From: Falsiroseomonas tokyonensis
GTDB lineage: Bacteria; Pseudomonadota; Alphaproteobacteria; Acetobacterales; Acetobacteraceae
Direction: 5' to 3'
Assembly: GCF_019024325.1 (NCBI RefSeq)
Contig: NZ_JAFNJS010000008.1
Span: 62,001-126,000, forward strand
DNA: 64,000 nt
The notes beneath the pieces are model-generated. The model was not told the origin of the DNA. It saw only the letters and a list, made by a program, of their open reading frames with translations, and did not search any database. Made by a program: the position numbers and the translations under genes. This document shows, piece after piece, positions 1 through 64,000 of the stretch (positions are counted from its first letter, which is position 1; each line of letters opens with the position of its first letter).

Positions 1-1207
1 CCGAGCCCTGGATGGTCTCCGCATAGCGCCGTTGCAGCGAATCCAGGCGCGTATCCAGCAGCAGCCCGGTCATGCCGATCACGCCGTTCATCGGTGTGCG
101 GATCTCGTGGCTCATCGACGCCAGGAATTCCTCCTTGGCGCGGGAGGCGGCGACGGCGTGGCGCTCGGATTCCGTCAGGCGCTGGCCCTGCATCTTCAGC
201 GCCTGCGCCTGGCGCACCAGCAGCCACAGCGCCACCAGCGTGACCACCGCGGCGGCGGCGACGCCGGCGGCCAGCAGCGCGCCCAGGCGATGCGCGCTGT
301 CCAGCACATCCTCCCGGTTGCGCGCCACCTCCACCACGAAGGCGCCCTGCCGGGTGACGGCGAAGGAGGCGACGACCTCCGCCCGGTCCTGGTCGAGGCC
401 CGACCAGGTGCCGGATTCGCGCCGCGGCAGGAAGTCCCGGAAGACCCAGGAGGAGGCGTTCAGCTCCCCCACCCCGTCCACCCGCCCGTCCGATCGCGCC
501 AGCAGCAGCCCCTGGAAGGAATGGATGCGGATGGCGGCGCCGAAGCTCTCGGCATGCCGCCGCGCCACCCCCACCAGATAGTCCGGGTTGAGGATGGCGA
601 CGATGCTGCCCAGGAATTCCCCGCGCGGGCCGCGCAGCGCCCGGCCATAGGGAATCGCGTAGAGCCCGCCGGCCTGGCCCACCGCGCGGCCGGAGGGGCC
701 GAGGTAGCGCCCGGCCTCCGGCGCGCCGAGCCGCACCGCCTGGCCGCCGAAGCGCAGCAGGCGGAACCACTCGCGATCCGCCACCGAGGCCTCCCGCAGC
801 CCCTCCACGGAACTCGCCAGGATGAAGCCCTGCGCATCGGTGATCAGCAGCGCGCGCATCTGCGGCACGTCGCGCACCCGCGTGGTGACCTGCCGCGCCA
901 CCTGGCCCGGCTCCAGCTCCGCCAGGCGCTCCGTCGCATCCACCAGGACCAGGTCCACCGTCTGCATCGCGCGGGTCAGCTGGTCCGCCAGGCCCGCCGC
1001 CACGCCCTGGGTCAGGCGCTCCGCCTCCGCGATGGCGTCTTCCTGGCCGCGATGCATGAGGATGCTGTAGATGCCGACCAGACACAGGGCGACCAGCCCG
1101 ACGGCAGCCGAGAACAGCAGCCAGGGACGTGGCTCGGAGGGGCGAGGAGCACCGAGGCCGAGCGAACGCCGCAGGGCGGAACGGAGTGGGGTGATGCGCG
1201 GGACCAT
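1..1207 (-). CDS. Membrane sensor histidine kinase, 3' part cut off by the window edge
   Basis: This is the N-terminal 402 residues of a sensor kinase whose C-terminus lies outside the window. A transmembrane helix lies near residues 29-48, followed by about 255 residues that look like an extracytoplasmic PDC/Cache-type sensor, a second helix near residues 306-330, and the HisKA phosphorylation box [10 protein letters not shown] with the histidine at residue 367. The ATPase domain, and any receiver domain, would lie beyond position 1. The ATG at 1207 is the first start that includes the first membrane helix. It overlaps the start of the divergent binding-protein gene by 14 bp. Periplasmic ligand sensing is inferred from topology; the ligand is unknown. 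The family call is firm. Confidence 0.88.
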
Positions 1208-2072
1208 CTTTGCGACAGTTCTTATCGGCCTTTCCGTCTTAATTTGCGAGCGCGGAGACACGGCCCGGGCGCAGATTTTGGATGCGAAACATTACCATCA
1301 GCCCATGGGCACGCCTGCCGCCGCGGTCACCCTCGCCAATGCGGCACAATCCCCCCGTCTTTCCACAATCAGGGCGCGTGGTGAGCTGCAGGTCTGCATC
1401 TGGCCCGAGTATTTCGCCATCTCCTACCGCAACCCCAGGAATGGGGAGATGGAGGGGTTGGATATCGACATGGCGCGCGCCCTGGCCACGCGGCTCGGCG
1501 TGCGCCTCAGCTTCGTCGAGACGAATTTTGCGGAATTCATGGACCGGCTTGAGGATGGCGGCTGCGACATCGCCATGATGGCGGTCGGCGTCACCCCGGC
1601 CCGGGCGCGGCGCGTCGCCTTCTCAAAGCCCTATATGGCCAGCCCGGTCTATGCGGTGACCACGCGCACCAATACCCGCATCCAGTCCTGGCCGGATATC
1701 GACCGCGCCGGCAATGTGGTGGCGGTGGCCGCCGGCACGGTGATGGAACCGCTGATGCGCGAGACGCTGCGCAATGCGGAGGTTATGGTGGTCGCCCCGC
1801 CCCGGACGCGGGAGGGGGAGATCCTGTCCGGCCGCGCCGATGTCTTCATGTCGGACTTTCCCTATACGCGGCGCATGGTGCTGATGCATGACTGGGCGCG
1901 CGTGATCGACCCGCCCGGCCGCTTCGGCGATACGCTCTATGCCTATGCCATGGCGCGCGGCGATGCCGCTTGGCTGGCCGAGGTGAATGCCTTCCTGGAG
2001 GGCACGCGGGTGGATGGCAGCCTGGCGCGCGCCGCCCAGCGGCACGGGCTGACGCCGATCATGCTGCCCTGA
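1194..2072 (+). CDS. Periplasmic amino-acid-type substrate-binding protein (SBP_bac_3 family)
   Basis: The 292-residue protein starts with a signal peptide ending around residue 26 (...DTARAQ). It then shows the two-lobed type 3 binding-protein pattern: a hinge region '[15 protein letters not shown]', '[26 protein letters not shown]' and a C-terminal '[11 protein letters not shown]'. The family binds amino acids or similar small polar ligands for ABC importers or for sensor kinases. No permease or ATPase gene is adjacent. Its neighbour is a divergent sensor kinase whose start overlaps this one, so a sensory role is as likely as transport; that is inference. The ATG at 1194 was chosen because it gives a complete signal peptide; the longer open frame to 1071 would overlap the kinase gene more deeply. 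Confidence 0.85.
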
Positions 2073-2162
2073 CGGTCCTTACGGGTCCGCGATTTCGGGT
2101 AGCGGGGCGTCGGGGCGCAGCGCAGAATATATCCCGTCCAAGCCAAAAAGATTCGGGAGGAT

Positions 2163-3170
2163 ATGCCCATGCTCACCCGCCGTTCCCTGGCCGGCCTGCT
2201 GCCGCTTGGCCTGGCCGCGCCCACCCTGGCCACGCCCGGCCTCGCGACCCGCGCGCTGGCCCAGGCCAACGACTATCCGAACCGGCCGATCCGCCTGATC
2301 GTCGGCTTTGCCGCCGGCGGCGGCACCGACCTCACCGCGCGGACCATGCAGCCGAAGCTGCAGGAGGCGCTGGGCGGAGCCAATATCGTCATCGAGAACC
2401 GGCCCGGCGCCGGCGGCAACCTGGCGACGGAAATGGCGGTCCGCGCCGCGCCGGATGGCTATACGCTGCTGATGGGCACGATCGGCGCCCTGGCCATCAA
2501 CCCCACCATCTACAGCAACCTGCCCTTCAACCCGCAGACCGACCTGACGCCGATCAGCATGTCCGGCTCCATCCTGAACGTGCTGGTGGTGCCCTCCGAC
2601 CGCCCCTGGCGCAGCGTGGCGGAGCTGGTGGCGGCGGCCAAGGCACGGCCGGAGACGCTGACCTATGGCTCCTCCGGCGTCGGCGGGGCGGGGCATCTGG
2701 CGGGCGCGCTGCTGGACCAGATGGCGGGCATCAAGACCATCCACGTGCCCTATCGCGGCGGCGGGCCGCTGATGAACGACCTGGCCGGCGCCAAGATCGA
2801 CTTCGCCTTCTCCACCGCCCCCACCGCCATGCCGCAGGTCGAGGGTGGCCGGCTGCGGGCGCTTGCGGTGCCGACGCTGCAGCGGTCCGAGCTGCTCCCG
2901 AATGTGCCGACGGTGGCGGAGCTGCTGCCGGGCTACGAGGTGGGCAACTGGTACGCCCTGGTCGGGCCGCGCGGCCTGCCGCCGGCGGTGGTGGAGAAGC
3001 TGAACGCGGCGATGCGCCAGACGCTGACCGATCGCACCATGATCGCGCATCTGGCGCGGCACGGGGTCGATCCGCTGGCCTCGACGCCGGAGGAGCTGGG
3101 CCGCTTCATCCGCGACGAGACGGCGAAATGGGCGCCGATCGTGCGTGCCACGGGGGCCTCCGCCAACTGA
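2163..3170 (+). CDS. Bug-family (TctC-like) tripartite tricarboxylate transporter binding protein
   Basis: The 335-residue protein has an N-terminal twin-arginine-like signal ('LTRRSLAGLLPLG') ending near ALAQA. It then has the Bug-family landmarks 'YPNRPIRLIVGFAAGGGTD', 'IENRPGAGGNLATE', 'PDGYTLLMG' and 'LTYGSSGVGGAGHLAG'. Bug proteins bind carboxylates or other small anionic metabolites in the periplasm. The TctA and TctB membrane subunits are not nearby, so it is an orphan binding protein, as is common in Roseomonas-like and Bordetella-like genomes. A GGAGG motif lies at 2157-2161 just before the ATG at 2163, and a second in-frame ATG follows two codons later with a more usual spacing. The ligand cannot be deduced from sequence. 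Confidence 0.92.
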   Translation: MPMLTRRSLAGLLPLGLAAPTLATPGLATRALAQANDYPNRPIRLIVGFAAGGGTDLTARTMQPKLQEALGGANIVIENRPGAGGNLATEMAVRAAPDGYTLLMGTIGALAINPTIYSNLPFNPQTDLTPISMSGSILNVLVVPSDRPWRSVAELVAAAKARPETLTYGSSGVGGAGHLAGALLDQMAGIKTIHVPYRGGGPLMNDLAGAKIDFAFSTAPTAMPQVEGGRLRALAVPTLQRSELLPNVPTVAELLPGYEVGNWYALVGPRGLPPAVVEKLNAAMRQTLTDRTMIAHLARHGVDPLASTPEELGRFIRDETAKWAPIVRATGASAN

Positions 3171-3181
3171 GGACCGGGTCG

Positions 3182-3210
3182 GGGCGGCCCCATTTTGGCA
3201 GGCCGCCCTT
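3182..3210 (+). terminator. Possible intrinsic terminator after the Bug-protein gene
   Basis: An 8-bp perfect stem (GGGCGGCC at 3182-3189 with GGCCGCCC at 3201-3208) encloses an 11-nt loop 12 bp after the stop codon. Only two T residues follow directly, so termination may be weak. It sits between the binding-protein gene and accA. Confidence 0.5.
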
Positions 3211-3246
3211 ACTCTCGCGCCGGTTTTCCGCTAACCCGCCTGCGCC

Positions 3247-4203
3247 ATGCGCCAATTCCTGGACTTCGAAAAACCCATCGCCGAGCTCGAAGGCAAGATC
3301 GAGGAGCTGCGCCGCACCACGGACGCCGGCGGAATCGACGTGGCCGAGGAGGTCAGCAAGCTGCGCGACAAGGCGCACAAGCTGCTCCAGGCGACCTATG
3401 CCAAGCTCACCCCCTGGCAGAAGGCGCAGATCGCCCGCCACCCGGAACGCCCGCACGCCTCCGACTACATCAAGGGCCTCATCGAGGACTTTTTGCCATT
3501 GGCCGGCGACCGGGCCTTCGCCGATGACAGCGCCGTCACCGGCGGAATGGGGCGGTTCCGTGGGCGCGCGGTCATGGTGATCGGCACGGAGCGCGGGCAC
3601 GACACCGAGAGTCGCGTAAAACACAATTTCGGCATGGCGCGGCCGGAGGGCTATCGCAAGGCGCGGCGGCTGATGGAACTCGCCGGCCGCTTCGGCCTGC
3701 CCATCCTGTCCTTCGTCGATACCGCCGGTGCCTTTCCGGGCATCGAGGCGGAGGCGCGCGGCCAGGCGGAAGCCATCGCGCGGGCCATCGAAGCCGGACT
3801 CGACACCCCCGTGCCCTTCGTCGCCACCATCATCGGGGAGGGCGGGTCGGGCGGCGCCATCGCGCTGGCCGCGGCCGACCGAATCCTGATGCTGGAGCAT
3901 TCGATCTATTCGGTGATCTCCCCGGAAGGCTGCGCCAGCATCCTGTGGCGCGACGCCGCCCAGGCCGCGACGGCGGCCGAGGCACTGCGCCTGACGGCGG
4001 AGGACCTGCGCAAGCTCGCTTTGGTGGATGCCGTGGTGGCGGAGCCGCTGGGCGGCGCGCATCGCGACCCGGCCGCCATGCTGGCCGCCGTCTCCCGCCA
4101 GATCTGGGACAGCCTGGAGCCGTTGCTGGCGCTGGATGGCGCCACCCTGCGCGCCCGGCGTCGCGAGAAGTTTTTGGAGATGGGGCGCGCGGGGGTCGTC
4201 TGA
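3247..4203 (+). CDS. accA: Acetyl-CoA carboxylase carboxyltransferase, alpha subunit
   Basis: The product is one half of the carboxyltransferase that moves carboxybiotin CO2 to acetyl-CoA to make malonyl-CoA, the first step of fatty acid synthesis in the cytoplasm. The 318-residue length is typical. It opens with the family-typical 'FLDFEKPIAELEGKIEELR', and the crotonase-fold core shows 'MARPEGYRKARRLMELA', 'PILSFVDTAGAFPGIEAEARGQ' and 'GEGGSGGAIALAAADRILMLEHSIYSVISPEG', which builds the oxyanion hole and acyl-CoA site. The partner accD is not in the window. The ATG at 3247 opens the conserved N-terminus directly. An MFS exporter gene follows after 30 bp. Confidence 0.97.
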   Translation: MRQFLDFEKPIAELEGKIEELRRTTDAGGIDVAEEVSKLRDKAHKLLQATYAKLTPWQKAQIARHPERPHASDYIKGLIEDFLPLAGDRAFADDSAVTGGMGRFRGRAVMVIGTERGHDTESRVKHNFGMARPEGYRKARRLMELAGRFGLPILSFVDTAGAFPGIEAEARGQAEAIARAIEAGLDTPVPFVATIIGEGGSGGAIALAAADRILMLEHSIYSVISPEGCASILWRDAAQAATAAEALRLTAEDLRKLALVDAVVAEPLGGAHRDPAAMLAAVSRQIWDSLEPLLALDGATLRARRREKFLEMGRAGVV

Positions 4204-4233
4204 CCCGCCGGCGGGTGGTTTGATCCCGCCCGC

Positions 4234-5748
4234 ATGACGCCTCCCCCCGATAGCGGTCCCTCCCCCGCCCCCGCGGCCTCGCCGGCGGAATTGCGGCGGC
4301 TGTTCTTCCGGGTGTTTCCGGCCGTGGGGCTGGCGATGTTCGGCGCGGCGCTGGACCAGACCATCGTCGCCACCGCGCTGCCCGCCATCGCCCGCAGCCT
4401 GGGCGATGTGGAGCGCATCTCCTGGATCGTGGTGCTGTACCTGGTGGCCAATACCGTGGCCGCGCCGGTCTATGGCCGCCTGGGCGACGCCTTCGGGCGG
4501 CAGCGCATGCTGCTGGTGGCGCTGGCCGTCTATGCGGGCGGCGCCACCCTCTGCGCCTTCGCCGGATCGCTGGGCACGCTGGCGGCGGCGCGGGTGGTGC
4601 AGGGCTTTGGCGGCGGCGGGCTGATCAGCCTGTCCGTCGCCCTGATCGCGGAGGTGGTGCCGGCGCGCGAGCGTGGCCGCTTCCAGGCCTATATCGCGGC
4701 GGTCTTCACCACCGCCTCCGCCCTCGGGCCGCTGCTCGGCGGGCTGCTGGCCGAGCATTTCGGGTGGCGCAGCATCTTTCTTCTCCAGCTGCCGCTGTCC
4801 TGCTTGGCCGCCTTCCTGGCGGTGACGCGGCTGCGCGATGCCGCGCGGGGTTCGGCGCGGGGGTTCAGCTTCGACTGGTGGGGGCTGGTGCTGTTCGCGG
4901 TCTTCGTCGGGCCGGCGCTGCTGGCGCTGGACCAGGCGCGGCGGCTGGCGGCGGGGCCCTTGATGAACGCGGCCGTCCTGGCGGCGGTGGCGGGGGTCGC
5001 GCTGTGGCTGCTGCTGCGGCAGGAACGGCGCGCGCCGCATCCGCTGCTGCCGCTGGGGCTGCTGGGCAATGCCACCGTCTGGCGCTCGAACCTGATGTCC
5101 TCCTGCGTCGCCGGGGCCTTCGTCGGCACGGTCGCCTTCCTGCCGATCTATTTCGCCGCGGTGCGCGGCCTGTCCCCCACCGCCGCCGGCCTGGCGCTGC
5201 TGCCGCTGTCCGCCTGCGCGGGCTTCGGCGCGATGATCTCCGGCACGCTGCTGGCCCGCACCGGGCTGGTGATGCGCTGGCCGGGCATCGGGCTGAGCCT
5301 GTCCACCGCCATGCTGCTGGCCTTTACCTTCGGCCTGGGCGCGCTGCCCCTGCCGCTGATGGCGGCGATGCTCGGGCTGGTCTCGCTCGGCTTCGGCATG
5401 TCCTTCCCCATGGTGCAGGTGGTGGTGCAGGTGGCGGCGGGGCCGAAGCTGCTGGGCTCCGCCACCGCCTCCGTCCAATTCACCCGTTCGCTCGGCGCGG
5501 CCACCGGCACGGCACTGCTGGGCGCGGTGCTGTTCGGCGCCCTGACGCTGGCGGGGCCGGAGGCGACGCGGCTGTTCGTGCTGCTGGTGAACCAGGGGCC
5601 GGCGGCGCTGCAGGCGCTGGACGGGGCGACGGAAGCCGCCTTCCGCGCCGACATGACCATGGCCTTCCGCGCCAGTTTTGCGACCGCTGCGCTGCTGACG
5701 GGCTTCGGCGCCTGGATGTCGACGCAGGTGCCGACGCGGCGAGTCTGA
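4234..5748 (+). CDS. DHA2-family MFS drug efflux transporter (EmrB/QacA type)
   Basis: This 504-residue inner-membrane protein has about 14 predicted helices, the number typical of the DHA2 family of proton-coupled multidrug exporters. The first helix carries 'LDQTIVATALPAIARSLGD', the DHA2 signature, and loop 2-3 carries motif A ('YGRLGDAFGRQRML'). 'ALGPLLGGLLAEHFGWRSIFLLQLP' matches motif C and the following helix. No membrane-fusion (EmrA) gene is adjacent, so it probably acts alone across the inner membrane. It begins 30 bp after accA and could be cotranscribed with it. The substrate cannot be predicted. Confidence 0.93.
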   Translation: MTPPPDSGPSPAPAASPAELRRLFFRVFPAVGLAMFGAALDQTIVATALPAIARSLGDVERISWIVVLYLVANTVAAPVYGRLGDAFGRQRMLLVALAVYAGGATLCAFAGSLGTLAAARVVQGFGGGGLISLSVALIAEVVPARERGRFQAYIAAVFTTASALGPLLGGLLAEHFGWRSIFLLQLPLSCLAAFLAVTRLRDAARGSARGFSFDWWGLVLFAVFVGPALLALDQARRLAAGPLMNAAVLAAVAGVALWLLLRQERRAPHPLLPLGLLGNATVWRSNLMSSCVAGAFVGTVAFLPIYFAAVRGLSPTAAGLALLPLSACAGFGAMISGTLLARTGLVMRWPGIGLSLSTAMLLAFTFGLGALPLPLMAAMLGLVSLGFGMSFPMVQVVVQVAAGPKLLGSATASVQFTRSLGAATGTALLGAVLFGALTLAGPEATRLFVLLVNQGPAALQALDGATEAAFRADMTMAFRASFATAALLTGFGAWMSTQVPTRRV

Positions 5749-5889
5749 GGCGCTGTCGCATTTCTGAGAAACCAACCGTTCTTTAGCCTTTCTCCCCTAA
5801 TTGTGGCGGGCCCATGCGGGCCGCAGCCCAGCCCGTGCCGGATGCAGGCCCCCCCCTGGCCTCAACCTCCGGACCTGAGCCGCCGCCCC

Positions 5890-7587
5890 ATGATCAAAGC
5901 CCTTCTACGCCTCTCCATCGCCCGCAAGCTGGCCCTCGCCTTTCTCGTCGTGATCGTGGCGGCGGGCGGGGCGGGTGGGCTGACCTGGCTGCGCCTCGAC
6001 GTCATCGAGCAGGCGGCGCGGTGGAATGAGCATACCCACAAGGTGCTGGAACGCGCCGACCAGCTGGTCGGCGCCATGGTGGACCAGGAAACCGGCGTGC
6101 GCGGCCATCTGCTGAACGGCGACCCGGCCTTCCTGGAGCCCTATCGGGCCGGCGGCCAGGCCTATGCGCGGGCGCTGGCGGATATCCGCAGGCTGACCTC
6201 GGACAATGCGGCGCAGCAGCGGCGGCTGGACGAGGTAGACCGCGCCGCCCAGGCCTGGATGACCGGCCATGCCGCCCGGCAGGTGGCGCTGATGGCGCGC
6301 GGCGACGAAGCCTCTCGCGCCGAGGCGCGGCGGATGGAGGAGCAGGGGCTCGGCAAGGCCTCGATGGACGCGCTGCGCGCCAAGGCGGAGGAGCTGAGCG
6401 CCGTGGAGGAGCAGCTGCTGGTGCAGCGCACGGCCGACATGCAGCAGGCCTTCACCGATGCGCGGCTGATGCTGGGCTTCGGCACGCTGGCCGCCGCGCT
6501 GATCGCCCTGGCCTCCGCCCTGGCCCTGTCGCGCAGCGTGGCGCGGCCGATGTCGCGGCTGGCCGACCAGGTCTCCCGTATCGCGGCCGGGGACCTGACC
6601 GTCACGGTGGAAGGCGACCAGCGGCAGGACGAGGTGGGGGCGCTCGCCAAGTCCGTCGCCGTGCTGAAGGAGAATACCGCCCGCGCCCGCGCGCTGGAGG
6701 CCGAGGCCGAGGCCGAGCGCCTGCGCGCCGAGGAAGCGCGCCTCGCCGCGCAGCGCGCCATCGCCGATGAGCTGGAGCGCACGGTGGGCAGCGTTTCCGC
6801 CACCCTCGCCGGTGCCGCGACCGAACTGCAGGCCACCGTCGGCACCATGACCAGCGGCGCGGAGCGCACCGCCGAGCAGGCGATCGCCGCCGCGGCCGGC
6901 GCCACCCAGGCCAGCGCCAATGTCCAGACCGTGGCGGCAGCGACCGAGGAAATGGCCGCCACCGGCGCCGAGATCAATCGCCAGGTGACCGAGGCCGCCG
7001 AGACCGCGCGCCGCGCTTCGGAGGAGACGCGCGCCACGGATGCGACGGTGCGGTCCCTGGCCGAGGCGGCAGGGCGGATCGGGGAGGTGGTGCGGCTGAT
7101 CGGCGATATCGCCGCCCAGACCAACCTGCTGGCGCTGAACGCGACGATCGAGGCGGCCCGCGCCGGCGAGGCCGGCAAGGGCTTCGCCGTGGTGGCGAGC
7201 GAGGTGAAGACCCTGGCGTCCCAGACCGCCAAGGCGACCGAGGAGATCAGCGCCCAGATCGCCGCCATGCAGAGCGCGACCGACATGGCGGTGGGCGCCA
7301 TCCGCGGCATCGCCACGACCGTGGAGCGATCCAGCGAGATCGCCGCCGGCATCGCCACCGCGGTGGAGGAGCAGGGTGCGGCGACGCGCGAGATCGCCCG
7401 CAATGTCGGCGAGGCGGCTTCCGGCACCAGCGAGGTCTCGGCCCAGGTCGAGGGGGTGAATGCCGGCATCACCGAAACCTCCGCCGCGCTGCGCGACCTG
7501 CGCCAGGGCACGGAAGACGTGGCCCGCCAGGGGGAGACGCTGCGCGCCGAGGTCGGCCGCCTGGTGGGCCGCCTGCGCGCCGCCTGA
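5890..7587 (+). CDS. Methyl-accepting chemotaxis protein with CHASE3 sensor
   Basis: The 565-residue protein has a membrane helix near residues 10-32, a helical CHASE3-type periplasmic domain ('[23 protein letters not shown]'), a second helix near residues 197-217 and a HAMP linker. The cytoplasmic signalling domain shows the highly conserved hairpin tip '[29 protein letters not shown]' pattern around residues 407-435. It would control CheA activity for flagellar motility, which fits the flagellar genes at 52-63 kb. The ATG at 5890 begins directly at the first helix; an in-frame GTG at 5803 would add 29 residues of proline-rich sequence without features and was rejected. Confidence 0.93.
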
Positions 7588-7696
7588 TCGCGCGGCGAAA
7601 GGTGGGGGCTGGCCATACCATCGCCTGGATTGGCCGGAGGCCTCCGGGCAGGTCAGCTCCGGGGGCCTCAGGCGCAACCCCGAGATGCGGATCCTG

Positions 7697-7734
7697 GAGC
7701 CGTTTCACCGACACCGAGGACGGTGAAACGGCTC
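7697..7734. terminator. Bidirectional hairpin between the chemoreceptor and polysaccharide genes
   Basis: A perfect 14-bp inverted repeat (GAGCCGTTTCACCG, and its complement at 7721-7734) encloses a 10-nt loop. It lies between convergent genes. A second 7-bp stem (GCCTTGC/GCAAGGC, 7766-7785) follows close to the stop of the sugar transferase gene. There is no long T tract, so it is either a bidirectional terminator or a dispersed structured repeat. Confidence 0.6.
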
Positions 7735-7796
7735 TAGCTTATTGTTTAACCGCATTTTCCGAGTCGCCTTGCGAAGCTGCAAGGCTTGAAAAAGCT

Positions 7797-9272
7797 CTAG
7801 AAAACGTTGCGCCCGGTCATCCCGATCAGAACCGTGCGAAGCATGATCTGGATGTCGAGAAGGATCGACCAGTTGTGGATGTAGTGAAGGTCCAGGTCGA
7901 TGCTGCGGCGGGCATTGTCAGGCGACCGCAGCGCGAAGCTGCGAAGGCCCAAGGCCTGCGCATGCCCGGTGATGCCGGGCTTGACGCGATGGCGCTCGGC
8001 GTAGCGCCGGACAAGGCCGGAGAAGCGCTCGTTGCCGACCAGCATATCGGCCACATAGGGGCGTGGACCCACCACGGACATTTCGCCGCGCAACACATTC
8101 AGAAGCTGCGGTAGCTCGTCGAGGCTCGTGCGACGCAGGATTGCGCCCACCCGGGTGATCCGGGGGTCTCTCCGCCCCATCGTGCCGCGGGTCGCATCAT
8201 CCTGCGGATCGATGTGCATGGTGCGGAACTTGAGGATCTGAAACGGCTGGTTCTCGAAGCCGAGCCGCGTCTGGCGGAAGATGGCCGGGCCCTTGCTTTC
8301 CAGGCGGATGGCGGCCGCGATGAGCAGCATCAATGGCGCCAGGAGAACGAGAGCCAGCCCGGCCACCACATAGTCCTGCATGATCTTGAGCAGGCCCTGG
8401 GATCCCTTCAGGGGACGCGCCATGACCTCGAGCGCCCGCAGATTGCCCAGGGACACGATGCGCCCCTTGCCATGGGAGGCATCGTTCTGCGGCAGCGAGA
8501 CCAGGATATCGGCCGAGATCCAGCCGAAATTCTCGATCAGCCACAGCAGGTCGGTCGTAGGGGACGACCGGTCCGCGATGTAGACGACGTCGATGGCATG
8601 CTGGCTCGCATAGGGCCCAAGCGCCTCGAGCGGCCCGACCACCGGAATGCCCCCGATCGAGCCCATGGCCCAGTCGTCGCGATGGGCGCGAAACACGCCG
8701 CAGAGCTCGTAGGTCTCCACCCCGTCGAAACGCCGCAATTCGTCGATGAGACGGGTGGTCACCTCATTGACGCCAACGATGACGACCCGGCGCCGCATCA
8801 GGCGCTTGAGCGCATCGGAGCTTAACCACAAGCCGTGCAGCCGGCGGCTGACCAGAAGGGCCAGCAGGGTCATGCCGAACCAGAGGGCCAGAAACGCGCC
8901 GAGGTCCGGCGTGCCCGGGGCAAAGTTGAACAGGGCGATGGAGGTGGCAAGCCAGCCCGGGAGAAGAGCGATCACCAGAAGCAGACCAGACTGCAGATGG
9001 TTCGCATAGCGTTCCACCCGGTAGGCGCGCAGGCGCTCCATGATGATCAGGAATATCGCCACCTGGATCAGGGACGATACGAAAACCTTCTGCAGGGACA
9101 GCGCCTTGCCGGCATCCAACATGTCGAAGGTGGCGGCGAGCAAGGCCACGGCGAGGACGATGGAGACGTCCGAGAACCGGACGAGCCTGTTGATCAAGCC
9201 GAGCGTCCAGCGGATCGCGGTCGCCGGCTTGCCGCCGCCTGCGGCCAGGCCCGCGGATGCAGGCGGCGCCAA
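7797..9272 (-). CDS. Exopolysaccharide priming polyprenyl-phosphate sugar-1-phosphate transferase
   Basis: This 491-residue membrane protein is of the WcaJ/PssY type. It has four to five N-terminal helices (residues 30-135), a Rossmann-like middle domain ('[21 protein letters not shown]') and a C-terminal bacterial sugar transferase domain (from about residue 290). That domain shows '[23 protein letters not shown]', 'KFRTMH', '[26 protein letters not shown]' and '[13 protein letters not shown]'. It would transfer a sugar phosphate to undecaprenyl phosphate and so start the repeat unit. The frame opens right after a stop; TTG at 9272 is the first usable start and a TTG at residue 26 is an alternative. 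The family is certain, the sugar is not known. Confidence 0.92.
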
Positions 9273-9562
9273 AGCCAGCTAACCGCCCTCAGCCTGGGCG
9301 CCCAATTTCGAGACAACTTGTTCCGCCCGGTTCCAGACGCGGGCCAAATTGATCGGCCGGCCGCTCAACGCACCATGTCTCCAAGTTTGCGCCTGGGTAG
9401 GCAGGCTTTAACCTCTCATACACAGGTACAAGAAGCCCTCGGACGAAACAACGTATAAATTCATAGATTGTTATTAAATTTGAGCATGGCGCCGCGCGCC
9501 GAAGGCGCGGCGCGTCCACCGCCATCCCCGCGGCCGGGTTGCCTTGCCCCTTGGTGCCGTGG
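9273..9562. other. Intergenic gap, AT-richer, upstream of the priming transferase
   Basis: No gene was seen in these 290 bases. The stretch 9450-9485 is clearly AT-rich for this genome and is a plausible promoter region for the transferase gene read leftwards. A short 6-bp GC hairpin at about 9494-9508 follows the stop of the upstream GT-D gene. Confidence 0.4.
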
Positions 9563-10525
9563 CTACCAGTAGGCTCCGCGTTCGATCTGGGTGACGGTTG
9601 GCGGGGCTTCGGCGCCGCTCGGCCTGACCCAGGCGGGTGTCGCGCTGTCGCGGAAGAACTTTTCCTTGTCCCAGCGCCGGCCACGAATGCCGAACAGGAC
9701 CTGCGTCGGGCCGCCCATGTGGAAGCCGACCGCACCGCGGCGCTTGGCATGCGCCGCCATCAGGATGGAGATGCCCCCGGCCCCGATCAGAAGCACATCA
9801 TAGGCTTCTCGCTCGACAGCGGCGATCATCCGCTCAAGTCGCGCTTCCCAGCTTGCGTCGCTGGGCGCCACCAGTCCGGGGGACAGGGGCATTTCGATCG
9901 TCCGCAGGTCGAAGGCCGGCAGGACATCGCGACCCGGCCAGATTTCGGCCCGGCGCCGATATTGTCGTTCGATGGTCGTCGCGAAGGGCGATACGACCGT
10001 GACCCGCTTCCCCGCGAGGTGCGCCGACCAAGGGTTGTCGAAATACCAGGGATCAAGCGCCTTCAGCTTGATCAGCTTGGCATTCGGCGCGTAGCGCTTC
10101 ACGACCTGGGCTTCGCCCGAGTAGCCCATGAGTCCCATGATATCCAACTGACCGACAGCCTCGGTCAGCGCCTTGCAGAACCTGTCGAGCGAGGCATCGT
10201 CGGCGGGGAACAGGCCGACATTCAGGAACATCTGGTGGCGCAGCCGCGCCGGATAGGGCAGTCCTTGTTGACGTGGCCCCAGGAAGAAGCCGGCTGCCTC
10301 CGCTTCAAGTCCGCCGATCTTGCCCACCCCCAACGCGCCTCCGCGCGCCATGGACTCCGCGAGGAGGGTCTGTCCTGCCGCTTCGGACGGAATGACTCGA
10401 GCGCCAAGGCTGCGGATCCGGCTGTCCAGGATATGCTGCCGGCCCCACTCGTAAACCGGATGCAACGCATGCCACAGGATGGGGCGGTCGCGCACGAATT
10501 GGGCCAAAGCACGCCGGATTTCCAT
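9563..10525 (-). CDS. Probable GT-D fold glycosyltransferase of the polysaccharide locus
   Basis: The 320-residue soluble protein has 'GVGKIGGLEAEAAGF' near residue 67, 'GYSGEAQVVKRYAPNAKLIKLKALDPWYFDNPWS', 'KRVTVVSPFATTIERQY' and the C-terminal block 'YDVLLIGAGGISILMAAHAKRRGAVGFHMGGPTQVLFGIRGRRWD'. I recognise this layout as that of proteins annotated as GT-D fold glycosyltransferases in polysaccharide loci; this is recall and could not be searched. It lies between the priming transferase and the co-polymerase, on the leftward strand, which supports a role in repeat-unit assembly. There is no signal peptide or membrane helix. The start at 10525 gives the only long N-terminus. Confidence 0.6.
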   Translation of the reverse strand: MEIRRALAQFVRDRPILWHALHPVYEWGRQHILDSRIRSLGARVIPSEAAGQTLLAESMARGGALGVGKIGGLEAEAAGFFLGPRQQGLPYPARLRHQMFLNVGLFPADDASLDRFCKALTEAVGQLDIMGLMGYSGEAQVVKRYAPNAKLIKLKALDPWYFDNPWSAHLAGKRVTVVSPFATTIERQYRRRAEIWPGRDVLPAFDLRTIEMPLSPGLVAPSDASWEARLERMIAAVEREAYDVLLIGAGGISILMAAHAKRRGAVGFHMGGPTQVLFGIRGRRWDKEKFFRDSATPAWVRPSGAEAPPTVTQIERGAYW

Positions 10526-11127
10526 GCGCCTGCGATAACCCAGAGCGAAATTTCTGAACAGTCCCCTTTTTTAAGTGTGACTTGTCGCAAGGATGATGAC
10601 GGACCTGCGTCATCTTGAACAAGGCACCCCACCCGCGACGGCTGGCTGCATCCGCGCCGTCAGGGATGCGGGGCGACGGTGATCGGCGATGCGTGGCGAA
10701 GCTGCGGCGTCTCGGCCAGGCGCTGGCTCTCCGGCAGCGCAGGACTGCGCGCCGCAGGATGGGCCGCCTGGGCCATGCACGAAGATGGCCGATGGGACAG
10801 GACGTCTCGTAAGCCGAGACGATTTGCATCAGGCAAAGTTGATCGCTAACTTCGGTTCAAGCAGTTGGTGGCTGGGAACAACGTGGGTGCCATGTCCAGG
10901 CGAGCGGGCGATGTGCGTCGGTCGAACCGCCGAGGCACGCACGCCTTTGCCGGCCGGCGCCGAGGCCTGTCCGAACAAGTGGCCGGTTCCACACCCAGGG
11001 GTTGCTCACCACCATCATCGAAACGCCGCGCCCGATCTCGGGATCGCGCGCTGATCGTCCCGGCCGAGCAGGATCCCCTCGCCTTCCGCAGGCGCACAAC
11101 GCGCGCGCGGAAAAGGATGGCGTCCTG
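10526..11127. promoter_or_regulatory. 602-bp intergenic region between divergent polysaccharide genes
   Basis: No convincing gene was seen: the open frames on both strands lack recognisable domains and sensible starts. The AT-richer stretch at 10549-10590, with a run of six T residues, lies just upstream of the leftward GT-D gene and is a likely promoter. The remainder probably holds the promoter and leader of the rightward wzc-like operon. An AAAAGGA motif at 11110-11116 lies 11 bp before the ATG at 11128. Confidence 0.5.
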
Positions 11128-13281
11128 ATGGATCTGGTTCCGGCCAACGGACGGGGCAGCTCCGCTAGGATCCGGCATGAGTCCATCCCGACCCTGCCGC
11201 CCCAGACCGTCACGCTGCTGTCGATCAAGGATCTCGTCACGACGGTCTTCGTTCGGCGCCGCCTGATCCTGCTGGCCTTCATGGCACCCCTTCTGATCGC
11301 CACCGCGGCCGCCCTGCTGCTGCCCGTGCGGTGGCCGGCCTCTGGCCTTCTGCTGGTCCAGGTCAGTCGCGAGAACACCGGCGCGCAGGACCTGACCGGC
11401 AACGGGCCGACGGTCGTGAGCATCGAGGTCCCCAAGGTCGTGCAGTCCGAGGTGGAGATCCTGCTCTCCGACGTCGTGCTGCGTCGCGCCTTGAGCGGCG
11501 ATGCGCTGACCAGCATCTTTCCGGATGGCGGCCGGCGGCTTTTCGGTCTGTTGCCGCCGAGCGAGCTCTCCCTCCCGCGGGCTGCGGAACGGCTGCGCCA
11601 GGCGCTGCTGGTGCTGTCCTCGAACACCTCCAACGTCGTGCGCGTCCAGGCCTCGCTGCCGCAGCGGGAACAGTCCATCGCCGCGCTGCGCGCCGTCTTC
11701 AACGCCTATCTGGCGCACCGCCAGCAGATCTTCGCCCAGTCCGACTCGGCGCTGCTCTCGGTGGAAACGGAACGCATGGCCACGACGCTGCGCGAGTTGG
11801 ACGAGCAGATCGTCCGCCTGCGGTCCGATCAGCAGATCCTGGACCTGCCGCAGGACATCCTGATGGCCAATCGCCGCATCGAGAATGCGACGACCCGGAT
11901 CGACGCGCTGGCCGAGCGGAAGGCCGCGACCGATGCGCAGCTGCAGGCCGCCACCCGCCGCCTGTCCGCCTATCCGGCGCGCGTGGTCGCGGCGGCCGAG
12001 ACGACGAACCTGGCGCCGAATGACGATAGCCGCAACGAGTTGACCCGGCTGCTGCTGGAACGCCAGCGCATGGCCCAGCAATACGCCCCCGATTGGCCGC
12101 CGCTGCGGGCCCTGGATCAGCGCATTGCAGCCCTGCAGGACAATATCGCGAGCAATCGCCGGACCCGCTTCGAGACGGTGCGGGAGGTGCGCAACCCGGC
12201 CGTGGAGCAATTGTCGCTTCGTATCGCCACGCTGCAGGTGGAAGCCGATTCCATCGGCCGCCAGATGGCCGAGCTGGTAAGCCAGCGCGGAGAGGCGGAG
12301 CAGCGCGCGGCAAGCCTTCTCGCAGCGGAATCGATGCTGCGCGACCTGGCGCGCCGCCGCGACGTGCTCGAGACCTCCTTCCGGCAGGTTGCCGGCCGCG
12401 AAACCGGCTTGCGCATCTCGGAGGACGCCCGGCGATCGCGCTCACCCTCCGTCATCGTCGCGCAGCCGCCGCAGGCGACGGCCCGCCCCCGCGACCTGCG
12501 GGCCGCGCTTCTGGTGGCCGGCCTGTTCGGCGGGCTTGCAAGCGCCGGCGCCGCCGCGGTGCTGCTGACGATCTTTCGCCGCAGCTTCGCGACGACCGAT
12601 GAGGCCAGTCGCGGACTTGGCTTGCCTGGCCTCGCTTCTATCCCGCCGGGTGCCAAGCTCGCTGGCGGGGCGACCATGCCGCAGATCACCGATCTCGCCG
12701 CGATGCTCCTGGATGCGCGGGCGAGTGGTGAGAGGCTTTCGATCGTTCAGTTCGTCGCCACTGGCGACGAGGACGGGCGCAGCGCGATCGCGCTGACCGT
12801 CGCGGCCGAATTCGCGCGCGCCCGGAACCTGCGGACGCTGCTGGTCGATCTGCAGTCGGATGGCCGGCCGTTTCTCGCCGCCATGGGGTCGCACCCCGTG
12901 CATACGGACCAGGATCCGGAACAGCTGCTCGCCTTCAACACGGCGCTTCCCAATCTCTGGATCGCCTATAATGCACGGGGGAGCCTGCTCGGCGATCCGC
13001 ATGCCGGCACTGAGCGCACCGTGGCGCTGCTGGAGCGACTTCGGCGGGAGCTGGATGTGGTGGTCCTGGTCGCGCCGACAGATGCCAGTGGATACGCCAT
13101 GCGACGACTGACGGCGCTGATCGATGTGAATGTCCTGGCACTGCGGGCGGAACGGACCGACAGAGGGGTTGCCAGGGCCGCCTGCAGGGCCGTCCTGGCG
13201 GCGGGCGGGCGTCTGGCGGGTTTCGTCATGTCGGGGGAGCGTGCCGTGCTGCCGCCGCGCATCGCCCGGCTCGTCGCATGA
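11128..13281 (+). CDS. Wzc/GumC-like polysaccharide co-polymerase with degenerate kinase-type domain
   Basis: This 717-residue inner-membrane protein controls chain length and export of polysaccharide. It has a Wzz-type helix near residues 46-64, a long periplasmic coiled-coil section (residues 200-440), a second helix near 460-480, and a C-terminal domain placed like the BY-kinase domain of Wzc. That domain keeps a partial 'TLLVDLQSDGRP' motif, but the Walker A region reads GDEDGRS (residues 546-552), with arginine 551 where the ATP-binding lysine is expected. The Walker B region reads VVLVAPTDAS, without the usual acidic end. There is no C-terminal tyrosine cluster. It is therefore probably catalytically inactive. 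It overlaps the next gene by 4 bp. The ATG at 11128 was preferred to an upstream TTG at 11002. Confidence 0.9.
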   Translation: MDLVPANGRGSSARIRHESIPTLPPQTVTLLSIKDLVTTVFVRRRLILLAFMAPLLIATAAALLLPVRWPASGLLLVQVSRENTGAQDLTGNGPTVVSIEVPKVVQSEVEILLSDVVLRRALSGDALTSIFPDGGRRLFGLLPPSELSLPRAAERLRQALLVLSSNTSNVVRVQASLPQREQSIAALRAVFNAYLAHRQQIFAQSDSALLSVETERMATTLRELDEQIVRLRSDQQILDLPQDILMANRRIENATTRIDALAERKAATDAQLQAATRRLSAYPARVVAAAETTNLAPNDDSRNELTRLLLERQRMAQQYAPDWPPLRALDQRIAALQDNIASNRRTRFETVREVRNPAVEQLSLRIATLQVEADSIGRQMAELVSQRGEAEQRAASLLAAESMLRDLARRRDVLETSFRQVAGRETGLRISEDARRSRSPSVIVAQPPQATARPRDLRAALLVAGLFGGLASAGAAAVLLTIFRRSFATTDEASRGLGLPGLASIPPGAKLAGGATMPQITDLAAMLLDARASGERLSIVQFVATGDEDGRSAIALTVAAEFARARNLRTLLVDLQSDGRPFLAAMGSHPVHTDQDPEQLLAFNTALPNLWIAYNARGSLLGDPHAGTERTVALLERLRRELDVVVLVAPTDASGYAMRRLTALIDVNVLALRAERTDRGVARAACRAVLAAGGRLAGFVMSGERAVLPPRIARLVA

Positions 13282-14015
13282 TGCGCCTTTCGCTGGCCTG
13301 CGGCCTGCTGCTGCTCGGCGCCTGCGCCTCGGGCACCAGCAATTTCGAGACGACGCAGTCGATCAATGTCCAGGAGTATCGGCCGGAGGGCTTCGCCCGC
13401 TGGACCGACACCCCGGCGCCCTATCGCTTCGGCCCGGGCGACCGGGTGAAGGTGCAGTTCCTGCTGACCCCGGAGGTGAACGAAACCGCGCTGATCGCGC
13501 CCGATGGGACGATTTCCATCCGCGTCGCTGGGCGCGTTCAGGCGGCCGGGCTGACGACGCTGGAACTGGAACAGGCCGTCGCGCAGGCCTCTCGGAACGT
13601 CCTGACCACGCCGCTGGTCACGGCGGGGCTGGAGGAGGCGGGATCGGCCGTCGTCTTCGTTGGCGGATCCGTGCGTCGGGCCGGCGCCTATCCGCTGACG
13701 GGCCGCCAGGGCCTTGTCGAGCTGGTGACCCTGGCCGGGGGCTTCGATGAGGCCGCGCGGATGGACCAGGTCGTGCTGATCCGCCGGTCGCCGGATGACC
13801 GCCCGATGCTGCGCACCGTCAATGTCCGGGCCTTCCTGTCCGGCAGGGCGCCCATGACGGATGTGCCGCTGGCCTCCGGCGATATCGTCTTCGTGCCTCG
13901 TTCGCGGCTGGGCGAAGTGGGTTTGTGGGTCGACCAGGCCCTCAACCGCATCATTCCCTTCTCCCGCTCCTTCTCCTACGCGGTCAATCGCAACAATCCC
14001 ACGGGTGGCAATTGA
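13278..14015 (+). CDS. Wza/GumB-like outer-membrane polysaccharide export lipoprotein
   Basis: The 245-residue protein has a lipoprotein signal peptide with lipobox LLGAC (cysteine near residue 16). It then has the Poly_export domain ('YRFGPGDRVKVQFLLTPEVNETALIAPDGTISI') and a SLBB-type domain ('VFVGGSVRRAGAYPLTGRQGLVELVTLAGGF'). Such proteins form the export channel through the periplasm and outer membrane, docking onto the co-polymerase. It starts inside the stop of the wzc-like gene (ATGA), which indicates translational coupling. It is shorter than Wza (about 380 residues) and closer to GumB. It ends in a short asparagine/glycine-containing tail. Confidence 0.92.
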   Translation: MMRLSLACGLLLLGACASGTSNFETTQSINVQEYRPEGFARWTDTPAPYRFGPGDRVKVQFLLTPEVNETALIAPDGTISIRVAGRVQAAGLTTLELEQAVAQASRNVLTTPLVTAGLEEAGSAVVFVGGSVRRAGAYPLTGRQGLVELVTLAGGFDEAARMDQVVLIRRSPDDRPMLRTVNVRAFLSGRAPMTDVPLASGDIVFVPRSRLGEVGLWVDQALNRIIPFSRSFSYAVNRNNPTGGN

Positions 14016-14782
14016 CCCTGCGTGAGATCACCCTTCTTGAGAGCATCCCGGTCGCGGCCCTGGATCTTAAGCAGGCGGCGGCGCTGATCTCGGCGCGCGA
14101 TCCGGCGCTGCCCTTCGCGACGGTCATCCCCATCAACGCGCAGCTTCTCGTCATGGCCAATGCGCCAGGCTCGGCCATCCGGCCCCCCATGGACCAGGCG
14201 TGGCTTCGCCTGAATGACAGCCGGATCCTGGCCGCGTTGCAGCGCTGGGCGACGGGCGAGACGGTGCCGCTGGCGCCAGGCAGCGACCTGTGCGTGGAAA
14301 TGCTGAACCGGGTGATCCGCCCGGATGACGCCGTCACGGTCATCGGCGGCGGTCCCCAGCTTGCTCCCGTGCTGCAGGCGCGCTTCGGGCTGCGCAGGCT
14401 GGCGCAACACGAACCGCCGATGGGCTATATGAACAACCCGGCGGCGCGCGATGCCGCGATCCATTTCATCGAGTCACACCCCGCACGCTACATCTTCGTC
14501 GCAACCGGGGCCCCCCGGTCCGAGCAGCTGATGGCGGCGGTCGCGGCACGAGGCCTGACGCGGGGCGTCGGCATGGCAGTCGGCAGCGGATTGCTGTTCG
14601 CCGCCGGCCTGTCCAAGCGCGCGCCTGCCTGGATGCGGCGATCCGGGCTGGAATGGCTGCACCGGGCCCTGTCGGAGCCGAAGCGGCTCGGCGCGCGCTA
14701 TGCATCGGATGCGTTGCCGCTGCTGGGCCTGGCGCTTCGCGCCCGGCACGCGCATCGCGCCCGGATGGCTTCGGCATCCTGA
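14012..14782 (+). CDS. WecG/TagA/CpsF-family glycosyltransferase (GT26)
   Basis: The 256-residue protein shows the GT26 blocks 'FATVIPINAQLLVMAN', 'VTVIGGGPQLAPVLQARFGL', 'FVATGAPRSEQLMAAVAARGLTRGVGMAVGSGLLFAAGLSKRAPAWMRRSGLEWLHRALSEPKRL'. The last block is the family's C-terminal membrane-association and substrate region. These enzymes add the second sugar to a polyprenyl-linked acceptor. The start is a TTG at 14012 overlapping the previous stop (TTGA), which fits the tight operon spacing. A longer frame would run deep into the export gene and was rejected. The sugar donor is unknown. Confidence 0.87.
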   Translation: MTLREITLLESIPVAALDLKQAAALISARDPALPFATVIPINAQLLVMANAPGSAIRPPMDQAWLRLNDSRILAALQRWATGETVPLAPGSDLCVEMLNRVIRPDDAVTVIGGGPQLAPVLQARFGLRRLAQHEPPMGYMNNPAARDAAIHFIESHPARYIFVATGAPRSEQLMAAVAARGLTRGVGMAVGSGLLFAAGLSKRAPAWMRRSGLEWLHRALSEPKRLGARYASDALPLLGLALRARHAHRARMASAS

Positions 14783-14784
14783 AG

Positions 14785-16005
14785 ATGCGTGCGCGGCGGC
14801 GGGGCGGCCTCGCCTTCGCGCTGGCCTTCTCCGACCAGGGGCTCTCGGCGCTGCTGTCGCTCGGCACGACGCTGTGGCTCATCCGTCGCGGCACGGCGGA
14901 GCAGCTGGCGACCTATGTGTTCTGGGCCAATGCGGCGCTGGTATTGGGCACGGTGATTGGCGCCATGACCACGGTCCACCTCTACCGCCTGCCGCCAACT
15001 GCCGGAAGACGGGGCACCGAGCGTGCGATCAATGCGGCGCATCTCAGCCTCACGCTGCTTGCATCCCTCGGCACCTTCCTCGTCGTGACGCTGCTCGGCC
15101 CACCCTTCGGTCTTGCTGCGGCCACCCTGTTCGTCGCGGGTTCCCTCATCGGGCTGCATGCGCGCGCCTTGGCCGCGAGCCGCGGGACCATGGTTCATGC
15201 CGCGGCCATCTCGGCGGCAGCCATGCTGGCGGTGGGTGCCGCCATCGCCATGGAAGCCTGGCGCAGCCAGTCGCCAGACCTGACGCTGCTGCTGGCCTGC
15301 AATGGGCTCGCACAGGCCACTGTCGGGCTATGGGTGGTCTGGCGCCTGTGCGGAGGGTTGGCGGTCGCGGATCTCGGCTTGCCGGCGCGGCGTCGCCAGC
15401 TTGTGCTTGCGCGCAGATCGGGCTGGTCGCTGCTGGCGGGCGCCGGGAACGAGGTGTTCACCCGCCTCTACATCTTTGTCGTGCCCGCCTGGTTCGGCGC
15501 CACGGCCCTGGCGGCGCTGGCGGCCGCGCAGACCATGCTGCGCCCGGCCACGCTGCTTGCGGGCGCCTTCGGTGCTGCCAGTCGCGGGCCCCTGGTGGCG
15601 CGGCGCCATGCGGGGGACACGGCTGGCTTCTGGCGCATCCTGCTGCTCGGCGCCGCCTTCCCGGCGGCCATGACTTTCGTCGCGGGCTGTGTCGTGGCGC
15701 TGCTCTGGCCCTGGATATCGGCCCTGATCTTTGGTGGCCGCTATCCGGGGCTTGAGGCAGAGGTGCTGCTTTGGACGGGGGTCCTTGTCCTCGGCTGCTT
15801 CTGGGTCGCGGGGCTGGCCGGGCTGCAGGCGCTGGGCCAGCTTCGCCACCTGGCGCAGGCGGAGCTGGGCGGGGCGGCGCTGTGCGGGGTCATGATGCTG
15901 CCCATGCTGGTGCTTTTCGGCCCGCGCGGGGCCTTGGTCGCCATGATGATCGGCGGCCTCCTCCAGGTGGTTCTTCTGGCACGGGGGATCCGGCGTGGCC
16001 TGTGA
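14785..16005 (+). CDS. Polysaccharide flippase-like membrane protein (Wzx/MOP type)
   Basis: The 406-residue protein is almost entirely hydrophobic, with about 12 predicted helices. 'FALAFSDQGLSALLSLGTTLWLIRR' at the N-terminus and 'GAGNEVFTRLYIFVVPAWFGATALAALAAAQTMLRPATLL' in the middle resemble lipid-linked oligosaccharide flippases of the MOP exporter group. Its place in the operon, 2 bp after the GT26 gene, supports the role of moving the repeat unit across the inner membrane. Individual motifs in this family are weak, so the call rests on topology, length and context. The ATG at 14785 was chosen because the upstream frame overlaps the GT26 gene. Confidence 0.8.
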   Translation: MRARRRGGLAFALAFSDQGLSALLSLGTTLWLIRRGTAEQLATYVFWANAALVLGTVIGAMTTVHLYRLPPTAGRRGTERAINAAHLSLTLLASLGTFLVVTLLGPPFGLAAATLFVAGSLIGLHARALAASRGTMVHAAAISAAAMLAVGAAIAMEAWRSQSPDLTLLLACNGLAQATVGLWVVWRLCGGLAVADLGLPARRRQLVLARRSGWSLLAGAGNEVFTRLYIFVVPAWFGATALAALAAAQTMLRPATLLAGAFGAASRGPLVARRHAGDTAGFWRILLLGAAFPAAMTFVAGCVVALLWPWISALIFGGRYPGLEAEVLLWTGVLVLGCFWVAGLAGLQALGQLRHLAQAELGGAALCGVMMLPMLVLFGPRGALVAMMIGGLLQVVLLARGIRRGL

Positions 16006-16100
16006 GGGGACGGGGTGAACGTCGCAGGCTTGCGCCTTCCCGCTCCATCCCGGGGTTGTTATGAGACCGGTCGGAATTCTTGCGGGGCCTTGTGCCCAGG

Positions 16101-17012
16101 ATGGCTCGTCACATGCTCAAGGCAGCGGCACGCTCGATGCTGCAGTTTCTCGGCCATCGCTACCCGCTCTATAGCGGCTGCGGCACCTTGGCCAATTCTG
16201 CTCCATGGCGCTCCATCATGGCGGGGCATGATGAGGAGGCGGTCGCGCGGGTGCGTGGCACCCGGGCCAGGCTGATCGTTCCGGTCCAGGATTTCATCGG
16301 CGCGGCTGTCCATTCCTTTGGGGATCTCGACCCCAAGGTGACCTGGGTGGTGCGCAGGATCCTGCGTCCTGGCGACACGGCGCTCGATATCGGTGCCAAT
16401 CTGGGCCTCGTGGCGGTGGCCATGGCCGATGCGGTGGGTCCGCAGGGGCGTGTGGAAGCCTTCGAGCCGCAGCCACGTTTCGCGGCCCTGGCACGCCGCA
16501 GCGCTGCGCTGAACGGCTTCCGACACCTCACGATCCATGACGTCGCGCTTGGGCGTCGCGACGCAACCGTGCAGCTTCATATCCCGCGACATAACAAGGG
16601 CACCGCCTCGATCGCCAGGGTCGAAGGCGCGGAGGATGTCATCGAGGTGCCGCAGCGTGCAGCGGGTGCCATGCTGGCTTCGCTGGGCCTCGGGCCGATC
16701 CGCCTGCTCAAGATCGATGTCGAAGGCTACGAACCCGAGGTCCTTGGCGGAGCCGAGGCCTATCTGCGGCGCAATCCGCCGGATGCGATCCTGTTCGAGT
16801 TGAACGAGTATGCGGGCGCGTTCCACGACCAGCCGCTGGTCGGGCAACTGGCGTCGCTCGGCTACCGGTTCGCCGAGATTCCCAAGTGCCTGTGGCGCAT
16901 GCGACTTCGGCAGGTTCGGTCCAACGAGCTCGGGAAGCTGGCCAACGACATCCTTGCCGTGCGGCACGATGCGACGGGCGATGCCATTTTTGCCGCGACG
17001 AATGCGGCATGA
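16101..17012 (+). CDS. FkbM-family methyltransferase
   Basis: The 303-residue protein has the SAM-binding motif 'GDTALDIGANLGLVAVAMADAVGPQGRVEAFEPQP' (residues 91-125) and the FkbM block 'IRLLKIDVEGYEPEVLGGAEAYL'. FkbM enzymes O-methylate sugars or secondary metabolites; here the context points to methylation of the exopolysaccharide, which is inference. An upstream TTG at 16080 would add seven residues; ATG 16101 is preferred. The gene overlaps the downstream polymerase-like gene by 4 bp (ATGA). There is no membrane segment. Confidence 0.87.
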   Translation: MARHMLKAAARSMLQFLGHRYPLYSGCGTLANSAPWRSIMAGHDEEAVARVRGTRARLIVPVQDFIGAAVHSFGDLDPKVTWVVRRILRPGDTALDIGANLGLVAVAMADAVGPQGRVEAFEPQPRFAALARRSAALNGFRHLTIHDVALGRRDATVQLHIPRHNKGTASIARVEGAEDVIEVPQRAAGAMLASLGLGPIRLLKIDVEGYEPEVLGGAEAYLRRNPPDAILFELNEYAGAFHDQPLVGQLASLGYRFAEIPKCLWRMRLRQVRSNELGKLANDILAVRHDATGDAIFAATNAA

Positions 17013-18295
17013 CAGACCATCGCAGCAGCAGCAGCCTGTGGTGGCTTCTGCTGTTCTCGATGTTCTTTCAGATATTTCACTACAAGCAGGAAACCGGCCC
17101 GCTCTACTACCTGGCAAAGATCTGGCCGCTACTCATCTTTCCGCTGATCGTTTACGGCGTTCTGCTTCAAAAATTGGTCGATCGCGTGCTCTACATCGTG
17201 CTCGGCCTCTATACGATGGTTCTGACCCCTTTCCTCTCGATGATCCATCTGTCCAATGGACTGCTGGATGCCATCTTCTCGACGGTCAAGGCCTGGCCGC
17301 TGACCTTCTACTTCTCCGTGGCGGGGCTGTTGGTATTGCTCCGGCCGTCGGAAAGTGGCGTGGCGCGTGGTGCGCTCGGCGCGGGATTCATGACATTTGG
17401 CGTGCTTGGAATTCTTTGGGTCGTCGTGCCTGAGGAATGGTACCAGCCCACCGTTTTCGGCGCCAATATGTTTTCCTGGGATGAGGGGCGCGGCAATTAT
17501 ATCCGCATGCCCATGATGCTGGCCATGGTGGCGCTCTTCTACGTCGGACATTGCTTTTCGCGGCAATGGCGGCCGTGGCAGTTCCTGCTGCTGGCCGCGG
17601 GGCTGGCCATGATGGTGGTGATGTACAAGGCGCGGCTGCCCACCGGCGTGGCTTGCCTGATCCTGCTGATGATCATTGCGATCCGCTTGCCAAAGATCTG
17701 GCTATGGGGGTTGGGCGCAGTGTCCACATTGCCTGCCATTGCGCTGATCATCATCTTCGGCCCGCTCGTCCCGGATCTTATCGCCACGACCTTCGACGAA
17801 TCTCTCTTCATCCGTCTCCGATCTTCACGCATCGCATTGGACTGGATCCTTCAGGATCCCATGCGGCTTATCCTCGGCTCCGGTTCCGTATCGAGTTTTT
17901 CCGACCTCACCATGGGGGACTATCTAGGGTACGCGGATTTTTTTCTTGCAGATATCGGCTGGCTCGGCGTGCTGATGGAATATGGGGTGATCGGTACGGG
18001 ATTGATTGTCGCCATTCATCTTCGCGCCTTGATGGTGACGCGCGCGGTCAGGCGCGGCGATCCCTTTCGAGAGGCGCTGGCGAGTTATGTCTTGTTCGAG
18101 ATACTGTGTTCCGCGGTCTATTCCGTGATGTATGCGCCAGGGCCCGTGGTCACCGCTGCGGCGCTGGCCTGGTGGTTCTCGCTCCGCGATGACGCCGGCT
18201 TGGCGCGAGGGGAGGCCTCGAGAAATCCCCTTCCTGGTATGGGTGGAGAGGGACCCGAACCCGAAGCGCTCGGGTTGCGCGGTCGAACCATTTAG
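17009..18295 (+). CDS. O-antigen polymerase/ligase-like (Wzy/WaaL type) membrane protein
   Basis: The 428-residue protein has about 11 predicted helices and a long loop with 'RLRSSRIALDWILQDPMRLILGSGSVSSFSDLTMGDYLGYADFFLADIGWLGVLMEYG'. This is the conserved arginine- and glycine-containing region of the Wzy_C family, followed by the next helix. It would polymerise or ligate repeat units at the periplasmic face. It closes the polysaccharide operon. Its base composition is slightly lower in GC and richer in aromatic residues than its neighbours, as is common for Wzy genes. The last 25 residues are low-complexity and may not be conserved. Polymerase and ligase cannot be separated by sequence. 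Confidence 0.82.
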   Translation: MTDHRSSSSLWWLLLFSMFFQIFHYKQETGPLYYLAKIWPLLIFPLIVYGVLLQKLVDRVLYIVLGLYTMVLTPFLSMIHLSNGLLDAIFSTVKAWPLTFYFSVAGLLVLLRPSESGVARGALGAGFMTFGVLGILWVVVPEEWYQPTVFGANMFSWDEGRGNYIRMPMMLAMVALFYVGHCFSRQWRPWQFLLLAAGLAMMVVMYKARLPTGVACLILLMIIAIRLPKIWLWGLGAVSTLPAIALIIIFGPLVPDLIATTFDESLFIRLRSSRIALDWILQDPMRLILGSGSVSSFSDLTMGDYLGYADFFLADIGWLGVLMEYGVIGTGLIVAIHLRALMVTRAVRRGDPFREALASYVLFEILCSAVYSVMYAPGPVVTAAALAWWFSLRDDAGLARGEASRNPLPGMGGEGPEPEALGLRGRTI

Positions 18296-18590
18296 CGGGG
18301 GATTTCCGGCCGGGCGAAGGGCACGAGGGATGATGCGCGCGAGGGCGATCCAGCCATCCTGTTCGCTGACAAGCGCGACGACAGTAGCCCAAGCGGCGAG
18401 ACCTGGGTGACGCTGCCGGCCTGCCGGAGCTACTGGCCGGGCAGAACCGACATCTCCGGCCCAGGTTCAGCCCTGCCCAATTTCGAACTCCGCTTTCGCA
18501 AGGAATGCTTCAGCAACCGCCGACAGCTTCCTCGGCTGGCCGCACCCATCGCACTCCGTGCTCTGGGTCAGGCGTTCACTCACCCTGACG
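18296..18590. other. Gap between convergent polymerase-like and secA genes
   Basis: No gene, clear terminator or RNA was seen in these 295 bases. A short stretch ending near 18230-18275 resembles a tRNA T-arm on the minus strand but has no matching acceptor stem. Confidence 0.4.
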
Positions 18591-21347
<2,757 letters not shown>

Positions 21348-21555
21348 CTGGGAAAGCTGTCTCCGACCCGCACTGAGAAGACCAGCAGCGTCACGGGGAT
21401 CGCGCCCGGGCGTCGGGGGCGCAAGGCCCAATTCGGGCTGGGGCGCGAGGCCGGAGAGATAGGCGCCCGACCCTGCCGCGTCAACGAGAGGCGCCGGAGC
21501 GCCCGCTCCGGCCCGCCTTGTGGCGCCCCCCCGCATCGGCCATCTTCCGCCCACC
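21348..21555. promoter_or_regulatory. Divergent promoter region of secA and the parvulin gene
   Basis: These 208 bases separate the starts of secA (leftward) and the parvulin gene (rightward) and must hold both promoters unless the starts are wrong. I could not pick clear -35/-10 boxes or a SecM-like leader. Confidence 0.4.
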
Positions 21556-22509
21556 ATGACGGAAACCACCCCGATGCGCCGCAAGGCTTCGCTCCTCGCC
21601 ACCCTGCTGCTGAGCACGGCCCTGGCGGCAAGCCCGGCCTGGGCCCAGGCCCCCGCCGCGCCGGCCCCCGCCCCCGCTGCGGCCCCCGCCGCCGGCCAGG
21701 ACCCGGTCGTGGCGCGCGTCGATGGCGCGGAAATCCGCCTGTCCGAGCTGCAATCCGAGGCGACCCGCCTGCCGGAGGAGCTGCGCGCCATGCCGGCGCC
21801 CATGCTGATGCCGCTGCTGCTGGACCAGCTGATCACCCAGAAGGCGATCACCGCCGCCGCCCGCGCCCAGGGCCTGGCGAACGACCCCGAGGTGCAGGCC
21901 CGCCTGCGCCGGGCGGAGGAGGAGGCGCTGCAGCAGGCCCTCATCACCCGCGCCGTGGCGCCGCAGATGACGGATGAGGCGCTGCGCGCCCGCTACCAGC
22001 GCGAGGTCTCCGGCCGCCCGGCCGAGGAGGAGGTGCGCGCCCGCCATATCCTGGTGGCCAGCGAGGCCGAGGCCCGCACGGCGCTGGCCGAGGCGCGCCG
22101 CGCCGGCGCCGACTTCGCCGAGGTCGCCCGCCGCCGTTCCACCGGCCCCGGCGCGCGGGAGGGCGGCGACCTCGGCTTCTTCAAGCGCGGCGACATGATC
22201 CCGGAATTCGCCACCGCCGCCTTCGCCATGCAGCCTGGCCAGATCTCGGAGGCGCCGGTGCGCACCCAGTTCGGCTGGCATGTCATCAAGGTGGAGGAGC
22301 GCCGCGCGGTGCCGCCGCCGAGCTTCGAGGATGCGCGCGAGGCGCTGCGCCAGCGCGCCTTCGAGGAAGCGGTGACGGCGGAGGTGGAGCGCATCCGCGG
22401 CGCTGCCCGGATCGAGCGCTTCGCCATGGATGGCAGCCCGCTGCCGGCCACGCCCGCCCCCTCCCTGCTCGACGGCGCCGCGCCGCCGGCTGCCCAACCT
22501 CGTCGCTAA
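21556..22509 (+). CDS. Periplasmic parvulin-type peptidyl-prolyl isomerase
   Basis: The 317-residue protein has a signal peptide ending near 'ASPAWAQA', an alanine/proline-rich linker, a SurA/PrsA-like N-terminal helical chaperone region (residues 55-160) and a parvulin rotamase domain. That domain shows '[64 protein letters not shown]' and '[10 protein letters not shown]'. It assists folding of secreted proteins in the periplasm. argJ starts 12 bp after its stop, so the two may be cotranscribed, an arrangement I recall in other alphaproteobacteria. ATG 21574 is an alternative start giving a shorter signal peptide. Confidence 0.93.
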
Positions 22510-22521
22510 GAGACCAAAAAG

Positions 22522-23760
22522 ATGGCTGGCAAGGACCTTCCCGTCTCCCCGCTCGCGCTGCCGCTGCCCGAAATGCCCGCCATCCCGGGGGTGCGCCTCG
22601 GCTCCGGCCGCGCCGAGATCCGCTACAAGGCGCGCGAGGATGTGACGATGATGGTCTTCCCCGCGGGGACCAGCGTGGCCGGCGTCTTCACCCGCAACAA
22701 ATGCCCCGGCGCGCCGATCGACTGGTGCCGCGCCGCGCTGAAGGGCGGCCGCGCCCGCGCCCTGGTCGTCACCGCCGGCAATTCCAACGTCTTCACGGGG
22801 AAGGCCGGCCGCGAGACCTGTGCGCAGACGGCCAAGGCCATGGCCGAGCTGGCCGGCTGCAAGCCGGGTGAGGTGTTTCTGGCCTCCACCGGCGTGATCG
22901 GCGAGAAGCTGCCGACCGAGAAGCTGGTGGCCGCCCTGCCGCCGCTGTTTGGCCAGCTGAAGGATGATGGCTGGGCCGGCGCGGCGCGGGCCATCATGAC
23001 CACCGACACCTTCCCCAAGGGCGCGACCCGCACGGCGAAGATTGGGGAGACGACCGTCACGGTCAGCGGCATCGCCAAGGGCAGCGGCATGATCGCCCCC
23101 GACATGGCAACCATGCTGTGTTTCCTGGCCACCGACGCCAAGGTGCCGGCCGCGGCCCTGCAGGCGATCCTCGCCAAGGGCACCCAGAAATCCTTCAACT
23201 GCGTGACGGTGGATAGCGACACCTCCACCAGCGACACGGTGCTGCTCTTCGCCACCGGCGCGGCGAAACACCCGCGCGTGCCGGCCGAGGGCGGCAAGAT
23301 GCTGAAGGATTTTGCCCGGGCGGTGCATGAGGTTCTCATGGACCTGGCCCTGATGGTCGCGCGCGACGGCGAGGGCGCCCAGAAGCTGATCCGCATCGAC
23401 GTGACGGGCGCGGTGACCAACAAGTCCGCCCATCGCATCGCCATGAGCATCGCCAATTCGCCGCTGGTGAAGACGGCGATCGCCGGCGAGGACGCCAATT
23501 GGGGCCGCATCGTCATGGCCGTCGGCAAGGCCGGCGAGCCCGCCGATCGCGACCTGCTGTCCGTCGGCGTCGGCGGCACCTGGATGGCCCGCGAGGGCAG
23601 CGTGGTGCCGGGCTATGACGAGGCGCCGGTGATCGCCCATATGAAGGGGCGGGAGGTCGAGATCACGGTCGACCTGGCGCTGGGCCGCGGCAAGGCCACC
23701 GCCTGGACCTGCGACCTGACGCATGGCTACATCGACATCAACGGGTCTTATCGGAGCTAG
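22522..23760 (+). CDS. argJ: Bifunctional ornithine acetyltransferase / N-acetylglutamate synthase
   Basis: ArgJ recycles the acetyl group from N-acetylornithine to glutamate, and can make N-acetylglutamate from acetyl-CoA, in arginine biosynthesis. The 412-residue precursor self-cleaves before a threonine into alpha and beta chains, and the cleavage motif is visible as 'SGMIAPDMATMLCFLATD'. 'NKCPGAPIDWCR', 'VVTAGNSNVFTGKAG' and 'NSPLVKTAIAGEDANWGRI' are also conserved. It follows the parvulin gene by 12 bp. Other arginine genes, argD and argF, lie at 40.4-42.6 kb in this window. Confidence 0.97.
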   Translation: MAGKDLPVSPLALPLPEMPAIPGVRLGSGRAEIRYKAREDVTMMVFPAGTSVAGVFTRNKCPGAPIDWCRAALKGGRARALVVTAGNSNVFTGKAGRETCAQTAKAMAELAGCKPGEVFLASTGVIGEKLPTEKLVAALPPLFGQLKDDGWAGAARAIMTTDTFPKGATRTAKIGETTVTVSGIAKGSGMIAPDMATMLCFLATDAKVPAAALQAILAKGTQKSFNCVTVDSDTSTSDTVLLFATGAAKHPRVPAEGGKMLKDFARAVHEVLMDLALMVARDGEGAQKLIRIDVTGAVTNKSAHRIAMSIANSPLVKTAIAGEDANWGRIVMAVGKAGEPADRDLLSVGVGGTWMAREGSVVPGYDEAPVIAHMKGREVEITVDLALGRGKATAWTCDLTHGYIDINGSYRS

Positions 23761-23779
23761 GCTCGACGAGCCCCGCCGG

Positions 23780-24793
23780 TCAGGCCTCGACCGGCGGCAG
23801 GCCACTCCGCTGCAGGTCGTCCACCGCGGTGCCGATCAGCTCGGCGAAATGCTGCGCCTCCTCGGCCGCCTTTCGCCAGCGCTCCGCCTCCTGGGCCAGG
23901 TTGCGCTGCCGGGCGGCGCGCTCCATCGACAGGTACAGGTTCCGCCGGTCCCGCTGCGTCCGGAAGGCGATGCCCAGCGCCTTCTCCAGCGATTCGGCCT
24001 GATGCGCCACCAGCGTCCGGGCGCCATAGGCATGGCCGATCTGGCAGCGGAAACGGGGCCAGGGCGCGTCGCCGACCTCGTTCAGCACGCCGCCGCATTC
24101 GGGGCAGCCCAGGGCGCTCGGCCGGCCGACGGTGATGATGTCCTCGCTCATGGCCGAGATCTCCTGCCGGGATATGCGCGCCTCGAGCAGAAGCTCGGCG
24201 GGGATGGGGACCGGGGGCGGGGCGGGATCCTGCGCCAGGCGCCGTAGCAGTTCCGGCAGCGCGGCCACCGGCAGGCAATGCTCCGCCTCGGCCCGCTCCC
24301 GCGCATTCCGCGGCATGTCGGGCCATTCGGCATCCGCCGGGTCCTGCACCACGGTGCGGCCGCCGCAGCGTCGGATCGCCACCAACCCTTCCGAGCCATC
24401 GTCCAGCATGCCGCTCAGCACCACGCCGATCACCCTGTTGCCGCAGGAAACGGCGGCGGAGCGGAACAGCGCATCCACCGCCGGCCGGACCCGGTTCTCC
24501 TGCGGCCCGCGGCGCAGCAGCATCCGCTCGCCCCGATCGTCGAGGAGCAGGTGGTGGTCCGGCGGCGCGACATAGATGCGTCCGGGCTGGATCAGCTCGC
24601 CCTCCACCGGATGGCTGGCCGGCAGCGGGCCGACACGACCCAGGATCTCCGGCAGCGTGCTGCGCGCGCCGGGCGGGATGTGCAGCACGACGAAGAGCGC
24701 CGCTGGCAAGTCCGCCGGGAGGCCGCCGCAGAGCGTACGGAGCGCGCCGACGCCGCCGGCCGAGGCCCCCAGGACGATGATGTTGTGATTCAC
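23780..24793 (-). CDS. Standalone CheB-type methylesterase with C-terminal zinc-ribbon extension
   Basis: The 337-residue protein begins with the CheB catalytic domain itself: '[17 protein letters not shown]' (catalytic serine near residue 11), 'FVVLHIPP' (histidine) and '[15 protein letters not shown]' (aspartate). There is no N-terminal receiver domain. After about residue 225 it has a C-terminal extension with a CxxC motif '[30 protein letters not shown]' and a helical tail. CheB domains demethylate or deamidate chemoreceptors. No cheR is adjacent, so its partner is unknown. The start is a GTG at 24793 preceded by a G-rich Shine-Dalgarno-like stretch. Confidence 0.9.
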
Positions 24794-25020
24794 GGGTGGC
24801 CCCCTCGGGCGGGCGCATATGCGCTGTACCACCAGGCACAACCCCGGCCGCGCCCTGGGGTTGCCTGGCACGCTCACCATGGCCACCGCGACCATCCTGC
24901 CACACTGCGGCAGTTCTGCCGCAAAAGCCGGATCGGGCCATGACGCGGGGGCCTCGATGGCCCATACAGGGGTGCCGCCCCGCCGGTGGGTCGGCACGGA
25001 GTTGGACCTGCGACTTCCGC

Positions 25021-26106
25021 ATGGCGATATTCATGGTGCCCCCCACGACGCCCCCCGAGACCCTGGACCTGCCGGGCGACGACCCCGGCAATGACCCCTT
25101 GGCCCCCCCGCCCTTCCAGCCGCTGCGCACGGATCGGCTGACGCTGCGCCCCCTGCGGCCGGAGGATGCGGCGGAGCTGCACCGGCTGGTGAATGACTGG
25201 GAGGTCGCGAAAACCCTCGCCCGCGTGCCCTTCCCCTATCCGCGGGCGCTCGCCGATGACTGGATCGCCTCCACCCGCGCCCAGATGGCCGAAGGCACCG
25301 CCTGGCACCTGGCCATCACCGGGCTGGAACAGGCCGGCGAACCCGGGGAGCGGGAGGTGCTGGTGGGCTGCATCGGCCTGACCCGCAATAGCGCGAAGCG
25401 GGAGGCCGAGCTCGGCTACTGGATCGGCCGCCGCTTCTGGGGCCATGGGGTGGGGCCGGAGGCGGCCGCGCGAATCGCCAGCTGGGCGCTGGCCAATCTG
25501 GAGCTGGACCGGCTGGTCGCCTCCGCCCTGATCGAGAATGGCCGCAGCCAGGCCGTGCTGCGCCGCATCGGGTTCCGGGAGACCGGCGAGGGCGTGCGCG
25601 AATTCCTGGCGCGCGGCGGGACGATGCCGGTAAAACTCTTCGAAATGACCCGCGCCGACCTTCCCCCCGCAGTGGCCGAGGCCGCGCCCGTGCCGGAAGG
25701 CGCGGCGCGGCACATCCTGCTGGTCGCCGCCTGCGCGCTGATCGACCCGGATGGCCGCGTGCTGCTGGCGCGGCGGCCGGAGGGCAAGCCGATGGCGGGC
25801 CTATGGGAGTTCCCGGGCGGCAAGGTGCATGCGGGGGAGACTCCGGAAGCCGCGCTGATCCGCGAGTTGAAGGAGGAGCTGGGCATCGATGTGGCCGCCA
25901 GCTGCCTGGCCCCCTTCACCTTCGCGAGCCACCCGCTGGGCGAGCGGCACCTGGTGATGCCGCTGTATCTCTGCCGCCGCTGGGAAGGCCGGGTGCAGCC
26001 GCTGGAGGGCCAGGCGCTGGCCTGGGTGCGGCCGAACAAGCTGGCCGACTACGCCATGCCGCCGGCGGACAAGCCGCTGGTGGCGATGCTGCGGGATTTC
26101 CTGTAG
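25021..26106 (+). CDS. GNAT acetyltransferase - Nudix (MutT-like) fusion
   Basis: The 361-residue protein joins two enzymes. The N-terminal half (residues 35-200) is a RimJ/RimL-like GNAT domain ('[28 protein letters not shown]', '[27 protein letters not shown]', '[24 protein letters not shown]'). The C-terminal half (residues 230-361) is an 8-oxo-dGTP pyrophosphohydrolase-like Nudix domain with a complete Nudix box '[24 protein letters not shown]'. The Nudix half would sanitise oxidised nucleotides, and the GNAT half may acetylate a protein or small molecule. The frame stays open to 24796, but ATG 25021 starts just before the conserved region. Two adjacent genes merging by loss of a stop is the simplest origin. 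Confidence 0.9.
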
Positions 26107-26124
26107 CGCGCGCCACCCGCCCGG

Positions 26125-26145
26125 TGATATCATTCGATGATATCA
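26125..26145. promoter_or_regulatory. Palindromic operator of the toxin-antitoxin pair
   Basis: A perfect 9-bp inverted repeat (TGATATCAT, then 3 bp, then ATGATATCA) lies 19 bp before the antitoxin start in an otherwise GC-rich region. FitA/VapB antitoxins bind such AT-rich dyads together with their toxin, so autoregulation is likely. Confidence 0.75.
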
Positions 26146-26164
26146 TCTGATCGATAGGCAAGAT

Positions 26165-26443
26165 ATGGGCCAGATCCTGATCCGGAACCTGGATGAAGCC
26201 GTCATCGAACGGCTCAAGAGCAAGGCGCTGGAACGCGGAACCTCCCTGGAGCATCTGGCCCGAGAGACCCTGACCGAGGCCTCACTCGCCTCCGACCGAG
26301 CGGCCTGGATCGCGCGAAGCCGTGCCCTTCGCGCGCAGACGACGCCGGACCCGCAATGGGACAGCACCGCGGAAATCCGCCGGGCGCGCGATGCGCTCGC
26401 GGCGCGATGGACGGGTGACGAAGCAGGCCCTGCCGGCTCGTGA
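26165..26443 (+). CDS. FitA-like ribbon-helix-helix antitoxin
   Basis: The 92-residue protein begins 'MGQILIRNLDEAVIERLKSKALERGTSLEHLARETLTEA', the ribbon-helix-helix pattern of FitA/VapB antitoxins: a beta strand that contacts DNA followed by two helices. The C-terminal part, with 'AEIRRARDALAARW', would wrap the toxin. The stop overlaps the toxin start by 4 bp. A perfect AT-rich palindrome lies just upstream and is the expected operator. The assignment rests on the fold pattern and on gene pairing. Confidence 0.85.
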   Translation: MGQILIRNLDEAVIERLKSKALERGTSLEHLARETLTEASLASDRAAWIARSRALRAQTTPDPQWDSTAEIRRARDALAARWTGDEAGPAGS

Positions 26444-26859
26444 AGCGCATCGTCGTCGACGCCTCGGTCGCCGTGGCCTGGTTCGCCGCCGAGGCCGACA
26501 GCGACAGGGCGGAACAGGTGCAGAGCAGCGGAGCCGAGCTTCTGGCCCCTAGCCTGCTGCTGGCGGAGATCGGCAATGCCCTGCTGACCAAGGCACGACG
26601 CAAGACCGTGCCCCACGGCCACGCCCAGGCCGTATTGGCCGAATTGCGGCGCAGCGGCATGCTGACGCTGTTCGACATGGACATCCTGGCCATGCCAGCC
26701 TGCGTCATCGCGGAGCGGCTATCCCACCCGATCTACGACTGCCTGTACCTTGCCCTGGCGCAACGGGAGCAGGCGGAAATCGCCACCTTCGACCGGCGCA
26801 TGGCCGAATTGGCTGCACGCCTCGCCATCCCCCTCGTCCCGCTGGAACCCCCCGCATGA
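26440..26859 (+). CDS. PIN-domain toxin (FitB/VapC-like ribonuclease)
   Basis: The 139-residue protein has the PIN-domain acidic residues in order: 'VVDASVAVAWF' (first aspartate), 'LLLAEIGNALL' (glutamate), and 'HPIYDCLYLALAQREQAEIATFDRRMA' (two further aspartates). All four metal-binding acids appear intact, so it should be an active Mg-dependent ribonuclease. The start is GTG at 26440 inside the antitoxin stop. Its own stop overlaps the next gene, a MoCF-domain protein, by 4 bp, which is unusual because it couples a toxin to an apparently unrelated gene. Confidence 0.88.
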   Translation: MKRIVVDASVAVAWFAAEADSDRAEQVQSSGAELLAPSLLLAEIGNALLTKARRKTVPHGHAQAVLAELRRSGMLTLFDMDILAMPACVIAERLSHPIYDCLYLALAQREQAEIATFDRRMAELAARLAIPLVPLEPPA

Positions 26860-27620
26860 CCGCCGCCGCCAACCCCACCGCCTGCCTGCTGGTGATCGGC
26901 AACGAGGTGCTCTCCGGCCGCACCAAGGACGCCAATATCAACTTTCTCGCCAATCGCCTGGGCGAGATCGGCATCCCGCTGCGCGAGGTCCGCATCATCC
27001 CGGATGTGCGGGCAACGATCATCGCCACGGTGAACGAGGTGCGGCAAAAGTTCGACCATGTCTTCACCACCGGCGGCATCGGGCCGACGCATGACGACAT
27101 CACCAGCGAATGCGTCGCCGGCGCCTTCGGCGTGCCCTGGGAACCCCACCCCGAGGCCTGGGCGCGGATGGAACGCCACTACAAGCCCGGCGAGTTCAAC
27201 GCCGCCCGGCAGCGCATGGCCACCATGCCCCGTGGCGCCACGCTGATCGACAATGCCATCTCCATCGCCCCCGGCTTCACAATGGGCAATGTGCATGTGA
27301 TGGCTGGCGTGCCGCGCATCATGCAGGCGATGTTCGAATCCCTCGCCCCCACTCTCGCCGGCGGCCCGCCCATCGCCTCCCGCGCCGTGCATGCGGATGG
27401 GGTGATGGAAGGGCGGATCGCGGAGGGGCTGGCGGCGATCCAGGCGCGCTGGCCGGATCTCGACATCGGCAGCTACCCCTATTACCGCATGGGCGGCGGC
27501 GGCGTGGCCCTGGTCGCCAAGGGCAATGACCCCGATGCGGTGGAGGAGGCGGCGCGCGCCATCACCGTGCTGCTGCGCGCCATGGGCAGCCATCCGGTGC
27601 AGGGCGAGCCCCCGGCCTGA
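26856..27620 (+). CDS. MoCF-domain (CinA-like, molybdopterin-binding) protein
   Basis: The 254-residue protein has a MoCF_biosynth domain in residues 8-180: 'CLLVIGNEVLSGRTKDANINFLANRLGEIGIPLREVRIIPD' and 'FTTGGIGPTHDDITSECVAGAF', with the GGIGPTxDD motif typical of CinA. It lacks the C-terminal amidohydrolase half of full-length CinA (about 420 residues). Such short proteins may act as ADP-ribose/NMN pyrophosphatases or bind molybdopterin; the substrate is uncertain. It overlaps the toxin gene by 4 bp (ATGA). Confidence 0.88.
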   Translation: MTAAANPTACLLVIGNEVLSGRTKDANINFLANRLGEIGIPLREVRIIPDVRATIIATVNEVRQKFDHVFTTGGIGPTHDDITSECVAGAFGVPWEPHPEAWARMERHYKPGEFNAARQRMATMPRGATLIDNAISIAPGFTMGNVHVMAGVPRIMQAMFESLAPTLAGGPPIASRAVHADGVMEGRIAEGLAAIQARWPDLDIGSYPYYRMGGGGVALVAKGNDPDAVEEAARAITVLLRAMGSHPVQGEPPA

Positions 27621-27779
27621 GCGAAAGGCTCCAATCCGGTTCGACATCGACCATTGCGGGAAATCCGACCAGTCCCATCTGACATTCCGAGCCGCTTTCC
27701 ACCTCTGCCTTTCCACAGGGCGCGATGATGCGATGGCAGCCCGCCCTCGCCACATCGAGATGCCGATAGGACCCCGATC
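27621..27779 (+). other. folE leader region, no clear element
   Basis: This 159-bp region precedes folE. Short complementary arms (AGGGC near 27717 and GCCCT near 27746) could form a hairpin. Some alphaproteobacterial folE genes carry a THF-II riboswitch, but I cannot recognise its core here. Confidence 0.25.
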
Positions 27780-28421
27780 TTGAACATCCAGACCCCCGCC
27801 CGCAGCCTCGGCGCCCTCCAGCCGGCCACGCCCATCCGCCCGACGCGTGAGGAGGCGGAGGCCGCCGTCCGCACGCTGCTGCTCTGGGCCGGCGACGACC
27901 CCTCGCGCGAAGGCCTGCTGGACACCCCCGCCCGCGTGGCCCGCGCCTATGGCGAATTCTTCTCGGGCTACGAGACGGACCCCGTCGAACTCCTCGCCCG
28001 CTCCTTCGAGGAGACGGACGGCTATGACGAGATGGTGGTGCTGCGCGACATCCGCCTGGAATCCCACTGCGAGCACCACCTGGTGCCGATCATCGGCCGC
28101 GCGCATATCGCCTATATCCCGGACGGCCGGGTTGTCGGCATCTCCAAGCTTGCCCGGGTGCTGGAAGCCTATGCCAAGCGCCTGCAGATCCAGGAGAAGC
28201 TGACCGCCCAGGTGGCCAACACCATCGAGCAGGTGCTGAAGCCGAAGGGCGTGGCCGTGGTGATCGAGGCGCAGCACCAGTGCATGACCACCCGCGGCAT
28301 CCACAAGCCGGGCGTCTCCATGGTCACCAGCCGGATGCTCGGCGCCTTCCGGGACGATGCCTCCACCCGGCGCGAATTCCTCGCGATGATCGGCGCGCCG
28401 CGCGCCAGCGCGGAGGCCTGA
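27780..28421 (+). CDS. folE: GTP cyclohydrolase I
   Basis: FolE converts GTP to 7,8-dihydroneopterin triphosphate, the first step of folate and 7-deazapurine synthesis. The 213-residue protein shows '[25 protein letters not shown]', '[34 protein letters not shown]' (zinc cysteine and histidines) and '[14 protein letters not shown]' (second zinc cysteine). All zinc ligands are present, so this is the type IA enzyme. The start is a TTG at 27780. The gene is convergent with the beta-lactamase gene. Confidence 0.95.
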
Positions 28422-28448
28422 GGCCCGCTCGGCCGGAGGCGCGCGGCC

Positions 28449-28486
28449 TGCACCCGCAGCCAGGCGGGTGGGCGGCCGGGCCGCCG
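28449..28486. terminator. Possible hairpin terminator between folE and the beta-lactamase gene
   Basis: In the 66-bp gap between convergent genes lies a CACCCGC/GCGGGTG stem followed by a GGCGGCC/GGCCGCC stem. There are no T tracts on either strand, so this is a weak call. Confidence 0.3.
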
Positions 28487-28487
28487 A

Positions 28488-29384
28488 TCAGCGCGGGCCG
28501 AAGGCCGCCACCGCTTCCCGCGCCACCGCCGCCAGCACCGCCGGCTGCTGCGCCGCCGGGATGGTGGCCTCGGCCAGGTAGGCGGTGACCAGCACCGGCG
28601 GCCGCCCGCCCGGCGGCAGCAGCAACCCCACGTCATTGGCGATGCTGCGCCCATTGCTGCCGGTCTTCTCGGCCGCCGTCCAACCCGCGGGCAGGCCCGC
28701 GCGCAGCTGCCGATCGCCAGTGCGGTTGCCGCGCAGCCAGGCCATCAGCTGCGCCCGGCCTTCGGCGGCAAGCCCATCCCCCAGCGTCACCGTGCGGATC
28801 AGCCCCAGCATCGCCTCGGGCGTCGTGGTGTCGCGCGGATCGCCCGGGATGCCCTCGTTCAGCGCCGGCTCCCACCGGTCCAGCCGGGTCACCATGTCGC
28901 CCCAGCGGCGCAGCTGGGCGGTCAGCCCCTCCGGCCCGCCCAGCTGGCCCAGCAGCAGATTGGCCGCCGTATTGTCGCTGAGCGTCACGGCCGCCTCGCA
29001 CAGCGCCGCCAAAGTGAGGCCCGGGCCATCGGCATGCGCCTCGGTCGCCGGGGAATAGGGCACCAGATCGGCGCGCCGGAAGGGCCGTAGCTGGTCCAGC
29101 CGTAGCTGCCCGGCCTCGACGCGCCGCAAGACGGCGGCGGCGGCCAGCAGCTTGAAGGTGCTGCACATCGGGAAGCGCTCCGCACCCCGATGCGCGGCCC
29201 GTCGCCCGCTGCCCAGGTCCAGCAGCGCCACGCCCAACCGCCCACCGGTGCCCTTTTCCAGCTCCGCCAGCCTGGCGGTGAGCGCCGCCTCCGGCACCGC
29301 CGCCTGGACCCCCCGCCAAGGCATCGCGGTCCAGAGGCCCGCCAGGCCCATACCCGTCATCATGCTACGCCGCCGCATCGTCAT
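28488..29384 (-). CDS. Class A beta-lactamase
   Basis: The 298-residue periplasmic enzyme hydrolyses beta-lactams by an active-site serine. All class A motifs are present: S75-T-F-K78 (S70xxK), S136-D-N138 (SDN loop), E172 in 'WEPALNEG' (Glu166, deacylation) and K240-T-G242 ('EKTGSNG'). The N-terminus 'MRRRSMMTGMGLAGLW' with an arginine cluster suggests Tat export. The open frame extends to 30017, but that would run through the divergent regulator gene; ATG 29384 begins the signal peptide. A LysR-type AmpR-like regulator is divergent with a 99-bp gap, the classic arrangement of inducible beta-lactamases. Spectrum cannot be read from sequence. Confidence 0.94.
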   Translation of the reverse strand: MTMRRRSMMTGMGLAGLWTAMPWRGVQAAVPEAALTARLAELEKGTGGRLGVALLDLGSGRRAAHRGAERFPMCSTFKLLAAAAVLRRVEAGQLRLDQLRPFRRADLVPYSPATEAHADGPGLTLAALCEAAVTLSDNTAANLLLGQLGGPEGLTAQLRRWGDMVTRLDRWEPALNEGIPGDPRDTTTPEAMLGLIRTVTLGDGLAAEGRAQLMAWLRGNRTGDRQLRAGLPAGWTAAEKTGSNGRSIANDVGLLLPPGGRPPVLVTAYLAEATIPAAQQPAVLAAVAREAVAAFGPR

Positions 29385-29445
29385 CGCCCTCTCTCCAAGG
29401 ATGGGCAGCCCATTAAAGCGACGATGACCCCTCGACAAACGGGGA

Positions 29446-29468
29446 TTTCTCGGGAAAAGCATGAGAAA
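29446..29468. promoter_or_regulatory. Candidate AmpR-type operator between bla and its regulator
   Basis: A perfect dyad TTTCTC-N11-GAGAAA lies 15 bp before the regulator start and about 60 bp from the lactamase start. It fits the LysR-type T-N11-A rule and is AT-richer than the surroundings. Confidence 0.6.
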
Positions 29469-29483
29469 ATCTTGGGTCTCCGC

Positions 29484-30359
29484 ATGCGGTCGAACCTGCC
29501 CCTGAACGCTCTCCGCGCTTTCGAGACCGCGGCGCGCCATCTCAGCTTCACCCGCGCCGGGCTGGAGCTCCGCGTCACCCAGGCCGCCATCAGCCACCAG
29601 GTGAAGGGGCTGGAGGAGCTGCTCGGCGTGCCCCTGTTCCGGCGCCTGCCGCGCGGCATCGCCCTGACCGACGAAGGCGCCGCCCTGCTGCCCGAGATCG
29701 CGGAGGCCTTCCACCGCCTCGGCCGTGGGCTGGAGCGCTTCGAGGCGGGACAGGCGCGGGAGGTGCTGACGCTCGGCGTGGTCAGCAGCTTCGCCCTCGG
29801 CTGGCTGCTGCCGCGGCTGGAGCGCCTGCGCGCCGCCTGCCCCTTCATCGACCTGCGCATCGAGACCAACAACAACCGCGTGGACCTGGCCGGCGAGGGG
29901 CTGGACGCCGCCATCCGCTTCGGTGACGGCGCCTGGCACGGGACCGAGGCGATCCCCCTCCTCGACGCGCCATTGGCACCGGCCTGCGCCCCCGCCCTGG
30001 CCGCCCGGCTGCGCCACCCCGCGGACCTGGCGGGGGAGACGCTGCTGCGCTCCTACCGCGCCGAGGAATGGCCGCGCTGGTTCGCCGCCCTCGGCCTGGA
30101 CGCCCCGCCGCTGCGCGGCTTCATCTTCGATTCATCGCTGGCCCTGGCGGAAGCGGCGGCGCAGGGCGCCGGCGTGGCCCTGCTGCCGCTGCGGCTGTTC
30201 ACCCGCGACCTGCGCCAGGGGCGGCTGGCCCGGCCCTTCGCGGCAGAGGTCAGCCTCGGGCAGTATTGGCTGACGCGGCTGCATTCCCGCGCGCCCAGCC
30301 CCGCCATGAGCGCCTTCCAGGCCTGGCTGCTGGAGGAGGCCGCGAAGCCGGCGGATTGA
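29484..30359 (+). CDS. AmpR-like LysR-family transcriptional regulator
   Basis: The 291-residue protein starts 'MRSNLPLNALRAFETAARHLSFTRAGLELRVTQAAISHQVKGLEELLGVPLFRRLPRGIALTDEG', a winged helix-turn-helix closely matching AmpR/GcvA regulators. The C-terminal half is the LysR effector-binding domain ('LTLGVVSSFALGWLLPRLERL', 'RFGDGAWHG'). AmpR senses muropeptides and activates the divergent beta-lactamase gene while repressing itself; here that role is inferred from homology and position. The ATG at 29484 matches the usual AmpR N-terminus; an upstream ATG at 29424 would add 20 residues and would place the operator dyad inside the gene. Confidence 0.88.
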   Translation: MRSNLPLNALRAFETAARHLSFTRAGLELRVTQAAISHQVKGLEELLGVPLFRRLPRGIALTDEGAALLPEIAEAFHRLGRGLERFEAGQAREVLTLGVVSSFALGWLLPRLERLRAACPFIDLRIETNNNRVDLAGEGLDAAIRFGDGAWHGTEAIPLLDAPLAPACAPALAARLRHPADLAGETLLRSYRAEEWPRWFAALGLDAPPLRGFIFDSSLALAEAAAQGAGVALLPLRLFTRDLRQGRLARPFAAEVSLGQYWLTRLHSRAPSPAMSAFQAWLLEEAAKPAD

Positions 30360-30387
30360 ATCCCCCGGACACGCGACCCCACAACCT

Positions 30388-30804
30388 TCAGCCGCCGGAG
30401 GCTGCGCCAGCGTCCGAGGCCGAAAACGCCTCCGCCTCGACCTCGAAGACGAAGCGCGGATCGGCCAGGCCGGCCACGATCAGCAAGGTGCTGCAAGGGC
30501 AGATCGGGCCCAGCACCGCATCCCGCTGCGCCCGGAAGGCCGGGATCAGCGCCCGGTCCGTCAGGAAAACCCCCAGCTTCACGATATGCTCCGGCGCCAT
30601 GCCATGCGCCGCCAGCACCGCGCGCAGATTGCGGAAGGCCTGCGCGATCTGGTCCGCCCCGGCGGCCGCCACCGTCCCATCCGGCGCCACGCCGATCTGG
30701 CCGGAGATCACCAGCCGGCGGCCCGGACCCTCGACCAGCGCGGCATGCGCATAGCGCGCGCCCGGGGCATGCACGCCATCCGGATTGCTGAAGGTGACGG
30801 TCAT
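30388..30804 (-). CDS. RidA/YjgF-family protein
   Basis: The 138-residue protein has the RidA fold signature: 'ALVEGPGRRLVISGQIGVAPDGTV', 'QIAQAFRNLRAVLAAHGMAPEHIVKLGVFLTD' and 'STLLIVAGLADPRFVFEVEAEAF'. RidA proteins deaminate reactive enamine/imine intermediates from PLP enzymes. In this copy the C-terminal block lacks the usual 'P.A.V' layout around the substrate arginine, with 'LADPRFVFEVE' holding the only candidate arginine, so imine deaminase activity is uncertain. It overlaps the upstream lipoprotein gene by 4 bp and probably shares its transcript. Confidence 0.85.
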   Translation of the reverse strand: MTVTFSNPDGVHAPGARYAHAALVEGPGRRLVISGQIGVAPDGTVAAAGADQIAQAFRNLRAVLAAHGMAPEHIVKLGVFLTDRALIPAFRAQRDAVLGPICPCSTLLIVAGLADPRFVFEVEAEAFSASDAGAASGG

Positions 30805-31457
30805 GTCCGCGGCGCTCCCCCTGGCAGATCCTCACGCTCCACCGGCACCGGCGCCGGCGCGGTGGGCGTCACGCCCTCCGCCAGCCAGGCGCGCAGGGTG
30901 CGACGAAGCTGGAACTCGAATTCCACATTCATCGCCTCCATCGCCTGGCGCACCACCTCCTCCGCCGCCTGGCGGCGCGTCGACGCACTCGCCCCATCGG
31001 CCACGGTCTGCACCCGCTGCACCTGCGCCTCGACGAAAGCCACCCGCGTGCCGTCGCCCGCCAGGATCTCCACCCGGCAGGCCAGCTCCACCGCCAGCCG
31101 CTCCCCCGGCTCCCCGGCGAACATCGCAGAGATGCCCCCCGACTGCGCCAAAGTCTGGCGCGTGAAACGGGCATTGGTGATGAGGAAACGCGCGCGGCCC
31201 TCCGTCCCGATCGGCACCAGCCGATCCTCGGCCATCCGCCGCATCTCGACCTCCGGCCGCACCGGCGCCGGCTCCGCCACCTGGACCGCACCCGGCAAAG
31301 GCTGGCCGACCTCGATCTCCAGCACATTCAGCCGCAAGGGCGTCAAATGCCGATACCCCGTCACCAAGGGCGGCAAAGGCGCCAAAGCCTCCTCCCGCGC
31401 GGCACAGGCCACCACGCCCAAAGGCAACAACATCGACAGATGGCGGCGCGTCAACAT
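30801..31457 (-). CDS. Putative lipoprotein of unknown function
   Basis: The 218-residue protein starts with 'MLTRRHLSMLLPLGVVACAAREE', a lipoprotein-type signal with a cysteine at residue 18 in a VVAC lipobox. The mature part is a mixed alpha/beta sequence ('RFLITNARFTRQTLAQSGGISAMFAGEPGERLAVELACRVEIL') ending in a helical segment and a proline-rich tail. I do not recognise a named family. It is translationally coupled to the RidA-like gene. Localisation to the periplasmic side of a membrane is the only supported inference. Confidence 0.7.
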   Translation of the reverse strand: MLTRRHLSMLLPLGVVACAAREEALAPLPPLVTGYRHLTPLRLNVLEIEVGQPLPGAVQVAEPAPVRPEVEMRRMAEDRLVPIGTEGRARFLITNARFTRQTLAQSGGISAMFAGEPGERLAVELACRVEILAGDGTRVAFVEAQVQRVQTVADGASASTRRQAAEEVVRQAMEAMNVEFEFQLRRTLRAWLAEGVTPTAPAPVPVEREDLPGGAPRT

Positions 31458-31516
31458 GACCGAAAACCCCCGACCTCAAGCACCCGGTAGTCCAGGCGGC
31501 GACGCGGGTCCACCCC

Positions 31517-31777
31517 GGAGGTTGCGCCTGGTGGTCCATGCAGGAGGGGCGCTGCCCCTCCCGCACCCTCCCCGCCAGGAGGCAGCGGCCTCCTGGACCT
31601 CAGGACCTTTGAGCTGAAATGGAGAGGGGCCGGCGGAAGCGCCTGACAGGCGGGCGCTCCGGCCCCTCTCCATTTCAGCTCATGATTCAAAGGGTTCCAA
31701 GGGGCCACTGCCCCTTGGCGGGAGGGGTGCGGGGAGGGCAGAGCCCTCCCTGCAAAGCCACCCGCGCCACCCTCAGG
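31517..31777. repeat. Large imperfect inverted repeat (two facing copies of a dispersed element)
   Basis: Two copies of an element of at least 95 bp face each other. The inner 23 bp (31611-31633 and 31659-31681) are perfectly complementary. Outward, the arms continue with few mismatches through blocks such as AGGAGGCAGCGGCCTCCT (left) against AAGGGGCAGTGGCCCCTT (right, complement). Alignment remains visible to about 31517 and 31777, where the right arm reaches the stop codon of hslO. The whole gap between two genes could fold into one long hairpin, which may also act as a terminator for hslO. Confidence 0.8.
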
Positions 31778-32759
31778 CGCGGCCCGCCTTGCCCTCGACT
31801 TCCGAGCGTTCGAAGCGGAAATCGACGGCGCAGAATTCGCAGGTCATGGTGATGGCGCCGGATTCGGCCATGTGGTCGAGGTCGTCCGGGCCGAAGTTTT
31901 CCAGCACTGCGGCCAAGCGGGCGCGGGAGCAGCGGCAGCCGTAGGACAGGGCGCGGGGGCGGTCGGGGGCCAGGCCTTCGGCGTGGAACAGCCGGTGCAG
32001 CAGGCGTTCGGCCGGCAGGGCGTCGTCCAGCATTTCCTCGGGCGTCAGGGTGCCGACCAGGGCCTGGGCGGTGCGCCAGGCGTCGTCCTGGTCGGTTGCG
32101 GCTTCGCCGGGGATGCCGCCTTCGGTTGCCACGCGTTCGATGATGAGGGCGCTGGCGCGCCAGCCCCCCAGGGTGCGGCCGCAGGCCAGGCGGACCTCGG
32201 TCTGCAGCTGTTCGGAGGTGCGGAAGTAGGTGTCGGTCATCTCCGCCAGGGTTTCACCCTCGATGGCGACGATGCCCTGGTAGCGTTCCATGTCGTCGCC
32301 CTGGTCGCAGGTGAAGGCGAAGTAGCCCTGGCCGAGGAGTTGGGCGGCGGTCGGCTGCGGGTGTTCGGCCAGCAGGGCTTCGAGGCGCGCAGGATCGGCC
32401 TTGGCATAGCCGCGCAGCGCGCCGGCGTCCGTGCAATCGGCCAGCAACATGGTAACGGGCCCGTCGCCCTTGGCCTGCAGGCTGAAGGATCCCTTGAACT
32501 TCAGCGCGGTGGCCAGCGCCGCGGTCAGCGCCAGGGCCTCGCCCGTCAGGCGAAGCACGGCGGGGTGCTGGGCGTGGCGGCCGATCAGTGCATCGGCCAG
32601 CGGGCCGAGCTTCACCAGCCGGCCGCGCACCGGGCGCTGGTCCAGGTGGAAGGGCTGCACGCCGCGCGGCACCACCAGGTCGGGCACGGGCGGGCGGTCG
32701 TGGTTCAGGAAGGCGGGGGTGGCGGAGGGCCGGGTCGGATCGGTCACGGGCGGAACCAT
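31773..32759 (-). CDS. hslO: Redox-regulated holdase chaperone Hsp33
   Basis: Hsp33 is a cytoplasmic chaperone switched on by oxidation of zinc-bound cysteines. The 328-residue protein shows the N-terminal core ('KGSFSLQAKGDGPVTMLLADCTDAGALRGYA', 'DMERYQGIVAIEGETLAEMTDTYFRTSEQL') and the C-terminal zinc site: CxC in 'YGCRCSRARL', then CxxC in 'TMTCEFCAVDF'. All four cysteines are present. The ATG at 32759 was chosen; GTG 32747 is an alternative. In many alphaproteobacteria hslO follows argD-argF; here those lie about 8 kb away on the other strand. Confidence 0.94.
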   Translation of the reverse strand: MVPPVTDPTRPSATPAFLNHDRPPVPDLVVPRGVQPFHLDQRPVRGRLVKLGPLADALIGRHAQHPAVLRLTGEALALTAALATALKFKGSFSLQAKGDGPVTMLLADCTDAGALRGYAKADPARLEALLAEHPQPTAAQLLGQGYFAFTCDQGDDMERYQGIVAIEGETLAEMTDTYFRTSEQLQTEVRLACGRTLGGWRASALIIERVATEGGIPGEAATDQDDAWRTAQALVGTLTPEEMLDDALPAERLLHRLFHAEGLAPDRPRALSYGCRCSRARLAAVLENFGPDDLDHMAESGAITMTCEFCAVDFRFERSEVEGKAGRA

Positions 32760-32964
32760 GCATGGGCGCAGCCCGGACGGCCACCCGGTTGGGCGGCGCC
32801 GAGGCGATGCGCGGCGGAAGCCAGGATCGCTGCCGGCCATCCGGCAACGCAGCGCGCCGGGCACGCCCCATTGGAAGCTGGGGGGCGGGCCCGGAGAGGA
32901 TGGCAGGATAGATAGGGAGGCACGGGCCCGCTCACCACCTTGCGGTGGCGGCGGCCGGGCCGGT

Positions 32965-33519
32965 TCAGAACAGGCGTTCGAGCAGCCCGCGGCGCGGCGG
33001 CTGGGCCACGGGGGTCACGCCTTCCGTGGTGTCGCGGCCGAGGGCGGCGTTCTCGCGCAGGCGCTGGGCCTCGCGGTTCGGGTCGACGGCCACGCCGGCC
33101 TGGGCGTCGCTGCGCCAGAACATCAGCCGGTCCACCAGGCTGCGCTCCGGCCGGTCGAGGCGGAGGCTCTCGGCATCCACCTGGCTGCGGATGCTGTCAT
33201 CCACCGGCTGCCCGGCCTGGGCCAGCAGCGCCTGTTCGGCGCTGGAGGGGGCGGCGGCAGGGCGCGTGCCGCCGCCGAGGATGGCGCTGGCGGGGGGCCG
33301 CTGGTCCTGCGGCCGGGGGGCGCCCGGCGTGGGCGGCGGCAGTTCCGTCAGCCGCGGCGGCACGGAGAGGGGGGCGCGCGTCGTCACCTGGAATTCATCC
33401 GGCGGGTCGCGGGTGAAGCCGAGGGAGCGGGCGGTATCCCCGCCGCAGCCCGCAAGCAGCGCGAGGAGCGGCAGGCCGACCAGGAGAGCGCGGGGCAGGG
33501 TGGGGCGAAGCTGGGTCAT
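32965..33519 (-). CDS. DUF3035-type lipoprotein
   Basis: The 184-residue protein has a lipoprotein signal peptide with lipobox LLAGC and then a proline-rich region with 'LGFTRDPPDEFQVTTRAPLSVPP', the signature I associate with DUF3035, a conserved alphaproteobacterial lipoprotein of unknown function. The C-terminal part is charged and low-complexity. Its start overlaps the stop of lspA by 4 bp, so a lipoprotein is made from the same transcript as the enzyme that matures lipoproteins. Confidence 0.85.
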   Translation of the reverse strand: MTQLRPTLPRALLVGLPLLALLAGCGGDTARSLGFTRDPPDEFQVTTRAPLSVPPRLTELPPPTPGAPRPQDQRPPASAILGGGTRPAAAPSSAEQALLAQAGQPVDDSIRSQVDAESLRLDRPERSLVDRLMFWRSDAQAGVAVDPNREAQRLRENAALGRDTTEGVTPVAQPPRRGLLERLF

Positions 33520-34013
33520 GGCGTGGAACCCTTAGCCCTGGGTGAAGGCCGGAACAAGGCATCGCCGATCAGCGCGACCACGCCGAGGACGATGGCGGCA
33601 TCCGCCGGGTTGAAGACGTACCAGTGCCAGCCCCAGGCATGCGCGTCGAAGAAATCCGCCACCGCGCCGAAGCGGAAACGGTCAATCACATTGCCCACCG
33701 CGCCGCCGATGACGGCGCCGAGGGCGAGTGCCGTCAGCCGGTTCTCGGCCCGGGCCATCCAGCGCAGCAGGAAGCCGGCGATGGCCAGGGCCAGCAGGGC
33801 GAGCACCGCCTGCGACCAGGGGCTGTCGCCGGCCAGCATCCCGAAGGTGACGCCACGGTTCCAGACCATGGTGAGGTCGAAGCCGAAGGGACCGAGCTGG
33901 ACCAGCGGGATATGGCCGATGACGGGCAGGTCCAGCACGAAGAGCATGTAGTGCTTGCTGGCCTGGTCGATGGCCAGGACCGCCAGCGCCAGGGTGAGGC
34001 CGAGGCGCATCAT
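33516..34013 (-). CDS. lspA: Lipoprotein signal peptidase (signal peptidase II)
   Basis: LspA is an inner-membrane aspartyl protease that removes signal peptides from lipid-modified prolipoproteins. The 165-residue protein has four helices and both catalytic aspartate motifs: 'GAVGNVIDRFRFG' and 'FNPADAAIVLG'. 'LAIDQASKHYM' in the first helix is also conserved. ATG 34013 was taken as start; the frame is open to 34040. ileS lies upstream in the same direction, as in many proteobacteria, but here a 163-bp gap with a structured repeat separates them. Confidence 0.96.
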   Translation of the reverse strand: MMRLGLTLALAVLAIDQASKHYMLFVLDLPVIGHIPLVQLGPFGFDLTMVWNRGVTFGMLAGDSPWSQAVLALLALAIAGFLLRWMARAENRLTALALGAVIGGAVGNVIDRFRFGAVADFFDAHAWGWHWYVFNPADAAIVLGVVALIGDALFRPSPRAKGSTP

Positions 34014-34031
34014 GGGGTGTTGGGGGCGGAA

Positions 34032-34161
34032 TGCCCCCACCCCGACGCTCCCCCGCTTACGCAGGGGAGGGAGGCACTCCGACGCAGGCGATCTCCCTCC
34101 CCCGTGGCAACGGGGGGTCGCGGCGCTGCCGCGACGCCGAAGGCTGGTCGGGGTGGGGGCA
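34032..34161. mobile_element. MITE-like 130-bp element with 15-bp terminal inverted repeats
   Basis: Perfect 15-bp terminal inverted repeats (TGCCCCCACCCCGAC at 34032-34046 and its complement at 34147-34161) bound a non-coding segment. The inside can form further hairpins: GGGGAGGGAG with CTCCCTCCCC, and TCGCGGC with GCCGCGA. It fills the gap between ileS and lspA. No target-site duplication is obvious. A related segment lies at 40184-40243. Confidence 0.6.
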
Positions 34162-34176
34162 AGGTCATGCGCGCCA

Positions 34177-36996
34177 TCACCCGACCACCGCCTCGCAGCG
34201 CCGGCACAGCGTCGGATGCGCCAGCGAGAGCCCGACCTCCGGCAGCACGCGCCAGCAGCGGTCGCATTTCTGGCCCTCGGCGACGGTCACGGCCGCATCC
34301 GGCGTCTCGGCCGGTGCCAGGCTGGCCTGGGAGACGATGAGCACCTCCGCCCATTGCTCCGCCGTCAGCACATTGGCGGGGTCGCCTTCTGGCAGGGCCA
34401 GGGCGGCGTTGGCCTGCAGGGAGGCGCCGATGGTGCCGGCGCGGCGCAGCTCCTCGATCGCGCCGGTCACGTTGCGGCGGAAGCCGCGCACCGCGGCCCA
34501 GCGCGCCGCCAGCGCCTCGTCCCGCCATTCGGCGGGAATCGTCGGCCACTCGCGCAGATGGATGCTGTCCGTGTCGCTCGGGAAGCGCGCCAGCCAGCTT
34601 TCCTCCGCCGTCGCCACCAGCACCGGCGCCAGCCAGGCGGTCAGGCAGCGGTGCAGCTGGTCGATCACCGTGCGGGCAGATCGCCGGCGCAGGCTTTCGG
34701 GCGCATCGCAGTAGAGGCTGTCCTTGCGCACGTCGAAATAGAAGGCGGAAAGGTCCGTCGCGCAGAAGGCGTGGATCTCGGGGTAGACGCCGGTCCAGTC
34801 GTGATCGCGCACGGCCTGGCGCAGGCGGGCGTCGAGCTCCGACAGGCGGTGCAGCACCCAGCGCTCCAGCTCCGGCAGCTCCGCATGTGGCACGATCTCG
34901 ACCTCGTCGAAGCCGTGCAGATTGCCCAGCAGCCAGCGCAGCGTGTTGCGGATGCGGCGATAGAGCTCGCTCTGCTGCTTCAGGATTTCCTTGCCGATGC
35001 GCTGGTCCTCGGTGACGTCGGTGTTCATCACCCAGAGCCGCAGCAGGTCCGCGCCGTGGTCCTTCACCACATCCTGCGGTGCGACCACATTGCCCAGCGA
35101 CTTCGACATTTTCCGCCCTTGTTCATCAAGGACGAAGCCGTGGGTGAGAATCGCCTTGAAGGGCGCGACTCCGCGGGAGCCGACGGATTCCAGCAACGAG
35201 GAATGGAACCAGCCGCGATGCTGGTCCGAGCCTTCCAGATACAGGTCCGCCGGGAAGGGCAGGCCGCGCTCCGGCGTCAGGACGAAGGCGTGGGTGGAGC
35301 CGGATTCGAACCAGACATCGACGATGTCCATCACCTGCTCATAGGCCGCCGCGTCGCGGCCCTCGCCCAGGAAGCGCTGCGCGGCGCCGGGCTGGTACCA
35401 GGCATCGGCGCCCTCGGTGCGGAAGGCCGCGACGATGCGCTCCATCACCGCCGGGTCGCGCAGCGGCTCACCGGTCGCCTTCTCGACGAAGACCGGGATC
35501 GGCACGCCCCAGGCGCGCTGGCGGCTGATGCACCAGTCGGGACGGACGGAGACCATGCCGCCGATGCGGTTGCGGCCGATGTCGGGGACGAAATGCGTTG
35601 CCGCGATCGCCGCCATGGATTTCTCACGGATAGCGTTGGCGTCATCCATCGCGATGAACCACTGCGGCGTGGCCCGGAAGATGACGGGCTTCTTGGAGCG
35701 CCAGCTATGCGGGTAGCTGTGCGTCAGCTTCGACTTCGCGACCAGCGTGCCCATGGCGGTGCAGGCCGCGTAGACGGCATCATGCGCCTTGAAGACATGC
35801 TGGCCGGTGAAGCCCGGCGCATGGATGGTGAAGGTACCGTCGTCGCCAACGGTTTCCGGCACAGGCAGCCCATGCGCACGGCCCAGAAGAAAATCGTCCT
35901 CGCCATGGCCGGGGGCGATATGGACGAAGCCGGTGCCGGCCTCCGTCGTCACGAAATCGCCAGGCAGCAGCGGCACCGCGAAATCGTAGCCGCCGGGCGC
36001 GCCGTCCCAGCCGGCCAGGGGATGCGCGGCGATGGCGCCTTCCAGCTCGGCGCCCTTCAGCAGGCGCTTCACGCTATGCGCGGCCAGGCCCGCATCCTTC
36101 TCGAATTGCGGCAGCAGCGGCAGCGCGACCAGCAGGTCCTCGCCGGGCACCAGGGCGCTGCCCTCCGCCACGCCGCCGACATGCACCAGCGCATAGTCGA
36201 TCTCCGGCCCATAGGCGACGGCGCGGTTGCCGGGGATGGTCCAGGGCGTGGTGGTCCAGATCACCACCGAAGCGCCGGCCAGGTCCGCCGCACCCGCCTG
36301 CTTCAGCCGGAAGCGCGCCCAGAGCGTGGGCGAGACATGGTCGTGGTATTCGATCTCCGCCTCGGCAAGCGCGGTCTTCTCCACCGGGCTCCACATGACG
36401 GGGCGCAGGCCGCGATAAAGCGACCCGTTCATCAGGAACTTGCCGATCTCGCCGGCGATCACCGCCTCGGACGGGAAGTCCATGGTGGCATAGCGGCCGT
36501 CCCAGTCGCCCAGCACGCCGAGGCGCTTGAACTCGTTGCGCTGCACATCCAGCCAGTGGGTGGCATAGGCGCGGCATTCGGCCCGGAAATCCAGGATCGG
36601 CACCGCGTCCTTGTCCTGGCCCTTGGCGCGGTACTGCTCCTCGATCTTCCATTCGATCGGCAGGCCGTGGCAGTCCCAGCCCGGGACGTAGTTGGCATCG
36701 AAGCCGGCCATCTGGGCGGCGCGGTTGATCACGTCCTTCAGGATCTTGTTCAGCGCCGTGCCGATATGCAGCGGGCCATTGGCATAGGGCGGGCCGTCAT
36801 GCAGCACGAAGGGTGGGCGGCCCTTCGACGCCTCCCGCAGGCGGGACCAGAGCTTCGTCTCCTCCCACCGCGCCAGCCAGGCGGGCTCGCGCTTCGGCAG
36901 GTCGCCGCGCATGGGGAAATCCGTCTTCGGCAGGAAGACGGTCCCGCGATAGTCGCGCGCGGGCTCGGTGGTGACCTCGGGAGGGGCGTCGTTCAT
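34177..36996 (-). CDS. ileS: Isoleucyl-tRNA synthetase
   Basis: IleS charges tRNA-Ile with isoleucine and edits misactivated valine. The 939-residue protein has the class I signature '[22 protein letters not shown]' (HIGH-type), the editing domain with '[20 protein letters not shown]', '[12 protein letters not shown]' and '[14 protein letters not shown]' (KMSKS loop). It ends with a zinc-binding C-terminus '[29 protein letters not shown]'. The length and zinc tail match the bacterial type 1 enzyme. It is followed by lspA. Confidence 0.98.
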
Positions 36997-37060
36997 GGGG
37001 TGCGTCTCAATCTGCCCAGCGAGGGGGGCCGGAAGGGGGTGCCGGAAGGGGCTGGCGCGG

Positions 37061-37084
37061 AAAACCCGGCCCTATTGGGCCGGG
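37061..37084 (-). terminator. Intrinsic terminator after azlCD
   Basis: An 8-bp perfect stem (CCCGGCCC/GGGCCGGG, 4-nt loop) is followed on the minus strand by TTTT. It lies 83 bp beyond the azlD stop and upstream of ileS, so it should separate the azl genes from the ileS transcript. Confidence 0.7.
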
Positions 37085-37166
37085 CGGATAATTCGGAGGC
37101 CGGACATCCCGCGGAACATGCCACTTATATGCGGATGCGGGCCGGTTGGGGTCAAGGATGCCCCGC

Positions 37167-37490
37167 TCACCCGCCCCAGCCCAGCGCCGCCAGCCCGGCA
37201 TGCATCCCCCAGGCGGCCCCCACCCCGGCCAGGATGGCCGCCGCCATGTTGCGGGTGGCGAGCTGCAGCGCGATCACCACCACCGCCCCCGCCCAGGCCG
37301 GGGGTCCGCCGGCCAGCAGCGGCGGCGTGACATAGGCGACGAAGAGGCAGCCCGGCAGGTGGCGCAGCAGCGCCTGGACGAAGGGCGGCGGCCGCACCGC
37401 CCGCAGCACCGCATAGCCGCCGGCGCGGCTGGCATAGGTCACCAGCGCCATGCCGAGGATCGCCAGCAGGACATCCAGCCTTATTTCCAA
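37167..37490 (-). CDS. azlD: AzlD-family branched-chain amino acid exporter subunit
   Basis: The 107-residue membrane protein has four predicted helices with 'ILGMALVTYASRAGGYAVLRA', 'FVQALLRHLPGCLFVAYVTPPLL' and 'AAWGMHAGLAALG'. AzlD is the small partner of AzlC in export of branched-chain amino acids and analogues. The best start is a TTG at 37490 overlapping the azlC stop by 10 bp. This start also keeps the first helix complete. Pairing with azlC makes the call firm despite the short length. Confidence 0.85.
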   Translation of the reverse strand: MEIRLDVLLAILGMALVTYASRAGGYAVLRAVRPPPFVQALLRHLPGCLFVAYVTPPLLAGGPPAWAGAVVVIALQLATRNMAAAILAGVGAAWGMHAGLAALGWGG

Positions 37491-38227
37491 CCCGGCATCC
37501 CCCGCCCGCGCAGCTCGATCCAGGCGCCCAGCCCGGCGCCTGCGAAACTGCCCAGCAGCAGCGGCAGCGGCACCGGCAGAGCCGCCCGATGCGCCGCCAG
37601 CGCCACCAGCCCGGCCACCAGCCAGGGCAGCCCATCCACCCGCGCCCCGCGCCACAGCGGCACCAGGATGGAGAGGAAGGCGGCGATGGAGGCGAAGAAC
37701 AGCGGATGCCCCGGCGGCACCCGCAGCATCCCGCCGCCCAGATGCCCCAGCGCCACCGTCGCCACCCAGGAAATCCAGATGCCGAGGCCGATCCCCAGCA
37801 GATAGCCCGCATCCCGCCCGCCGGCCCGCTGGTCCGCCACCGCCATGGCGAAGGAATGGTCCACCAGGGTCGCCAGCGTGCCCCAGAGCTTCCAGCCGCG
37901 CAGCCGGTCCAGCCAGGGCGCCAGCGCCGCGCCCATCGGCGCCATGCGGATATTCACCACCAGGGTCGCGATGGTGGCCGCGAGGATCGGCGCCGGGTCG
38001 GTCCACAATTCCAACGCCACCAGCTGCGCCGCGCCGGCGAAGACGATGGTGGTCATCAGCATGGTCTCGGCGAAGGACAGGCCCTTGGCGGCGGAGAGCA
38101 CGCCGATCACCACCCCGAAGGGCAGCATCCCGATCCAGAGCGGGATGCTGGCCACGAAGCCCCGCCGCACGCCGATGCGGGTGAAGACGACGCGCTGCCG
38201 CGGAGGGGCTCGGGGCGGAATGGCCAT
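37481..38227 (-). CDS. azlC: AzlC-family branched-chain amino acid exporter subunit
   Basis: The 248-residue inner-membrane protein has about seven helices and the family blocks 'RRGFVASIPLWIGMLPFGVVIGVLSAAKGLSFAETMLMTTIVFAGAAQLVALELW' and 'VVNIRMAPMGAALAPWL'. With AzlD it exports branched-chain amino acids. It lies 4 bp after recX in the same direction and may be cotranscribed with it. No Lrp-type regulator is adjacent. Confidence 0.92.
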   Translation of the reverse strand: MAIPPRAPPRQRVVFTRIGVRRGFVASIPLWIGMLPFGVVIGVLSAAKGLSFAETMLMTTIVFAGAAQLVALELWTDPAPILAATIATLVVNIRMAPMGAALAPWLDRLRGWKLWGTLATLVDHSFAMAVADQRAGGRDAGYLLGIGLGIWISWVATVALGHLGGGMLRVPPGHPLFFASIAAFLSILVPLWRGARVDGLPWLVAGLVALAAHRAALPVPLPLLLGSFAGAGLGAWIELRGRGMPGWK

Positions 38228-38231
38228 GGCC

Positions 38232-38870
38232 TCAGCCCCGCTTGAAGGCCAGAAGCCGGTCCTCGGCCTCGTCCGGGTCCATGCGCAGCGCGGTTTCCGC
38301 CGTGCCGCGGGCGAAGCCGGCGCGGGCCAGCGTCGCCAGCGCCTTCAGCCGCGCCTCGGGCGGCGCCTCGGCCTCGCCGAAGGGGCCCAGCCGGCGGCGG
38401 CGGCAGAGCGCCAGCGCAGCATCGATCTCCGCCGCCTCGCCCTCCGGCAGCGCCGCCGCGGCGGTCTCGGCGGCCACGCCCTTCTGCGCCAGATGCGCCA
38501 GCGTGGCGCGGCGGGACCGGCCGCTGCGCAGCAGGCGCCGGGCGCGGCTTTCGGCGAAGGCGGCGTCGTCCACAGTGCCGGTTGCTGCCATCTGCCGCGC
38601 CACCAGGGCGGCGGCCTGCTTGGCGGCCGCGACCAGCGGCGCGATCTCCGTCATGCCGAAGGCCTCCGCCGCGCGCGCCCAGCGGTCCACGCGACGCTGC
38701 AGCACGCGCCGCAGCCCGGCCTCGGTCGCCGCATGCCGCGCCAGATGCGCCACCGCCGCCTCCCGCAGCCTGGCCTCGCCGGGGGGCGGGCCGGGCGGGC
38801 GCGGCGGCGCGTCGGGGTCGCGGGCCGGCCTGCGGGGGGCGCCGTGCGCGGGCCGGGGATGCTGTCTCAT
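38232..38870 (-). CDS. recX: RecX-like regulatory protein
   Basis: RecX binds RecA filaments and limits recombination. The 212-residue protein is mostly helical and has RecX-type repeats: 'LREAAVAHLARHAATEAGLRRVLQRRVDRWA', 'DDAAFAESRARRLLRSGRSRRATLAHLAQKGVAAETAAAAL' and 'LATLARAGFARGTAETALRMDPDEAEDRL'. The N-terminal 35 residues are a proline/arginine-rich extension. recA is not in the window. ATG 38870 is used; ATG 38879 is three codons upstream. Alphaproteobacterial RecX proteins are divergent, so confidence is moderate to good. Confidence 0.8.
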   Translation of the reverse strand: MRQHPRPAHGAPRRPARDPDAPPRPPGPPPGEARLREAAVAHLARHAATEAGLRRVLQRRVDRWARAAEAFGMTEIAPLVAAAKQAAALVARQMAATGTVDDAAFAESRARRLLRSGRSRRATLAHLAQKGVAAETAAAALPEGEAAEIDAALALCRRRRLGPFGEAEAPPEARLKALATLARAGFARGTAETALRMDPDEAEDRLLAFKRG

Positions 38871-39074
38871 CGCCGGCATCCTGGCATGGCGGGTGGGCGC
38901 TTGGCGACCTCGCGGGACAGGCGCCGCCCCTCCGGGCCATGGAACCTCCGCCGCCAAGCGCAAGCCAGGCGCCTCAGAAACAACAGCGCACCTCGAAACC
39001 TTTTTCCATCTGCCGGCGTTGGGGGGACAGGCACGGAGCGCCCGGCGCGCCGGTCAGAACAAGGAGCCAGCCAC

Positions 39075-39716
39075 ATGCTGAATGCCAAGACTTTCCTGTC
39101 CATGTCGACCGCGGCGGCGATTGCCTGCGCCCCGGTTCTCGCCTTCGGCCAGACCGCCCCGGCGCCGACCGCGCCGCGCACCGGCGTGACCAGCCAGGCG
39201 CCGGATGGCGCCCCGGGCAACCCGCCTTCCACTGCCACGCAGCGCGCCCTGGATTCCGTGACCGGCAACCGCACGAATGCCGACGGCACCGGCAACAACC
39301 CGCCCGGCACCGCCGCCGGCCGCGCGATCGATCGCGCCACCACGCCCGACACCGCCCGCACCACGACCGCGCCGGCCACCGCCACGGGCGCGACGACGCC
39401 GACCCTGTCGGTCGACAGCATGACCCTGCGCGAGAGCCGCCGGGCCAGCCAGATCATCGGCTCCAATATCTACAACGAGGAAAACAACTCGATCGGTGAG
39501 GTCGATGACCTGATCGTGCCGCGGGCCGGCGGGTCCCCGGTGGCGGTGATCTCGGTCGGCGGCTTCCTCGGCATCGGCGCCAAGCTGGTGGCCATCCCCT
39601 ATGAGCGCCTGACCCATGACGCGGAGCGCAACCGCTGGGTGCTGCGCGGCGCCACCAAGGACAGCCTGCAGTCCCTGCCGGCCTTCACCTACGACAACGC
39701 GGCGCGCCGCGGCTGA
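39075..39716 (+). CDS. Secreted PRC-barrel protein with GNPP repeat segment
   Basis: The 213-residue protein has a signal peptide ending 'APVLAFGQT' and then a low-complexity stretch with two copies of a motif, 'PGNPPSTATQRALDSVTG' and 'GNNPPGTAAGRAIDRATT'. A C-terminal PRC-barrel domain (about residues 115-200) reads 'SQIIGSNIYNEENNSIGEVDDLIVP' and 'AVISVGGFLGIGAKLVAIPYERL'. PRC-barrel proteins of this type are envelope stress or surface proteins of unclear role. A clear AAGGAG motif precedes ATG 39075. The same motif recurs in the next gene, so the two are likely related in function. Confidence 0.85.
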   Translation: MLNAKTFLSMSTAAAIACAPVLAFGQTAPAPTAPRTGVTSQAPDGAPGNPPSTATQRALDSVTGNRTNADGTGNNPPGTAAGRAIDRATTPDTARTTTAPATATGATTPTLSVDSMTLRESRRASQIIGSNIYNEENNSIGEVDDLIVPRAGGSPVAVISVGGFLGIGAKLVAIPYERLTHDAERNRWVLRGATKDSLQSLPAFTYDNAARRG

Positions 39717-39742
39717 TTTCGCCAAACAAGGAAGCACCTGAT

Positions 39743-40102
39743 ATGAAGAAGTCCCTGATTGTGATGGCGGCGCTGCTGCCCATCGTGGCCTGCGCCCAGC
39801 CGGGCAGCCGCGATGGTACGGCCGGCAACCCGCCCTCCACCGCCACCCAGCGCGCCTATGATGCGGCGACCGACAGCCCGCGCACCAGCGCGGACGGCAC
39901 CGGCAACAACCCGGCCGGCACGGCGGCGGAGCGCGCGCTGGACCGCGCGGCGGGGACCAATACCTCTGGCGCCTTCCCGCGCCAGTCGGACGGCCGCCCG
40001 GGTAACCCGCCCGGCACGGCGGCGGAGCGGGCTTATGACCGCGCCACCGGCTCCAACACCTCCGGCGCCTATCCGTCCAACAGCGGCGGCGTGCGGCAGT
40101 AA
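39743..40102 (+). CDS. Small lipoprotein built of GNPP repeats
   Basis: The 119-residue protein has a lipoprotein signal 'MKKSLIVMAALLPIVACAQPG' with a cysteine at residue 17. The rest is three copies of a degenerate repeat with consensus GNxP-G/S-TAxxRAxDxAx(G) followed by a serine/threonine-rich spacer ('NTSGAFP', 'NTSGAYP'). The first copy is nearly identical to that in the upstream PRC-barrel protein. I know no function for the repeat. A terminator-like hairpin lies 26 bp after the stop. Confidence 0.75.
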   Translation: MKKSLIVMAALLPIVACAQPGSRDGTAGNPPSTATQRAYDAATDSPRTSADGTGNNPAGTAAERALDRAAGTNTSGAFPRQSDGRPGNPPGTAAERAYDRATGSNTSGAYPSNSGGVRQ

Positions 40103-40128
40103 CTTTCGGCACTGCGTGACCAAGGAAG

Positions 40129-40154
40129 CGGCCGGGCTTGTCCCGGCCGTTTCT
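40129..40154 (+). terminator. Intrinsic terminator after the GNPP-repeat lipoprotein
   Basis: An 8-bp perfect stem (CGGCCGGG/CCCGGCCG) with a 5-nt loop is followed by TTTCT. It closes the PRC-barrel/lipoprotein transcription unit. Confidence 0.7.
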
Positions 40155-40183
40155 GCGTTTGGGCCTGGGCTGGTGCCGGTCTG

Positions 40184-40243
40184 GCCCCCACCCCGACCCT
40201 CCCCCGCAAGTGCGGGGGAGGGAGACAAGCTGCTCCCTCCCCT
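40184..40243. repeat. Relative of the 34-kb MITE-like element, without the right end
   Basis: The segment starts with GCCCCCACCCCGAC as in the left terminal repeat at 34033-34046. It continues with a CCCCCGC/GCGGGGG hairpin and a GGGGAGGGAG/CTCCCTCCCC pair like those inside the 34-kb element, but lacks the matching right terminal repeat. It lies in the 327-bp gap before argD, in which no gene was seen. Confidence 0.55.
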
Positions 40244-40429
40244 GCGAGGCGGGCCGGCAAGGCCAGCCCGCAGCATGCCCCGGCCGACGCATGCGCGCCC
40301 CGCTTCCGGCGCAGGGCGCTGGCGCGCAGGTGCTTTGACCGGCCGCCGGGAATCGTGCAGTTTCCTTGGCTTCCGCGCTCGCCTTGGCGAATGGCGCCTG
40401 GCCGCGCGGCGTGACGGAGGATGGATCGC

Positions 40430-41632
40430 GTGATCCCCGCCCTGATGCCGACCTACAACCGTGCCGACCTCGCCTTCGAGCGGGGCGAGGGCGCCTGGCT
40501 GTGGAACTCGGACGGGCGACGATTCCTCGATTTCGGCGCGGGCATCGCGACCAGCAGCCTCGGCCATGGCCATCCGCACCTGACCAAGGTGATCGCGGAA
40601 CAGGCGGCGAAGGTGATGCACGTCTCCAACCTGTACCGCGTGCCGCAGGCCGAGGAGCTGGCGGCGCGCCATGTCGCGGCCTCCTTCGCGGATTCTGTCT
40701 TCTTCTGCAATTCGGGCGCCGAGGCGAACGAAGGCATGGTGAAGGCCGTCCGCAAATATCATGCGGAGACCGGCCACCCCGAGCGCTTCCACATGATCTG
40801 CTTCGAGGGCGCCTTCCACGGCCGCACGCTGGCCATGCTGTCCGCCACAGGCAACGCCAAGTACCTGGCCGGCTTCGGCCCGCCGGTGCAGGGTTTCGAC
40901 CACGTCCCCTTCGGCAATATGAATGCCGTGCGGGACGCCATCGGCCCTCAGACCGCCGGCATCATGATCGAGCCGGTGCAGGGCGAGGGCGGCGTGCGCC
41001 CGGCAGACCTGCGCTTCCTGCGCGAACTGCGTGCCGTCTGCGACGAATACGGCCTCCTCCTCGCCCTGGACGAGGTACAGACCGGCATGGGCCGCTCCGG
41101 AAAACTCTGGGCGCATCAATGGGCGGGGATCGAGCCCGATGTGATGTCCTCCGCCAAGGGCATCGGCGGCGGCTTCCCGCTGGGTGCCATCCTGGCGAAG
41201 GAGAAGGTGGCCAAGCACCTGAAGCCCGGCACCCATGGCACGACCTATGGCGGCGGCCCGCTGGCCTGTGCCGCCGGCAATGCCGTGCTGGACGTGGTGC
41301 TGGCGCCCGGCTTCCTCGACCAGGTGGATGGCGTGGCGCGCCTGCTGTGGCGTGGCTTGCTGGACCTCGCGCAAAAACATCCGACGGTGATCGAGGGTGT
41401 GCAGGGCGCCGGCCTGCTGCTCGGCCTGAAGCTGCGGCCGGAGGTCAACAACGGGGAGATGCAGGCCGCCGCCGTGGTGGAAGGCCTGCTGACGGTGGCC
41501 GCCGGCATGAACGTGCTGCGCCTCGCGCCCCCGCTGATCATCACGGAGGCCGAGGTGGCGGAGGCGCTGCGCCTGCTCGACCGCACTTGCCTGCGGTTGA
41601 CCCCGAGCGCGTCGCAGGTCGCGGCGAAATGA
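40430..41632 (+). CDS. argD: Acetylornithine/aspartate-family aminotransferase ArgD
   Basis: ArgD is the PLP enzyme making N-acetylornithine in arginine biosynthesis. The protein shows '[20 protein letters not shown]', '[20 protein letters not shown]', '[22 protein letters not shown]' and the PLP lysine in '[14 protein letters not shown]'. Two starts compete: ATG 40421 directly abuts the GGAGG at 40416-40420, while GTG 40430 lies 9 nt after it, a normal distance, and gives the usual family N-terminus '[13 protein letters not shown]'. GTG 40430 is therefore preferred (400 residues). The gene overlaps argF by 4 bp. Confidence 0.95.
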
Positions 41633-42582
41633 GCGCGGCGCTGAAAAGCGTGGCGGGAGGGGGCAGCCCCTCCCCGCGTCATTTTCTCGAATTGATGGAC
41701 CTCGATTCCGCGACCTTGCGCCGGATGCTGGACCTGGGCGTGCAGGCCAAGCGCGGCCAGGTCCAGGGCAAGCCGCTTGCGGGAAAATCCGTGGCGCTGA
41801 TCTTCGAGAAGCCCTCCACCCGCACCCGCGTCAGCTTCGAGGTCGGCATCCGGCAGCTCGGCGGCGATGCGATCGTGCTGAGCTCGCGCGACATGCAGCT
41901 CGGCCGCGGCGAGACCCCGGCGGACACCGCCCGCGTCCTGTCCCGCTACGTCGACGCGATCATGCTGCGCACCGACAATGTCGCAAAGATCCGGGAGCTG
42001 GCGGAGCATGCCACCATCCCGGTCATCAATGGCCTCACCGATGTCTCGCATCCGTGCCAGCTGATGGCGGATGTGATGACCTTCGAGGAGCATCGCGGCC
42101 CGATCGCCGGCCAGGTGGTGGCCTGGACCGGCGACGGCAACAATGTGGCCCAGTCCTTCATCCAGGCCGCCGCCCGCTTCGGCTTCACCCTGCGGCTGGC
42201 GACGCCGCCCGAGCTCGCCCCGCCCGCGGACCTCATCGCCTGGGCGCGGGCGGAGGGCGCGAAGATCGAGCTGACCACGGATCCGCAGGCGGCCGTCGCC
42301 GGCGCGCGCTGCGTGGTGACGGATACCTGGGTCTCGATGTCCGACGAGACGGCGCAGCAGAAGCTGAACCGGCACAACCTGCTGGCGCCCTACCAGGTGA
42401 ACGACGCGCTGCTGAAGCACGCCGCGACGGATGCCATCGTCATGCATTGCCTGCCCGCCCATCGCGGGGAGGAGATCACCGATGCGGTGATGGATGGCCC
42501 GCAGAGCGTCGTCTTCGACGAGGCAGAGAACCGCCTGCATGCCCAGAAGGGCGTGCTGCTATGGGCGCTCGGCCTGGGCTGA
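41629..42582 (+). CDS. argF: Ornithine carbamoyltransferase
   Basis: ArgF joins ornithine and carbamoyl phosphate to citrulline. The 317-residue protein has the carbamoyl-phosphate loop '[16 protein letters not shown]', '[11 protein letters not shown]' and the ornithine-site block '[17 protein letters not shown]'. All key residues are present. It starts within the argD stop (ATGA), so it is translationally coupled. Its 3' end overlaps by 24 bp the end of the convergent membrane glycosyltransferase gene. Confidence 0.97.
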
Positions 42583-44013
42583 GGGGGTTCGGGCCTCGCC
42601 CGGCGCAGCGCGCCGGGCGGCGACCCAGCCGAGGCAGCCGAGCATCGCGACCAGCGGCACCACGGGCAGCAGGTAGCGCTGCTCCAGATGCACCGGCAGG
42701 TGCATCCCAAAGTAGCCGCCGATCACCAGCCAGGCGCCGAGCGCCGGCCAGGCGCGGGCATCGCCCCGCCAGGCCAGCAAAGCCGGTGCCAGGATCGCGC
42801 CGGCGGCCAGCGCATAGCCGATGACGCGGCTGCCGAGCAGCGCCAGCAGCAGCAGCGCCGCCGACGGCGAGCCCTGCCGAGCCGCCTGCCACAGCGCCTC
42901 CGGCCTTCCGAACCAGGGGCGGGGTTCGCCGAATTGCCGGTGCAGCTCCGCCACCATGTCCACCGGCATGAAGCCCACGCCGAACATTTTTGTGGGCAGC
43001 CGGACGACCATGGCGCGCAGCATCTCGGCCGGGTGGCGTCGCCAGGCGCGGGCATAGCGGTCGCTGGCCGTCGCCGCGATCTCGGGGGCGGTCATGCCGG
43101 CGGCGAAAAGCCGGGCATTCAGCGGGTCGATCCCGGCATAGCCCAGCCGGCCCACCGTCTCCCGCGCCGTGGTGTCGTACAGGTCGTCGCCGTCGAAGAC
43201 CGGCAGGCCGCGGGCCACCAGAGGCAGCAGCGCCTGCACCATGACGATCTGCCGGCTGGTGGACAGCACCGCGACGCCGGCCCGGCGCTGATGCTCCGCC
43301 AGCAGCGCGCCGGCGGCCAGCAGCACCGGCAGCAGAACCAGCGCCATGCCGGCCAGGGCGCGGGCCGGGCGGAAGCCGGCGGCGCCGCGCCCGGCGGCGA
43401 TCGCCGCCGCGGGCAGATAGGCCAGCGCCAGATGGGCCGTCGCCTCCCGCACCAGGGTGGCCAGGCCGAGCAGGACGCCGGCGATCAGCACCGGCCCCAA
43501 CCCGCCCGGCCGGACCCCGGCGCGCCAAAGCAGCAGCGCGGCACCGCCGGCCAAAGCGGTGTGGATCGCATCGGTCATGACGGAGATCTGCGCCAGCACG
43601 GCATGGCCGGTGGCCGTCAGCAGCGCCGCCAGCAGGGCCAGGCCGGGCGCCAGGCCGAGCGCCCGCGCCGTGCGGTGGGCGAGTACGGCCAGCAGCGCCA
43701 GCGCCAGCATCTGCAGGCCCACCAGCAGCGCCGGCCAGTGGGCGGGCGCCAGGGCCTGCAGCGCCGCCAGCAGCGCCGGATAGCCCGGGGTGCGGAACAG
43801 CGCGGCCGGCGCCGGCCCCTCGCGCAGCAGGGCCTCGCCCACCGGCAGCGGGCCGGCGCGTAGCGCCTCGGCATAGGCCAGGTAGGTGGCGCTGTCCGGC
43901 GTGACCAGCAGGCCGAAGCTGGCAAAGGCCAGCAGCGCCGGCAGCGGGGAGAGCAGCGCGACCAGGCCCGTCGCCCACCAGCCGCCCGATGCCGCCGCCG
44001 CCCCCGATCGCAT
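42559..44013 (-). CDS. GT39-like (ArnT/PMT-type) membrane glycosyltransferase
   Basis: The 484-residue protein has about 11 helices and an N-terminal periplasmic loop with '[23 protein letters not shown]' and '[17 protein letters not shown]'. This is the aspartate-containing first loop typical of lipid-linked sugar transferases of the GT-C fold. The C-terminal part has '[20 protein letters not shown]'. Such enzymes move sugars from polyprenyl phosphate to lipids, glycans or proteins at the periplasmic face. Acceptor and donor are unknown. It stands alone, between argF and the M16 peptidase pair. Confidence 0.78.
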
Positions 44014-44129
44014 CGCCGCCGCCCATTCCGATCACGCGCCGGTTACCACCGCGGCGTGGCCGGCGTCGAGCCGGCGGACGCGGTGAAGGATCGCTTTGCC
44101 AAAGCGGCGCGCGGGCCCATCTTGTCGGC

Positions 44130-45557
44130 ATGACATGCCTCACCCGTCGCGCCGCCCTCCAGGCCGCCGCCGCCGCTGCCGCCATCGCCGGCACCACCCC
44201 CGAGGCGCTGGCCCAGGCCGCCGCCGCCCCGCCCCCCTCCGCCGCCGCGCTGGCGGAGCGCCCGCTGTTCGGCGCCACGCTGCGGACCCTGCCGAACGGG
44301 CTGCGCGTGGCGCATGTGGAACAGCGCCGCGCGCCGGTGGTGGCGCATTACGCCTATGTCGCGGCCGGCGGCGGGGAGGATCCGCCGGGCCTGTCCGGCA
44401 TCGCCCACTACCTGGAGCACATGCTGTTCAAGGGCAGCAGCCGCGTCGCCTCCGGCGAATTCTCGCGCCGCGTGGCGCGGGAGGGGGGCAACGACAATGC
44501 CTTCACCTCCCGCGACGTCACCGGCTATTTCCAGCATGTCGAGGCCAGCCGGCTGGACCTGGTGGCCATGATGGAGGCCGACCGCTTCGCCAGCGCGCTG
44601 ATCCCGGCGGCGGAGATGGAATCGGAGCGCCAGGTGATCCTGGAGGAGCGCGCCCAGCGCACCGGATCCTCCCCCCGCGCCCTGTTCTTCGAGGAATTCG
44701 CCGCCGCCATGTGGGGCCGCCAGCACTGGCACGGCCGCCCCATCATCGGCTGGGAGGAGGAGATCCGCGCCATCAGGCACGAGGATCTGATGGCCTTCTT
44801 CCGCGCCCGCTACGCCCCGGGCAATGCGGTGCTGGTGGTGGCCGGCGCCGTCGACGGCCCGGCCTTCTGGGACGAGATCACCGAGCATTGGGGCGCGGTG
44901 CCCGCCGGCCCCGCCGTGCCGCGCGACCGCGCGCCGCCGCCGCGCGAGATTCCCATCCCCCGCCTGGTGAAGAACGACCCGCGGCTGCGGGGCGAGGCGA
45001 CCTTCATCCGGTCCTGGCAGGCGCCGACGCTGACCGCCGGCGAGACCCGCCACGCCGACCCGCTGGAGGTGCTGCGCCACCTGCTCGGCGGCGGCCAGGG
45101 GTCCCGCCTACACCGGGCGCTGGTGGAAGGCGGCCTCGCCTTGGCCGTGGGCGCCAGCTACGACGGCGATACGGCGAGCTGGGGCGATTTCGACATCGCC
45201 GTGACCCCGCGGCGGGAGGTGCCGCCGGAGCGCGTCGAACAGGCCGCCATGGCGGAGGTGAAGCGCCTGCTGGACGAGGGCGGCCCGACCGAGGCCGAGG
45301 TGGCGCGCAGCATCCGCCAGCTTTCGGCCGGCGCGCTGCTGGCCCTCGACGGGCTCGGCGCCGCGCCGCGCATGATCGGCGGCGCGCTGGCGGTCGGCCT
45401 GCCGATCGAGGCGGTGGAATTCTGGCCCCGCCGCATCCGCGCCGTGACGCGGGACCAGGTGGCGGCGGCCGCCGTCACGGTGCTCGGCCAGGCGCCCTCG
45501 GCCAGCGGGTGGTTGCTGCCCGAAGGGGTCCAGGCGCCGGCGGAGGTCCGGGTATGA
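44130..45557 (+). CDS. M16-family zinc peptidase, catalytic subunit
   Basis: The 475-residue secreted protein has a signal peptide ending near 'EALAQA', then the M16 zinc motif HxxEH in 'IAHYLEHMLFKGSS' and the downstream glutamate in the 'EMESERQVILEERAQR' region. It resembles PqqL/pitrilysin-like peptidases that degrade short peptides in the periplasm. The start ATG 44130 gives a full signal peptide. The following gene, overlapping by 4 bp, encodes the non-catalytic partner. Confidence 0.93.
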   Translation: MTCLTRRAALQAAAAAAAIAGTTPEALAQAAAAPPPSAAALAERPLFGATLRTLPNGLRVAHVEQRRAPVVAHYAYVAAGGGEDPPGLSGIAHYLEHMLFKGSSRVASGEFSRRVAREGGNDNAFTSRDVTGYFQHVEASRLDLVAMMEADRFASALIPAAEMESERQVILEERAQRTGSSPRALFFEEFAAAMWGRQHWHGRPIIGWEEEIRAIRHEDLMAFFRARYAPGNAVLVVAGAVDGPAFWDEITEHWGAVPAGPAVPRDRAPPPREIPIPRLVKNDPRLRGEATFIRSWQAPTLTAGETRHADPLEVLRHLLGGGQGSRLHRALVEGGLALAVGASYDGDTASWGDFDIAVTPRREVPPERVEQAAMAEVKRLLDEGGPTEAEVARSIRQLSAGALLALDGLGAAPRMIGGALAVGLPIEAVEFWPRRIRAVTRDQVAAAAVTVLGQAPSASGWLLPEGVQAPAEVRV

Positions 45558-46810
45558 GCGGCAGCTTCAGCGTCGAGATCCAGGTCGTCACCACCCCCGG
45601 TGGCCAGACGGCCTGGCTGATCGAGGACCATTCGGTGCCGGTCGTCTCCCTCGCCTGGGGCTGGGATGGCGGTGCCGCGCTGGATGCGCCGGAGCATGCC
45701 GGCGCGCTGGCCATGGGCGCCGCCCTGCTGACCGAGGGGGCGGGCGAGCTCGACATGCTCGCCTTCGCCGATGCGCTGCGCGATTCCGCCATCGGCCTGG
45801 GCTTTTCCGCCCAGCGCGACGGCTTCGAGGGGTCCTTCCGCGCCCTGCTGCCGGCGCTGCCCGAGGCGGTGCGCCTGGCCAACCTGGCGATGCGCGCGCC
45901 GCGGCTGGAGCCCGATGCCATGGCCCGGGTGCGCGCCCGCGCCATCGCCAGCGCGCGCGCGGCGCTGGAAACGCCGCGCGGCCAGGTCGGCCGCGCCTTC
46001 TGGGCTGCCGCCTATCCGGACCACCCCGCCGGGCGCCCCCCCTCCGGCACGGTGGAGACGCTGACCGCGCTGCCGGAACAGGCGATCCGCGACGCGCTGG
46101 CGCGCCAGCTGCGGGCCGGCGGCGTGCAGGTGGCGGCCAGCGGCGCCATCACCGCGGCGCAGCTGGCCGAGATCCTGCCCCAGCTTTTCGCCGGCCTGCC
46201 GGCCGCGCCGCCGCCCAGCGCCCCGCCCCTGCCCGCCTTCACCCGCTTCGAGCCGCTGGTGGTGCCGGTGGTCTCGCCGCAATCGGCCATCCAGTTCGGC
46301 CAGCCCGGCCTGCCGGTGAACGATCCGGATTGGGAAGCCTTCCAGGTGGTGCTGCGCATCCTGGCCGGCGGCGGTTTCTCGTCGCGCCTGATGGAGGCGG
46401 TGCGGGTGCAGCGCGGCCTGACCTATGGCATCGGTGGCGGGCTGGATACGCTGTTCGGCCGCGGCGTGGTGGTGGGGTCTTCCGCAACCGACAATGCCAA
46501 GGTGGCGGAGACGCTGGCGGTGACGCGGGCCGAATGGGCGCGCATGGCGGCCGAGGGCCCGACCCAGGACGAGCTGGAGGATGCCGTGGCCTTCCTGACC
46601 GGCAACCTGCCGCTGCAATTCACCGATACCCGCCGCATCGCCGGCACGCTGCTGGCCCTGCAGCGCAACGGCCGGCCGCTGGACTGGCTGGAAGGCCGCA
46701 ACGCCCGGCTGCGCGCCCTGACCCGCGAAGGCACCACCCAGGTAGCGGCGCGGCTGCTGAAGCCGGAGGCGCTTTCGGTGGCGGTGGCGGGGCAGCCGGT
46801 CGGCCTCTAA
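45554..46810 (+). CDS. M16-family peptidase partner lacking the zinc motif
   Basis: The 418-residue protein has the M16 fold but where HxxEH is expected reads 'APEHAGALAMGAALL', so it cannot bind zinc in the usual way. The C-terminal M16 half with the arginine/tyrosine pair 'VRVQRGLTYGIGGGLD' is intact; this pair binds substrate across the dimer. It therefore forms a heterodimer with the upstream active subunit. No signal peptide is visible, which is odd for a partner of a secreted protein; a longer start was not found. Confidence 0.9.
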   Translation: MSGSFSVEIQVVTTPGGQTAWLIEDHSVPVVSLAWGWDGGAALDAPEHAGALAMGAALLTEGAGELDMLAFADALRDSAIGLGFSAQRDGFEGSFRALLPALPEAVRLANLAMRAPRLEPDAMARVRARAIASARAALETPRGQVGRAFWAAAYPDHPAGRPPSGTVETLTALPEQAIRDALARQLRAGGVQVAASGAITAAQLAEILPQLFAGLPAAPPPSAPPLPAFTRFEPLVVPVVSPQSAIQFGQPGLPVNDPDWEAFQVVLRILAGGGFSSRLMEAVRVQRGLTYGIGGGLDTLFGRGVVVGSSATDNAKVAETLAVTRAEWARMAAEGPTQDELEDAVAFLTGNLPLQFTDTRRIAGTLLALQRNGRPLDWLEGRNARLRALTREGTTQVAARLLKPEALSVAVAGQPVGL

Positions 46811-46817
46811 GGCACCA

Positions 46818-46904
46818 TCCGATCGCACTGAATCAGTGCTGTCGGATTTCCTGCTTTGGAAGCAATGACTTCCAGAGCAGGCGATCCGTCCGAAAGGACG
46901 GATC
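46818..46904. repeat. Array of three adjacent hairpins
   Basis: Three inverted repeats follow each other: TCCGA..GCACTG/CAGTGC..TCGGA (46818-46846), CCTGCTTTGGAAG with CTTCCAGAGCAGG (46850-46881, one G-U pair), and GATCCGTCC-GAAA-GGACGGATC (46883-46904). They fill the gap after the M16 genes. The first is followed by TTT and could terminate the M16 transcript; the set looks like a REP-type structured element. Confidence 0.65.
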
Positions 46905-46990
46905 GTGCTCCGGCCCCGGTCGGCGCGCCGCCCGCGCCCCCCGCCCGCGGGGCGGCACCAGCGCCGCGACCCGCTGCGCGACGCCTTGCC

Positions 46991-47347
46991 TCAGCCCTGG
47001 CAGGTGGTGCGGATTCCGGCCTGCATTTCGCCCACCGTCGGCTGCGGGCCGCTGATCCGGCCCAGCGCGATGGTGATCTCGCCGTTCGGCGAGAGAAGCT
47101 GGCGGCGGGCCGCATCCACCGGATTCGTCACATTGTTGATGCCGGTGAGCCAGATCTGCATCGTCTGCCGGGTCGAGGTGAAGTTCCTCGCCGTCACCTT
47201 CCAGAGGAAGGTCGGAGGGCTGGACGGGCCGACCGCCACCCTTTCCTGGAACGGAACGCCAAGGGTCAGCACCTCGGCACAGGGGCGGGCCTGGGCGATG
47301 GCGGGCAGCAGGGCAAGGCCGAAGCCGGTGAAGAGAAGGCGTTTCAT
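46991..47347 (-). CDS. Small secreted protein of unknown function
   Basis: The 118-residue protein has a signal peptide ending 'AIAQARPC' and a mature part of about 100 residues, mostly beta-rich ('FLWKVTARNFTSTRQTMQIWLTGINNVTNPVD'). Two cysteines, near each end of the mature domain, could form a disulfide. I do not recognise a family. ATG 47347 begins the signal peptide; the longer frame adds only low-complexity sequence. It lies alone between two leftward and rightward units. Confidence 0.6.
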   Translation of the reverse strand: MKRLLFTGFGLALLPAIAQARPCAEVLTLGVPFQERVAVGPSSPPTFLWKVTARNFTSTRQTMQIWLTGINNVTNPVDAARRQLLSPNGEITIALGRISGPQPTVGEMQAGIRTTCQG

Positions 47348-47542
47348 CTCGATGACTCCGCGTGCCGGTGCCGGAACAATGCCGAAGCGGCGCGCAGGGT
47401 GCCAAAAGGTGGTGCCTACCGTGCCCATCGGCCCTGCCGATGGCTGCCCACCGCGAACGGGATCGGCAGCACCGAGGCTGCGGCGCATCCCAGCCGGCAG
47501 GCCCCAGGGTCCGGGTGACGCCCCTCTCCCATCCCCGGCGGG

Positions 47543-50500
47543 TTACCGCGCCAGCAGCGCCGCCAGCGCGCGGCCGAGCTGCAGCTGCGTATAGGGCTTC
47601 ACCAGCCGCGGCGGCCCCTCCCCATCCGGCCAGGGTCCGGCGTAGCCGGTGGCCAGGATCACCGGCAGGCCCGGCCTTTCCCGCGCCAGCCGCGCCGCCA
47701 GAACCGCGCCCGTCATGCCCGGCATCGCGTGGTCGGTGACAAGGGCCACCGGCCGCGCCCCGGCGGCCAGCATACGCAGCGCCTCCTCGGCCGATTCGGC
47801 CGTCTGCACCTCGTAGCCCAGGTCGGCCAGCAGGGCGGCGGTGCTTTCCAGCACCAGCGGCTCGTCATCCACCAGCAGCACCTGGCCGCTGCCGCGCGGC
47901 GCCTCACCTTCCCGCCCCGCCACCACCGGCGCCGGCGCCTCTGCCGAGACCGGCAGCCAGAGCGTGGCGACAGTGCCGCGGCCCGGCGCGCTTTCGATCT
48001 CCAGGGCGCCGCCCGACTGGTGCGCCAGGCCATGCACCATGGACAGGCCCAGCCCGGTGCCCTGTCCGGGACCCTTGGTCGAGAAGAAGGGCTCCACCGC
48101 GCGGGCCAGGGTGGCGGCATCCATGCCGGTGCCGGTATCGGCAACGGCGACTCGCAGGTAGCGCCCCGGCGTCAGGTCCGGCACCGCCTGGCCCGGTGCC
48201 TGCGGCGGAACGCCCGGATCCACGACCTGCGCATCCAGCCGCACCACGATGCGGCCGCCATCCGGCATGGCGTCGCGCGCATTCACCACCAGGTTCATCA
48301 GCGCCAGTTCCAGTGCATGCGGATCGACCAGCGCCGGCGGCAGGTCAGCGGGCGCCTCCACCGCCAATTGGATGCGCGGCCCGGCGGAACGGCGCAGCAA
48401 TTCCGACAGCCCCGCCAGCAGCGTGGCCAGATCCACCGGGCAGGGGTTCAAATCCTGCCGCCGGGCGAAGGCCAGCAGCCGCTGGGTCAGCTGCGCGCCG
48501 CGCTCCGCCCCCAGCGCGGCCGCGTCCAGGTGGCGCAGCAGCTGCGGCGTCGCCGCTTCCCCCAGCCGCTTGCGAGCCAGCGCCAGGTTGCCGAGCACCG
48601 TCATCAGCAGGTTGTTGAAGTCATGCGCCACGCCACCGGTCAGGCGGCCCAGCACCTCCATCTTCTGCGCCTCCAGCAGCTGCGCCTGGGCGGCCTTCAG
48701 GCTGGAGACGTCGCGCGCTTCCGGCACCAGGAGGGAGACGAGGCCATCCTCGTCCCGCACCGGCTTCACCGAGAAGTCGATCGCCAACGGCAGGCCATCG
48801 CCGCCGCGCATCGCCAGTTCCCGCCGCACGAAATGACCGGCGGCGGCGTGGCGCACGGCGTCGCGCACCGCGGCGCGGATGCCGGCATCCTCGGGCCACC
48901 AGGGCGCATCCCAATAGGGCCGGCCCATCACCTCCGCCGCCGTCACGCCGCCCAGCCGCAGCATGGCGTCATTCGCCTCCAGCACCGTGCCGTCGGGGGA
49001 GAGCAGGCCGATGAACTGGAAGGTGGCGTCGAAGATGCCGCGGAAGCGGGCCTCGCCTTCCCGCAGCCTGGCATTGGCATCGGCCAGCGCGCCGGTGCGT
49101 TCCGCCACGCGGCGTTCCAGCGTGGCATTGGCCTCGGCCAGGGCCTGCGCCTTCTGCCGCCGGTCGGTGACATCCAGCGCGATGCCGAGCATCCGGCGCG
49201 GCTGGCCATCGACGCCGCGCCGCACCTCCGCCCGCACCGCGATCCAGCGTTCCGGCCGCAGCTGCGCCAGGCGGAACTCCGCCTCCAGCGGCACCTCGCC
49301 GCGCACCGCCGCGGTCAGCGCCGCGGCAAGCGCCAGCCGGTCCTCCGCCTGCACCCCGCGCAGCGCGGCGCGGGCGGAGATGCGGCGGCGCGAGCGCAGG
49401 CCCCAGTCATCGAAGACATCGCCGATCAGCGTCAGCCGGCCCTCCCGCAGGTCCCAGTCCCAGAGGCCGATGCGCCCGGCCTTTTCCGCCAGGCGCAGCC
49501 GCGCCTCCCCCTCCTGGACCGAGGCGAGCAGCTCCTCGCGCTCGGCCAGTGCCGCGGCCAGGGCGCCGCCGCGTTCCTCGGCGGAATGCCGCGCCGCGCG
49601 CTCGCGCCGGTCCGAGTGCAGCGCGGCCAGGGCGAGCACGCCCGCCATGGCGGCGGACAGGCCGAAGATCAGCCCGTTGCGCAGCAGCCGCCGGCGGAAG
49701 GGTTCCAGGACATGCGACCGCGCGATGGCGGCGGAGGCCACCACCGGCATGCCGGCCGCCGCCTGCCAGGCCAGCAGCCGGACCACGCCCCGCTCATCCG
49801 TCACCTCCCGCATGCCGGCGGGGCCGCGCGGCGGGCCGGACTCGCCATGGGTGCTGCCGGTCGCGGCCAGCGGCCAGCGCATCACCGTGGTCCCGTCCTG
49901 CCGATCGATCTGCAGCAGCGCATCGGGGCCGAGTTGCAGACGCTCCGTCCCCGCGCCGAAACGCTCCGCCGAGATGGCCGCCACCACGGCGCCGCGGAAC
50001 TCGCCGCCGGCGCCGCGCAGCCGGCGGGCCCAGGCGAAATGCCAGCCGTCGACCGGCGCGCCATGCATCAGCCCCAGGACATGCCCCGTTGCACCTTCGC
50101 GCAGCGTGGCGAACCAGCGCTGTTCGGCCTGGGACAGGCCCACCATCCGGCGGTCGCGGCTATTGGCCCGGATCCGGCCCTGGGCGTCGGTCACCCAGAT
50201 TGCCTCCACCTCCGGCGTGCCGGTGGCGATCTCGCTGAGCTCGGTCCAATTGGCGCCGCGCAGATCCTCGAGGTCCACCCGGTCCGCCAGCTGCGCGACC
50301 CGTGCCGTGGCGAGTTCCGCGATGCGCAGCACGTGGTTGGCCTGCTGGGCCAGCAGCGAGGCGCTGTTCTGCGCATCGGCCCAGCCCTGGTCCAGCGTGG
50401 CGCGGCGATCCGCCAGGCTGGCCGCGACGAAGAGCCAGGCCGCGATCAGCGCGAAGGCGGCTAGGCTCAGCGCCAGCCAGCGCCCCGCCTGCCCCCCGCC

Positions 50501-50551
50501 TTCGGACCGCTCCGCCGCCTTCTCCCGCGCCAAGACCTCTCCATCCCCCAT
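47543..50551 (-). CDS. Hybrid sensor histidine kinase with PDC-type sensor, two PAS domains and receiver
   Basis: The 1002-residue protein has a helix near residues 24-44, a periplasmic PDC/Cache-like sensor, a second helix near 290-310, a short coiled coil, PAS domains near 350-470 and 497-615, and a HisKA domain with 'GGVAHDFNNLL' (histidine 643). The ATPase follows with N-box 'LVVNARDAMPDGG', 'VADTGTGM' and 'GTGLGLSMVHGL', then a receiver domain with 'LLVDDEPLVLES', phospho-acceptor aspartate 940 in 'VTDHAMPGMTG' and 'RLVKPY'. Its sensor layout resembles the kinase at the window's left edge. No response-regulator gene is adjacent. The signal is unknown. Confidence 0.93.
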   Translation of the reverse strand: MGDGEVLAREKAAERSEGGGQAGRWLALSLAAFALIAAWLFVAASLADRRATLDQGWADAQNSASLLAQQANHVLRIAELATARVAQLADRVDLEDLRGANWTELSEIATGTPEVEAIWVTDAQGRIRANSRDRRMVGLSQAEQRWFATLREGATGHVLGLMHGAPVDGWHFAWARRLRGAGGEFRGAVVAAISAERFGAGTERLQLGPDALLQIDRQDGTTVMRWPLAATGSTHGESGPPRGPAGMREVTDERGVVRLLAWQAAAGMPVVASAAIARSHVLEPFRRRLLRNGLIFGLSAAMAGVLALAALHSDRRERAARHSAEERGGALAAALAEREELLASVQEGEARLRLAEKAGRIGLWDWDLREGRLTLIGDVFDDWGLRSRRRISARAALRGVQAEDRLALAAALTAAVRGEVPLEAEFRLAQLRPERWIAVRAEVRRGVDGQPRRMLGIALDVTDRRQKAQALAEANATLERRVAERTGALADANARLREGEARFRGIFDATFQFIGLLSPDGTVLEANDAMLRLGGVTAAEVMGRPYWDAPWWPEDAGIRAAVRDAVRHAAAGHFVRRELAMRGGDGLPLAIDFSVKPVRDEDGLVSLLVPEARDVSSLKAAQAQLLEAQKMEVLGRLTGGVAHDFNNLLMTVLGNLALARKRLGEAATPQLLRHLDAAALGAERGAQLTQRLLAFARRQDLNPCPVDLATLLAGLSELLRRSAGPRIQLAVEAPADLPPALVDPHALELALMNLVVNARDAMPDGGRIVVRLDAQVVDPGVPPQAPGQAVPDLTPGRYLRVAVADTGTGMDAATLARAVEPFFSTKGPGQGTGLGLSMVHGLAHQSGGALEIESAPGRGTVATLWLPVSAEAPAPVVAGREGEAPRGSGQVLLVDDEPLVLESTAALLADLGYEVQTAESAEEALRMLAAGARPVALVTDHAMPGMTGAVLAARLARERPGLPVILATGYAGPWPDGEGPPRLVKPYTQLQLGRALAALLAR

Positions 50552-50837
50552 GCGACATTATTGCTCATCCGGCCTGCAGGGGCCCAGGGGCGCCCGAGGC
50601 CGCTGAAACGGGCAGCGCCGAGATGGTGTCACTTCGTCCCTGCTAAACCATTTCAGCTTCGTTTCATGCGGCTGCCCTGCGCAAGGAAAAGCTGCGCGCG
50701 CCTTCTGCGCGGCGAGGCCGCCTGGGAAACCGGGCTGCCCTGAGGCAGAAGATGCCCTATCCAGGGCCCGGGACCGAAGCGCCGGGCTGGGGTGCGGTCA
50801 TCGGGCCCGGCATTGGCGGGAACAGCCCAGAAGGGGA

Positions 50838-52475
50838 ATGAAGGCGATGCAGCAAGCCGGATCTGCGGCATGGGAAGCGGTGGCGGCGCTGGCCCGCCAG
50901 CCCGGCGCGGCCAGCATCCGGCGGCTGCTGGAGGCGGATCCGCTGCGCGCCCGCCGCTTCGGCTTCCGTGCCGCCGGCCTGCTGCTGGACCTGTCCCGCA
51001 CCTCGCTGACCGAGAAGGTGCTGGCGGCGCTGCTGGAACTGGCGGCGGCGCGCGACCTGGCGGGCTTCCGCGACGCCATGGCGGGTGGCGCGCTGGTGAA
51101 TGGCACGGAAGGCCGCGCCGCGCTGCACATGGCGCTGCGCGCCCCGGCGGGCGGCTTCCGCACCGGCGGGGAGGATGCCTCGGCCAGCGTGCAGGCGACC
51201 CTGAACGCCATGGCCGGCTTCGTGCGCGGGGTGCATGGCGGGCAGATTCGGGGCGCCGGCGGGGATCGCTTCACCGATGTGGTGAATATCGGCATCGGCG
51301 GCTCCGACCTCGGCCCGGCCATGGTGGCACAGGCGCTGTGGCGGCCCGGCCAGCCGATTCGGGCGCATTACCTGGCCAATGTCGATGCCCATGCCTGGGA
51401 GGCGCTGCGCCTGCAGCTGGATCCGCGGCGCACCCTGGTGCTGGTCGCCTCCAAGACCTTCACCACGCAGGAAACCATGGCGAACGCCCAGCTGGTGCGT
51501 GGCTGGCTCGCGCAGGCGCTGGGGCCGGCGGCGGTGCCGCAGCACCTGGCGGCGCTGTCCACCAACCTGGCCGCGACGGCCGCCTTCGGCATCGCGCCGG
51601 AGCGCGTCTTCGGGTTTTCCGAATGGGTCGGCGGGCGGTTCAGCCTGTGGTCGGCGGTGGGGCTCTCCGTGGCGCTGGCCTGCGGGCTGGAGGCCTTTGC
51701 CGGCCTGCTGGCGGGGGCGCGGGAGATGGACGACCATTTCCTGGCCGCCCCGCCCGGCGAGAACCTGCCGATGCTGCTGGCGGCGACCGAGGTCTGGCAT
51801 GTGAACGGCCTGGGCTACCCGAGCCGCGCCGTGCTGCCCTATGACCAGCGCCTGGCCCGCTTCGCCGCGCATCTGCAGCAGCTGGAGATGGAAAGCCTGG
51901 GCAAGCGCGTCACCAATGCCGGCCTGCCGGTGGCCCATGCGACAGGGCCGGTGGTCTTCGGCGAGCCCGGCACCAATGCCCAGCATTCCTTCCTGCAGCT
52001 GATCCACCAGGGCACCACCCCGGTGCCGGTGGATTTCGTGCTGGTGGCCCGGCCGGACCACGGCCATGCCGCAAGCCACCGCATCCTGCTGGCCAATGCC
52101 CTGGCCCAGGCCGAGGCGCTGGCCCGCGGCCGGACCGAAGCGGAGGCGCGGGCTGAGATGGCGAAGGCCGGGCTGGATGCGGCGGAGATCGACCGCCTCG
52201 CCCCGCACCGCACCTTCCCGGGCGACCGGCCGAGCACCACCATCCTGCTGCCGGCGCTGACGCCGGCCAGCCTCGGCGCCCTGATCGCGCTGTATGAGCA
52301 CAAGGTCGCCTGCCTCGGCGCCTTCTGGGACATCAACCCCTTCGACCAATGGGGGGTGGAGCTGGGCAAGCAGCTGGCTGGCGGCATCCTGCCGGCGCTG
52401 GAGCACGGCAGCCCGGCGAAGGATGCCGCGACGGCGGCGATGATCGGCGAGATCCGGCGGCTGCAGGAGGGGTAG
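50838..52475 (+). CDS. pgi: Glucose-6-phosphate isomerase
   Basis: Pgi interconverts glucose-6-phosphate and fructose-6-phosphate. The 545-residue protein shows 'VVNIGIGGSDLGPAMVAQAL', 'VASKTFTTQETMANAQ', 'FGFSEWVGGRFSLWSAVGLSVAL' and 'QWGVELGKQLAGGILPAL', including the catalytic glutamate and lysine regions. The ATG at 50838 abuts an AAGGGGA motif, while ATG 50847, three codons later, sits about 10 nt after it and may be the true start. A 286-bp gap to the divergent kinase gene holds its promoter; no clear boxes were identified. It converges with flgD. Confidence 0.97.
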   Translation: MKAMQQAGSAAWEAVAALARQPGAASIRRLLEADPLRARRFGFRAAGLLLDLSRTSLTEKVLAALLELAAARDLAGFRDAMAGGALVNGTEGRAALHMALRAPAGGFRTGGEDASASVQATLNAMAGFVRGVHGGQIRGAGGDRFTDVVNIGIGGSDLGPAMVAQALWRPGQPIRAHYLANVDAHAWEALRLQLDPRRTLVLVASKTFTTQETMANAQLVRGWLAQALGPAAVPQHLAALSTNLAATAAFGIAPERVFGFSEWVGGRFSLWSAVGLSVALACGLEAFAGLLAGAREMDDHFLAAPPGENLPMLLAATEVWHVNGLGYPSRAVLPYDQRLARFAAHLQQLEMESLGKRVTNAGLPVAHATGPVVFGEPGTNAQHSFLQLIHQGTTPVPVDFVLVARPDHGHAASHRILLANALAQAEALARGRTEAEARAEMAKAGLDAAEIDRLAPHRTFPGDRPSTTILLPALTPASLGALIALYEHKVACLGAFWDINPFDQWGVELGKQLAGGILPALEHGSPAKDAATAAMIGEIRRLQEG

Positions 52476-52487
52476 CCGGGCCACTTT

Positions 52488-53153
52488 TCAGCCGGCGCCG
52501 CCCAGGTCGCGCAGCCTGTCGTAGCCCACATTCAGCCCGCCCATGCGCAGCGTCACCACCCCCGCATCGCGCACCGCGCCGGTGACCTGGCCAGTGACGC
52601 TGAAGGTCAGCGGCACGGCGGCGCCATTGCTGTCCCGCCCGCTGACCGTGACGCGATAGGTGCCATCCGGCTTCTGCGTGCCATTGGCGGTCTTGCCGTC
52701 CCAGTTCCACCGGCTGGCATTGGCGCCCAGCGTCACGTCGCTGGCCCGCACCAGGATGTTGTTTGCGTCGCGCACCTCGATCCGCGCGGTGCGGGCGGCG
52801 CCGGCGGCGGGCAGGTTCACCTGCGCCTGGCCGGATTGCAGGGGCAGCCGGTCCGATTCCACCGCCACCCGCCGGCCGACCAGCGCCGCGGCCTCGCCCA
52901 GCTGGCTCGATTGCTGCAGCGCCAGAAGCTGCTGCAGCGTGTTGTTGGTGTTGATCTGCTGCTCGACGGTCGAGAACTGCACCAGCTGCTGGGTCAGCTG
53001 GTTGGCATCCATGGGCGAGGTCGGGTCCTGGTTGCGCAGCTGCGTGGTCAGCAGCTTCAGGAAGGTGTCGAGGTCGCCCGATAGCCGGGTGCCGCTGCCA
53101 TTGCTGGCGGTCCGGCCGCTGGCGGCGAGCGCATTGGTGACGGAACCGCTCAT
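52488..53153 (-). CDS. flgD: Flagellar hook assembly scaffold FlgD
   Basis: FlgD caps the growing hook and is needed for polymerisation of FlgE. The 221-residue protein has the N-terminal FlgD block 'DTFLKLLTTQLRNQDPTSPMDANQLTQQLVQFSTVEQQINTNNTLQQLLAL' and C-terminal Tudor/FlgD-Ig-like sequence ('WNWDGKTANGTQKPDGTYRVTVSG'). An AAGGAG motif lies 7 bp before ATG 53153. It follows fliK by 12 bp on the same strand, so both are probably one transcript from the sigma-54-type promoter at 55157-55172. Confidence 0.96.
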   Translation of the reverse strand: MSGSVTNALAASGRTASNGSGTRLSGDLDTFLKLLTTQLRNQDPTSPMDANQLTQQLVQFSTVEQQINTNNTLQQLLALQQSSQLGEAAALVGRRVAVESDRLPLQSGQAQVNLPAAGAARTARIEVRDANNILVRASDVTLGANASRWNWDGKTANGTQKPDGTYRVTVSGRDSNGAAVPLTFSVTGQVTGAVRDAGVVTLRMGGLNVGYDRLRDLGGAG

Positions 53154-53165
53154 GCGGATGCTCCT

Positions 53166-55100
53166 TCAGACGGCAAGGTCGATGAGGCCGGGATGCGCCG
53201 GGCCGCGGCGGGTGGGAGGCAGGCGGGCGGCGGAGTCGGGGCCGGCCTGGCGCGCGGCCTCAGCGCGCGGATGGCCGCGGCCACCTTCCTGGCCTTGCTG
53301 CGCGGACTGACCCTGGCCCGGCTGGCCCTGGCCGAGCTGGCCCTGGCCCGAACTGCCCTGGCTGAGGCTGAAGCTGAGGCTGGGCGCGCGATCGCCGAAG
53401 CCGGCCTCCGACAGGGCGCGCTCCAGCTCCCGCGCATCGCGCTGCAGCAGGGCCAGGGTCTCGGGCCGCTCGGCGGAGACGCGGATGGCGGCCTCGCCCC
53501 GGCTGCGGTCGATCGCGACCTCGACCCGGCCGAGCTCCACCGGATCCAGCGTCAGGGTCAGGCTGGCATCCGGCCCCAGCGCCAGCGCCACGGCGAAGGG
53601 CGCGACCTGGCGCGAGGGCATGGCGACGGGCACCGGGCTGGTGCTGCGCGCAGGCTGCGGGCTGCGGGCGGGCGCCACCGTCGTGCTGGGCGGGACGAGG
53701 GCCTGGAGGGGCTGCGCGACCTCGGGGCGTGGCGCCGCCTGGTCCGGGGCCGCAGCGGCGGGCAGCGGTTCGGCAGCGGCCAGGACCGGCGCGGGGCCGG
53801 CGGGGGCGGCGTGCTCCGCCGCCGGCGGCGTCTCGGCCTCGGGCAGGGCGGCGGCCGCAAGGGGGGCGGGCTGCGGCAGATCCGCGCGCGGCGGCTCCCG
53901 CCCCGGCCGAGGCGCCGGCGGGGCGGCCGGATCGGCGGCCGGGTTAGGCGGGGCGGGGGTGGGCGCCGCGGCCTCGGGCGGCGGCTCCGCGGTGGGGGTT
54001 GCCGCGGTCCGCACCGTATCGGGGGCGGAAGCGGGCGGCGCGGGCGCGGCTGGCGGTGCGGCGGCGGTTGTCGAAGGCGCGGGCGTTCCGGCTGGCGCGG
54101 CTTCAAGTCCAGGCTCGGCCGGAGCCGGCGCGCCGGGGGCGGCGGCCGCGATGCGGCGGGGTCCCGCCGGCGGCGGCGGCACCGTTCCTGGCGCCGCCTC
54201 GGCCTGCGGCAACGCGGGCGCGCCAGCCAGCCCGGCCGGCGGCTCCGGCGCGGCTGCCAGGGAAGCGGGCGGCGCCGTGGCGAGCGCGGCCGGTGCGGCG
54301 GAGAGGATTGCGGGGCCAGCCTCGGGCGCGGCCTGCGACGGCGTGGCCTGCAGGGGGAGGGCTTGCGGGGCAGCGTCCGGGGCAGCGGCTTCGGCCAGGC
54401 CGGCCGCGGCCAGCCCTGGCGGGGCGGCCGGGGCGGTTGCGGCAGGGGCGGATGGCGCGGCGGGGGCCGCGGCCGGCCCTGGCGCAGCCGCTGCCGGGGT
54501 GGCGGCCGGCGCATCGGCTGGCAGGGCGGGGGCTGCGGGCGCGGCCTCGGCCGGGACCGGGCGCGCGGCCTGCGGCGCGGGGGCCGGCGGAAGCGGCGCG
54601 GCGATGGGGGCCGCGACGGGCGTGGCGGGCGCTGCCTGCCCCTTGGCCTGGGCCATCTGGGCCACCTCGGCCTCGGGCCCCAAAGGTTCGGGGGCCAGGG
54701 ATTCGAGGGTCAGCGTCTCGGGGGCCAGGGTCTCGGTCTTCGAGGCCTCGGAGTCCGGGATGTCGACCGCCAAAGCTTCGGCCGGCAGCGGCGCCTCGGC
54801 TTCGGGACTGGGCAGCGCCAGGGCGGAGAGCAGCAGAGATTCGACCGGTGTGCCAGCCAGCTCGGGCAGGATCGCCGCCGCCAGCCCGGCCTCCGGCTCC
54901 GCAAGTTCGGAGGGTGCGGCGGGCGGCGCCTGCTCCAGCCCAGCCTCCCCCTCGGCGACCGCGCGCAGCAGCAGGCTGGCGAAGCCTTGCGGCTCGCTGG
55001 ACGTGCTGCCGGCCGTGTTGCCGCACGGTCCCAGGGCTGCGGCGCCGGCGGCGATCGCGGTCGGGGCGGCGGCGGGCCTTGGGGCAGCAATGATGTCCAT
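53166..55100 (-). CDS. fliK: Flagellar hook-length control protein FliK
   Basis: FliK measures hook length and switches export from hook to filament substrates. The 644-residue protein is extremely rich in alanine and proline (residues 1-480), as expected for the flexible ruler part. It then has the conserved C-terminal FliK domain 'LTLDPVELGRVEVAIDRSRGEAAIRVSAERPETLALLQRDARELERALSEAGF' (about residues 530-585) and a glutamine/glycine-rich tail. ATG 55100 starts the protein; the frame remains open far upstream only because of base composition and would run across flgE. It has a sigma-54-type promoter 57 bp upstream. Confidence 0.92.
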   Translation of the reverse strand: MDIIAAPRPAAAPTAIAAGAAALGPCGNTAGSTSSEPQGFASLLLRAVAEGEAGLEQAPPAAPSELAEPEAGLAAAILPELAGTPVESLLLSALALPSPEAEAPLPAEALAVDIPDSEASKTETLAPETLTLESLAPEPLGPEAEVAQMAQAKGQAAPATPVAAPIAAPLPPAPAPQAARPVPAEAAPAAPALPADAPAATPAAAAPGPAAAPAAPSAPAATAPAAPPGLAAAGLAEAAAPDAAPQALPLQATPSQAAPEAGPAILSAAPAALATAPPASLAAAPEPPAGLAGAPALPQAEAAPGTVPPPPAGPRRIAAAAPGAPAPAEPGLEAAPAGTPAPSTTAAAPPAAPAPPASAPDTVRTAATPTAEPPPEAAAPTPAPPNPAADPAAPPAPRPGREPPRADLPQPAPLAAAALPEAETPPAAEHAAPAGPAPVLAAAEPLPAAAAPDQAAPRPEVAQPLQALVPPSTTVAPARSPQPARSTSPVPVAMPSRQVAPFAVALALGPDASLTLTLDPVELGRVEVAIDRSRGEAAIRVSAERPETLALLQRDARELERALSEAGFGDRAPSLSFSLSQGSSGQGQLGQGQPGQGQSAQQGQEGGRGHPRAEAARQAGPDSAARLPPTRRGPAHPGLIDLAV

Positions 55101-55156
55101 GGTCGCGGGCTCGCCTCCGGCTGGGGCGCGCCTGGCACGCCGCTCGGCACGGCCAG

Positions 55157-55172
55157 GGCAAGCTGCATGCCA
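55157..55172 (-). promoter_or_regulatory. Sigma-54-type promoter for fliK-flgD
   Basis: Read on the minus strand the sequence is TGGCATGCAGCTTGCC, which has the required GG-N10-GC spacing and matches TGGCAYR-N4-TTGC. It ends 57 bp before the fliK start. Confidence 0.72.
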
Positions 55173-55190
55173 GTCGACGCCGCCCCTGCC

Positions 55191-55241
55191 CCCGGCAGGA
55201 CGCGCCACCAGCCCGGCAGGAACTGCCTGCCCCCGGCAGGA
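55191..55241. promoter_or_regulatory. Three phased CCCGGCAGGA repeats, candidate enhancer site
   Basis: The 10-mer CCCGGCAGGA occurs exactly at 55191, 55212 and 55232, with 21- and 20-bp steps (two helical turns). The middle copy is followed by CTGCC, making a GGCAG-N3-CTGCC dyad. The array sits between two divergent sigma-54-type promoters, as expected for binding sites of a FlbD/NtrC-type activator. Confidence 0.65.
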
Positions 55242-55279
55242 CCGGCCGGGCGCGGCGGGGCGAATCGCCGTCCAGGCGC

Positions 55280-55295
55280 TGGCATGGCGGTTGCG
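55280..55295 (+). promoter_or_regulatory. Sigma-54-type promoter for flgE-flgK-flgL
   Basis: TGGCATGGCGGTTGCG has GG-N10-GC spacing and matches the -24/-12 consensus. It ends 48 bp before the flgE ATG. Confidence 0.75.
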
Positions 55296-55343
55296 TGATG
55301 GCCGCCGACGACCACCACGCCGGCCCCTCGGGAGATCCAGACC

Positions 55344-56711
55344 ATGTCGCTGCTCGGCTCCATGACCACCGCGATCAGCGGCCTCACCGCGCAGTCGCGC
55401 GCCCTGGGTCATGTCTCGGACAATGTCGCCAATAGCCAGACCGTCGGCTTCAAGCGCGTCGACACCAACTTCACTAGCTGGCTGACGCGCACCAATCTGC
55501 GCCTGCACATGCCGGGCTCGGTGGAGGCGCGGCCGGACTACACCAATACCATCCAGGGCACGGTGGAGCAGGTGGAGAATCCGCTGGCCATGGCCATTGC
55601 CGGCCAGGGCTTCTTCTCCGTGGCCCAGGCGCGCGGCGGCCAGGGCGACAGCGTGATCTTCGACGACCGCCAGTTCTTCACCCGCGCCGGCGACTTCGCC
55701 ATGGACCGCGACGGCTACATGGTGAACGGCGCCGGCTACTACCTGGAGGGTTGGGAGATCCAGCAGAACGGGGAGCCGGACCGCACCACGCTGGGCCCGA
55801 TCCGGATCAGCGAGCTGGTCTACAACCCGCAGCCCACCTCCACCATCGACCTGGCGGCGAACCTGCCGGCCAATGTGGCCACCGTGACCACCGTGCCCGG
55901 CGCCGCGCCCTGGGCGCCGGCCGAGGATCCGGTCAGCAGCGTCATCCAGATCTTCGACGACCTGGGCAACCAGCAGCAGGTGACGCTGGACTGGTGGCGG
56001 CTGGATGTGGACACCTGGCGCCTGCGCATCACGCCGGATGGCGATACGCTGAACCCGGTGGATGGCTATTTCGCCGATATCGACTTCGGCGGCCAGATCG
56101 CCGCCGGCCCGCCGGCGGTGGATGCGCCGGCCGGCACCATCTCCTCCATCACGCCGCTGAGCGCCACCACCGGCACCACGCCGGCGCCGCTGGCCGCCGG
56201 CGATGCCGCCTTCCTCGGCTTCACCGTGGACTACGGCTTCGGCAACCAAGCCATCCAGCTCGGCCTCGGCGGCTTCGGCATTCCCACCGGCCTGACCAGC
56301 TATTCCGGCACCGAATACACGGTGCGCGACCTCAGCCAGGACGGCGTGCCGCTGGGCTCCTATTCCGGCGTGACGGTGCGCGAGAACGGCGATGTGGCGG
56401 TGAACTACGACAATGGCCAGACGCGCATCGTGGCGCGCGTGCCGGTCGTCGCCTTCAACGATCCGGACAAGCTGCAGCGCCTGGACGGCCAGGCCTTCAT
56501 GCGCACCGTCGAAAGCGGCGAGGCGCGGGTGACGGATGCCGCGACCAATGGCGTGGGCAAGCTGGTCACCGGCTCCATCGAACGCTCCAACGTCGATATC
56601 GCGTCGGAATTCTCCAAGCTGATCCTGGCGCAGCGCGCCTATACCTCTAACACCCGCATCGTGACCGCGGCGGATGAGATGCTGCAGGACACGATCAACA
56701 TGAAGCGGTGA
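55344..56711 (+). CDS. flgE: Flagellar hook protein FlgE
   Basis: FlgE polymerises into the hook, the universal joint of the flagellum. The 455-residue protein begins with the axial-protein helix 'MSLLGSMTTAISGLTAQSRALGHVSDNVANSQTVGFKR' and ends with 'SNVDIASEFSKLILAQRAYTSNTRIVTAADEMLQDTINMKR', the paired helices that form the inner tube. The middle carries the variable hook domains. A sigma-54-type promoter lies upstream. flgK follows after 23 bp. Confidence 0.96.
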   Translation: MSLLGSMTTAISGLTAQSRALGHVSDNVANSQTVGFKRVDTNFTSWLTRTNLRLHMPGSVEARPDYTNTIQGTVEQVENPLAMAIAGQGFFSVAQARGGQGDSVIFDDRQFFTRAGDFAMDRDGYMVNGAGYYLEGWEIQQNGEPDRTTLGPIRISELVYNPQPTSTIDLAANLPANVATVTTVPGAAPWAPAEDPVSSVIQIFDDLGNQQQVTLDWWRLDVDTWRLRITPDGDTLNPVDGYFADIDFGGQIAAGPPAVDAPAGTISSITPLSATTGTTPAPLAAGDAAFLGFTVDYGFGNQAIQLGLGGFGIPTGLTSYSGTEYTVRDLSQDGVPLGSYSGVTVRENGDVAVNYDNGQTRIVARVPVVAFNDPDKLQRLDGQAFMRTVESGEARVTDAATNGVGKLVTGSIERSNVDIASEFSKLILAQRAYTSNTRIVTAADEMLQDTINMKR

Positions 56712-56734
56712 GGGGAAGGGCGGGATAGCGCGCC

Positions 56735-58264
56735 ATGGGTCTCGACCTCGCCCTCTCCGTCGCCACCAGCGGCCTTCGGCTGCTGGATCGCCAGATGGCG
56801 CGCGCGGCGGATGACATCGCCAATGCCGGCACGCTGGGCCATACACGGAAGTCGCTGGAGGGCGATGCCCTTACCGTCTCCGGCACCGGCCAGGGCGTGC
56901 GCGCACGCGTCGTGGCGCGCGACGTCGATCTCGCCGTGCAGGCGGCCGGGCAGCGCGCCGGCGGCGATGTGGCGGCGGCCGGGCTGCGCGAGCGGCTGCT
57001 CGGCGGGATCGAGGCGGCGCATGGCTCGCCCGAGAATGGCGACAGCCTGGGCGGGCTGTTCACCAGCCTGCAATCCAGCTTCATCGAGCTGCGCGAGGCG
57101 CCGGCGGACCCGGTGCGGCGCAATGCGGTGGTGACGGAGGCGGAGAACCTGGCGGCGCGGCTCAACGGCGTCTCGGATGCCATCGCCACCGCGCGTCAGG
57201 GCGCGCAGGATGCGCTGCGGGCGGAGGTGGCGGCGGTGAATGCCGGCCTGTCCGACGTCGCCCGGCTGAACACCGAGATCCGCGGCGAGATGGCCGCCGG
57301 CCGCAGCATCGCGGCGCTCGAGGATGAGCGGGATCTTGCGATCGGCCAGCTCGCGCAATCCCTCGACCTCTCCGTCATCCGTTCCGAGACGGGCGCGGTG
57401 ACGCTGGTGGCGCGCGGTGGCGTGGTGCTGCCGCTGGTGGAGGGCAGCACGCCCTTCTCGCTGGCAGATGCGACGGTGGGCAGCGGCGCCTTCCATGGCG
57501 GCGCCGGCACGCTGCCGGGCGTGATGCTGAACAATCGCGACGTGACGCGGCAATTGGCCGGCGGCCGCATGGGCGCGGCGGCGGAGCTGCGCGATGCGAC
57601 CCTGCCGCGGATGCAGGCCGAGGCCGACCTGGCCGCGGCACAGCTGGCGCATCGGCTGGATGCGCAGGGGCTGCGGCTGTTCACCGATGCCGCCGGCACC
57701 GTGCCGGACCCGACGCAGCCCTATGCCGGCAGCGCCATGATCGGCTTCGCCGGCACCATCCGGGTGAACCCCGCGGTGGCCGGCGACCCTGCCCTGCTGC
57801 GCGACGGCACCCATGTGGTGGTGGGCGACCCGGCCGGCCCCAGCGCCTTCACGCCCAACCCCGTGGGCGGCCCGGCGGGCTTCGAGACGCTGCTGGACCG
57901 CGTGCTGGATTTCAGCTTCGGCGCGGAGCAATCGGCCGGGGTGGCGCAGCCCGGCTTCGCCACCACCGGGCTCGGGCCGGATGGCACGCTCTCCTCCCCG
58001 CTGTCGGGGCTGCGCACGCTGGCCGATTACGGCGCGGCGCTGGTGGCCGAGCAGACCGGCGCCCGCGCCGCCGCCACCGAGGCCGGCAGCCGCGCCAGCA
58101 GCCTGCAGGAATTGCTGGATGCGCGCATGCAGGAACGCTCCGGCGTCGACGTGGATGCCGAAGTCGCGGCGATGGTGCAGCTGCAGACCGCCTATGGCGT
58201 GAATGCGCGCGTGATCTCCACGATCCAGTCGATGTGGGACGCGCTGTTCAGCGCCGTCCGCTGA
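56735..58264 (+). CDS. flgK: Flagellar hook-associated protein 1 FlgK
   Basis: FlgK forms the first junction ring between hook and filament. The 509-residue protein starts with an axial helix 'LSVATSGLRLLDRQMARAADDIANAGTLGHTRK' and contains 'FTSLQSSFIELREAPADPVRRNAVVTEAENLAARLNGVSDAI' and 'LNTEIRGEMAAGRSIAALEDERDLAIGQLAQSLDL'. It ends with 'VDVDAEVAAMVQLQTAYGVNARVISTIQSMWDALFSAV'. It lies in the flgE-flgK-flgL operon, 16 bp before flgL. The family call is secure. Confidence 0.95.
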   Translation: MGLDLALSVATSGLRLLDRQMARAADDIANAGTLGHTRKSLEGDALTVSGTGQGVRARVVARDVDLAVQAAGQRAGGDVAAAGLRERLLGGIEAAHGSPENGDSLGGLFTSLQSSFIELREAPADPVRRNAVVTEAENLAARLNGVSDAIATARQGAQDALRAEVAAVNAGLSDVARLNTEIRGEMAAGRSIAALEDERDLAIGQLAQSLDLSVIRSETGAVTLVARGGVVLPLVEGSTPFSLADATVGSGAFHGGAGTLPGVMLNNRDVTRQLAGGRMGAAAELRDATLPRMQAEADLAAAQLAHRLDAQGLRLFTDAAGTVPDPTQPYAGSAMIGFAGTIRVNPAVAGDPALLRDGTHVVVGDPAGPSAFTPNPVGGPAGFETLLDRVLDFSFGAEQSAGVAQPGFATTGLGPDGTLSSPLSGLRTLADYGAALVAEQTGARAAATEAGSRASSLQELLDARMQERSGVDVDAEVAAMVQLQTAYGVNARVISTIQSMWDALFSAVR

Positions 58265-58280
58265 GCAAGAGGGACCAGCG

Positions 58281-59321
58281 ATGTCGATCATCGGCAGCAT
58301 CGGCAATCTCGCGGTGGACCAGGCGGCGCTGCGCGCGCGGCTCGACACCGCCTCGCGCCAGGTCTCCACCGGGCAGAAGGCGGAAGTCTTCGGCGACCTG
58401 AAGCCGGAGGCGCGGCGCGCCATCGACCTGCGCGGCGAGGTCGGGCGGCGCGAGGCCTATTCGAATGCGGCGGACCGCGCGCTGGGCCGCGCCGGGGCGA
58501 CGCAGACGGTGCTCAGCCGGCTGCACGACATCTCCGCGACACTGGGCGCGCAGGCGCTGCGGTCGAAGACCCTGTCCTCGACCGATGCGGAGAACCTGGC
58601 CAGCACCGCCGCGGCGGCGCTGGAGGAGGTGGCGGCGCTGCTGAACACGCGCCATGGCGGCGAATACCTGTTCGGCGGATCGGACGTGGACCAGCCGCCG
58701 GTGCCGGATGCCGCCAATATCGTCACCAGCCCGATGGCCACCGCCATCGCCACCGCGGTCGCCACGCTGGATGCGACCAATGCGGCGACCGTGCTGGCCG
58801 ATTCGGTCACCGCCGCCACGGCCGCCGCCACCACGCCCTTCTCCGCCTTCCTGGAGGGCGCCGGGCTGACCGAGGCGACGCGCGCCGTGCAGGTGGCGGA
58901 TGGCGAGCGAGTGGAGATCGGCGTCTTCGCCAATCGCGCCCAGGACGGGGAGGTGACGGCCAGCTGGGGCCGCGAATTGCTGCGCAACCTGGCGGTGCTG
59001 GCGGCGACCACGCCGGCCCAGGCGGCGGAAGGCGGCGGCTGGTCCGCGCTGATGGACGGCGTGGCGAGCGCGATTGCCGAGGCCTCCACCGCGCTGGCCA
59101 CCGAACAGGCGATACTGGGTGCGGCGGAGCTGCGCATCGGCACCACGCGCGATCGCCACCAGGACACGCTGGTGGCGGTGCGCACGCAGCTGGGATCGGT
59201 GGAGGAGGTGGACCTGGCGCAGGCATCGGCCGAGCTCAGCCAGCTGAAATCGCGGCTGGAGGCCAGCTACGAGGCCACCGGCATGCTCTCCCGCCTGTCG
59301 CTGGCGCAGCTGCTGCGCTGA
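58281..59321 (+). CDS. flgL: Flagellar hook-associated protein 3 FlgL
   Basis: FlgL forms the second junction ring, on which the filament grows. The 346-residue protein has flagellin-like N-terminal coils ('AVDQAALRARLDTASRQVSTGQKAEVFGDLKPEARRAIDLRGEVGRREAYSNAADRALGRAGATQTVLSRLHDISATL', 'GEYLFGGSD') and the C-terminal helix 'VEEVDLAQASAELSQLKSRLEASYEATGMLSRLSLAQLLR'. The middle is alanine/threonine rich. It is the last gene of the flgE unit. Confidence 0.93.
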   Translation: MSIIGSIGNLAVDQAALRARLDTASRQVSTGQKAEVFGDLKPEARRAIDLRGEVGRREAYSNAADRALGRAGATQTVLSRLHDISATLGAQALRSKTLSSTDAENLASTAAAALEEVAALLNTRHGGEYLFGGSDVDQPPVPDAANIVTSPMATAIATAVATLDATNAATVLADSVTAATAAATTPFSAFLEGAGLTEATRAVQVADGERVEIGVFANRAQDGEVTASWGRELLRNLAVLAATTPAQAAEGGGWSALMDGVASAIAEASTALATEQAILGAAELRIGTTRDRHQDTLVAVRTQLGSVEEVDLAQASAELSQLKSRLEASYEATGMLSRLSLAQLLR

Positions 59322-59513
59322 GGTCGGCACAGATGGCCGGGGGCTTCCGGCCTTCAAGCCTGGTTAAGCCAGATGCGCGATGATGCAGGGGTGGGACGCG
59401 CCCCGGCGGGATGGCCGAGGCAAGGCCTGCAGCCTCGTAGGAACGAGCGCGTGGCGCAGGCTGCGTGTTGGCGAAAGATTCGCGACGGTCGGCATCCGCC
59501 GGCACCCCGGCCT

Positions 59514-59534
59514 GGCGGGAAATGTTTCCCCGCC
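59514..59534. promoter_or_regulatory. Inverted repeat upstream of flbT
   Basis: GGCGGGAAA and TTTCCCCGCC face each other across 2 bp (one bulged C), ending 28 bp before the flbT start. It may be an operator or a leader hairpin. The rest of the 241-bp gap between flgL and flbT holds no gene, and no sigma-54 site with correct spacing was seen. Confidence 0.4.
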
Positions 59535-59562
59535 GCCAAGCCGACAGACTTGGGAGAGTGGC

Positions 59563-60036
59563 ATGTCCACGTTGGTGCTCGAGATGCGGGCTGGCGAGTT
59601 GATGGTGGTGAACGGCGCCTCGCTGCGGTTCCGCAGCCGGACCCGGGTCGAGCTGGTGGCCAAGGCGCGGTTTCTCTTCGGCAAGCAGGTGATGTCGCCG
59701 GAGGCGGCGAATACGCCGTCGCGCCGGATCTATTTCGCGCTGCAATGCGCCTATGTCGGGCCGGAGGAGGAGCGCGAGGCGGCGATGGCCGATGCGCATC
59801 GCCTGGTGGCCGAGTTCCAGGAGGCGACGACCTCCGACATGGCGCGGCAGCTGCTGGAGCGTTCGCTGGCCCTGGCCGAGCAGGACGAATGGTACCAGGC
59901 GCTGCGCCTGGTGCGCCATGTGATGCGGCACGAGGCGACGGTGCTGGGCCTGGATGTGCAGACCGGCCTGCCGGTGGCGCTGCCGGGCCAGGTTGCCGCC
60001 GCCGGCGCCAGCGCGATCAGGCCGCATCTGGACTAG
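59563..60036 (+). CDS. flbT: Flagellin mRNA regulator FlbT
   Basis: FlbT binds the 5' leader of flagellin mRNA and lowers its stability or translation until the hook is complete (known from Caulobacter). The 157-residue protein has the family opening 'MSTLVLEMRAGELMVVNGASLRFRSRTRVELVAKARFLFGKQVM', 'ARQLLERSLALAEQDEWYQALRLVRHVMRHEATVLG'. A GGGAGAG motif precedes ATG 59563; the upstream frame to 59380 is not conserved. It directly precedes the flagellin gene, whose 194-bp leader is the likely target. Confidence 0.93.
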   Translation: MSTLVLEMRAGELMVVNGASLRFRSRTRVELVAKARFLFGKQVMSPEAANTPSRRIYFALQCAYVGPEEEREAAMADAHRLVAEFQEATTSDMARQLLERSLALAEQDEWYQALRLVRHVMRHEATVLGLDVQTGLPVALPGQVAAAGASAIRPHLD

Positions 60037-60230
60037 ATTTTCCCGCCGCTGCGGGGCCCGGCTTTACGCCGGATTCATCCCCAGGCGGCAGGATGCAGAG
60101 GAAGGCCTGACAAGCGTCGGGCCTGCCACCGGGGGATGCGGCGCCAATCGGGCGCCAGTCCCGCGGTCCCGCGGACGGGAGGCAAAACGTCGCCCCGCAC
60201 GCGGAACGCCTTTCGAAGGAGATGGGGACG
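60037..60230 (+). promoter_or_regulatory. Flagellin promoter and structured leader
   Basis: The 194-bp gap before the flagellin gene contains several hairpins, notably GGCGCC-AATCG-GGCGCC (60140-60156), and a GC-rich CCGCGGTCCCGCGG block (60161-60174). An AAGGAG motif (60216-60221) lies 9 nt before ATG 60231. The leader is the expected target of FlbT; I found no sigma-54 site with correct spacing. Confidence 0.5.
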
Positions 60231-61421
60231 ATGTCCTCCGTCAACACCAATGCCGCCGCCATGGCGGCGATCCGCTCGCTGAACAATATCGGCAAGGACA
60301 TGGGCAAGACCCAGCAGCGGATCGAGACGAACCTGCGCATCAGCAAGGCGGATGACGACCCCGCCGTGTTTGCCATCGCGCAGAACATGCGCGCCGACCT
60401 GAACGGCATGACCGCGGTGAAGGACAGCCTGAAGTTCGGCAAGTCCGCGCTGACCGTGGCGCGCGACGCGGCGACGCAGATCTCCGACGAGCTGGGCCGG
60501 CTGAAGCAGACCATGACGCAGGGCCAGCAGCAGGGCCTGGATGCGGAGCAGATCAACAACCAGATCACCAACGCGCTGCAGAATATCGACGCCTTCGCCA
60601 ATTCCGCCACCTTCAATGGCGTGAACCTGCTGGTGAATGGCCTGACGGTGGACGGCGTGACCAATACCTCGGTCGACATCGTGCGCGACATCCAGGGCTC
60701 CGTCACCTCCGTGGCGGGCACCGACAGCACCGCGGCGGGCCTCGACCTGACCGGCCTGTCCGTCACCTCCGCCGCCCGCACCGTCACCTTCGACGACACG
60801 CTGGCGCCGGCGAATGGCGAGGTGCTGACCGTGACGGTGCAGCGCGACCTTGACGGCGACCCGGCGACGGCGCTGGAGGATGTGGACCTGGTCTTCGAGT
60901 TCAGCGATGGCTCCGCCGCGCTGGGCACCACGCCGGATCCGAACACCCGCGTCTATGACGTGCAGTTCGAGGCGACGGACAGCCCGCTGACCCGCGTGAC
61001 CGCGCTGATCACCCGCATGAAGGAAGCGGGCCTGGATGCCGGCCTGAACAGCGAGGGCGAGCTCTATATCCGCGGCAACTCGCAGGATGTCACCACCGAC
61101 ATCACGGGCGCCACGGTGGAAGCGGCACCTGCGGCCGGCACGGGCCAGGACGAGGCGATCGCCCTGGTGGAAGGCGCGATCGACCTGATGGGCACGCGGC
61201 TCGCCAACCTCGGCGCGAATATCCGCCAGGTCGATGGCCTGACGACCTTCACCACGCAGCTGAACGACTCGATCAAGGAAGGCCTCGGCGCGCTCGTCGA
61301 TGCCGACCTGGCGGAGGAAAGCGCGCGGCTGACCAGCCTGCAGACCAAGCAGCAGCTGGCCACGCAGTCGCTCTCCATCGCCAATGAGCAGAGCCAGTCG
61401 CTGCTGTCGCTGTTCCGATAA
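60231..61421 (+). CDS. Flagellin
   Basis: The 396-residue filament protein has the conserved N-terminal coil 'MSSVNTNAAAMAAIRSLNNIGKDMGKTQQRIETNLRISKADDDPAVFAIAQNMRADLNGM' and C-terminal coil 'LVDADLAEESARLTSLQTKQQLATQSLSIANEQSQSLLSLFR'. The exposed middle (residues 140-310) is short and variable. Its D0/D1 ends are of the alphaproteobacterial type. ATG 60222 abuts the Shine-Dalgarno motif AAGGAG; ATG 60231 has the correct spacing and gives the usual N-terminus. flbT lies before and flaF after it. Confidence 0.95.
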   Translation: MSSVNTNAAAMAAIRSLNNIGKDMGKTQQRIETNLRISKADDDPAVFAIAQNMRADLNGMTAVKDSLKFGKSALTVARDAATQISDELGRLKQTMTQGQQQGLDAEQINNQITNALQNIDAFANSATFNGVNLLVNGLTVDGVTNTSVDIVRDIQGSVTSVAGTDSTAAGLDLTGLSVTSAARTVTFDDTLAPANGEVLTVTVQRDLDGDPATALEDVDLVFEFSDGSAALGTTPDPNTRVYDVQFEATDSPLTRVTALITRMKEAGLDAGLNSEGELYIRGNSQDVTTDITGATVEAAPAAGTGQDEAIALVEGAIDLMGTRLANLGANIRQVDGLTTFTTQLNDSIKEGLGALVDADLAEESARLTSLQTKQQLATQSLSIANEQSQSLLSLFR

Positions 61422-61489
61422 GCAAGCTGAGGCGGGCGCCCGGGCCGTGAGGCCTCGGCGCCCGCCGCCGTTCCCGCGCTGGAGGATCC

Positions 61490-61888
61490 ATGAGCGTTTC
61501 GCGCTACGCCGCCACCCAGAACGCCGTCGCCTCTCCCCGCGAAATCGAATTGCGCGCCTTTCGCTACGTCAACGGGCTCATGGCCGGGGCGACCGATACG
61601 CGGTCGCGCGCCGTGGCCTTGGAAAAGGTGCATCGGCTGTGGTCGATGCTGATCAACGACCTCGGCTCGCCGGGCAACAAGCTGCCGGCGGAGCTGCGCG
61701 GGCGGCTGATCTCGCTCGGCATCTGGGCGCAGAAGGAAAGCGACCTGCGGCTGGACGATGGCGGCAGCCTGGAGCCGCTGATGGCGCTGCATCGCGACAT
61801 GATCGAGGCGCTGGAGGCGCAGCGCGCCCTGGCCCAGCCGCCGCTGCCCGCCACGCCCGCCATGGCCTTCACCAGCCGGGTCGCCTGA
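61490..61888 (+). CDS. flaF: Flagellar biosynthesis regulator FlaF
   Basis: FlaF works with FlbT and acts positively on flagellin synthesis or secretion, as known from Caulobacter and Brucella. The 132-residue protein shows 'YAATQNAVASPREIELRAFRYVNGLMAGA', 'LEKVHRLWSMLINDLGSPGNKLPAELRGRLISLGIWAQKESDLRL'. A GGAGG motif lies 5 bp before ATG 61490. The next gene begins 1 bp after its stop, so the two are translationally coupled. Confidence 0.93.
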   Translation: MSVSRYAATQNAVASPREIELRAFRYVNGLMAGATDTRSRAVALEKVHRLWSMLINDLGSPGNKLPAELRGRLISLGIWAQKESDLRLDDGGSLEPLMALHRDMIEALEAQRALAQPPLPATPAMAFTSRVA

Positions 61889-61889
61889 C

Positions 61890-63179
61890 ATGCTGCCGGG
61901 CCTCGGCGCGCTGACCGCACTTGCCGTCGCGCAGCGCGAAGGGGCCAATCTGCAGGCGCGTTTCACCGCCCGCCGCGACAACGAAGCCGCCATGGCCCGC
62001 TTCCGCGAGGCCGCGACCCAGCATCAGGATGTGGAATCCCTGCTGCAGGACCGCCGCACGCTGGGCGTGATGCTGGAAGCCTTCCAGCTGGAAGGCGAGA
62101 TCAACAAGCGCGGCATCCTGCGCAAGATCCTGACCGAGGATCCGGCGGCCGAGGGGAGCCTGGCCAACCGGCTGACCGACCGCCGCTGGCGCGAATTGGC
62201 CCGCGCCTTCGCGACGCGCGAAACCTCCACACAGACCACCACCGAAATCGCGGCGCTGAGCACCACGGCGATCGGCGAGCTTTCGCTCGCGCGCGTCTCC
62301 GGACTCAGCACCGACCAGCTGCGCGCGCTGACCTCGGCGCAGGTGCAGGCGCTGGATGCGGCGCAGGTCGCGGCCATCGGCAGCAGCGAGATCGCGGCGC
62401 TGGATGCGGGCGATCTGCGCGCGATGGATGCGACGCAGGTGGCGGCCCTTCGCCCCTCCCAGCTCTCGGCGCTGCGCACGGCGCAGCTGGCTGCCATCGA
62501 TGCGGCGGATTTCGCGCGGCTCGGCGTGGCGCAGCTCCGCGCGCTGTCCACCACGCAAATGGCGGCGGTGGCCACCAGCCAGCTCGCGGCGCTGGGCACG
62601 GAACAGCTGGCCGCCTTCTCGGCCAGCCAGGCGCGGGCCCTGGGCACGGCGCAGCGCGCGGCGCTGCAGCCGGCGCAGCTGCGCGCCCTCGGCACCTTCG
62701 GCCCGCCCACCGCGGCGGAGGAAGCGGCGGCGGCGGCGCTGGAACAGCGCAGCCCCTTCGCCGATTCCGCGCTGCTGGACCGCGTGGTGGCGGATGCGAT
62801 GACCAATCGCTACGAGAAATCCATGGGCGAGGCCAATGCCGGGCTGCGGGAGGCGCTGTACTTCCTGCGCAATGCCTCGAAGATCACCTCGATGACGGAG
62901 CTGATGAGCGACAAGGCGATGACCGCGGTGGTGCGCGGCGCGCTGGGCCTGCCGGAAAGTTTCGGCGTGCTGGAATTCGACCAGCAGAAGTCGCTACTGA
63001 CGGCGCGGGTGAACCTGGACTCGCTGAAGGATCCGAAGGAAGCGGCGAAGCTGGCGCAGCGCTACCTGGCGCTGTCGGCGCCCTCGCAATCCGCCTCGAA
63101 CCCTGTGCTGGCCCTGTTCGGCGGCGGCGGGTCTTCGCTCAACAGCCTGATCGGCAGCGGGCTCTCGCTCAGCGCCTGA
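61890..63179 (+). CDS. DUF1217-type flagellar-locus protein with an 18-copy octapeptide repeat insertion
   Basis: The 429-residue protein has two halves resembling DUF1217: residues 35-110 ('RFREAATQHQDVESLLQDRRTLGVMLEAFQLEGEINKRGILRKILTEDPAAEGSLANRLTDRRWRELARAF') and residues 295-395 ('DRVVADAMTNRYEKSMGEANAGLREALYFLRNASKITSMTELMSDKAMTAVVRGALGLPESF'). Between them, residues 123-266 are 18 consecutive eight-residue repeats without a single insertion or deletion, consensus L-x-T/A-x-Q-L/V-x-A. DUF1217 proteins occur in flagellar clusters of alphaproteobacteria, function unknown. There is no signal peptide. It starts 1 bp after flaF. Its role may be in flagellar export or assembly; that is inference from position. 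Confidence 0.85.
   Translation: MLPGLGALTALAVAQREGANLQARFTARRDNEAAMARFREAATQHQDVESLLQDRRTLGVMLEAFQLEGEINKRGILRKILTEDPAAEGSLANRLTDRRWRELARAFATRETSTQTTTEIAALSTTAIGELSLARVSGLSTDQLRALTSAQVQALDAAQVAAIGSSEIAALDAGDLRAMDATQVAALRPSQLSALRTAQLAAIDAADFARLGVAQLRALSTTQMAAVATSQLAALGTEQLAAFSASQARALGTAQRAALQPAQLRALGTFGPPTAAEEAAAAALEQRSPFADSALLDRVVADAMTNRYEKSMGEANAGLREALYFLRNASKITSMTELMSDKAMTAVVRGALGLPESFGVLEFDQQKSLLTARVNLDSLKDPKEAAKLAQRYLALSAPSQSASNPVLALFGGGGSSLNSLIGSGLSLSA
62256..62687 (+). repeat. 18 tandem 24-bp units encoding an octapeptide repeat
   Basis: Units are in perfect register: LSTTAIGE, LSLARVSG, LSTDQLRA, LTSAQVQA, LDAAQVAA, IGSSEIAA, LDAGDLRA, MDATQVAA, LRPSQLSA, LRTAQLAA, IDAADFAR, LGVAQLRA, LSTTQMAA, VATSQLAA, LGTEQLAA, FSASQARA, LGTAQRAA, LQPAQLRA. 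The DNA units have diverged, so the array is old and held at protein level. Confidence 0.9.
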
Positions 63180-63285
63180 GGCGCATTCGGGGCGATGTCC
63201 CGAACCCTGTCATGACCCGGCCCGGCCGGGGGGCGCGGCACGGCCGCGCGGCGCGGCGCGGCCCGCGGGCGCGCGCGCATCGCCT

Positions 63286-63546
63286 TCAGCGGCTGACGTC
63301 GAGTTCCGGATCCGGCGCGGGCAGCGGCGGGTTGCGATAGGCGTCGATCTCCTTCGGCGTCGGGATGGATTGCCGCACCTCGCCATCCGGCGCGCGGAAT
63401 TCCACGACGACGAGCTGCAGCGCCGTCTCGATGCGCAGCTGGGTGGAAGGCGCCGGCGCCTCCGGCGGCGGGGCTGCCGGGGGCGGATTGCGGGGCGGGT
63501 CGGCGGCGGGCCGGACGGCCGCAACCGGAAGAGTGGCACTCAGCAT
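63286..63546 (-). CDS. Small FlaG-like protein of the flagellar locus
   Basis: The 86-residue protein has a proline-rich N-terminus and a C-terminal block 'TQLRIETALQLVVVEFRAPDGEVRQSIPTPKEIDAY'. This resembles the conserved end of FlaG-type proteins (a beta hairpin then '..R.IP..'), although the match is partial. It lies next to the flagellar cluster on the opposite strand. ATG 63546 is preferred over ATG 63585 because AGGAG lies 9 nt upstream of it. The name is tentative. Confidence 0.55.
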   Translation of the reverse strand: MLSATLPVAAVRPAADPPRNPPPAAPPPEAPAPSTQLRIETALQLVVVEFRAPDGEVRQSIPTPKEIDAYRNPPLPAPDPELDVSR

Positions 63547-63602
63547 GGCGAGAGACTCCTGCGTGGATATAAGACAACGCCTCATCTAACGGGACAGTGC
63601 TT

Positions 63603-63627
63603 GACGAAGCGTGAATCCCGCTTCGTC
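63603..63627. promoter_or_regulatory. 9-bp inverted repeat between divergent genes
   Basis: GACGAAGCG and CGCTTCGTC are perfect complements separated by 7 bp, in the 126-bp region between the FlaG-like gene and the AbrB-family gene. An AT-rich stretch AAAATATC follows at 63630-63637. It is a candidate operator shared by the two divergent genes. Confidence 0.5.
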
Positions 63628-63672
63628 GGAAAATATCGCGTCCCGGGTTTGACCAATGGGGGCCGCCGGCCA

Positions 63673-64000
63673 ATGCTGTGCCGCACAAGATTCGGTCCCG
63701 TGACGCCAAGCTCCCCCCCCTCCCCATCAGGCTCATCAACGGGCCGCGCGCCGGTCTCGGCCTATCTGCTCACCGCCCTGGTGGCGACGGCAGGCGGCGG
63801 CGTCGCTTGGCTGCTGCACATCCCCCTGCCCTGGATGCTGGGCGCCATGGCCGCCACCGGCGCGCTGGCTTGGCACGAGCGGGCTGCCGTCGCCGCGCCG
63901 GTGCGTCCGGTGGCGCTGCTGATGCTGGGCCTCGGCCTGGGCCAGACCTTCACCACTCCGGTGCTGGCGGCGCTGGCCACGGCGCTGCCCTGGCTGCTGG
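63673..64000 (+). CDS. AbrB-family membrane protein, 3' part cut off by the window edge
   Basis: The visible 109 residues contain three predicted helices with 'VSAYLLTALVATAGGGVAWLLHIPLPWMLGAMAATGALAW' and 'VRPVALLMLGLGLGQTFTTPVLAALATALPWLL'. This is the repeating pattern of the AbrB/AmoA-like family of membrane proteins, some of which regulate aidB or transport small molecules. ATG 63673 and an in-frame GTG at 63700 are both possible starts. The rest lies outside the window. Confidence 0.8.
   Translation, partial: MLCRTRFGPVTPSSPPSPSGSSTGRAPVSAYLLTALVATAGGGVAWLLHIPLPWMLGAMAATGALAWHERAAVAAPVRPVALLMLGLGLGQTFTTPVLAALATALPWLL

Follow-up and report, generated by a model that had tools for sequence, protein, structure and literature searches.

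Immediately downstream of flaF in Falsiroseomonas tokyonensis lies a gene whose product belongs to the flagellar DUF1217 family and carries an uninterrupted array of eight-residue repeats in its middle, which raises the question of what such an array does inside a flagellar protein and what the protein itself contributes to the flagellum. The window, that is, the whole stretch of 64,000 nucleotides that was analysed, places this gene at the end of a run of hook and filament genes (Table 1), and the PF07309 match directly upstream agrees with the original prediction that the gene adjoins flaF. The reading preferred here, with a probability of roughly 0.5, is that DUF1217 is an exported protein needed for flagellin to become filament, which would act at the tip or junction and which would bear in Falsiroseomonas an outer solenoid of 19 octads of the ALTTAQ type.

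Table 1. Features of the flagellar locus and of the DUF1217 protein (window positions).
Feature	Position	Strand	Basis and remarks
FlgD hook cap	52491..53153	-	PF03963 E 6.9e-22
FlgE hook protein with its own FlgE_D2	55344..56711	+	PF06429, PF22692, PF07559
FlgK	56735..58264	+	PF22638 E 5.4e-32
FlgL-type hook-associated protein	58281..59321	+	Flagellin_N, Flagellin_C; FlgL name from its place after flgK
FlbT	59380..60036	+	PF07378 E 2.8e-28, residues 65-189; real start perhaps further downstream
Flagellin	60222..61421	+	PF00669, PF00700
FlaF	61490..61888	+	PF07309 E 1.6e-20
DUF1217 flagellar protein carrying the ALTTAQ array	61890..63179	+	429 aa; PF06748 E 9.7e-38, PF20080 E 4.7e-28; 0 cysteine
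N-terminal half of DUF1217 core, residues 1-110	61890..62219	+	G152 and G203, which lack the insert, align over 1-110 and again from 288
ALTTAQ array, 19 octads, residues 115-266	62232..62687	+	Pfam, relatives' alignment, 19 short predicted helices
Linker, residues 267-287, species-variable length	62688..62750	+	Alignment; predicted helix 275-285
C-terminal half of DUF1217 core, residues 288-396	62751..63077	+	PF06748 best stretch 292-383; 2o8s match

First of all, the protein is a member of DUF1217, since PF06748 scores 130.1 bits against a curated cut-off of 22.9, and its array is a member of ALTTAQ, PF20080 scoring 97 bits in five stretches against a cut-off of 26.4. The PF06748 match falls into two stretches flanking PF20080, so the array was rightly predicted to lie between two halves of a DUF1217 domain. 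The original count of 18 in-register octads at residues 123-266 is found in the translated ORF, but the true number is 19: the additional unit, residues 115-122 (QTTTEIAA), has a helix of its own in the AlphaFold model, and its first residue is L in 9 of the 11 array carriers described below. Residues eight positions apart are identical in 51 of 144 cases, a value reached by none of 20,000 residue shuffles (shuffle maximum 37), which excludes chance as the source of the periodicity. Residues of the LIVMF class occupy phase 1 in 18 of the 19 units and phase 6 in 17, and all remaining phases together hold 2. The 18 units first counted are on average 53% identical to one another as DNA and 36% as protein; where codons of different units encode the same residue, 189 of 476 pairs are synonymous and not identical, and the dN/dS of the insert is 0.25-0.71 in 8 species pairs. 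This DNA divergence and purifying selection bear out the proposal that the octads are selected at the protein level.

Judged by its profile match, the octad repeat has already been described, namely as the Pfam family ALTTAQ. There is also a solved sequence relative, PDB chain 9zem (HeliScrew4), which matches the array with an E-value of 1.8e-12 across 113 residues and which, from its name and regular sequence, appears to be a designed protein. ALTTAQ proteins and HeliScrew4 appear by sequence to share the octad of the window array; theirs are free-standing and long, whereas that of the window has a fixed number of units and sits inside a flagellar core. Searches of the open-licence literature for ALTTAQ, HeliScrew and related structure terms found no paper. 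The genome itself has two further large ALTTAQ ORFs, one of 2254 codons with 66 Pfam stretches (L124:3542-10303, +) and one of 1275 codons (L125:5822-9646, -), with octads in the parts looked at (both ends), and similar frames among the family matches listed run from ~490 to 2934 codons, some of them perhaps incomplete. What is new is the setting of a known repeat, in which a domain of constant length has been joined to a flagellar assembly protein whose export is probable.

In the AlphaFold prediction, made for the window protein with 21 relatives (mean pLDDT 86.3, pTM 0.70), 19 separate helices of 4-7 residues each lie between residues 117 and 267. The rod or solenoid once suggested for the array is thus matched by a solenoid-like model with one short helix per octad, and the array block is predicted with a pLDDT of 89-96 and periodic helices, not as a disordered segment. 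Helix 98-106 ends just before the array and helix 293-315 lies beyond the insert; in the model of an insert-less relative (pLDDT 84.7) helix 98-106 is followed by helix 118-140, and the window array would be placed between the equivalents of these two. Both core halves match AGR_C_984p, a DUF1217 protein of Agrobacterium with a solved structure (2o8s), in which the matched halves are 14 residues apart, whereas ~177 residues (111-287) separate them in the window protein. In Foldseek comparisons of the predicted models with 2o8s, the full model gave a TMt of 0.74 (rmsd 6.5) and the insert-less relative a TM of 0.75/0.82 (rmsd 2.3), so that both are predicted to have the DUF1217 core fold. The insert-less core had no significant fold match besides 2o8s, and FliD, FlgK and flagellin were absent from the best 50 of its 59 matches. 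For the full model, 9zem was not among the best 50 of 187 fold matches and is linked to the array by sequence; the best unrelated fold was the mesothelin-type superhelix of short helices, a weak match (TM at most 0.37, E 0.085 or worse, among the mesothelin matches listed), and a viral fold search gave no match. In addition, the C-terminal tail (window 63084-63176) has low model confidence and ends in a short hydrophobic motif, and several DUF1217 proteins have an LxLFA-like end which, by eye, resembles the LLSLFR end of the window flagellin.

As for relatives, it had been asked whether the insertion is conserved and whether its unit number varies. DUF1217 is present in all 15 Falsiroseomonas genomes; in 11 it is split within one open frame by the array and in the other 4 the array is missing. 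Every one of the 11 arrays has 19 units and aligns without a gap across 152 residues, at 38-74% identity to the window array (over the 144 residues first delimited) and 59-90% in the flanks. Some residues are unit-specific; for example, the closing glycine of unit 2 and an arginine in unit 12 (original numbering) are each kept in 11 of 11. In three array-less proteins (G152, G203, G205) the match runs from residue 1 to 110 or 111 and picks up again at 287 or 288; in the fourth (G095), which has a longer linker, it covers 1-122 and picks up again at 294. Among 397 family genomes, no DUF1217 carrier of an ALTTAQ array was found outside Falsiroseomonas, with four first-look candidates scored per genome, a depth at which a carrier elsewhere could be missed; the matches listed for these genomes include 9 full-length ones, all from Falsiroseomonas, with G204 and G206 not among them. 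Moreover, among 15 proteins of a 200-genome sample whose DUF1217 match is split or in tandem, ALTTAQ occurs besides the window only in G195, and since the family's DUF1217 matches are mostly contiguous, the segment is not a general part of DUF1217 proteins.

On a tree of 21 rows the presence or absence of the array requires at least 3 changes by parsimony; the core role therefore does not depend on the array. The in-register unit identity between three clades is reached by 0, 153 and 42 of 20,000 unit-order shuffles, and because it exceeds that of shuffled orders, the favoured history is a single origin, after which the array was lost or exchanged within the genus. Three independent gains are disfavoured by the homologous unit order of the three clades. 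The same data bear on the idea, already put forward in the original prediction, that the array is a spacer or molecular ruler; the number of its units would then set a distance. The constancy of 19 units without a gap at such low identity lends it some weight; length, however, is constant in any folded domain, and the four array-less genomes keep the operon, which makes a ruler rather improbable. More improbable still is the idea that the array is a nearly neutral insert which arose as a copy of a large ALTTAQ gene. Such ORFs do exist in the genome and presence varies within the genus, but the constant unit number, the dN/dS of the insert and the register between clades disfavour a selfish or neutral repeat, and the array has a protein identity of at most 48% to the large ORFs, so that any copying would not be recent.

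The loop between the DUF1217 halves is, to judge from sequence, an insertion hot spot, because other genera hold other domains there. DUF1217 is found in 158 of 200 family genomes sampled, and at least 15 of these have a copy that is split inside a single frame, namely G000 and G195 (both with ALTTAQ) plus 13 more. Ten split proteins were scanned, including one ALTTAQ carrier (L078), and in 4 of them the FlgE_D2 domain of the hook protein lies above cut-off between the halves. One of these is a 1014-aa protein with four FlgE_D2 stretches (L080:7695-10736, -), whose neighbours encode FlhA, FliI, FliJ, MotB, MotA and FlgD; another (in L071) has FlhA, FliI and MotA as neighbours, and in both the DUF1217 gene lies between FlhA and FliI, next to genes of the export apparatus, with MotA close by. 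Directly upstream of the latter gene is a protoglobin-MCP chemotaxis protein (L071:5288-6862, +). A plasmid of Rhodovastum atsumiense encodes a DUF1217 protein with a ~92-residue domain inside it three times (L068:8867-9709, +); this domain, which occurs in one copy each in G162 and G107, has no significant match in Pfam or PDB. The remaining split copies hold still other insert sequences, and in genome G061 there is a tandem pair of DUF1217 copies in one protein (L081:7042-8703, +). In other Alphaproteobacteria, DUF1217 stands at the start of ~800-980-residue proteins in which a long insert precedes the C-terminal tail (L157-L162). When these six were scanned, Flagellin_N was above cut-off in one (L157, whose genome also holds FliD), and another had a weak FlgL similarity, below cut-off.

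The gene order flgE-flgK-flgL-flbT-fliC-flaF-DUF1217 is found in 11 of the 14 named Falsiroseomonas loci and, as far as the contig reaches, in the other 3, and four Elioraea loci have fliC-flaF-DUF1217. Among 16 fetched loci that lie outside the genus or are paralogues, 7 are near flagellin, flaF, flbT or hook genes; the other 9, which include all four FlgE_D2 carriers, have no flagellin, flaF, flbT, flgE, flgK or flgL nearby. The two FlgE_D2 loci that were checked are still in flagellar clusters, that is, DUF1217 is not always found with flagellin at the same locus; flagellin is present in all 16 tested family genomes with DUF1217. Between flgD and flgE, the window also contains a 1226-aa ORF with a proline/alanine-rich part (53166-56846, -; its listed start overlaps flgE), at a place where a hook-length protein could be expected. 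The products of flaF and flbT act on flagellin expression. With these two genes as neighbours, and with FlhA and FliI beside the gene in two other genera, DUF1217 could also be taken for a cytoplasmic flagellin chaperone, an export helper or an assembly regulator, whose rod would be an intracellular binding scaffold. This is considered unlikely; a hook-protein domain, and once a flagellin segment, in the loop would make little sense inside the cell.

The amino acid composition also speaks against a cytoplasmic role, since cysteine is depleted throughout the family: 78 of 82 DUF1217 rows, which are related to each other, are cysteine-free (exact duplicates merged and the over-long start of G410 trimmed), or 78 of 81 if L018_6, a longer-start version of the gene named_L150, is left out. 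In aligned segments, as distinct from whole proteins, cysteine is lacking in FlgK (15/15), FlgL (17/17), FliC (27/27) and FlgE (13/14), and in 20 of 26 for FlaF and 3 of 20 for FlbT. In the window, 7 of 28 ORFs of 200-600 aa, as delimited by a rough ORF picker, are cysteine-free: FlgD, FlgE, FlgK, the FlgL-type protein, flagellin, the DUF1217 protein and one with a start like that of a secreted protein. Because the MCP in L071 and a MotB-like protein in L080 likewise have no cysteine, this mark of export is suggestive only.

What the protein may do is indicated by work on Rhodobacterales. According to excerpts of PMC12363192, a 124 kb plasmid of C. sphaeroides which also has rmlCBDA encodes a protein named CP1, with the gene order fliC-flaF-flbT-CP1, and a Phaeobacter CP1 mutant secretes FliC and hook proteins into the medium and has no flagella; FliD is given there as absent in Phaeobacter, and CP1-4 are held to be confined to Rhodobacterales, which counts against the preferred reading. 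The order fliC-flaF-flbT-DUF1217, corresponding to that of the paper, was found on two Cereibacter sphaeroides plasmids (96.6 and 120.9 kb) and in Salipiger abyssi, and the 120.9 kb plasmid also has rfbC, rfbB, rfbD and rfbA, which fits the rmlCBDA plasmid described in those excerpts (PMC12363192). The plasmids come from other strains and differ in size from the published one, and the C. sphaeroides proteins (261 and 259 aa) have a contiguous PF06748 match with no insert, unlike that of the window, whose order flbT-fliC-flaF-DUF1217 nevertheless agrees with that of a CP1 gene. Because of the shared gene order and the PF06748 matches, CP1 is very probably DUF1217 in C. sphaeroides, and by gene order it would be so in Phaeobacter, too. 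The authors suggest chaperone or FlhE-like roles for the CPs, none of the four being found in the Phaeobacter exoproteome as excerpted (PMC12363192), and this favours the cytoplasmic reading; that flagellin is still secreted without CP1 (PMC12363192) argues against it.

The mutant also bears on the view that DUF1217 belongs to the hook-filament junction or is a minor component of the filament, and is no cap, the rod decorating the filament or the cell surface. Variable domains at one site would suit such a protein, and the two further ALTTAQ-octad ORFs in the genome suggest that rods of this kind have other uses there; yet FlgK and a FlgL-type protein are both encoded, and the loss of the filament together with CP1 in the excerpted work (PMC12363192) goes beyond what decoration explains. 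The view is accordingly judged doubtful.

The phenotype of CP1 loss, as far as it is described in the excerpts, resembles the reported loss of FliD, without which "flagella are not formed" (excerpt of PMC5072837). FliD_N and FliD_C were found in none of 12 genomes (the own genome and 11 relatives) in a search with three positive-control genomes, and the window protein has no FliD match in Pfam. Homology of DUF1217 to FliD is ruled out by domain and fold: the likeness lies in the proposed role only, the core fold is unrelated and no FliD domain is matched. The window protein likewise has no Flg_bb_rod, Flg_bbr_C or Flagellin_N/C match and differs in fold from the axial proteins FlgE, FlgK and FliC. 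In a survey of 241 Alphaproteobacteria with FliD counted above cut-off, 27 genomes have DUF1217, of which all 27 have flagellin and 3 have FliD, each on another contig, whereas 53 of the 122 flagellin genomes that lack DUF1217 have FliD (Fisher p 0.0017, kinship ignored). As 69 of the 149 flagellin genomes have neither, DUF1217 is not a general answer to the missing cap. For Brucella, the parts consulted of a review list a FliD gene from KEGG (PMC8781033), although DUF1217 is also present, according to an excerpt of another paper (PMC7410920). No explanation of flagellin assembly without FliD in alphaproteobacteria was found in the open-licence literature. It is a tentative idea, and an improbable one at present, that in many FliD-less alphaproteobacterial flagella the missing filament cap, or a tip factor equivalent to it, is DUF1217/CP1, which would do the same job with an unrelated fold and whose outer loop would be a domain-swapping site for hook D2, other domains or the 19-unit ALTTAQ solenoid. 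Both this idea and the preferred reading are held less likely than they might be because the FlgE_D2 carriers do not lie beside flagellin and non-exported neighbours are also cysteine-free.

In the preferred reading, that of an exported protein needed for filament formation, the Falsiroseomonas protein would be a form of a widespread alphaproteobacterial DUF1217/CP1 flagellar protein which is presumably exported and without which secreted flagellin would not become filament. Its two core halves are predicted to form a compact helical domain, and the loop between helix 98-106 and helix 293-315 would take up extra outer domains, in Falsiroseomonas a constant-length solenoid of 19 ALTTAQ octads with one short helix each. 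The protein would most likely act at the distal end of the growing filament, as a stand-in for the FliD cap, or at the hook-filament junction, and the rod would project outward like the variable outer domains of axial proteins.

In summary, the locus links a little-studied family, for which a structure has been solved, with a published mutant that lacks filaments and with marks of export, and several different domains are found in a single loop. Unit deletions or tags in the solenoid, whose length is constant, could help to locate the protein, and DUF1217 is a candidate for the factor that would allow filament building in bacteria without the usual cap protein.
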